A stretch of DNA of 42,282 nucleotides from an uncultured Gammaproteobacteria bacterium (GTDB taxonomy: Bacteria; Pseudomonadota; Gammaproteobacteria; Arenicellales; JAANXG01). Location of the stretch: NCBI GenBank assembly GCA_947258495.1, contig CAMYIN010000083.1, positions 1 to 42,282 on the forward strand. The letters run 5' to 3'. The notes under the pieces are model-generated. The model was not told the origin of the DNA and did no database searches. It saw only the letters and a list, made by a program, of their open reading frames with translations. A program made the translations under genes and the position numbers. Shown here piece after piece: positions 1 through 42,282 of the stretch (position 1 is its first letter; every line of letters starts with the position of its first letter).

Positions 1-849
1 CGCGGCATCATGATCTACTTCGGGCAGGAGAACTGCGCCTACTGCGAGGCACTCATGGAAGTGAATTTCGGCGCCAGGGACATCGCCGAATACACCCAGC
101 GCCACTTCGATGTCATTGATCTGGATATCTGGGGCAGTCGCGAGATCACCGACTTCGACGGCGACCGCTATACCGAACAGGAATTCTCCGTCCTGCAACG
201 CACCAACTTCACGCCGTCGATCCTGTTTTACGACTCGGACAAGACCCTGACGATGCGCCTGGTGGGCTACTACCCGCCGTACCGCTTCCGCGCGGCGCTC
301 GAATACGTGGCGGACGGCCACTACAAAAAGGAAAGCTTCCGCGATTATCTGGCGCGGGCCGACCCGCCCCCCAAGTTCGAGCTGGGGGACCTGAACGAGC
401 GCGATTTCTTTCTGCCGCCGCCGCACATGCTGGACCGGTCCCGGATCCGTGCCCAGCGCCCGTTATTGGTATTCTTCGAGCAAACGGACTGCCACGCCTG
501 CGATATTCTACATAGTGAACCGTTGTCCGATCCGGACGTGATCGTGCAACTGCATCGGTTCGACGTGGTGCAGGTGAACATGCGGTCCGAAGGTCCCATC
601 ATCACCCCCGCGGGAAAAAAGACCACCGCGTCCGTGTGGAGCGACGAACTGGGATTGTTCTTCGCTCCCACGCTGGTGTTTTTCGACGAAGCCGGTAAAG
701 AGGTGTTCCGCATCGCATCGGTGGTGCACGTCTACCGCTTGGCCAAAGTGTTGGAGTACGTCCTGCATCGCGGCTACGAGTCGGACCTCAACTATCAGCA
801 ATGGCACGGACGCCGCCGCGTGGAACGACAGTCCGCCGCATCCAAGTAG
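1..849 (+). CDS. Tandem thioredoxin-fold protein (SoxW/thioredoxin-like), 5' end outside window
   Basis: ORF open to the window edge; two thioredoxin-like halves with CAYC and CHAC motifs and cis-Pro-type motifs (TPSILFYD, APTLVFFDEAG). Confidence 0.75.
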   Translation, partial: RGIMIYFGQENCAYCEALMEVNFGARDIAEYTQRHFDVIDLDIWGSREITDFDGDRYTEQEFSVLQRTNFTPSILFYDSDKTLTMRLVGYYPPYRFRAALEYVADGHYKKESFRDYLARADPPPKFELGDLNERDFFLPPPHMLDRSRIRAQRPLLVFFEQTDCHACDILHSEPLSDPDVIVQLHRFDVVQVNMRSEGPIITPAGKKTTASVWSDELGLFFAPTLVFFDEAGKEVFRIASVVHVYRLAKVLEYVLHRGYESDLNYQQWHGRRRVERQSAASK

Positions 850-853
850 CAGT

Positions 854-1603
854 CTAGCCGGCGTCCTGTGCGCGTTGACGGCGCGCTTCGAACAGACATA
901 CGCCCGCAGCCACGGAGACGTTCAGACTCGAAACCAGGCCGTGCATGGGAATGCGCACCAGTTCGTCGCAATGCTGCCGTGTGAGCCTCCGGAGACCGCG
1001 GCCCTCGCCGCCGAGCACCAGGGCCAGTGGAACCGTAAACCGGGCGGAATACAACAGGGCGCCGGCGTCGTCGGAGGCACCGAAGATCCAGATACCGTGG
1101 TCCCGAATACGTCGCAATGCGCGGACGAGATTGGTGACTCGAAACACGGGCACCAGTCCGCCGGCCCCGGAAGCGACCTTGTACACCGTGGCATTGAGCG
1201 GACAGGACCGGTCCTTCGGAACGATTACACCATGCGCTCCTGTGGCCTCGGCACAGCGCAGACAGGCACCGAGATTGTGGGGGTCTTGCACGCCGTCCAG
1301 AACGAGGAACAGCGGCGTCTCGTCGAGTTGTTCCAGATGCGCGCCGAGATCGGACTCGTCGCCGATCGCCCGGGCGCGAATTTCCGCGGCAATCCCCTGA
1401 TGGTGCGCGGCGGCCCCCAGCTTTTCCAGTCCGTCGGCATCGATCGGTTCCACCGCAATACGCATGCGACGCGCCTGTGTTTCCAGCTTCGTCAGTCGAT
1501 CGCCTTTACGATTTCGGTCAAACCAGATGCGAATTACACGATCCGGAAATCTGCGGATCGCAGCCTCCACCGTGTGGATGCCGTGAACGATCAACCGCGT
1601 CAT
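854..1603 (-). CDS. rlmB: 23S rRNA (guanosine-2'-O-)-methyltransferase RlmB (SpoU family)
   Basis: Motifs LDGVQDPHNLGACLRCAEATG, LVLGGEGRGLRRLTRQHCD, IPMHGLVSSLNVSVAAGVCLFEA; adjacent to rnr. Confidence 0.95.
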   Translation of the reverse strand: MTRLIVHGIHTVEAAIRRFPDRVIRIWFDRNRKGDRLTKLETQARRMRIAVEPIDADGLEKLGAAAHHQGIAAEIRARAIGDESDLGAHLEQLDETPLFLVLDGVQDPHNLGACLRCAEATGAHGVIVPKDRSCPLNATVYKVASGAGGLVPVFRVTNLVRALRRIRDHGIWIFGASDDAGALLYSARFTVPLALVLGGEGRGLRRLTRQHCDELVRIPMHGLVSSLNVSVAAGVCLFEARRQRAQDAG

Positions 1604-1608
1604 GGCAT

Positions 1609-3786
1609 TTACCGCCGCTTTCGCCTTCGCCTTCTTCGGCCCGCGGTGTGATCGATCAGTTCGAAATCGATCTTGGCGGCGTCGAGATCGACGCGCACGA
1701 CCTTGACTGCCAGTTCATCGCCCAGGCTGTAAGTCACCCCGCTGCGCTCGCCCGTCAGCCGATGCCTTGCGGGATCGAAATGAAAATAGTCGTTGCCGAG
1801 TCCGGTAATGTGCACCAGCCCCTCCACATACACCTCCAGCAACTCGACGAAGATTCCGAAATCCGTCACCCCGGAGATAATGCCTCTATATTGCTCGCCG
1901 ATGTGCTCCTGCATGAACTCGGCCTTCAACCATTGCACGACATCGCGCGTGGCTTCATCGGCACGCCGCTCGGTCATTGAGCAGTGATCAGCGACGCGTT
2001 CCAATTCCAAGTCCGGTTCCGATTCCGAGGCATCGCGCAGTTTGCCGGCGGCGGAGCGCTTGAGGGCGCGGTGCACCAACAGGTCGGGATAACGCCGGAT
2101 AGGGGAAGTGAAGTGGGTGTATCGATCGAAGCCCAGCGCGAAGTGTCCGATGCTGCGTGTCGAATAGACGGCCTGTTTCATACTGCGTAACAGCGCGGTC
2201 TGTACGATACGATCGTAGGGCTTGTCCGCGCATTGGGCGACGACCTGAGCAAAATCACCGGGTCCAGGCTCCCGACCCCCCGCCAGCGATAACCCAAATT
2301 CGATGAGATACTTATTGACGTCTTCGATCTTCAGCGGGTCGGGGCTTTCGTGAACCCGAAACAAACCGGGCGAACCACGTGTAAGAAGAACATCCGCGGC
2401 GCAGACGTTGGCCGCCAACATGCAATCTTCGATTAGTTTATGCGCGTCGTTGCGTTCCAGGGGAACGATACGTTCGATCTTACGCTCCTCGTTGAATTCG
2501 ATCTGGGTTTCCGGAAGTTCGAAATCGATGGTGCCGTCGCGAATGCGGCGCGCGCGCAGCGCCTTGGCCAAATCGTATAGCTCCTCCAGGTTCGCGGCCA
2601 GATTGCGATAGCGACCGATGATGTCTTGTTGCCGATCCACCAGGATCGCCGCAACTTCCGTATAGGTGAGGCGCGCCTTCGACTGCATTACCGCTTCGTA
2701 AAACCGATATTTGCCCAGATTGCCTTCCGCATCGACGTTGACCTCACAAACGAAACACAGGCGATCGACATGGGGGTTCAACGAGCACAGCTCGTTGGAC
2801 AGCTTTTCCGGCAGCATCGGGATCACCCGCCCGGGAAAGTACACGGAATTCCCCCGCTCTCGGGCGGCCCGGTCCAACGCCGAAGCGGGAGCCACGTAGT
2901 GCGACGCGTCGGCGATGGCGACAATGAGACGCCAACCTTGCTGCTGCCGCTCGCAATACACCGCGTCGTCGAAATCCCGTGCGTCCTCGCCGTCGATGGT
3001 GACCAGTGCGAGATCACGGAGGTCGGTTCGTGCTTCGAGATGGGCGTTAAGGTCTTCATCCAGTCCACGCACTTGCTCGGTCGCTTCATCGGACCACGCG
3101 TGCGGAAGGTCGTATTTCCGTATCGCGATTTCGATTTCCATGCCGGGCGCCAAGTGTTCGCCCAAAACCTCCGAAATCCGTCCCACGGGTTGTACCTGCT
3201 TGTCGGGCGGTCGGGTGATCTCGGCCACCACGATCTGATGGTTGCGTGCGCCCGACGACTGGTCGGTTGGAATGAGGATGTCTTGACTGATGCGTTGGTC
3301 GTCAGGGATCACAACGCCGATGCCTTTTTCCAGTACGTAGCGCCCGACCACCTGCTTGATGCCGCGTTCCGTGATCGCCACCACCTTTCCTTCCAGGCGC
3401 CCGCGGCCGTCGATGCGGGAGACGCGGGCCACGATCCGATCGCTGTGCAGGACGGTGCGCATCTCCCTCGGGGAGAGATAAAGATCGGGTCCGCCTTTAT
3501 CCGGAATCAAGAACCCGTAGCCATCGGGGTGTCCGCTCACGCGGCCCGGAATCATGTCCATGTGCGACGGCAGCGCATAGCGTCCTTTCCGGTTCTTGAG
3601 CACCAGCCCGTCGGCCTCCATGCGGTCGAGTAAGGCACGGACTTTTTTCTTGTCGTCGGTGTTCCTGACGGCGAAGGCGCGGTACAACGCCGTTTCCGTC
3701 ATCGGTTGACGCCTGTGGCCGAGGTACTGAAGCACTTGCGCTTGCGTGGGAATTCGCTTTACCGTTTTTCTCTTCGTTGACATCAC
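1609..3786 (-). CDS. rnr: Ribonuclease R
   Basis: RNB-domain motifs (TIDGEDARDFDDAVYCE, HFALGFDRYTHFTSPIRRYPDLLVHRALK), C-terminal S1 domain and basic tail. Confidence 0.95.
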   Translation of the reverse strand: MMSTKRKTVKRIPTQAQVLQYLGHRRQPMTETALYRAFAVRNTDDKKKVRALLDRMEADGLVLKNRKGRYALPSHMDMIPGRVSGHPDGYGFLIPDKGGPDLYLSPREMRTVLHSDRIVARVSRIDGRGRLEGKVVAITERGIKQVVGRYVLEKGIGVVIPDDQRISQDILIPTDQSSGARNHQIVVAEITRPPDKQVQPVGRISEVLGEHLAPGMEIEIAIRKYDLPHAWSDEATEQVRGLDEDLNAHLEARTDLRDLALVTIDGEDARDFDDAVYCERQQQGWRLIVAIADASHYVAPASALDRAARERGNSVYFPGRVIPMLPEKLSNELCSLNPHVDRLCFVCEVNVDAEGNLGKYRFYEAVMQSKARLTYTEVAAILVDRQQDIIGRYRNLAANLEELYDLAKALRARRIRDGTIDFELPETQIEFNEERKIERIVPLERNDAHKLIEDCMLAANVCAADVLLTRGSPGLFRVHESPDPLKIEDVNKYLIEFGLSLAGGREPGPGDFAQVVAQCADKPYDRIVQTALLRSMKQAVYSTRSIGHFALGFDRYTHFTSPIRRYPDLLVHRALKRSAAGKLRDASESEPDLELERVADHCSMTERRADEATRDVVQWLKAEFMQEHIGEQYRGIISGVTDFGIFVELLEVYVEGLVHITGLGNDYFHFDPARHRLTGERSGVTYSLGDELAVKVVRVDLDAAKIDFELIDHTAGRRRRRRKRR

Positions 3787-3834
3787 ACGCGTCGCTGGTT
3801 AGAGTTCTTCGCCCGTTTTTTTGGCGATGGCCGT

Positions 3835-3921
3835 GCCGAGGTGGCGGAACTGGTAGACGCGCTAGCTTCAGGTGCTAGTGGGGGCAACCCCGTGGAGGTT
3901 CAAGTCCTCTCCTCGGTACCA
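3835..3921 (+). tRNA. tRNA-Leu (anticodon CAG), CCA encoded
   Basis: Acceptor GCCGAGG/CCTCGGT, anticodon stem CTAGC-TTCAGGT-GCTAG, long variable arm, T-arm GGTTCAAGTCC, ACCA end. Confidence 0.95.
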
Positions 3922-4305
3922 ATTGCACGATGTTCTCTCGCGGTTCCCGCCGCGGAAATAATTGTTTTGAGAATTTGTCAAGACCAACGCGTTGTCCATC
4001 GCCCCATTGTATAGGAATCCGAAGCCGCCCACTTCGAGTACGTTGTAAACATAGGCCCCCGGCCGCCGCTGCGGTAGCACATGCGTACCGTGTAGATGCG
4101 TTGGCGTGCAGTTTCTCCAAATGACGAATTCTATTGATCTGAATCAAGTCATGAAGGCGGCACCGGGCTTAACATTTTACACGGGACGATAGCTCACCGC
4201 GCTGCTGGCGCCACGATGGGTTGACAGTCCCCGTCGCCATGTAAACCCCCCGGGCGATAAGGCCCGAAGCGCAGAAACATGGCAAATGGAAAAGACACCA
4301 GCAGC

Positions 4306-4335
4306 AAAGCCCCGCTCTAGAGTGGGGCTTTGTCT
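4306..4335 (+). terminator. Terminator-like hairpin
   Basis: AAAGCCCCGCTCTAGAGTGGGGCTTT followed by a weak T tract. Confidence 0.5.
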
Positions 4336-4932
4336 TATGCCATCCTCCACCGCGTCTACACACGCGCAGCTTGGCCACAAATGCCGTTGCCCGGCGGTCG
4401 ATCTGGTCTAAGCTGATTGTATAAGCAAAATAATTCCAAAATCGGTACGACGCACAATCGGGGGTGTCTTGTGGGAATTTTGCTGAGCGTAATTGGGATC
4501 GCGGTCGTGCTCATGGTGTATGTGTTCTGCGCCGCCGCACGCATCTTCCTCTCGGATCCCGACGAAAAACACCGTGCTTGCGTTGGCGACAAGCCGGCGA
4601 TGCCGAAACTTCGCTTCTAGTTGCTGACGCCAAAGCAGGACCCAGGCAGAAATCCCGTTGTTACAACTGCGGGTCCAGGTATCGGGCGGCGGGGCGCCGT
4701 GCGGGTCACCGCGGAAATGGGTAAGTGCACACACAATAACTGCCGTTTCCGCCCCGCGATTGGCGCGCGCCGTGGCGCGAGCATCGGCCGGAGGGCCCCT
4801 GTCTGCCGGAAGTGGCCGCCCATCATCCAACAGTTGCTCCGTCTCCCGATCGCGCTAAATTAGATAATAGACTTGGTTCAGGACACCTTCCTCAGACACC
4901 CCCACCCTTGTATCTGAATCAGGCTATTGGGA

Positions 4933-4959
4933 CCCCCGATTTCGTTCGGGGGTTTTTTT
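4933..4959 (+). terminator. Intrinsic terminator
   Basis: CCCCCGA-loop-TCGGGGG followed by TTTTTTT. Confidence 0.8.
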
Positions 4960-4977
4960 ATCGCGGAACCAGACCCC

Positions 4978-5124
4978 CTGCGTGGGCACGGGGTGGAACG
5001 CGATGCCGGCACGCTATCGTGCGGGCCACGGACGAGGTCGGTTGCGTCTCCGCCGACAGACGGCCGATAACCGTGTGTCCCGGCGTAGCCGGGATGATCG
5101 CCCGCTTATGAACGCGGGGAGTCT
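4978..5124. repeat. Structured repeat copy A (~145 nt)
   Basis: Imperfect direct repeat of 5483-5623; shares CGCACGCTATCGTGCGGGCCACGGACGAGG-like core and several hairpins. Confidence 0.65.
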
Positions 5125-5424
5125 CAAGGACCCGTGATCCCGTCCGCGTCACCCAGGTGTCGGAAATGGTCACCGCGGTACCAGCGGACGCACCCTGTAG
5201 GACCTCAAAATGAATATCACAATGCCTTCTAAGCCGCTGTTAGTGTGCGCGTTTATAGGATTTTACCGTGCGTTCTCACTATTTGGCACGGTTCATGCTT
5301 TTACCTAACAGCAACCACGAATCTTTCCAGATGGGGTGTCTGAGGAAGGTTTCCCGGGGGGCGAATGGGGTGGTGTCCCGGGGTGTCTGAGGAAGGTGTC
5401 CCAAAGCGTTTAGCGGGGATCCCT

Positions 5425-5465
5425 AGGGGATATCTGAAACGGCGTATGCATTTCAGGTATCCCCT
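5425..5465. repeat. Long hairpin, possible terminator
   Basis: AGGGGATATCTGAAA ... TTTCAGGTATCCCCT, 15-bp stem with one G-T pair, followed by TTTACTT. Confidence 0.55.
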
Positions 5466-5482
5466 TTACTTATCGCCTGCAT

Positions 5483-5623
5483 CCCGTACGTGAGCACGGG
5501 GACGGACGCGAAGCCCGCACGCTATCGTGCGGGCCACGGACGAGGCCGATTGCGGCAAACGCCCGAGCCCCGTGTATCGCGGCGCAGCCGGGATGATTCC
5601 CGCGCATGGGCGCGGGGATAGTC
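5483..5623. repeat. Structured repeat copy B (~145 nt)
   Basis: Matches copy A; contains perfect hairpin GCCCGCACG-CTAT-CGTGCGGGC. Confidence 0.65.
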
Positions 5624-5661
5624 AATACTTCACGTAGCCCCGATCCCGCACGGCTCCGCCG

Positions 5662-8147
<2,486 letters not shown>

Positions 8148-8177
8148 TCACCCCCGCAGCGCAACGATCATGAAGCG

Positions 8178-8372
8178 TCAGTGTTTGACGAAGTACAAGA
8201 CGGCGAGGCCTGCGGACATGCTGGCAAAACCCATAATGCGTAATTGCCGGTCACTCAAGCCATCGATAACGGTGAGTATCCGCCTCAGACCTCCGGGATT
8301 AAGAAATGGGAAAATTCCTTCGAACACCAATACCAGCGCGAGCGCCGCCCAAAGATCCTGCCACGCAATCAT
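8178..8372 (-). CDS. DUF2065 (YjeT-like) small membrane protein
   Basis: WAALALVLVFEGIFPFLNPGGLRRIL...LRIMGFASMSAGLAVLYFVK; conserved position next to hflC. Confidence 0.85.
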   Translation of the reverse strand: MIAWQDLWAALALVLVFEGIFPFLNPGGLRRILTVIDGLSDRQLRIMGFASMSAGLAVLYFVKH

Positions 8373-8415
8373 TGATCAGCGAAACGCGATCCGGCACCGG
8401 AGTTATTATTACCGA

Positions 8416-9282
8416 TTACGGAGTCGTCTTCTTGAAATACCGGAAAAATTCAGAATCGGGCTCGATCACAAGCAGATCGCTTTCGCTTTGGAATGTCTCT
8501 TTGTAAGCATTGAGACTGCGATACAAACCGTAGAACTCCCGATCGCGGCCGAAAGAGTCGGCGTAAACCGCGGTCGCGGTCGCGTCGCCTTCACCGCGTA
8601 TCCTTTCCGCATCGCGGAACGCGTTCGCCAAGGTAATTTCCCGTTTCCGCTCGGCTTCTGCGCGTATCTTCTCTGCTTCCTCGGCGCCTTGAGCGCGCAG
8701 CTCCTTGGCGACCCGCGAGCGTTCCGCATCCATTCGTTTGTACACCCGTTCACTGATTTCAGGGTCCCAGTCCACGCGCTTCAACCGGACGTCGACCACC
8801 TCCACGCCGATCTCGCGCGCCTGCTCGTCCGTCGCCCTCTGCACCACCGCCATGATCTTAGCCCGATCGCCGGAGATGACCTCTTGTACACTGCGCTTAC
8901 CAAACTCCTCACGAAGGCTGTCGTTTACGCGTTGCGCCAATCGCGCACGAGCACTGGAAATCAGGCCGCTCACGGTAACGTAGTATTTGGCTACGTCGCG
9001 AATACGCCATTTCACGAACGAATCGACCACAAGATTTTTCTTCTCCACGGTCAAATAGCGCTCAGCCGCAGCGTCCATAGTTTGAATGCGCCCGTCGAAT
9101 TTCCTGACATTTTCTATGAAGGGTACCTTAAAATGTATTCCGGGAATGTCGTCTGAGCGTATAATTTTTCCAAAACGGAATACGATCGCTTTTTCGCGTT
9201 CGTCTACGGTATATAACGCCGAAGCCGCACCGGCAGCGATGAGAAACAGAAATATCAGTCCAGCTAGCAGCTTCGTGTTCAT
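8416..9282 (-). CDS. hflC: Protease modulator HflC
   Basis: SPFH/band-7 protein: VDEREKAIVFRFGKIIRSDDIPGIHFKVPFIENVRKFDGR. Confidence 0.95.
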   Translation of the reverse strand: MNTKLLAGLIFLFLIAAGAASALYTVDEREKAIVFRFGKIIRSDDIPGIHFKVPFIENVRKFDGRIQTMDAAAERYLTVEKKNLVVDSFVKWRIRDVAKYYVTVSGLISSARARLAQRVNDSLREEFGKRSVQEVISGDRAKIMAVVQRATDEQAREIGVEVVDVRLKRVDWDPEISERVYKRMDAERSRVAKELRAQGAEEAEKIRAEAERKREITLANAFRDAERIRGEGDATATAVYADSFGRDREFYGLYRSLNAYKETFQSESDLLVIEPDSEFFRYFKKTTP

Positions 9283-10493
9283 TGCGACCTCCTTTCCCTT
9301 ATTCCAATACGGCTTCGCGATTCACGACTTCGGTTCAGCAGCGCTCCGCCCTCCTCGTCGCCGCCTAGTGTCCCACTATCCGAGGTCAACGGCGTGGACA
9401 TTTCGGCGCGGCGTTGACGAATTAACTGATCCAGAGGCAGATAAATCACGTTGTTTCCGCCCGACTGATCGATCATTAATTTACTGGAATTGCTCAGTAC
9501 CTCTTCCATCGTCTCTAAATACAACCGATCGCGCGTGATCTCCGGGGCCTTTTGATACTCCGCAAGGATCTGGCTAAACCGCGACGCCTCACCTTCGGCT
9601 CGCGCGATCACGCTCGCCTTGTACGCCTCGGCTTCCTGTATCGCCCGCGCCGCGCGGCCGCGTGCCCGAGGGATGATGTCGTTGGCGTAGGCCTCGGCTT
9701 CATTAGTGAGCCGAACCTGGTCCTCACGCGCCTTCACCGCGTCGTCGAAAGCCGGTTTGACTTCCTTCGGCGGCTGCGCGTCCTGCATTTCCACCGCGAT
9801 GACGTTGATGCCTGTCTTATAGCGATCTAGGATGGTTTGCAGCAGCGCACGGGTTTTTTGTACTACCTCGGGACGGCCTTCGGTTAAGACAAAATCCAGG
9901 GGATTGTCTCCGACAATTTCACGCACGGCACTCTCGGTGGCGCCCCGGACCACGATTTCGGGGTCATCGGCGACCTGAAACACCAGGTCCCTGGGTTCTT
10001 TAATGTCGTATTGCACTGCCAGTTGCAGATCCACGATGTTCTCGTCGGTGGTCAACATCAGCGCCTCGCGAGGCACGGTCGAGCTCTGGCGGTTGCGTCC
10101 GGTGGTGCGATAGCCGACTTCGACGGTGTTGACCTTCTGCACATGGACTTGAATAACTTGTTCGATGGGCCACCAATGCCAGTTCAAGCCCGCCGTAGTG
10201 GTTTCGGAATACTCGCCGAAACGAAGCTCAATGCCCGAATAACCCTGATCGACCTTGTAGGCGGATTGGTAGGCCCACAGTGCGAGAACAACCACCAACA
10301 CCAGTGGCAAAAGCGCCCTCCCCGGCAGCGGGCTTCCGCTCCCTCGGGCGCCGCCACCGCCGCGGCCGCCGAATATGCCGCCGATGCGGTTCTGAACGTT
10401 CTTCACGATCTCGTCCAGATCCGGCGGCGACGAGCGTCCTCCTTTCCTGCCCCAGGGGTCTTTGTTGTCCGAACCTGGTTGATTCCAAGGCAT
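9279..10493 (-). CDS. hflK: Protease modulator HflK
   Basis: MPWNQPGSDNKDPWGRKG N-terminus, TM segment and band-7 domain; overlaps hflC by 4 nt. Confidence 0.95.
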   Translation of the reverse strand: MPWNQPGSDNKDPWGRKGGRSSPPDLDEIVKNVQNRIGGIFGGRGGGGARGSGSPLPGRALLPLVLVVVLALWAYQSAYKVDQGYSGIELRFGEYSETTTAGLNWHWWPIEQVIQVHVQKVNTVEVGYRTTGRNRQSSTVPREALMLTTDENIVDLQLAVQYDIKEPRDLVFQVADDPEIVVRGATESAVREIVGDNPLDFVLTEGRPEVVQKTRALLQTILDRYKTGINVIAVEMQDAQPPKEVKPAFDDAVKAREDQVRLTNEAEAYANDIIPRARGRAARAIQEAEAYKASVIARAEGEASRFSQILAEYQKAPEITRDRLYLETMEEVLSNSSKLMIDQSGGNNVIYLPLDQLIRQRRAEMSTPLTSDSGTLGGDEEGGALLNRSRESRSRIGIRERRSQ

Positions 10494-10614
10494 GTATTCA
10501 GTTACTCCTCATTCAATGTAAACGATGCTTCTTGCCGGCCATTCCAACCCGCGTCAAACGGGAGTTTACCACGGACGTTTAGCATCCAAACGATCCACAA
10601 GGGGGGGTTGAACC

Positions 10615-11925
10615 TCAAGCGCCCGCGGCCTCTCGCCGGTCGGACTGCGCATCGAGAATCCAGTCCTGATTGAATCCGTCCTGGGCATATACCCAGTTCA
10701 AGGTTGCGTCCGACATTTCGATGTCCAGGATGCTGCCCCCGGCCGAGTCCGTCTCCTCACCCAATATGTTCGCGCGCTCGAACAACTGCGCGCGGACGCG
10801 GCCCTGTTCTGCAGGCACCCTGATCCGATAGACCCGACGATTGCGCCGCAGCTGAACACTGATCGCGTGGTTGAGCAGCTCCACGCCGGCGCCGGTCTTC
10901 GCGGACAGCCAAACTCTGTCAGGTATACCTTGTGCATTACATTCGTATTGGGGCTCAGCGTCAAGCGCATCGATTTTATTGTAGACCGTGATCATCGGGA
11001 CCTCTTGCGCACCGATCTCTTCCAATACGCGATCCACATGGACGGCAGATTCGTGTCGATCCGGGTTGCCTACATCCACTAGGTGAATGAGCAGGTCGGC
11101 ATTTGCCACTTCTTCCAGCGTCGAGTGAAAGGCTTTAATCAGACTGTGGGGCAGTTCCCTGATGAATCCCACCGTGTCGGACAGCACCACCGGTCCGAAC
11201 TCGGGCACGTCCAGGCGACGCATCGTGGGATCCAGGGTGGCGAACAGTTGGTCCGCGGCGTACACGCTGGAACCCGTCAACCGGTTGAACAGAGAGGACT
11301 TGCCGGCATTCGTGTATCCAACGAGCGAAACCGTGGGTATCGGTACCTTATGCCGCGATCTGCGGCGCAGGCCTCGCTGAGACGAGACCCGTTCCAGCCT
11401 CCGTTTGAGATACTTTATACGTTGACCGATAAGTCTGCGGTCGGTCTCCAGCTGCGTTTCTCCAGGCCCTCGCAGCCCGATACCGCCTTTCTGCCGTTCC
11501 AGATGGGTCCAGCCGCGTACCAGACGCGTCGACAGATGCCGCAGCTGCGCCAACTCTACCTGGAGCTTGCCTTCATGGCTTGCGGCCCGCTGGGCGAAGA
11601 TGTCGAGAATCAATCCCGTGCGATCGACTACACGCACGCCCAACGCACGTTGCAGATTGCGCTCCTGGATAGGTGTGATGTCGTGATTGACGATGATCAG
11701 CGTGGCGTCGTGCCGCTCGACCAACACCTGCAGCTCTTGCAGTTTCCCCTTGCCGAGATAGGTCCCCGGATCAGGGGCGCGGCGGTGTCCCGTGAGGACG
11801 TCACAGACCTCGGCGCCGGCGGCATCGATTAACAGTTGCGATTCCTCGATCAGCTCTCGGTCGTCGCTGCGGGCCTGCCGCTGGTGGACGAGAATGGCGC
11901 GATCTTTTTTCAGATCAACCACCAA
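10615..11925 (-). CDS. hflX: GTPase HflX
   Basis: GYTNAGKSSLFNRLTGS, LSDTVGFIRELPHSLIKAFHSTLEE; between hfq and hflK. Confidence 0.96.
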   Translation of the reverse strand: MVVDLKKDRAILVHQRQARSDDRELIEESQLLIDAAGAEVCDVLTGHRRAPDPGTYLGKGKLQELQVLVERHDATLIIVNHDITPIQERNLQRALGVRVVDRTGLILDIFAQRAASHEGKLQVELAQLRHLSTRLVRGWTHLERQKGGIGLRGPGETQLETDRRLIGQRIKYLKRRLERVSSQRGLRRRSRHKVPIPTVSLVGYTNAGKSSLFNRLTGSSVYAADQLFATLDPTMRRLDVPEFGPVVLSDTVGFIRELPHSLIKAFHSTLEEVANADLLIHLVDVGNPDRHESAVHVDRVLEEIGAQEVPMITVYNKIDALDAEPQYECNAQGIPDRVWLSAKTGAGVELLNHAISVQLRRNRRVYRIRVPAEQGRVRAQLFERANILGEETDSAGGSILDIEMSDATLNWVYAQDGFNQDWILDAQSDRREAAGA

Positions 11926-12029
11926 CTACGCCGCTTGGCAATCGAACCGCGGCTACTGCGTATGATCGTTGTTGACCCCGCGCTGCGACGAACCGGCGCC
12001 CGACGGGAGCAGCGTGCTCCCCATCTACG

Positions 12030-12281
12030 TCAACTGTCGGGGGATTCTTCCGAAGTCTCAAGTGGAATTTTGACGGCACGGCTTGGAACGACTGTTGATA
12101 TGGCGTGCTTATAAATCATTTGACTGACACTGTTTTTCAGCAACACCACGAATTGATCGAACGATTCTACCTGTCCCTGGAGTTTAATACCGTTGACCAG
12201 ATAAATAGAGACCGGTACCCGCTCTTTGCGCAGTACGTTCAGGAACGGGTCCTGAAGTGCCGCCCCTTTTTGTTGAGCCAT
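12030..12281 (-). CDS. hfq: RNA chaperone Hfq
   Basis: [60 protein letters not shown]. Confidence 0.98.
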
Positions 12282-12360
12282 CGTCTTTCTCCTGATCTTG
12301 TTATTTGGTAAAACGCTGCTTTGTTAATGGGGCTCACGGTGACGGATTTCAATCAAAAAC

Positions 12361-13317
12361 TTAGCTAAAATTCCGATCCGCCAGTTTTTCGACAAGATAA
12401 GTCAGTGCTAAATTCCCGCATCCCGGGCATTGGCTTGCGTGGAAGCTGTCCATCCAGACGACCCCCCGTTGGTTGCGTAACCACGTCAATTGCCGCTTCG
12501 CCAGCTGCCGGGTGCTGGCAACCGCTTTTTCCATCATTTCATTATACCCTACTTTGCCCCGGAGATATTCGACGGCCTGGCGATATCCCACAATCCGCAG
12601 GGCGGCGCAATCCGCGGTCATTTCACGGCGACGCAGCAGTCCCCGGACCTCTTCCAGCAGGCCCTGTTCAAGCATACAGGAGAATCTCGAGGCGATACGC
12701 CGATGGAGATCGGCGCGGTTCGAGGGACTCAGGGCCAGTTTGCAGATGCGGTACGGGGCCTGCCCCGCAGAAACACCTGCAGACCCTAGGGGAATACCGG
12801 CCAATAGGTATACTTCCAGGGCGCGCTGTATGCGCTGGCCGTCGTTCGGATCTATGCGCGCCGCGCTGGTCGGATCGACCGACGCCAGTTGCCGGTGCAA
12901 CGCCGGCCAGCCCGCACGCCGGGCGCGGCGGGTCAGGCGCTCCCGCAGAGCTCGATTCGCGCCCGGAAGGATATCGATGCCGTGTTCCAGGGCATGGAAA
13001 TAAAACATGGTCCCGCCCACCAGCAGCGGTATTTTGCCGCGGGCCGTGGACGACGCCATCTGTTGCAACGCATCCCGGCAAAATTCGGCGGCGGAATACG
13101 TTTCGTGCGGTTCTCGGATGTCGATGAGTCGATGCGGCACTGCGCGGAGGCATTCGCGGGACGGTTTGGCGGTGCCGATATCCATGTGTCGATATATCTG
13201 TGCGGAGTCCACATTGATGATTTCGAATGCCCGTGATCCGGCGAGTTCGAGCGCTAGGTCGGTCTTTCCGGCGCCGGTGGGACCCATGAGGAAGACAGCG
13301 GGTGGCAGATGGGACAT
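12361..13317 (-). CDS. miaA: tRNA dimethylallyltransferase
   Basis: FLMGPTGAGKTDLALELA; NVDSAQIYRHMDIGTAKPS; LLVGGTMFYFHAL. Confidence 0.96.
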   Translation of the reverse strand: MSHLPPAVFLMGPTGAGKTDLALELAGSRAFEIINVDSAQIYRHMDIGTAKPSRECLRAVPHRLIDIREPHETYSAAEFCRDALQQMASSTARGKIPLLVGGTMFYFHALEHGIDILPGANRALRERLTRRARRAGWPALHRQLASVDPTSAARIDPNDGQRIQRALEVYLLAGIPLGSAGVSAGQAPYRICKLALSPSNRADLHRRIASRFSCMLEQGLLEEVRGLLRRREMTADCAALRIVGYRQAVEYLRGKVGYNEMMEKAVASTRQLAKRQLTWLRNQRGVVWMDSFHASQCPGCGNLALTYLVEKLADRNFS

Positions 13318-13333
13318 CGTTGTTGCGGTGGCG

Positions 13334-15109
13334 TCAGCGACCCCGCAGGAACCATTTGTCCAATTCGCTCATGGGCAACTGCACCCAGGTTGGCCGGCCA
13401 TGATTACACTGGTTGCTCTTCTCCGTGGCTTCCATGTCGCGCAATAACGCGTTCATCTCTCCGACATTGAGCCGTCTGTTCGCGCGTACCGAGCCGTGGC
13501 AAGCCATTTCGGCCAAGACGTCGTGGATTCGATCGGTAATTCGCCTGCTGCTGCCGTGTTCAGTCAGGTCCGACAGCAGATCCCTGACGAGTCCAGCGAC
13601 ATCGATATTGCTGAGTAGTTGCGGGATCTTTCTTACCACCAGGGCGTCTTGAGACAATCGTCCAATTTCAAACCCGAGCGAATCGAATTCTCCCGCGTAT
13701 CGATTCCAGGTCGCCATTTCTTGTGAGGTGGCGTGTATCGTCACCGGAACGAGCAAAGACTGTCCGAGGATCCCGCTCCGGTTCCACTGCTCCTTGAGAC
13801 GTTCATAGGTGATCCGCTCGTGCGCGGCGTGGGCATCCACCAGTACCAGTCCATCCCGATTCTGTGCAAGTATGTACACACCGTGCAGTTGTGCCAACGC
13901 AAATCCGAGCGGCGGTGAATCGCCACCTTCGCCGTATTGCGACACGACTTGATCCTGCTCCGGCGACAACGGTCGCTCGTCCTGCGGCGGTTCCGCGACC
14001 CGCATTGCCATCGCAAGTTGATCCGCACTGCCTCCGCCGCCGATTCGCGCGCCGCGCAAGGGGTACTGCGGCGTCGTTTCCGACACGGTTTTCGGGCTTG
14101 TGCCCGCGATGACGCGATTCAGGGCGCGATAGACGAAATCGTGCACCGCGCGAGCGTCCCGAAATCGAACTTCGTGCTTTGTCGGGTGGACATTGACATC
14201 GACCAGCGCGGGGTCGAATTCGAGATAAAGGACAAAGGCCGGATGGCGGTCCTGGTACAACACATCGCGATACGCCTGACGCACCGCATGCAGCAGTGTT
14301 TTGTCGCGCACCATCCGCCCGTTCACGAAAAAATACTGCAGGTCCCGTTGGCTGCGCGAAAAAGCAGGCAGGCCCAGCCAGCCCCATATTGATAGTCCTT
14401 CAGCGCGTTGTTCGAAACGCTCGGATTGTTCCAACATGGTCTTGCCGCAGACCGCTTGCAGCCGACGATCGTGCGCGGTGTCGTCGCCGGCGGGCGGGTA
14501 CGTCTGCGCGGGCCTGTCATCCCGACGATAGGACACGCCGACATCGAAACGGCTCAGCGCCAAACGCTTCAAGGTCTCTTCAACGTGAAACGCCTCCGTT
14601 CGCTCCGTTCGCAGGAACTTACGGCGCGCCGGTGTATTGTAGAAAAGATCTCGGACTTCGACGCTGGTTCCAACGCGGTGTGCAACGGGTTTGGGCCCCT
14701 CTATTCCGTCCGCGTCGGTGCAGCGCACTTCCCATCCCGCTTCGTCGGAACCGACGCGTGTGCGCAGGCGCAGGCGCGACACGGACGCGATACTGGGCAG
14801 GGCCTCGCCCCTGAATCCTAGGGAATGGATCGACTGCAGATCGGAGAGTTCCGCGAGCTTGCTGGTGGTGTGGCGGGACAGCGCCAGCTTCAGATCGTCT
14901 TTGACGATGCCGCAACCGTCGTCGCTGACCTGGATGCGCTTGATCCCGCCTCGGTCTACGTCGACGTTTATCGTCGCGGCACCCGCGTCCAGGCTGTTCT
15001 CCATCAGTTCCTTGAGCACGGACGCCGGCCGCTCGATCATCTCGCCGGCGGCAATCTGGCTCACCAGCTTCTGAGATAGCGCTCGTATCCTGGGGGGTGG
15101 TGGCGTCAC
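13334..15109 (-). CDS. mutL: DNA mismatch repair protein MutL
   Basis: IAAGEMIERPASVLKELMENSLDAGA; SLGFRGEALPSIASVSRL; C-terminal ACHGSVRANRRL. Confidence 0.96.
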   Translation of the reverse strand: MTPPPPRIRALSQKLVSQIAAGEMIERPASVLKELMENSLDAGAATINVDVDRGGIKRIQVSDDGCGIVKDDLKLALSRHTTSKLAELSDLQSIHSLGFRGEALPSIASVSRLRLRTRVGSDEAGWEVRCTDADGIEGPKPVAHRVGTSVEVRDLFYNTPARRKFLRTERTEAFHVEETLKRLALSRFDVGVSYRRDDRPAQTYPPAGDDTAHDRRLQAVCGKTMLEQSERFEQRAEGLSIWGWLGLPAFSRSQRDLQYFFVNGRMVRDKTLLHAVRQAYRDVLYQDRHPAFVLYLEFDPALVDVNVHPTKHEVRFRDARAVHDFVYRALNRVIAGTSPKTVSETTPQYPLRGARIGGGGSADQLAMAMRVAEPPQDERPLSPEQDQVVSQYGEGGDSPPLGFALAQLHGVYILAQNRDGLVLVDAHAAHERITYERLKEQWNRSGILGQSLLVPVTIHATSQEMATWNRYAGEFDSLGFEIGRLSQDALVVRKIPQLLSNIDVAGLVRDLLSDLTEHGSSRRITDRIHDVLAEMACHGSVRANRRLNVGEMNALLRDMEATEKSNQCNHGRPTWVQLPMSELDKWFLRGR

Positions 15110-15112
15110 GCC

Positions 15113-16426
15113 TCAACCTCCGCTGTCGGCGCGCGGTATACGCAGTTTCTGGCCGACGCGGATGGTGTTGCCGTTCAAGTTGTTCATCCGCTTGAGCCGC
15201 GATACGGAGGTGTTGTAGCGGGCGGCGATGGTGGACAACGAATCCCCGGTCCGTACTACGTATTCCTGATCCAGGCCGGCGACGGTGGCGTGGATCGGGA
15301 ACCGCCGAAAGTAGCGCTTGATTCCCTGGTATATGGCCTTCGCCAGACGGCGCCTGTGTTTCACGCTCCGCAGCTGCCGCTCCTCCTTGGGGTTGCTGAG
15401 AAATGCGGTTTCCACCAGGATCGACGGTATGTCGGGGGACTTCAAGACGACGAAGCCGGCCTGTTGCACCCGTTTTCTGTGCACCGGGCCGATCTTGCTC
15501 AGTTCGATGAGCACGTCCTGGCCCAGTTCCAGGCTGTCGCTGACCGTTTTCGTCATCGACAGATCCCACAAGACCTTGGCCAGCAAGTCGTCTTTGTCGC
15601 GCAGGCTGACTCCGCCGATGAGGTCGGCGGCGTTCTCTTTGTCTGCCAGCCAGCGCGCGGCCTCGTTGGATGCACCGCGTTGGGACAAGGCGTAGACGGA
15701 CGAGCCGCGCACACGACGATTGGGAAAGGCGTCCGCGTGAATGGAGATAAACACGTCGGCCTGGTGTCGGCGCGCCTCCAGGATCCGCTCCCGGAGACTC
15801 AGATAATAGTCGCTTCGGCGGATCACGACCGGGCGCATGTCGGGGTCCAGATCGATCAGCTTGCGAAGCTCGTTCGCCACCTTCAAGGTTATATATTTTT
15901 CCTTCGTGCCGCGGCGCCCGACCGCTCCGGGGTCCTCCCCGCCGTGACCGGGATCAATGGCAACGACGATCCTGGACGAACGCCTGCGCGGAGCAGGCAC
16001 ATAGCCTTCGGCGGGTGCGGCTACCGCGGATCGTGCGCTGTACAGATCGATGACGAGTCGATGCCCGTACATCTGGTTCGGCGTCAAAACGAAGGTGCGC
16101 GGACGAACCTTGCTTTTCAGGTCCAGAACGATACGCAGTCCCCGGTTCTTCTGCGTGCCGGTCCGTACGCGCTGCAGGTAGGGACCGTCGAATCGCAGGG
16201 CCGGGAGCGCGCCCTGCAGTGTGGCGTTCTCCAGATCCACGACCAGACGGTCGGGGTTGCTGAGAAGGAACAAGCGATGCTTTACGGAAGCACTGAGGTC
16301 GAAAACCAGCCGCGTGTGGTCGGGTGCCCGCCACATGCGCAGGTTCTTCACTGACACCGGATCGGCGTGGACCGGTTGCCACAGGAGCCCCAACAAGGCC
16401 ACGTATGTCAGTCGCTTATACTTCAC
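15113..16426 (-). CDS. amiB: N-acetylmuramoyl-L-alanine amidase with AMIN and LysM domains (GTG start proposed)
   Basis: AMIN region, IVVAIDPGHGGEDPGAVGRRGTKEK, SILVETAFLSNPKEE, C-terminal LysM; start chosen at VKYKRLTYVALLGLLWQPVHA signal peptide. Confidence 0.9.
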   Translation of the reverse strand: MKYKRLTYVALLGLLWQPVHADPVSVKNLRMWRAPDHTRLVFDLSASVKHRLFLLSNPDRLVVDLENATLQGALPALRFDGPYLQRVRTGTQKNRGLRIVLDLKSKVRPRTFVLTPNQMYGHRLVIDLYSARSAVAAPAEGYVPAPRRRSSRIVVAIDPGHGGEDPGAVGRRGTKEKYITLKVANELRKLIDLDPDMRPVVIRRSDYYLSLRERILEARRHQADVFISIHADAFPNRRVRGSSVYALSQRGASNEAARWLADKENAADLIGGVSLRDKDDLLAKVLWDLSMTKTVSDSLELGQDVLIELSKIGPVHRKRVQQAGFVVLKSPDIPSILVETAFLSNPKEERQLRSVKHRRRLAKAIYQGIKRYFRRFPIHATVAGLDQEYVVRTGDSLSTIAARYNTSVSRLKRMNNLNGNTIRVGQKLRIPRADSGG

Positions 16427-16874
16427 AACCCCCGCACAAGTACCGACCCAGCTTGGTGTAACACTCCAGCGCGACGACGCGCCCGCCGGCATCATACTCG
16501 ATCCTGACGTTCGCGTCCGGTTCCGGTAACACGCCAAGTCCGCGCTCCGGCCATTCTACGACACAAACATCGCCGCCGCTCAAATAATCGCGAACGCCCA
16601 GGGCTTCCAAGTCTTCGGCTTCCTCGAGCCTGTAAAGATCGAGATGATAGACTACGAACGCGGCGAGCTCGTACGGCTCGACCAGCGTGTAGGTCGGGCT
16701 CTTGACGTGCGAATCGTATCCCAGCCCGCGCAGAAGACCACGCACCAAGGTGGTCTTGCCGGCGCCCAGCTCGCCCTCGAGATAGAGCAACATTCCCGCC
16801 CGCAGTCGGGGCGCCAGCGAACGTCCCAGCGCCAGCATCCCCTGCTCGCTGTCCACTTCCACGCGCCGCGTCAT
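16416..16874 (-). CDS. tsaE: tRNA threonylcarbamoyladenosine biosynthesis ATPase TsaE
   Basis: LEGELGAGKTTLVRGLLRGLG; SPTYTLVEPYE; HLDLYRLEEAEDLEALG; start ATG overlaps nnr end. Confidence 0.95.
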   Translation of the reverse strand: MTRRVEVDSEQGMLALGRSLAPRLRAGMLLYLEGELGAGKTTLVRGLLRGLGYDSHVKSPTYTLVEPYELAAFVVYHLDLYRLEEAEDLEALGVRDYLSGGDVCVVEWPERGLGVLPEPDANVRIEYDAGGRVVALECYTKLGRYLCGGCEV

Positions 16875-18355
16875 TCCACCAGGTCGGTGAGCAGGGCGTT
16901 CAACCAGGGATACAAGTCCGAAGCCAGCATCCCGCCGGCGCCGCTGTCCGCGGCGGCGTAGTCCGCCGCCGTCGCGTGCAGCCAGACGCCCAGGCGCGCC
17001 GCTGCCGGCAGCGACAGGTCCTGACCCGCCAACGCGGCCACCACCCCGGTAAGCACGTCGCCCATGCCGCCCACGGCCATGCCGGGGTTGCCGCGGTCGC
17101 AGACCCACAGACCCTGGTCCGGGCCGACGACCAGGCTTCCCGCCCCCTTGAGCACCGTCGTGCATCCGTAGCGCTCGGCGATTGCGCGCACCGCGGCAAC
17201 GCGATCGTCCTGGACCGCCGCTCCGCTGAGGCGTAACAGTCGCCCCGCCTCCCCCGGATGCGGCGTCAGCACCCAATTGTCCCGTCGCACCGCATCCGCG
17301 GCGAGAAGATTGAGCGCGTCCGCGTCCACGACCAGCGGGCCCCGCCACTCCAGCGCAGCGGCAAGCATGCTCCGACCCCAATCTTCCTGCCCAAGGCCGG
17401 GACCGATCGCCACGGCGTCGGCGTTGACGAGCGCGCGCCGCAACTGCGCCCCGCTGTCGGTCGCGGTCACCAACAATTCGGGGCATCGACTGTTGGCGGC
17501 CACGGCGTGCTCGGGACGGGTGATCAGCCGCACCAGCCCGGCGCCGCCGCGGTACGCCGCCTCTCCGCACAATTGGATCGCGCCCAACATGCCGAGGTCA
17601 CCGCCGATCACCAGCACCCGGCCGCGCTCACCCTTGTGGGCATCACGGGGACGGCGGAGCGTCGCAAGCATAGGCGGGACCGGTTGCAGACGGTGCGCCG
17701 ACGCTGCGACGCTTTCGTAGATATCCGTGGGCACCCCGAGATCGTCGAACAACACCTCTCCGGCGCGGGCCGGCCCCCTGCCGGTGAATAGCCCGAGCTT
17801 CATTCCGATGAACGTCACCGTGGCGTCGGCGCTGACCGCCGTACCCATGACTCGGCCGTTGTCCGAATGCAGCCCCGAGGGCATGTCGATCGCCAACACC
17901 GGTGTGGAAACCTCGTTGATGGCTTCGATGGCGTCCGCATAGCTACCCGAAACTTCACGCTCCAGTCCGGTACCGAGCAGCGCATCGACGAGTACGTCGG
18001 CGCCCGAAATCGGGGTTGACGTGAGTTTTTCGACCACACCACCGCCAGCGGTATAGTCGCACATCGCTTTGCTTGCCGCTTCCGATTTCGGCGCACCCGA
18101 CGCGTGCAGCCGCACCGACAATCCGGCCCGTCGGGCAAGTGTGGCGATCACGTATCCGTCGCCGCCGTTGTTGCCTGAGCCGCAGAATACGGCGACGGCA
18201 CGGCTGCGGGGCCAGCGGTGGATCATCGCCGTGAAAGCGGCACGCCCCGCGCGTTGCATTAATCCATAACCGTCCAGGCCGCGATCCTCGATGGCGACGC
18301 GATCGAGTTCGCGCACCTGATCGGCGGTGTACAGTTGCTGCGGCAGGGGTTTCAT
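16871..18355 (-). CDS. nnr: Bifunctional NAD(P)HX epimerase / ADP-dependent dehydratase
   Basis: YjeF-N (VFCGSGNNGGDGYVIA) and carbohydrate-kinase-like domain (LTPHPGEAGRLL, GNPGMAVGGMGDVLTGVVAAL). Confidence 0.95.
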   Translation of the reverse strand: MKPLPQQLYTADQVRELDRVAIEDRGLDGYGLMQRAGRAAFTAMIHRWPRSRAVAVFCGSGNNGGDGYVIATLARRAGLSVRLHASGAPKSEAASKAMCDYTAGGGVVEKLTSTPISGADVLVDALLGTGLEREVSGSYADAIEAINEVSTPVLAIDMPSGLHSDNGRVMGTAVSADATVTFIGMKLGLFTGRGPARAGEVLFDDLGVPTDIYESVAASAHRLQPVPPMLATLRRPRDAHKGERGRVLVIGGDLGMLGAIQLCGEAAYRGGAGLVRLITRPEHAVAANSRCPELLVTATDSGAQLRRALVNADAVAIGPGLGQEDWGRSMLAAALEWRGPLVVDADALNLLAADAVRRDNWVLTPHPGEAGRLLRLSGAAVQDDRVAAVRAIAERYGCTTVLKGAGSLVVGPDQGLWVCDRGNPGMAVGGMGDVLTGVVAALAGQDLSLPAAARLGVWLHATAADYAAADSGAGGMLASDLYPWLNALLTDLVE

Positions 18356-18376
18356 TAGTGGGTATGATAGGGGCTT

Positions 18377-19510
18377 ATGGGTTCAGCACGAAATCGCGCC
18401 ATCGACCTCCCGGGCCTCGCCCGGCGCGTCAAGCTGTGGGGATCGGAATTGGGGTTTCAGCAGGTCGGCATCACCGACACCGACTTGGGAGTCGCCGAGG
18501 GTCGTCTCGCGTCCTGGCTCGAACTGGGGCGGCACGGCGCCATGGACTATATGGCGCGCCACGGCACCCGCCGCAGCCGTCCTGCGGAACTGGTGCCGGG
18601 GACGCAGCGCGTGATCTCGGCACGCATGGATTATTGGCCCGCTGGCGCCGCCGACCCGGAAAGGCTGCTCGGCGACGGCAGAATCGGTTACGTATCGCGC
18701 TACGCGTTGGGCGGCGATTACCACAAATTGATGCGCAAACGCTTGCGTGGTCTCGCCGACAGGATCGCCGACGAAGCCGGACCGCTCGGCTATCGCGTGT
18801 TCAGCGACAGCGCGCCGGTGCTGGAGAAGGCGCTCGCGGAAAAAGCAGGGCTCGGCTGGATCGGCAAGCATACCAACCTTCTCAACAGATCCGCCGGATC
18901 CTGGTTCTTTCTCGGCGAGATCTACACCGATCTGCCTTTACCGGTCGATGGGTCCGGCGGCGGCCATTGCGGGACGTGCGAGGCTTGTCTGCAGGCCTGT
19001 CCGACCGGCGCCATCGTTGCGCCCTACGAACTGGACGCCCGGCTTTGTATCTCTTACCTGACGATCGAGCTGCGCGGGTCCATTCCGCTCGCACTGCGGC
19101 CGCTGATCGGGAACCGGATCTTCGGCTGCGACGACTGCCAGCTGGTGTGCCCGTGGAACCGATTCGCACGCCCCAGCGTCGAACCCCGGTTTGTTCCCCG
19201 GGCGCGCGTCACGGACCGGCAACTGGTGGAATTGTTCTCCTGGTCGGAGCAGGAGTTCAACGATCGCACGGCGGGGTCTGCGATTCGCCGCATCGGTTAT
19301 GCCTGCTGGTTACGCAACGTCGCCGTGGCGCTGGGCAACGCGCCCAGTTCGTCGGCCGTGCTCGACGCGCTCCGCGGCCGCAGGGATCATCCCTCCGAAC
19401 TTGTTCGCGAACACGTCGCCTGGGCACTGGATCAGCACTTGCGCGCCGCCCCGAGCGGATGCGGGTCCGAACCCCTGGCCTCGGGTATACGGAGGAAATG
19501 CTCGCGGTAA
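18377..19510 (+). CDS. queG: Epoxyqueuosine reductase QueG
   Basis: 4Fe-4S motifs [16 protein letters not shown] and [11 protein letters not shown]; divergent from nnr as in E. coli. Confidence 0.95.
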
Positions 19511-20028
19511 TACCGCAGCTCGGCGATGGATTCGCGGATGTCGTCCAGGGCCCTGTGAGTATTGTTTTTTGTCAGTCCTTCGTAGAGAGCGGGTGCCCAG
19601 CGTCGTACCAGCTCCTTCAAAGTACTTACGTCCAGGTTGCGGTAGTGGAACCACTGCTCCAAATCCGGCATATACCGACGTAGAAACCTCCTGTCCTGGT
19701 AAATACTGTTGCCGCACAGCGGCGACCGGTTGCGGGGGACGTGCTTCTGAATGAATTCAAGGGTGTCTACTTCCGCCTGCCGCTCGCTGTACGAGGAGCG
19801 CCGCACACGTTCTACCAAGCCCGACTCCGTGTGCGTGCGTGTGTTCCAATCGTCCATTCGATTGAGGAGGCTTTGCGGCTGACGCACGACGATGACCGGT
19901 CCTTCGGCGACGATTTCGAGCTGACTGTCGGTAATGATCGTGGCGATTTCGATAATTCTTTCGGTTTCCGGATCAAGCCCGGTCATCTCCAGATCCATCC
20001 AAACCAAGGCGTTGGCATCCTGTGGCAT
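19432..20028 (-). CDS. orn: Oligoribonuclease (start at [10 protein letters not shown] proposed)
   Basis: [49 protein letters not shown]. Confidence 0.95.
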
Positions 20029-20416
20029 CAAGGTTCTCCCGTTGTCGGAAAAATGAATGTTCTTCGCGCAATTCGGTCTAATACGTAGCTGACACCACGA
20101 CGAAAATCGAGCCTGACCATCGGTCTGAACAGTTGCAATCGAATCGTCTGCATTGTGACACCCTTTGCCTGGAATGGTGCCGCCCCGGCTGGGGCAGCGC
20201 CGAAGTTTACCAATAAAATGCAATGCAATCTAAGGTAGCCCTTTATAATGCCGGGCGGGCGCGAACACACTACCGAGCTATGGAAACGCCGCTCGGGAAG
20301 TCTTCGGGTTTTCCTGGCCACGGCCAGCGGGAAAATCGCAGGCGTTCGCGCAGGTGCTGGGGCCGGCGTAAACAGCGGCGGTTCCATGATTGTGAAAATT
20401 CGTGAGGAGCACGTCT

Positions 20417-20725
20417 ATGAAGAAGGTTTTGATAATCGGCAACGTTGTTTTACCGCTTTTGGCCGGAAAGGCCCACGGATTTCTCCTTGGCGATGCGGAT
20501 AACGGCGAGCAAATCCACCAGGCGCAATGCGCCGCCTGCCACGCGAACAACTTCGACGGCGACGAATCCAGGATCTACACGCGCGATGATCGTCGCGTGA
20601 AAACGGTCGAGGGCATGATGGGGCAGGTCGAATTCTGCAATAATCAACTGAAAACGAACCTCGCCGACGACGAGATCAACGACATCGTTAAATATCTCAA
20701 CGACAAGTACTACAAATTCGAGTAA
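20417..20725 (+). CDS. Small secreted c-type cytochrome
   Basis: Signal-peptide-like N-terminus, CAACH heme motif; start at MKKVLIIGN. Confidence 0.85.
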   Translation: MKKVLIIGNVVLPLLAGKAHGFLLGDADNGEQIHQAQCAACHANNFDGDESRIYTRDDRRVKTVEGMMGQVEFCNNQLKTNLADDEINDIVKYLNDKYYKFE

Positions 20726-20733
20726 CGGCCGAG

Positions 20734-21069
20734 ATGACGGATTTGCTGAAACAACATTGCCGCCGTTACACGAAAGACGAACCGCCGATGAGCGCCGAAG
20801 CAATTGCTGCGATTGTCGGCCAGGTCCCGGGGTGGTCAACGGATGCGGACCACTCCAGCATAGCCCGGGAGTTTAAGTTCAAGAATTATTACGAAACCAT
20901 GGCGTTCGTGAACGCACTTGCCTGGATCGCGCACGGTGAGGACCACCACCCGGATATTGAGGTCGGTTACAACCGCTGCCGGGTGCGCTACACCACGCAT
21001 TCCATCGGCGGCTTGTCGGAAAACGATTTTATCTGCGCCGCCAGGATCGACCGGCTGGTATCCGATTGA
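20734..21069 (+). CDS. 4a-hydroxytetrahydrobiopterin (pterin-4a-carbinolamine) dehydratase
   Basis: FKNYYETMAFVNALAWIAHGEDHHPDIEVGYNRCRVRYTTHSIGGLSENDFICAARID. Confidence 0.93.
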   Translation: MTDLLKQHCRRYTKDEPPMSAEAIAAIVGQVPGWSTDADHSSIAREFKFKNYYETMAFVNALAWIAHGEDHHPDIEVGYNRCRVRYTTHSIGGLSENDFICAARIDRLVSD

Positions 21070-21087
21070 GGACCCAGAACACGGCGT

Positions 21088-21684
21088 TCAGATCGCGCGC
21101 CGGTTGTCGAAGGCCTGGGTCAGCGTGCCCTGGTCCATGTATTCGAGTTCCCCGCCCACCGGCACCCCACGAGCAATGCGCGTGACCTTTATCCCCGTAT
21201 CCTCCAGGATCTGGCGAATGTATTCCGCCGTCGCCTCGCCCTCGGCGGTAAGATTCGTGGCGATGATCACTTCCTGAATCCCACCCTGCGCCAACCGCTT
21301 TTGGAATTCTCCGATTCCGAGGTCGTCGGGGCCAATGCCGTCCAGGGGCGATATATGCCCCATGAGCACGAAGTACGTACCGCGGTACACCCCCGCCTGT
21401 TCCACGGAATCCAGATCCGCCGGCGTCTCGACCACACACACGGTGGAGGCGTCGCGTTTGGGCGAGGCGCAGACGTCGCAGATTTCCTGTTCGCTCAGGG
21501 TATTACAACGACGGCAGTGCACGACCTTGCTCACGGCCTGGGTAATGGCGTCGGCGATCTCTCGGGCCCCGTCCCGATCCCTTTCCAGCAGATGAAACGC
21601 CATGCGTTGCGCGGTCTTGGGTCCGACCCCGGGCAGCCTGCGGAGGGCCTTTTTCAAGGCCTCGATCGCCTGCGCATCCACCAT
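21088..21684 (-). CDS. recR: Recombination protein RecR
   Basis: [20 protein letters not shown]; zinc motif [16 protein letters not shown]; Toprim domain. Confidence 0.97.
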
Positions 21685-21689
21685 TCCGG

Positions 21690-22010
21690 TTAAAAAGGGA
21701 GGTTCAAGCCGGGTATATTGATTCCCGTAGTCAGCCCCGCCATTTTTTCCTGCGTCGCCTTTTCGGCCTTACGTACGGCGTCGTTCACCGCCGCGGCGAT
21801 GAGATCCTCCAGGACTTCCTTGTCGTCGCCCAACAGTTCTTTGTCGATCTCGACCCGTCGCACGTCGTGGCGGCAGGTCATGACGATCTTTACCATTCCT
21901 CCGCCCGACGCACCCTCAACTTCGATCTGCGCCAGCTCCTCCTGGGCTTTACGCAGATTCTCCTGTACCGCCTGCGCCTGCTTCATCAGGTTTCCGATTC
22001 CGCCCTTCAT
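21690..22010 (-). CDS. YbaB/EbfC nucleoid-associated protein
   Basis: [26 protein letters not shown]; between dnaX and recR. Confidence 0.95.
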
Positions 22011-22017
22011 TGCCACC

Positions 22018-23580
22018 TCACTTTTGAGAATCACGGGTTTTGATCGATTCGGAAAGGATCGTCGCGTCGAATCGATCTATGATTTCCTGTACGTTCGGGT
22101 CGTTCATTATCGTTGAACGGGCGGCCTCCAGGCGCTCCACCGCGCGCCGTTCAAGGTTTTCCGCCGGAGTCTCCCGATCCGATTCACGCCGGACCATCGT
22201 CACTTTCGGGCGCGTTCCAAGTTCGGTTTCCAGGGCCCGCGCGAGCGCATCGAGTCTGTCGTCGTTGAGCAGATGCTCGTTTTTGGCGTCCAACGCGAGC
22301 TCAATTCTGTCCTGCCGCATGGTCGTCGGCACCACATTCATGGCCAGTTCTCGAACCAGCGCGGAGACGTTCAATCGCGCCACCAGGCCGGCCCAATTCT
22401 CCGCGTCCATCGTCGCCGTCGGTGGTTCGGACGACGCTTCGTCAGACCGCGGCTCGCCGGCCTCGGCTTTGGGAGCGGGAACGCTTTTTTCGCGCATCGG
22501 TGGATGAAACGCGAGCATGCGCAGCATCAGCATCTCGAAACCGCTGCGCAAATCCGGCGCCAACGGAAGATCGCGCTTGCCGATCAGACCAATCTGATAG
22601 AACAACTGCAGGTCTTCGGGCGTAAAACGCTGCGCCAGGTCCCGATACCACGCGATATCCAACTGCTTGGCTTCCACCGCCTCGGGCACCTGTGCGTACA
22701 GTGCGAGGTCGTGGAGGGTTCGCAGCAGTTCGTCGAGCGCCGCGGTGAATTCGCAAGACGCGTAACTCATCTTGTCCACCGTGTCCATCAGCGCTCCACC
22801 GTCGTCGTCCGCGAGAGCACGCAACAGATCGCGGATAAATGCCCGATCAATAGTGCCGAGCATGTCGCGGACCGCAGCTTCCCGGACCTCGCCGGCAGCG
22901 TGAGCAATACCCTGATCCAACAGACTCAAGGCGTCGCGCATGCTCCCCTCCGCGGATCGCGCAATCAAGGATACCGCCGGCAGATCGTAGGGAACACCCT
23001 CCTGCTGCAAGATGTGTTCCAGCTGACCGCCGATTTGATCGGCGCTCAAGGCCTTCAGGTTGAACTGCAGACACCGGGACAACACCGTCATGGGCAGTTT
23101 CTGCGGGTCGGTGGTCGCGAGAAGAAACTTCACGTGCGGAGGCGGTTCCTCCAGCGTCTTCAGCAGGGCGTTGAAGCTGTGTCCGGACAACATGTGGACT
23201 TCATCGATGAGATAGATCTTGAAGCTCCCGCGGGTGGGTGCGTACTGCACGTTGTCCAGCAACTCCCGGGTGTCGCCGACTTTAGTGCGGGACGCGGCAT
23301 CGACCTCGATGAGATCCACGAAACGGCCCTCGTCTATGGCATTACAGGTCGCACAGACATTGCACGGTGACGAACTTATGCCCTGCTCGCAATTCAGCGC
23401 TTTGGCAAAGATCCTGGCCAGCGTGGTCTTGCCGACACCGCGGGTTCCCGTGAACAGAAATGCGTGATGGACGCGATCGCTGTCCAAGGCGTTGCTCAGC
23501 GCATTGACAACGTGCTGTTGCCCGACGACTTCGGAAAACAGCTTCGGTCTCCACTTGCGGGCCAGGGCCTGGTAGCTCAT
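22018..23580 (-). CDS. dnaX: DNA polymerase III subunits gamma/tau
   Basis: [50 protein letters not shown]; zinc motif CNVCATC. Confidence 0.96.
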
Positions 23581-23602
23581 AAAAACGAAGAAGGTCTAAT
23601 GG

Positions 23603-23720
23603 TGGTGGCGGCTCCAGCTAGCCGGGCCCCGGCACCCGATTCGGCTGCTGCGGCTGCTTCCTTCCGGACCTGACCGGGTTCACAACCTATCGTCACAGGG
23701 GAGACCAACTTTCGCCGCCA
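23603..23720 (-). ncRNA. ffs: 4.5S / SRP RNA
   Basis: Reverse complement contains GGTCAGGTCCGGAAGGAAGCAGCC; terminal GGCGGC/GCCGCC pairing; next to dnaX. Ends approximate. Confidence 0.93.
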
Positions 23721-24356
23721 TAGTTTAGCGGGTCAAAATACATTCTGACGCCGGAACAAGTCAACGATGGCTCCGTTCCTGCGGCTTCGCCATCTGGCGC
23801 CAAGCTCCTCGCGGCCTTTTTCCGTGTTCCCCGGCGCTCGACGACATGACACAGGTTCACTAGGATCTCGTTATCGGGCCGTCGTCGCGCACGCTCCCGG
23901 CATCGGGCGCCCTGCGTTCGGCCGTGAATAAAGATCACGCGCTGAGCACAAGGGCGACGACCATCGTCAGATTGATGTACCTGCGCATGGTCGAACTCGA
24001 TTTGACCTGCAGGACATGTACCGTAATTGCCCATCGTCCGCAACTCGCGATTGCGTTCTGCGCGTGGTCGAGCGGGAAGCGCCCGCCGTTGCTCGCAGGC
24101 AACGGTTTAACAGCGTTTATGAGTCCCGGCCTGGTAAAATCGCATCAACTGAGGATCGACCGCCGCGCTGCGCGGGCTATGCCGGGCACGGTCGGCCCGG
24201 AATCGGCAGACCGTGCCAGGGGTACGGTAGTCTTTCGTATTCAGTGGCTGCATTACCGAGGAAAACAATGCGTTACGCGGTGCCCGATTTCCTTGTATCT
24301 TTGTACCCGTGAACGCGACGATATGCGGCCGGACAACCCGGCCGGGGGGGCTTCAT

Positions 24357-25493
24357 ATGAATCTGCATCGAATTGTGTTCTTTGGAGTATGCTGCGCTGT
24401 CGTGCACAATTCCGCAGCTCAGGAGCGCGCGATCTCTCAGTACGACGTCCGCGCGGTGTTTGCGGACTCCGCGATAATCAAGATCTCGGAACCCGCCTAT
24501 CCGGGCAGCACTGTTCTGGCAATCCAAGGACTCCTGCAGCAGGGGAAATACGACGAGTTGAATCGTGCCTTGCACCGCCATCAAACGGAGGTTGAAACCG
24601 ATATCCTGGCGGAAGAGGACCTCTTCGCGGCGTACAGCGCCTTCGATACAAAAGACATATCCGATGAACCACGCTTTAGCGCATGGATCGATTCAACACC
24701 CGACAATTACCAACCTTATATTGCGCGTGCCTACTACTATTACGGCTTGGGGTGGGCGTCGAGAGGACACAACTGGGCCAGCGAGACGGAGCAGGAACAG
24801 TTCGACGCCATGACGGCGCACTTCGAAAAGTCTACGAAATATATCGCCGCATCACTCAAAATCGATAAAACGCCGATGGTCGCGTATTAGCTTCTCATCG
24901 GCATTGTGAATGCACAGGGTAGAGGCGATGAGGCGGAAATCGTTTTGACAAGAGCACTCGAGATCAATCCGGCAAGCTTTCAAGTAAGGGCTCATTACCT
25001 GAGAACACTTGCTCCACGCTGGGGCGGGTCGTTTGAGCGGATGCAGGCCTTTATCGATGAGTCGCTGGCCTATGGATCGCAAAACCCGAAACTGGCCGCC
25101 GCCATCGAACATTTTAACGCCGCGTTACGACTTGATCCAGACAACGCTTCCCTTCACTACCGAAGGGCCCGGGCGTATATCGACCGCAATCAACACGATC
25201 GCGCGCTCAATGATCTGAAACGGGCCATCCAACTCGATCCGAACGACATAGACTACTATCTGTTGATGGACTGGGTTTTAGCGAAGCGCAGGGACTGGTA
25301 TCAGATCATCCGCTACTGGGACCAATACATAGAACTGCACCCCGACAACGGACGCGCCTACGCCGAACGCGGCGGCGCCTACTATCACAAGGGAGACATC
25401 GCGTCGGCGGTCAGCAACGCAAAAGCCGCCGCCGATTTAGGAAATCCCGAGGGCAAGGAAGCCTACGAAAAACTCAAACACAGGGTTCGATAG
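24357..25493 (+). pseudogene. DUF4034/TPR-like protein interrupted by one in-frame TAG (24888-24890)
   Basis: ORFs 24309-24890 and 24906-25493 share a frame; ...KTPMVAY* is followed by LLIGIVNAQGRGDEAEIVLTRALEINP with no other stop. Confidence 0.7.
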
Positions 25494-25684
25494 CAAGAGG
25501 GTCCTCGGACAGTTCGGCGAACCTCACAAAGTTGGTCTTCCCTTACCGTGCAAAATTCTACGTCATCATTATCTGGGCCACGTCGCTTGGAAAACAGCGT
25601 GTGTTCAAAACGGATTTCAGAAGCCGACCAATGTTATGAGCATAGGTGTCTGTGTGTGGCATATGCGTTGTGTTCAATATAAAA

Positions 25685-26710
25685 ATGAATAACGAACTCG
25701 ACACGGCGATACAAACACCCATGATTGAAGGCGATGCAAGCGATCGCGCTGTTCCATTGCTTTCCGTGATTCTGACCAAGCCAGCCGGATTCGATGTTCT
25801 GCGAAGAACCCTTTCCCATCTTCGAACGCAAACCGTATGCGACAAATTAGAATTAGTGATTGTCGCGCCACGGCAGGCACTTTCTGATATTGAAACGGAT
25901 CAGCTTCACGACTTTGCGTGGTTTCGAGTAGTCGAAATTGATCACTTTCGTTCGATAGGCCGTGCGAATGCGGCCGGCATACGTGCGGCAGCCGCACCTG
26001 TGGTAGCGCTTGCAGAAGATCATTGTTTTCCCGATCCCGCCTGGGCGGAGAAACTCATTTCCGCGCATCAGGGGCCGTGGGCCGCGGTCGGTCCCGGGGT
26101 GGAAAACGCAAATCCGAATTCAATCGTAAGCTGGGCGGACCTTTTGATCGGTTATGGGCCCTGGCTTACGCCCTCTCCACGCCGTGAGGCCGAGTTTCTG
26201 CCGGGTCACAACTCCTCCTACAAACGGGCCATTCTGCTCGAGTACGGGAACAGGCTTGAAACAATGATGGAGGCGGAAACGATCCTCCACTGGAATCTCA
26301 AAGAGCAGGGACATCGACTATTGATGGAATCCGAAGCAAGAGTGGCCCACACCAACTTTTCTCTCTGGAGATCGTGGCTGCCCGCGCAGTTTTACAACGG
26401 TCGCCTTTTCGCCAGCATCAGATCCAGGCGGAAAAGTCCGGCCTGGCGCGTCCTGTATTTTCTGGGTTCTCCCCTTATTCCGATCGTGCGGCTGTGGCGT
26501 ATCTGGATAGGACTGCCATCCCGAGAGCTAAGAATAGAATATCTTTTCGCTCTGCATGCGTTGATCATCGGGCTCGCGGTCGACGGGGCGGGACAGATGC
26601 TCGGCTATGCAAGCGGAGCAGGAAACGCACGAGATAAGGTAGCCAATTTGGAAGTTGATAGATTCCGACATATCCACGAGCAGGATCGGATAGATATTTT
26701 CGCAGACTGA
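25685..26710 (+). CDS. Glycosyltransferase family 2-like protein
   Basis: LLSVILTKPAGFDVLRRTLSHLRTQ...LELVIVAPR; VVALAEDHCFPDPAWAEKL; upstream start 25646 also possible. Confidence 0.8.
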   Translation: MNNELDTAIQTPMIEGDASDRAVPLLSVILTKPAGFDVLRRTLSHLRTQTVCDKLELVIVAPRQALSDIETDQLHDFAWFRVVEIDHFRSIGRANAAGIRAAAAPVVALAEDHCFPDPAWAEKLISAHQGPWAAVGPGVENANPNSIVSWADLLIGYGPWLTPSPRREAEFLPGHNSSYKRAILLEYGNRLETMMEAETILHWNLKEQGHRLLMESEARVAHTNFSLWRSWLPAQFYNGRLFASIRSRRKSPAWRVLYFLGSPLIPIVRLWRIWIGLPSRELRIEYLFALHALIIGLAVDGAGQMLGYASGAGNARDKVANLEVDRFRHIHEQDRIDIFAD

Positions 26711-26721
26711 AGCGCGCTGGC

Positions 26722-27789
26722 ATGACCGTCCATGACGATGAAACGATTCCCGTTAGTATAGGCATTGTGGGTTGCGGCCGCGTTACCACATCAATACATC
26801 TACCCGCCATTCGATCAGTTCCTGGCGCCGAAGTGGTCGCCCTTGCCGATGCGAACCCAGCCGTAATCAACAACATGGCAGCACGTTCTCTAGTTCAGAA
26901 GTGTGTGACGGACTACCGCGCGCTGCTGGATGATTCGACAATTGATGCTATAGGCATATGTGTGCCGGCGCGGTTTCACGCAGACGTTGCACTGGATGCG
27001 TTGGATGCGGGTAAACATGTTTTTGTCGAGAAGCCCCTTGCGCTGACGCCCCGCGACTGCGATCGATTGATCAACCGGGCGGCTGACACCTCGCGTAAGG
27101 TCATGGTGGGCTTCAATATGCGCTGGCACCGATTGGCGCGACAAGCCCGCTCTATGATTGAAGAAGGCCTGATCGGGAAACTGGAGGTTATGAATAGTGT
27201 ACGCACCAGTTGTTCGAACGCTGTGCCAGACTGGCGCAAGCAGAGAAACACGGGAGGGAGCGTGTTTCTCGAGATGGCCATTCACCACTTTGATCTATGG
27301 AGATTTATGTTGGGCGACGAGGTCAAAGAAATAAATGCATTGAGTCGGAGTGGAAGTTGGGAGGACGAATCCGCCGTCGTTACCGCGCGATTGCGCGGCG
27401 GCGCTCTCGCCTCAGGTGCCTTTGCAGAACGCAGCAATCAAAACAATCGCATAGAACTTTTCGGAAGGTCGGGTTCTATCAGTGTAGCGTTCTATCAGTT
27501 CGACGGCTTGAAAATCTCAGATACGTCAAAGGTCCCCGGCAGCGTCCAGGAGCGATCTAAAAATATGAAAAATTTTATTAAGGAAATTCCGCGTGCACTC
27601 GTGGGTTCAAAGCGAGGAGGTGAATGGCAACGATCCTATATCGAGCAATTTAAACACTTTGTCCAAGCAATCCGTACAGACAAACCCATCGAGTGCGGTT
27701 TGCAGGATGGCAAGCGCGCACTAGCTATTGCCCTTGCGGCGATGCAGTCTACGGATACCGGCAGTAAAGTGTCTATCGCGCAGGAATAG
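26722..27789 (+). CDS. Gfo/Idh/MocA family oxidoreductase
   Basis: Rossmann motif VGIVGCGRVTTSIHLPAI; GKHVFVEKPLALTPRDCDRLI; FLEMAIHHFDLWRFMLG. Confidence 0.93.
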   Translation: MTVHDDETIPVSIGIVGCGRVTTSIHLPAIRSVPGAEVVALADANPAVINNMAARSLVQKCVTDYRALLDDSTIDAIGICVPARFHADVALDALDAGKHVFVEKPLALTPRDCDRLINRAADTSRKVMVGFNMRWHRLARQARSMIEEGLIGKLEVMNSVRTSCSNAVPDWRKQRNTGGSVFLEMAIHHFDLWRFMLGDEVKEINALSRSGSWEDESAVVTARLRGGALASGAFAERSNQNNRIELFGRSGSISVAFYQFDGLKISDTSKVPGSVQERSKNMKNFIKEIPRALVGSKRGGEWQRSYIEQFKHFVQAIRTDKPIECGLQDGKRALAIALAAMQSTDTGSKVSIAQE

Positions 27790-27832
27790 TTCTATTTTTA
27801 CGTTGATTGCTGTCAAAGACGCTATCCATTGC

Positions 27833-28720
27833 ATGACCAATCCATATGTCTCAGTCATCATTCCGACGTTTGAACGTCCTACATCGCTGCAATCGTGCGT
27901 CGGGGCGGTACGGGATCAAAATTATCCGCGGAACCGATTCGAAGTCATCGTTGTGGACGACGGCAGCGCAACCCGAATCGAAGATTGCGTACAGAATTTA
28001 TTCAAGGACGACCGAATTACCTTCCTCCGGCAAGCGAATGCAGGGCCCGCCGCCGCTCGTAATATGGGCGCTCAACACGCGCAAGGCGATGTGCTGGTTT
28101 TTACCGATGACGATTGTTTGCCGGGGAAAACCTGGTTACGCGAACTGATCGAGCCACTTAGGAAAGATACCACCATACTGGTTGGCGGACGTGTCATTAA
28201 CGGCTTAACGGGAAATCTGTTTTCAACCACCAGTCAGTTGATCATCTCGGAAGCGTATTCATACTTTCTCAGCAGGAATAGTGAACTAAGATTTTTTGCA
28301 AGCAATAACATGGCTATTTCGAGAAAGTTGTTTCATCAGATTGGAGGATTTGACTCCTCGTTTCGCACATCTGAAGATCGGGAATTTTGTGACCGATTGA
28401 TCCATAAAGGATATTCGCTCGTGTACCGCCCCGAAGCAATTGTGCGCCACTACCATGACCTTGAGCTTGCGACGTTTTTTCGCCAGCACTTCAGCTATGG
28501 GCGCGGTGCCTATCAGTATCATCGTGTCCGGGCACTACGATCTGATACTCAACTCAGACCCGAAACGGGATACTACTTGTCGGTATTTCGCCGGGCATTC
28601 GACAGCAGGCTATCGAGAAGGCCTTTTTCCGTTGCCGCCTTGTTGGGCCTTTGGCAGATCGCAACCATTTCGGGTTTCATGTGGGAGCGCATATCACGAA
28701 AAAGTCGCTTCCAAAAATAG
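27833..28720 (+). CDS. Glycosyltransferase family 2
   Basis: PYVSVIIPTFERPTSLQSCVGAVRDQNYPRNRFEVIVVDDGS; VLVFTDDDCLPGKTWL. Confidence 0.93.
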   Translation: MTNPYVSVIIPTFERPTSLQSCVGAVRDQNYPRNRFEVIVVDDGSATRIEDCVQNLFKDDRITFLRQANAGPAAARNMGAQHAQGDVLVFTDDDCLPGKTWLRELIEPLRKDTTILVGGRVINGLTGNLFSTTSQLIISEAYSYFLSRNSELRFFASNNMAISRKLFHQIGGFDSSFRTSEDREFCDRLIHKGYSLVYRPEAIVRHYHDLELATFFRQHFSYGRGAYQYHRVRALRSDTQLRPETGYYLSVFRRAFDSRLSRRPFSVAALLGLWQIATISGFMWERISRKSRFQK

Positions 28721-29251
28721 CCATGTCTGGATTCATGCCCTGCTTCTCGTCACAACAAGAAAGCTTTAGCGCCTGTTGGCAGGAATCAACACTATGCAAC
28801 GCTATGCGTGTATATCGGCGCCTCAGTTTGACCCCCAATCGGCGTCAAAATCGAAACTCAAACAATCCCCGTTTTCTTCAAATAGGTCAATAAGTTAGGT
28901 AGACCTTGGTGAGGTCAGAGTTCCAGGCCGATCTGTACGTTTGACACGACGCCGATTCACAACGAGTTCGCAGCAGACTGCAAGGAGTGGACGGAGTCCA
29001 CGTCGAACCCCTCTCACTAACTATTCCCTGTTAACGGGAAAAATACAGGGAAATCTGAAAAAATTGATGCACCGAAATGCATGTAATTCGCCCCGCACTG
29101 TTGATTTATGGCCATATTTGCAACCCTGGGAATACACTTGGACAAACATTAATAGGGAAATATCAGGGAATTCTAGCCAACAGCCAATTCGCCGCGCGCA
29201 CGACTGCAGCTATTTCTTGAGCTTCCTGGACACCCGGCGTACGCTTGTCCC

Positions 29252-29479
29252 GTGAGCTACGAAGAAAGAATCAGTATTGACCCCGAAATTCGCAGTGGCA
29301 AGCCGTGCATAAAGGGCACGCGAATCACAGTCTACGATATCCTCGAGTATCTAGCTGGCGGCATGAACGAGGATGAGATTCTGTCTGACTTCCCCAGTCT
29401 TAACCGCGACGACATCAGAGCTACGCTTGAGTTTGCTGCCGACCGTGAACGCAAACTCTCGTCGTCATCCGCAGCATGA
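29252..29479 (+). CDS. DUF433-family antitoxin (GTG start)
   Basis: RISIDPEIRSGKPCIKGTRITVYDILEYLAGGMNEDEILSDFPSLNRDDIRATLEFAADRE. Confidence 0.9.
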   Translation: MSYEERISIDPEIRSGKPCIKGTRITVYDILEYLAGGMNEDEILSDFPSLNRDDIRATLEFAADRERKLSSSSAA

Positions 29480-29604
29480 AGCTGGTATTTGATGAGAACA
29501 TAAGCCCGAGGCTTATCGACACGCTCGCTTCCGTGTTTCCCGGGAGCGCGTATATTCGAAGCCTATCCATACGTTTGAACCCAGGTCGATTCACAGCAAT
29601 CTAG
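29476..29604 (+). pseudogene. Truncated DUF5615-like (PIN-like) toxin partner
   Basis: ATGA overlap with DUF433 stop; MKLVFDENISPRLIDTLASVFPGSAYI matches the family N-terminus, then diverges and stops at TAG inside an IS-end-like sequence. Confidence 0.75.
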
Positions 29605-29640
29605 AGGCGTTTATCGTATATTTGGATACTAGGGGCCTTA
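29596..29640. mobile_element. Solo IS end / relic related to the IS at 31156-32327
   Basis: GCAATCTAGA..GT..ATCG.AT..TTGGATACTA shared with IS terminus at ~32290-32325. Confidence 0.6.
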
Positions 29641-29781
29641 ATCATAATTCGTCGTGGACACGTTATACGCCGCACGTTGCACCTGTCACGTAACAGAATT
29701 TGGATTAACGATCAATGGCGAATCTGTTTTGTGTGGCACGAGGACGGCCCACACGACGTGGAAATTGTGGATTATCACTGA
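29641..29781 (+). pseudogene. 5'-truncated HigB/RelE-like toxin
   Basis: RIWINDQWRICFVWHEDGPHDVEIVDYH*, same C-terminus as the intact HigB at 30548-30829. Confidence 0.8.
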
Positions 29782-29796
29782 AACAGCAAAGGTGAG

Positions 29797-30089
29797 ATGA
29801 TGCGTAACAATATGCGTCCGATACTCCCGGCGAACAGTTGCGTGACGAGTTGGACGAACGTGGCATGAGTGGCAGCGCGTTAGCGCGTGAACTGCACGTT
29901 CCTGCTCCTCGTATCAATGATATTCTCGCCGGTAAGCGAGGGATCACCGCGGATACCGCGCTGCGACTGGCGCGTTACTTCGGCACGTCCGCCGAATTCT
30001 GGATGAACCTTCAAGCGGCCTATGAATTACACAACGCGTGCAAACAGGCCGGAAAAGAGCTAGCCGCGATACGGCCAAGCGCTGCCTAG
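29797..30089 (+). pseudogene. HigA-like antitoxin with N-terminal frameshift
   Basis: MMRNNMRPI + (1-nt deletion) + PGEQLRDELDERGMSGSALARELHVPAPRINDILAGKRGITADTALRLARYFGTS; intact downstream ORF 29838-30089. Confidence 0.75.
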
Positions 30090-30223
30090 TCGCCAGTATC
30101 GGTGAAAATGGAGGTCGAAACACGCTCGATCACGCGTTCAGCATTTTGAGCAGAGCCTTCGGCAATGTACTCGTAAATGGCTGTAAGATCCGCGCGTGCC
30201 TGCGGCATCCAGAGTAACTTCAT
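30086..30223 (-). pseudogene. 3'-truncated RelE/ParE-family toxin
   Basis: MKLLWMPQARADLTAIYEYIAEGSAQNAERVIERVSTSIFTDTGD*; ATGA overlap with upstream antitoxin; C-terminal half missing. Confidence 0.75.
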
Positions 30224-30408
30224 TCAGTAAGGCCAAACTCTTTGTGTAGGGTCTCAGTGTCCACGCCTTCGCCGGCCTCGCTTTCACGCAACCCGATCTC
30301 AATGGAACGGCGCACCGCGATCCGGTACATCACATCATCCCAAGTTGCGTCGTCCGGCAGGTGATCAACCAGTTCGTGCACCTGCTGTTTTACGTTCGCG
30401 CCCGCCAT
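30220..30408 (-). CDS. Putative antitoxin paired with the truncated RelE/ParE toxin
   Basis: MAGANVKQQVHELVDHLPDDATWDDVMYRIAVRRSIEIGLRESEAGEGVDTETLHKEFGL; 62 aa, overlaps toxin start. Confidence 0.75.
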   Translation of the reverse strand: MAGANVKQQVHELVDHLPDDATWDDVMYRIAVRRSIEIGLRESEAGEGVDTETLHKEFGLTE

Positions 30409-30510
30409 ACATCGTTGCCTTCAAGAAGAACGGGTACTTCGATTTTAACGCATCTGAATCCCGTTCGGCACAAAACATGTTGAGTGGAGAGCACAGCGCG
30501 CTTGTAACGT

Positions 30511-30540
30511 TTGACGTTATATAACGTATCGCGTTATAAT
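30511..30540 (+). promoter_or_regulatory. higBA promoter with overlapping perfect palindrome
   Basis: TTGACG (30511-30516), 18-nt spacer, TATAAT (30535-30540); palindrome ACGTTATATAACGT (30514-30527). Confidence 0.65.
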
Positions 30541-30547
30541 TCATTAT

Positions 30548-30829
30548 ATGATAAAAAGTTTTCGGTGTCGTGAGACCGGAGCCATTTGGCGAGGAACCGT
30601 GTCTCGACGGTTTTCTCGAGGCATCCAGCAAACGGCGCGCCGGAAACTTCGTATGCTGAATAACGCGCGTACGTTAACTGATTTGCGGATACCACCGGCA
30701 AATCGATTAGAAGCGTTAAAGGGAAAGCGGAAAGGTCAGCATAGCATTCGTATCAACGACCAGTGGCGTCTATGCTTCGAGTGGCGTGCTGGAGACGCCT
30801 ACAATGTGGAGATTGTGGATTATCACTGA
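30548..30829 (+). CDS. higB: HigB/RelE-family toxin (intact)
   Basis: MIKSFRCRETGAIWRG...RIPPANRLEALKGKRKGQHSIRINDQWRLCFEWRAGDAYNVEIVDYH. Confidence 0.92.
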   Translation: MIKSFRCRETGAIWRGTVSRRFSRGIQQTARRKLRMLNNARTLTDLRIPPANRLEALKGKRKGQHSIRINDQWRLCFEWRAGDAYNVEIVDYH

Positions 30830-30840
30830 GTGTGTTTACT

Positions 30841-31134
30841 ATGGCGAAACTGCATAACGTGCATCCGGGTGAAGTGCTTCTGGAAGAGTTCCTTAAGCCT
30901 CTCTCCCTAAGTCAAAATCGTCTGGCGCGCGATATCAGCGTGCCGCCTCGGCGTATTAATGAAATCGTTCACGGGAAACGTGCCATTAGTGCCGACACGG
31001 CGCTGCGGTTGGCACGCTATTTTGGGACATCTGACGCTTTTTGGATGGGTCTTCAGGCCGATTATGACTTGGAGGAGGCCGCACGACGACTCGGTGCCAA
31101 ATTGAATAAAGAGGTGCGCCGTCGAGTCGCCTAA
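30841..31134 (+). CDS. higA: HigA-family antitoxin (intact)
   Basis: HPGEVLLEEFLKPLSLSQNRLARDISVPPRRINEIVHGKRAISADTALRLARYFGTSDAFWMGLQ. Confidence 0.93.
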   Translation: MAKLHNVHPGEVLLEEFLKPLSLSQNRLARDISVPPRRINEIVHGKRAISADTALRLARYFGTSDAFWMGLQADYDLEEAARRLGAKLNKEVRRRVA

Positions 31135-31155
31135 CGTGTTGGTCGGGTTGCAGCC

Positions 31156-32327
31156 CGTACTACCCAAAAATTGGATCGATCATGCTGCGAGTCGGTAGTA
31201 GTAGTTCAGCATTCCACCGAGTCGTTCTCTTCGATTAATGTTACCGTCTTGTGCTCGCGTGCTGGTGGCGAGCGAACTAAGCAATTGGTTATCCAATCCC
31301 TGATGATTTCTCTCATGATGATAAGGTTTGACATACTCGTTGATAGCACGACGAAGTGATCCGAAACCGATTGGAATGATCCGGTCGAGGCATTCCTCTT
31401 TGATAGAACGCACAAACCGTTCCGCGTGCGGGCTGCAATTTGGAGAACGCGGGGGATAAGAAACAGACTCTACACCCTCTCGACGCAAGAATGCTTTGAA
31501 ATGATTGGTGAACTTCGTGTCTCGATCCATGATAAGGAACCGTACATCGTTTAACGCTCCATCGGACTCGTCGGTCAGCTGTCGCGCCACCTGAATCATA
31601 AACGCGCTGTTCGGGCTGGCGGTGATCCCGGCGATATGGACTCGGCGCGTCGCCAGATGGATCGTGAACAATACGTAATAAGTGACTAACCCACGCATCG
31701 TCCATACTTCTATAGTGAAAAAATCAGTCGCCGCCAGCATTTCCCAGTGGGATTTCAAGAAGGTGCTCCAAGTCGTGTGCTTTTGGCGCTCCGGCGCAGG
31801 CACAATCCCGTGGCGTTTGAGTACATTGGCGACAGTTGTGGAGCAGATTTCGTACCCGAGATTGACGAGAGCCCCTTGTATACGAACGTATCCCCATCCC
31901 AGGTTCTCTCTTGCCATTCGAACGATTAACTTCTCGATCTCCCGCCTGATCGGAGGTCGTCCCGGTCCCTTGTGAGGACAAGTCCATTTGCGGGCAACCA
32001 ATATCCGATGCCACCGCAGCAGTGTGTCCGGCGTTACCAAGGTCACGATCTCTTCGAGGCAAGCTCTGCCAAGCTTTTTCGCGCGCACAGCCAATCGACG
32101 ACGTTGTCGTCGGTGAGCTGCAGACGACGGCCGTTCAGCTACGCTTTCAAGATTCGATTCTCTGCCAATAGGTAGTTGATGACGTTCTGCTGGTGCCGGT
32201 TGAGCCAGCCCGCGAGAGTGACGAGAAGGAAATGGAATGGATGGAATGTGCTGCTCATTCCACCAGCGTATATTGATAAGAGAGTTACGGCAATCTAGAA
32301 GTGTCGATCGAATTCTTGGATACTACG
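31156..32327 (-). mobile_element. Insertion sequence with rve-type transposase and imperfect terminal inverted repeats
   Basis: Left CGTACTACCCAAAAATTGGATCGATC; right, reverse complement, CGTAGTATCCAAGAATTCGATCGAC. Confidence 0.75.
31180..32258 (-). pseudogene. Transposase (DDE/rve integrase core), N-terminus broken by TAG and a frameshift
   Basis: Intact 304-aa ORF 31180-32094 with integrase core; upstream LAGWLNRHQQNVINYLLAENRILKA* (TAG complement at 32139-32141), then a 1-nt frameshift before RRRLAVRAKKLGR. Confidence 0.75.
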
Positions 32328-32581
32328 TGTCTTGTTTTTTATTTGTCACCCGCTGTATGAATTGCCGCAACGGTCCATGACTGATCGCCGCGAAAAATGG
32401 GAAGTGGTACCAAAAAAGAGGCCCGCAGAGATATTTCAGGGTCAACCGTGAATATCGACGGACTGTTCCGTCTCTCAAGACCACGTCGCGGTCCAATGGC
32501 GATGCTAAAGTGCGGAAACTACGGGAACTCTGTACAGATTCGTGAGAAATGCAGGTTGCTTTTCTATAACCGGACGGAATG

Positions 32582-32670
32582 TGGCGGAGAGGGTGGGATT
32601 CGAACCCACGATACGTGAAACGTATACACGCTCTCCAGGCGTGCGCCTTCGACCACTCGGCCACCTCTCC
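32582..32670 (-). tRNA. tRNA-Ser (anticodon GGA), CCA encoded
   Basis: GGAGAGGTGGCCGAGTGGTCGAAGGCGCACGCCTGGAGAGCGTGT...GGGTTCGAATCCCACCCTCTCCGCCA. Confidence 0.95.
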
Positions 32671-32923
32671 GGAAACGGTTCGCCTGTCGCGCATCGCCTT
32701 TCGCCCCGTGCAGCCAGGCGATCTGCGTTCGGAAACGCGCAACGCTGGGCGAAGTAGACGGTGAAACGCACGCGCCGGGACACGACAAGGCGCGCAAAGG
32801 TTAAACTACTCACCGTGCATTGGCAATGCAATCGCAGCGCGGCGAGCCGCAGGCGGAGGGGTTTCCGCGCTTAGGAAGCCTTGGTCAAAACTAAGCGGGG
32901 GCCGGGAAGCGGGATGGAGCAAT

Positions 32924-34453
32924 TCAGGATTCCCGCAAGCTCGCGGCGGTGCGGTTTTTTCGTCTGCGCAGCTCGACCAAACCCAGGACGCCGAAGGCGA
33001 AAAGTGCGAACATGGGCGGTTCCGCGATGGCCTGCAACGACGATGTCTCCGCAGGCGGTGCGGAATCGTGGACTGCCTCGTTCTGAGCGGCCGTGGTTCC
33101 CTCCCCTCCCACCGGGTCTGCGAAAGATAGATCGTCGGTGGATTCCGCGACGACTTGCGTGACGAGGTTATCCACTTCCGGGACCCCGTCCACGTTCCCG
33201 GCGTCGCTAACGTCAAAACCGTCCACCTCGTCTCCTTCAGATGTCGGGTTTCCGGGCTGCTCCGGCAGGGAGAGTTCGACGCTATCTTCAAGCAACACGC
33301 CGTCGCCTTCGGGACCCTCGGGCACGAGCTTGCGTTTTGGTTTTTTACCGGAAACCGACGAGGGCTGGTCACTTTCGTCGGCATCGCTTGCCTGGCGCAC
33401 TTTCTTCGGCTTTTTGCCCGCTGACGAGGGCTGCTGCTCCGATTGGAGTGCAATCGTAACCTCTGCGGGTTCCTCGACGGCAGCCTTACGCTTCGGTTTT
33501 TTACCGGTGTCCGACGAAGTATCATCGCTTTCACCGGCTTCACTTACCTCGGGCTTTTTCTTTGGTTTTTCGCGCCCTGACAACGGATCGTCCGAGCCCG
33601 GAGCAATCGCATCGCCTCCCTCGGCCTCGGCGTCACCGGAACCGCCTGCTGTCGGCCCGGAGACCGGTTCACCGTGCTTCATCTTGGGTTTGCCCTGCGG
33701 ATCGTTATCCGCGAGATGCAAAGGCGGAGGCCTAGACGCATCGCCATTGTTGTCGGATTTTGGTTTCTTCGGGCCGGACTTCTGGGACTTTTTCTTGGTT
33801 TTCCCTGGTGCTGCACCATCACGCGCGGGTGCAGGGGGTCCAGCGTCGGCACCTTGTCGTTGGCCGCCCTCGGGAGCGTCTTTTTTCCGCTTTGCCGCGG
33901 AGGCACCGGTAGAAGGTGCGACCCGGTCGGATTCCCGGCCGGCGATGCCGGAACCTCTATCTGCGCCGCCCGCGCGGGTGCCGGTACCGCCGCCTGCGGG
34001 CCCGTGCCGCCGTCCGGCGTTCCCGGAACGGGAAGAAGCCTTGGAGAAACCCGCCGAACCGGGGCCCTGCCCCTGGGGATTGCCGGGCGGATGATACATC
34101 GATACCGATCCTAATCCGTCTCCGAATATGATCGCCGAACTGAGGTCCGCGACCACGGGCCCATCGGAAGCCGCGAGGCTTATATCGACCTGTGTGGAGC
34201 CGGCCACGGGCAGTGTCTCGGGGAGCGGCGCTGCGACATCGGCTTGCGCCGCTTTTGGTTGCTGTCGGTTCACGACCGTCGTGTGGCGTGGCGGGAACGG
34301 GATTTTCGATGCGGATATCGGGCGGTTGTCCGACAGGAACGCGGCGACCACGACGATCATCGCCACGCTCGCTAACAGCGTTGCTATGACATAGCCCAAA
34401 CTGGCGCGCGGCCGAAGCTTCTTTCGCCGCACGTTTTCACCTCCTCGTAACAC
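32924..34453 (-). CDS. Low-complexity repeat protein with N-terminal TM and PEP-CTERM-like C-terminal tail
   Basis: N-terminal RRKKLRPRASLGYVIATLLASVAMIVVVAAFL; repeated GKKPKRK units; tail AEPPMFALFAFGVLGLVELRRRKN. Confidence 0.75.
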   Translation of the reverse strand: MLRGGENVRRKKLRPRASLGYVIATLLASVAMIVVVAAFLSDNRPISASKIPFPPRHTTVVNRQQPKAAQADVAAPLPETLPVAGSTQVDISLAASDGPVVADLSSAIIFGDGLGSVSMYHPPGNPQGQGPGSAGFSKASSRSGNAGRRHGPAGGGTGTRAGGADRGSGIAGRESDRVAPSTGASAAKRKKDAPEGGQRQGADAGPPAPARDGAAPGKTKKKSQKSGPKKPKSDNNGDASRPPPLHLADNDPQGKPKMKHGEPVSGPTAGGSGDAEAEGGDAIAPGSDDPLSGREKPKKKPEVSEAGESDDTSSDTGKKPKRKAAVEEPAEVTIALQSEQQPSSAGKKPKKVRQASDADESDQPSSVSGKKPKRKLVPEGPEGDGVLLEDSVELSLPEQPGNPTSEGDEVDGFDVSDAGNVDGVPEVDNLVTQVVAESTDDLSFADPVGGEGTTAAQNEAVHDSAPPAETSSLQAIAEPPMFALFAFGVLGLVELRRRKNRTAASLRES

Positions 34454-35010
34454 CCCGCAACGGGATTATAGCAGCAACAGCGGGAAGCGGAACGTGATTA
34501 TAATCACCGATTGGTGTGCATGGGCAATGCCCGCCCGGCTCGTCGACGATTCGACCGACTCGGACCGCCGGCATGGCGCGGAAGAACCGACTCCGCAGTG
34601 GAATCCGGGGGGTAGGTGTATCGTCGATCTAAACGCCGCTGCCGCGCGCCGCAGGGGATCGCAGGGTTGCACCGCGCGGTTCGCCCGGTAGAGCTGGAAG
34701 GGCGTACAGCGCGGCGCACAACGGAGTGAGGCCGTCGCTGGCATCGGTTTTCGGTCGCCGCCATGCGCCAAGGACGACAAGTCAACGGCTAATCCGCGAA
34801 CAACGCAGTGAACGTTAAAGTAGTTTCTGAACCTCGTCGATGCTGCTCTTTCGCTGTTCCCGCGCCAGCGGTTATCACCGATTTCTAAAGTGAAGTCACT
34901 TGGATGCCGCCAATCGTAGGGACTCCATATATAATCGGCGTCAGCAATCCCTGAGTAAAGAATCACCTCCTTCCCATTGGTCGCAAAAGGGAACCTAACA
35001 TGGGTTGGTT

Positions 35011-35101
35011 TGGCGGAGAGGGTGGGATTCGAACCCACGTGGGGCTAATGCCCCCAACGGATTTCGAGTCCGCGCCGTTATGACCGCTTCGGTACCTCTC
35101 C
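35011..35101 (-). tRNA. tRNA-Ser (anticodon CGA), CCA encoded
   Basis: GGAGAGGTACCGAAGCGGTCATAACGGCGCGGACTCGAAATCCGTT...GGGTTCGAATCCCACCCTCTCCGCCA. Confidence 0.95.
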
Positions 35102-35174
35102 GCGCGGCGGGGACGCGTAGCTTACGTAGGTTCTTGCACGGCTACAACCCCGACGTAGTGCAGACAATTGCTAG

Positions 35175-36611
35175 ATGAGTAATACATCAACTCAGCGAGG
35201 GCGTTTGCGTTGGCTGCCGGTGGCTTTGCTTCTGGTCGGGCTCTGCAGTCTACCGCTTTTCGTGGTGTTCGACCGGCCGCAGACCACGGAGGCACTCGCC
35301 TACATCGAGCGCACCGGCGTCCTGCGTGTATTGACCGTGAATGGCCCGAACACCTTTTATGAGGGCGCCGACGGTCCCATGGGTTTCGAGTACGAACTAG
35401 CGGCGAGGTTCGCCGAGTCGCTCGGCGTCAAGGTCCAACTGGAGCTCAGCGATAGTTTTGCGTCTCTGATCCCGCGATTGCTGCGCGGCGACGGCCATAT
35501 GGCCGCCGCCGGTTTCACCGTCACCGATCAGCGCGAGCAGATTCTGCGGTTTTCCGAACCCTTCGAGGAAATCACGCAGCAAGTGGTCTACCTGCGGGGC
35601 AAGAAACGACCCCGCAAGGTCGAGGATCTGGTCGGTCGGCAGATACAAATAGTTGCGGGAAGCAGCGCCGCAGAGCGCTTGTCCCGACTGAAAGTCGACC
35701 ATCCGGAACTTCGCTGGAAGGAGACCAGCGGCAAGGACACGGAGGAACTGCTCGTCGAGGTCTGGAAGGAAAAGCTGGACGTCACCGTCTCCGATTCGCA
35801 GACCGTGGCCTTGGTGCGGCAGCATTATCCCCGGATCCGGGTCGCCTTCGCACTGCCCGAAGCCGAAGCTCTGGCCTGGGCGTTTCCGAAGAACGTCGAT
35901 CCGAGTCTCTATCATGCGGGCAATCGGTTTCTGCTGCGTATGCGGGAGACGGGAGAGCTCGCCCGCTTGATCGATCGTTATTACGGTGCCGTGCAGCGAT
36001 TCGACTACCTCAATGTGGCTACCTACCGACGCCGCATCTTCAGTGTATTGCCGACGTATAGATCTCTGTTCAAGCAAGCGGCGGAGCAATCGCAACTGGA
36101 CTGGAAACTTCTCGCCGCGCAGGCCTATCAAGAATCGCAATGGAATCCCAAGGCCGTATCGCCCACGGGAGTGCGCGGCATGATGCAACTGACGAGTGTC
36201 ACCGCAGAACGGTTGAACATTGCCGATCGTAGCGATCCCAGAGAAAGCATCTTCGGGGGTGCGCGCTATCTACGCAGCCTCATGGATCGGCTGCCCGTCG
36301 AGATTGACGAGCCGGATCGCACCTGGCTGGCGCTGGCCGCCTACAACGTCGGGTTCGGTCATCTCCTGGATGCCCGCAGGTTGGCGCAGCAGGCGGGGCG
36401 TGACCCGGACAAGTGGGTCGAGGTGAAGAATTTTCTGCCGTTGCTTTCGCTGCCGAAATGGTACAAGACCACCAAACACGGCTACGCCCGCGGCCACGAG
36501 CCGGTTCAATACGTGACGAGAATCCGGTCGTTTTTCGATATTCTGGAAAAAATCGAGGAGCAGGGAAAATCCGAGATCGTCGGCCCGCAACATCCCGCGC
36601 CAACGGCGTGA
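35175..36611 (+). CDS. mltF: Membrane-bound lytic murein transglycosylase F
   Basis: Periplasmic SBP-like domain plus C-terminal lytic transglycosylase (AAQAYQESQWNPKAVSPTGVRGMMQLT, AAYNVGFGHLLDA). Confidence 0.93.
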   Translation: MSNTSTQRGRLRWLPVALLLVGLCSLPLFVVFDRPQTTEALAYIERTGVLRVLTVNGPNTFYEGADGPMGFEYELAARFAESLGVKVQLELSDSFASLIPRLLRGDGHMAAAGFTVTDQREQILRFSEPFEEITQQVVYLRGKKRPRKVEDLVGRQIQIVAGSSAAERLSRLKVDHPELRWKETSGKDTEELLVEVWKEKLDVTVSDSQTVALVRQHYPRIRVAFALPEAEALAWAFPKNVDPSLYHAGNRFLLRMRETGELARLIDRYYGAVQRFDYLNVATYRRRIFSVLPTYRSLFKQAAEQSQLDWKLLAAQAYQESQWNPKAVSPTGVRGMMQLTSVTAERLNIADRSDPRESIFGGARYLRSLMDRLPVEIDEPDRTWLALAAYNVGFGHLLDARRLAQQAGRDPDKWVEVKNFLPLLSLPKWYKTTKHGYARGHEPVQYVTRIRSFFDILEKIEEQGKSEIVGPQHPAPTA

Positions 36612-36617
36612 CGCCGA

Positions 36618-37598
36618 TCAACGCAGCGATTCCGCCTCCAGCGACAGATACACGGCGTAGGCATTGCGGCGGTTGGCTTCAAGAAACGCCGGATATTCCA
36701 TGAAGTCCTCCCAGTTGACGCGTTCGTAGGCTTCGTCGAAGGGAACCCAATCGGCGACCGCATTGCCCATTTCTTGACGTACGTATTGCAGATAACGACG
36801 CGTGAGGCTGAGCGTCTGTTTCGGATGGTCGGACATCGGTCCGTGTCCCGGGATCATGGCGCGTACGTCGGTGGCTTCCAATTTCGTCAAGGTCTGCAGC
36901 CAGCCTCGGGTATTGGCGGAACCGAGAAAGGGGATGCGTGCCTCAAACAGGATATCGCCGCTGAACAGGACGCGATCCGGTTCCACATACAGCGTGACGT
37001 CGCCTTCCGAGTGCGCCGAGCCGTGGTTGGTTACCAGGAAATCGTGGTCGCCGAGTCGGAAACGGTAGTCCGATTCCACGAATCGGTGCGGCATCACCAG
37101 GCGCGTGCTCGCGTCAACCCACGGAGCCAGGCTGCGCCGCCTCTCGGCGAGCCGAGTGCCCGCTATCTCCGAACTCAGGTATTCGCGCACGCCCGACGAG
37201 GCGATGATTTCGGCGCCGAGATCGGCAAACACCTGGAGTCCGTAGGCGTGGTCGGCGTGGAAGTGGCTCAACACTACGTGACGAATGGGTTCCGGGGTGA
37301 TACGCCGAATTTCCGTTACCAGCCGATGCGCCAGCGGCGGCGTCCCCAGGGCGTCGAAAACGACGACGCCCTCGCCGGTGACCACGAACCCCGCGTTGGA
37401 GACAAACCCGGCGTTATCCGTCGCGATCCCCGCCGCGCCCTGGACCAGATACACGCTCTGCGACACCCGCTTCACAGGCATCTCGACGGGTACCGGGGGG
37501 TAATTCATGCCTTGCCCTGCAGCCGTTTGCGCGAACAGCCAGAGCATCGCCATGCCGACGTGAATGGGCGACGACGCGTTCAGGCGCATGACCGACAA
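36618..37598 (-). CDS. MBL-fold metallohydrolase (SoxH-like)
   Basis: Signal peptide; VVLSHFHADHAYG and downstream metallo-beta-lactamase motifs. Confidence 0.88.
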   Translation of the reverse strand: MSVMRLNASSPIHVGMAMLWLFAQTAAGQGMNYPPVPVEMPVKRVSQSVYLVQGAAGIATDNAGFVSNAGFVVTGEGVVVFDALGTPPLAHRLVTEIRRITPEPIRHVVLSHFHADHAYGLQVFADLGAEIIASSGVREYLSSEIAGTRLAERRRSLAPWVDASTRLVMPHRFVESDYRFRLGDHDFLVTNHGSAHSEGDVTLYVEPDRVLFSGDILFEARIPFLGSANTRGWLQTLTKLEATDVRAMIPGHGPMSDHPKQTLSLTRRYLQYVRQEMGNAVADWVPFDEAYERVNWEDFMEYPAFLEANRRNAYAVYLSLEAESLR

Positions 37599-39666
<2,068 letters not shown>

Positions 39667-39713
39667 CTGCGCAACAGAGTGTAGTCCGCTTGCTGAGGCG
39701 CTGCCTCCAGCGC

Positions 39714-41667
<1,954 letters not shown>

Positions 41668-41706
41668 GACGATTCTCCGAAGGGTTGATTGATGAATTTG
41701 CTGCGC

Positions 41707-42282
41707 TTACTCGAGCACGGCTTGCCGGAAACGGTCCCGCAGATAGGGGCCGTCGCGCGGCGGCAGTACCGCGGGCGCGGGTGTTGCCCGCACCTTGATC
41801 GACACGAACACCGGACCGGCATTTCCATACAATAGCGGGATCGTCTCCTCGAGCTCGACCCCGGAGCACACCGCGCGACTCACCGGAAAGCCGGCGGCGA
41901 CCGCGATCGCCGGGAGGTCCACGCCGTGATGCGTGTGCGTGCACTGGCCGCCGGTTTCTCCGTAGCGCTGGTTATCGATGACGATTACGCTCAGATTGCG
42001 CGGACGCTGTACCGCGATGGTCGCGAGCCCGCCCAGCCCCATGAGCAGCTCGCCGTCGCCGGTGATTACGAGTACCCGGCGACCGGATTGGGCCAGGGCA
42101 AGGCCGAGACCAAAAAGCGCAGCGCCGCCCATGGCGCCCCAGAGATAGAAATTGTTCCGATGATCGCCGGCCGCGGCCGCGTCCCAGGCCTTCTGGACGG
42201 CGTCCCGTCCCGCCAGGCCCGACATCGTGTACCAGCCGCAGTGGGTCCAGCTGTAGTCGCCGTGGACCTCGGGCTTGAACAG
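41707..42282 (-). CDS. Thiamine pyrophosphate-binding protein, 5' end outside window (decarboxylase-like subunit)
   Basis: GAMGGAALFGLGLALAQSGRRVLVITGDGELLMGLGGLATIAVQRPRNLSVIVIDNQRYGETGGQ; frame open to the window edge. Confidence 0.85.
   Translation of the reverse strand: MFKPEVHGDYSWTHCGWYTMSGLAGRDAVQKAWDAAAAGDHRNNFYLWGAMGGAALFGLGLALAQSGRRVLVITGDGELLMGLGGLATIAVQRPRNLSVIVIDNQRYGETGGQCTHTHHGVDLPAIAVAAGFPVSRAVCSGVELEETIPLLYGNAGPVFVSIKVRATPAPAVLPPRDGPYLRDRFRQAVLE

Follow-up and report, generated by a model that had tools for sequence, protein, structure and literature searches.

The described elements closest to the repeat reported here are the palindrome-associated transposable elements (PATEs) of Haloquadratum walsbyi (PMC3119063), which lack terminal inverted repeats and target duplications, are too short to encode a transposase, and carry near-terminal palindromes similar to those of the resident IS605-type elements. 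In PATEs the distance from the end to the palindrome is longer at the 5' side than at the 3' side, a terminal oligonucleotide is conserved, core deletions occur and copies are often hit by other mobile elements; the terminal oligonucleotides are shared with the donor IS in many PATEs, but not in all (PMC3119063). Within the IS200/IS605 family, which has subterminal hairpins on one strand, the IS608 model places insertion 3' of a short T-rich site that is retained on the left, with guide sequences 5' of each hairpin; these guides set the cleavage sites, so shared terminal oligonucleotides are not strictly required (PMC5934647). The REP/BIME repeats with their TnpA-REP are likewise multi-copy intergenic palindromes linked to Y1 proteins (PMC8266576).

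An initial annotation of the window, the 42,282-nucleotide stretch of gammaproteobacterial contig CAMYIN010000083.1 that was analysed here, had described two multi-hairpin repeats, A and B, and both are indeed present. The two can be aligned over 72 nt (86%) and, in a second block, over 45 nt (80%), blastn with copy A as query gave 28 matches in its own genome at E<=2e-7, copy B among them at E=2e-25, and both were found by a covariance model (Table 1), a similarity far above chance. The covariance model extends the repeats as originally delimited by about 15-20 nt on the left. Of the hairpins listed at that stage, GCCCGCACG-CTAT-CGTGCGGGC is perfect in copy B and has one mismatch in copy A, and the GGC-GYA-GCC hairpin and the 3' hairpin occur in both copies. 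Copy B has a degenerate left end and an internal deletion within hairpin C. With a probability of about 0.7, we interpret A and B as copies of a 172-nt non-autonomous IS200/IS605-type mobile DNA element, that is, a PATE. This reading is carried by a dispersed family that has sharp ends and no terminal inverted repeat, target duplication or transposase gene, that conserves its fold and differs in copy number between genomes, and whose terminal hairpins resemble those of an IS200-like element.

Table 1. Positions in the window of copies A and B and of the parts of copy A, with the evidence for each.
Feature	Position	Strand	Evidence
Copy A, full-length element, 172 nt	4957..5128	+	covariance model match 1-172, 151 bits, E=3.6e-37; alignment A1
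TTTAT, left terminal oligonucleotide; putative left cleavage/target site	4957..4961	+	sharp 5' boundary at T1
Hairpin A, left subterminal palindrome, consensus CCCCGTGC-gtga-GCACGGGG	4974..4993	+	consensus fold; resembles IS200-like left-end hairpin in G005:C16
Hairpin B, consensus GCCCGCACG-gtat-CGTGCGGGC	5005..5026	+	2.4% divergence, the lowest of any stem
Hairpin C, long imperfect internal stem	5027..5074	+	consensus fold
Hairpin D, consensus TATCCCGGC-gta-GCCGGGATG; the GGC-GYA-GCC hairpin of the initial annotation	5075..5095	+	three other copies carry the inverted loop, tac
Hairpin E, right subterminal palindrome, consensus TTCCCCGCGC-atga-GCGCGGGGA; the 3' hairpin of the initial annotation	5098..5119	+	stem matches IS200-like right end
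Right terminal oligonucleotide, consensus AGATTCAAT, in copy A AGTCTCAAG; putative right cleavage site	5120..5128	+	sharp 3' boundary
Copy B, eroded element	5469..5626	+	covariance model match 122.8 bits, E=1.2e-29

An alignment of 37 copies (A1) is the basis of the 172-nt consensus, TTTATCGCGGAACAAAACCCCGTGCGTGAGCACGGGGATGGACGCGATGCCCGCACGGTATCGTGCGGGCCACGG...TATCCCGGCGTAGCCGGGATGATTCCCCGCGCATAAGCGCGGGGAGATTCAAT, and a covariance model (R1) was used to scan the genome that contains the window (G000), five congeners and the wider order. A covariance-model search of the genome and its relatives had been proposed in the initial annotation, and it yielded many further copies in G000 and its congeners: about 35 places in G000 (74% complete), about 19 in G003 (86% complete) and one or two each in G001, G002, G004 and G005, so that copy number differs greatly within what is a single genus. 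Weak antisense matches in the covariance table are the same palindromic places on the opposite strand. The same model found no copy in 103 other genomes of the order; a further MAG, ES_M_Gamma_001, has a single degraded copy that is partly N-masked. Distant blastn gave no match to the element in plasmids, nor did an exact pattern search in viral contigs. Copies from different species are up to 98.8% identical (a G003 copy and a G005 copy), and copies cluster by genome, though not strictly (9 label changes against 18.3 after shuffling), so that the spread was apparently recent and lineage-wise. Truncated and interrupted copies are common, and fragments truncated at the 3' end and at the 5' end both occur.

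The ends of the element, TTTAT|CGCGG...AGATTCAAT|, are sharp, a step of one base at either end taking the column information from about 1-1.5 bits down to about 0.1-0.2, and the flanks of the copies are unrelated to one another. There is no target duplication among 41 two-ended copies, in which flank identity equals that of a shuffled-flank control, and no terminal inverted repeat, the two ends sharing only 4 of 20 bases in that arrangement. Palindromes lie near both termini, hairpin A 17 nt (including TTTAT) and hairpin E 9 nt from the respective end. The element holds no transposase gene, its 172 nt falling short of half the length of the 142-codon tnpA in the IS200-like element of this genus. 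Copies are mostly intergenic, and their orientation relative to neighbouring genes, which were called approximately by a simple codon score, is mixed with no consistent side. Taken together, the sharp ends, unrelated flanks, fragments, mixed orientation, clustering by genome and 98.8% identity between G003 and G005 leave us nearly certain that this dispersed repeat is mobile.

Copies lie just 3' of transcription-terminator hairpins more often than expected: 7 of 53, copy A among them, directly follow a strong terminator-like hairpin, as compared with 0 of 48 right ends and a background of about 1%. In copy A, TTTAT runs on from the T-tract of the upstream terminator, and the T-tracts of paralogous terminators are similarly long; position 4 is the least conserved of the left end. 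No alignable empty site turned up when paralogous terminators, or the sequence flanking the IS in G003, were used as a guide, the flanks not being homologous on both sides. At the right flanks of eight copies (L027, L034, L161, L111, L013, L158, L117 and L155), opposite-strand ORFs predicted by the approximate gene calls end exactly at a TGA in the element tail ATTGAATC, which suggests insertions at the 3' ends of genes.

The genus has an IS200-like element encoding a 142-aa Y1 transposase, intact in G005:C16, whereas G000 retains of this type only a 5'-truncated gene in C28 and a copy in C203 that is cut by the contig end. The 142-aa protein is an IS200/IS605 family transposase (NCBIfam NF033573, 90.9 bits), and its nearest solved structure is ISHp608 TnpA (E=2e-16). 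The left hairpin of the IS, CCCCGTGC-ttga-GC.GGGG, and its right hairpin, CCCCGCGC-gtaa-GCGCGGGG, correspond to element hairpins A and E in both position and strand; in G005:C16 both score above 99.5% of random windows, in the correct order and on the correct strand. The stem CCCCGCGC-N4-GCGCGGGG occurs at 29 sites in the six genomes as compared with 0 in a reversed control, and 28 of these sites are element copies, one of them a fragment. The exception, G000:C203:92-111, is the right end of the IS, directly after the IS200-like tnpA, where the right stem is perfect. That stem is no general property of IS200 elements, since the hairpins of other IS200-type relatives within the class are different ones.

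The terminal oligonucleotides of the IS and the element differ, with ..GTATCTAT at the right end of the IS against ..AGATTCAAT in the element, and at the left they are only similar (TTTAT/TTAAT); for this reason the element may be moved by a relative of the IS200-like enzyme seen here. No autonomous element with the same terminal oligonucleotides as the repeat was found, and the true donor IS may be missing from these assemblies. G003, which has many copies, contains no detectable relative of the 142-aa transposase in an assembly that is 86% complete. All six genomes carry other Y1 proteins, many of them RAYT-like, which could in principle be the enzyme.

We infer the responsible enzyme, the cleavage positions and the single-strand route as follows. 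The top strand, when single-stranded, would fold the subterminal palindromes, hairpins A and E, which would be bound by a Y1 (HUH) transposase of IS200 type encoded elsewhere. The transposase would cut 3' of the T-rich left site (TTTAT), the presumed target site, and at the right end (..TTCAAT), where the right terminal oligonucleotide would serve as the cleavage site, and the strand, travelling as a single-stranded intermediate, would insert at another T-rich site and leave no target duplication. By position, TTTAT and GATT/TTCAAT fit the target and guide roles of an IS608-type system: like IS608, the element has subterminal hairpins on one strand and a short T-rich site retained on the left, the IS608 right site TCAA recurs in its right end ATTCAAT, and the four nucleotides before hairpin E (GATT) resemble the IS608 right guide GAAT. 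Unlike IS608 (PMC5934647) it has no tnpA or tnpB, and its left site is TTTAT where that of IS608 is TTAC. With the Haloquadratum PATEs (PMC3119063) it shares each of the features given above for that group, from the missing inverted repeats and duplications to the longer 5' distance, the conserved terminal oligonucleotide, the core deletions and the insertions by other elements, except that its terminal oligonucleotides are not those of the IS found here; on this reading the repeat forms a new family within a group already described. It differs from them in being bacterial (Gammaproteobacteria) and unrelated in sequence, in having three extra conserved internal hairpins, and in landing frequently 3' of terminators.

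The consensus folds into five hairpins, A to E, with a computed energy of -114 kcal/mol for this GC-rich 172-mer. Paired G/C sites diverge by 3.9% as compared with 16.9% for unpaired G/C sites (p=1e-4), and the fold is therefore kept; together with the many further copies, this bears out the proposal in the initial annotation that the fold matters. The argument from compensatory change does not hold up. The T-A to C-G change noted in the 3' hairpin does exist (A1 columns 159/164), but the neighbouring pair is broken in copy A (G-C to T.C), which leaves one pair only. Across the 37 copies, 6 cells are changed on both sides where 2.7 are expected from shuffled data (a count of 6 is reached in 21 of 500 shuffles), pairs with a double change number 4 as compared with 2.4 after shuffling, and the RNAalifold covariation term is +0.21, so that the significant covariation expected of a structured RNA family is not seen. 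The internal hairpins B, C and D are as conserved as the ends, B being the best of all. In some copies a loop is present as its exact reverse complement (D gta/tac in 3; E atga/tcat in 3 and acga/tcgt in 1; A gtga/tcac in 1), which suggests that the palindrome loops sometimes invert at the DNA level, and some of these cases, with loops of 3-4 nt, may be coincidence.

A structured regulatory RNA, either a multi-copy sRNA or a cis element with its RNA fold under selection, would account for stems that are conserved relative to loops, for the conserved internal hairpins and for the very stable fold. It is nevertheless very unlikely: covariation is weak, no Rfam family is reached at gathering score, copies take no consistent orientation or side relative to genes, truncated and interrupted copies are common, and nearly all relatives do without a copy. 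The functional-RNA reading implied by the initial annotation thus finds no positive support, and it is disfavoured because the copy number, sharp ends and patchy distribution are typical of a mobile DNA element. Conservation of the internal hairpins to the level of the ends goes beyond what simple recognition by a transposase needs and counts against an IS200-type mover; it would be expected if hairpins B-C-D formed a conserved core, either a structured RNA or a protein-binding site, carried along by a transposase-spread element, an alternative that we regard as unlikely. If the element were a mobile vehicle for a guide RNA of TnpB/IscB type (omega RNA), of which the two ends and the RNA are left, this would explain a hairpin and terminal oligonucleotide at the element end, with the flank beyond serving as guide, and one Rfam match, sot0042, points that way at 31 bits (cutoff 88). 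We discarded this identity, as the match is below threshold and has no counterpart on copies A and B at E<=1, and we rejected a TnpB-guided reading, the TnpB C-terminal domain PF07282 being found in 0 of the 6 genomes of the genus; the omega-RNA explanation is extremely improbable.

Two further explanations keep the repeat mobile and change the enzyme. The first, which we consider unlikely, is a REP/BIME-like repeat mobilised by a RAYT (TnpA-REP), a domesticated Y1 transposase, in place of an IS200-type enzyme. RAYT-sized Y1 proteins (225-275 aa) are present in the genus and the element, like REP/BIME (PMC8266576), is palindromic, multi-copy and mostly intergenic, but no GTAG-type tetranucleotide stands directly 5' of the consensus hairpins (AAAA precedes A, CGAT precedes B, GTAT precedes D and GATT precedes E), a 172-nt unit with defined ends and five hairpins in fixed order is longer than REPs of 20-50 nt, and there is no clustering near RAYT genes, with no element copy in the flanks of about 1.5 kb of any Y1 gene (18 Y1 matches). 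It is highly improbable that the repeat is some other mobile element, such as a retro-transposed RNA or the substrate of an unknown recombinase, and that its likeness to the IS200-like hairpins is coincidence or convergence on GC-rich palindromes. The differing terminal oligonucleotides would agree with this, and the preference for positions after terminators recalls group IIC introns, but the two ends correspond to those of the IS in their order and strand, and elsewhere in the genomes the perfect stem is not found.

Copy A had also been placed inside a pair of 22-bp inverted repeats, which is literally true but not meaningful. The arm at 4881-4902 is the loop of a separate small-RNA-like unit (window ~4866-4959, + strand), against whose T-tract copy A abuts and which has four copies in the genome, the others in G000:C34, C47 and C132 (L172, L173 and L176). 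Each unit has a -10-like sequence, a long stem closing an identical loop region ACACCTTCCTCAGACACCCCCACC and then a Rho-independent terminator; the terminator stem varies among the four copies, and the loop holds an anti-Shine-Dalgarno-like CTTCCTC. A weak Rfam hint to anti-hemB (E=0.026) is below the cutoff. The link between the element and the inverted repeats is coincidental and the repeats do not bound the element; a TIR element around copy A was rejected on these grounds. Two tandem stretches at window 5333-5355 and 5380-5402 (+ strand; GGGGTGTCTGAGGAAGGT[T/G]TCCC) are complementary over 22 nt to the loop of the small-RNA-like unit and could be a sponge or a duplication remnant.

Several copies of the element appear to have been entered by other sequences. 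In L012, L018 and L151 an identical foreign sequence starting GTGTGCCGGGCATG begins at GAGAT^TCAAT and replaces the element tail, and in L014 a fourth copy ends with its contig at the GAGAT^ position. From its GUGYG start and an Rfam hint (E-value 0.72), this foreign sequence, GTGTGCCGGGCATGCCGGCTGAC..., is a probable group II intron 5' end, and the element seems to be its landing site, since it occurs three times in the genome, each time at an element copy. L152 and L059 break off where they meet a sequence, ..GGTGAGAAATGC.GGCTAGGGT.., that the two have in common and that is probably the end of another insertion sequence.

With only two copies at hand, a DNA parasite can pass for a structured RNA with 'compensatory' changes. 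Read as PATEs, the copies add a well-delimited and apparently recently active family to the few non-autonomous IS200/IS605-type elements described, one notable for a measurable preference for sites behind terminators and for the conservation of its internal core. If the element is in fact a transposase-spread carrier, the B-C-D core would be kept for a function, for example control of terminator read-through or stabilisation of transcripts after insertion at terminators, and the element would be a mobile regulatory module.
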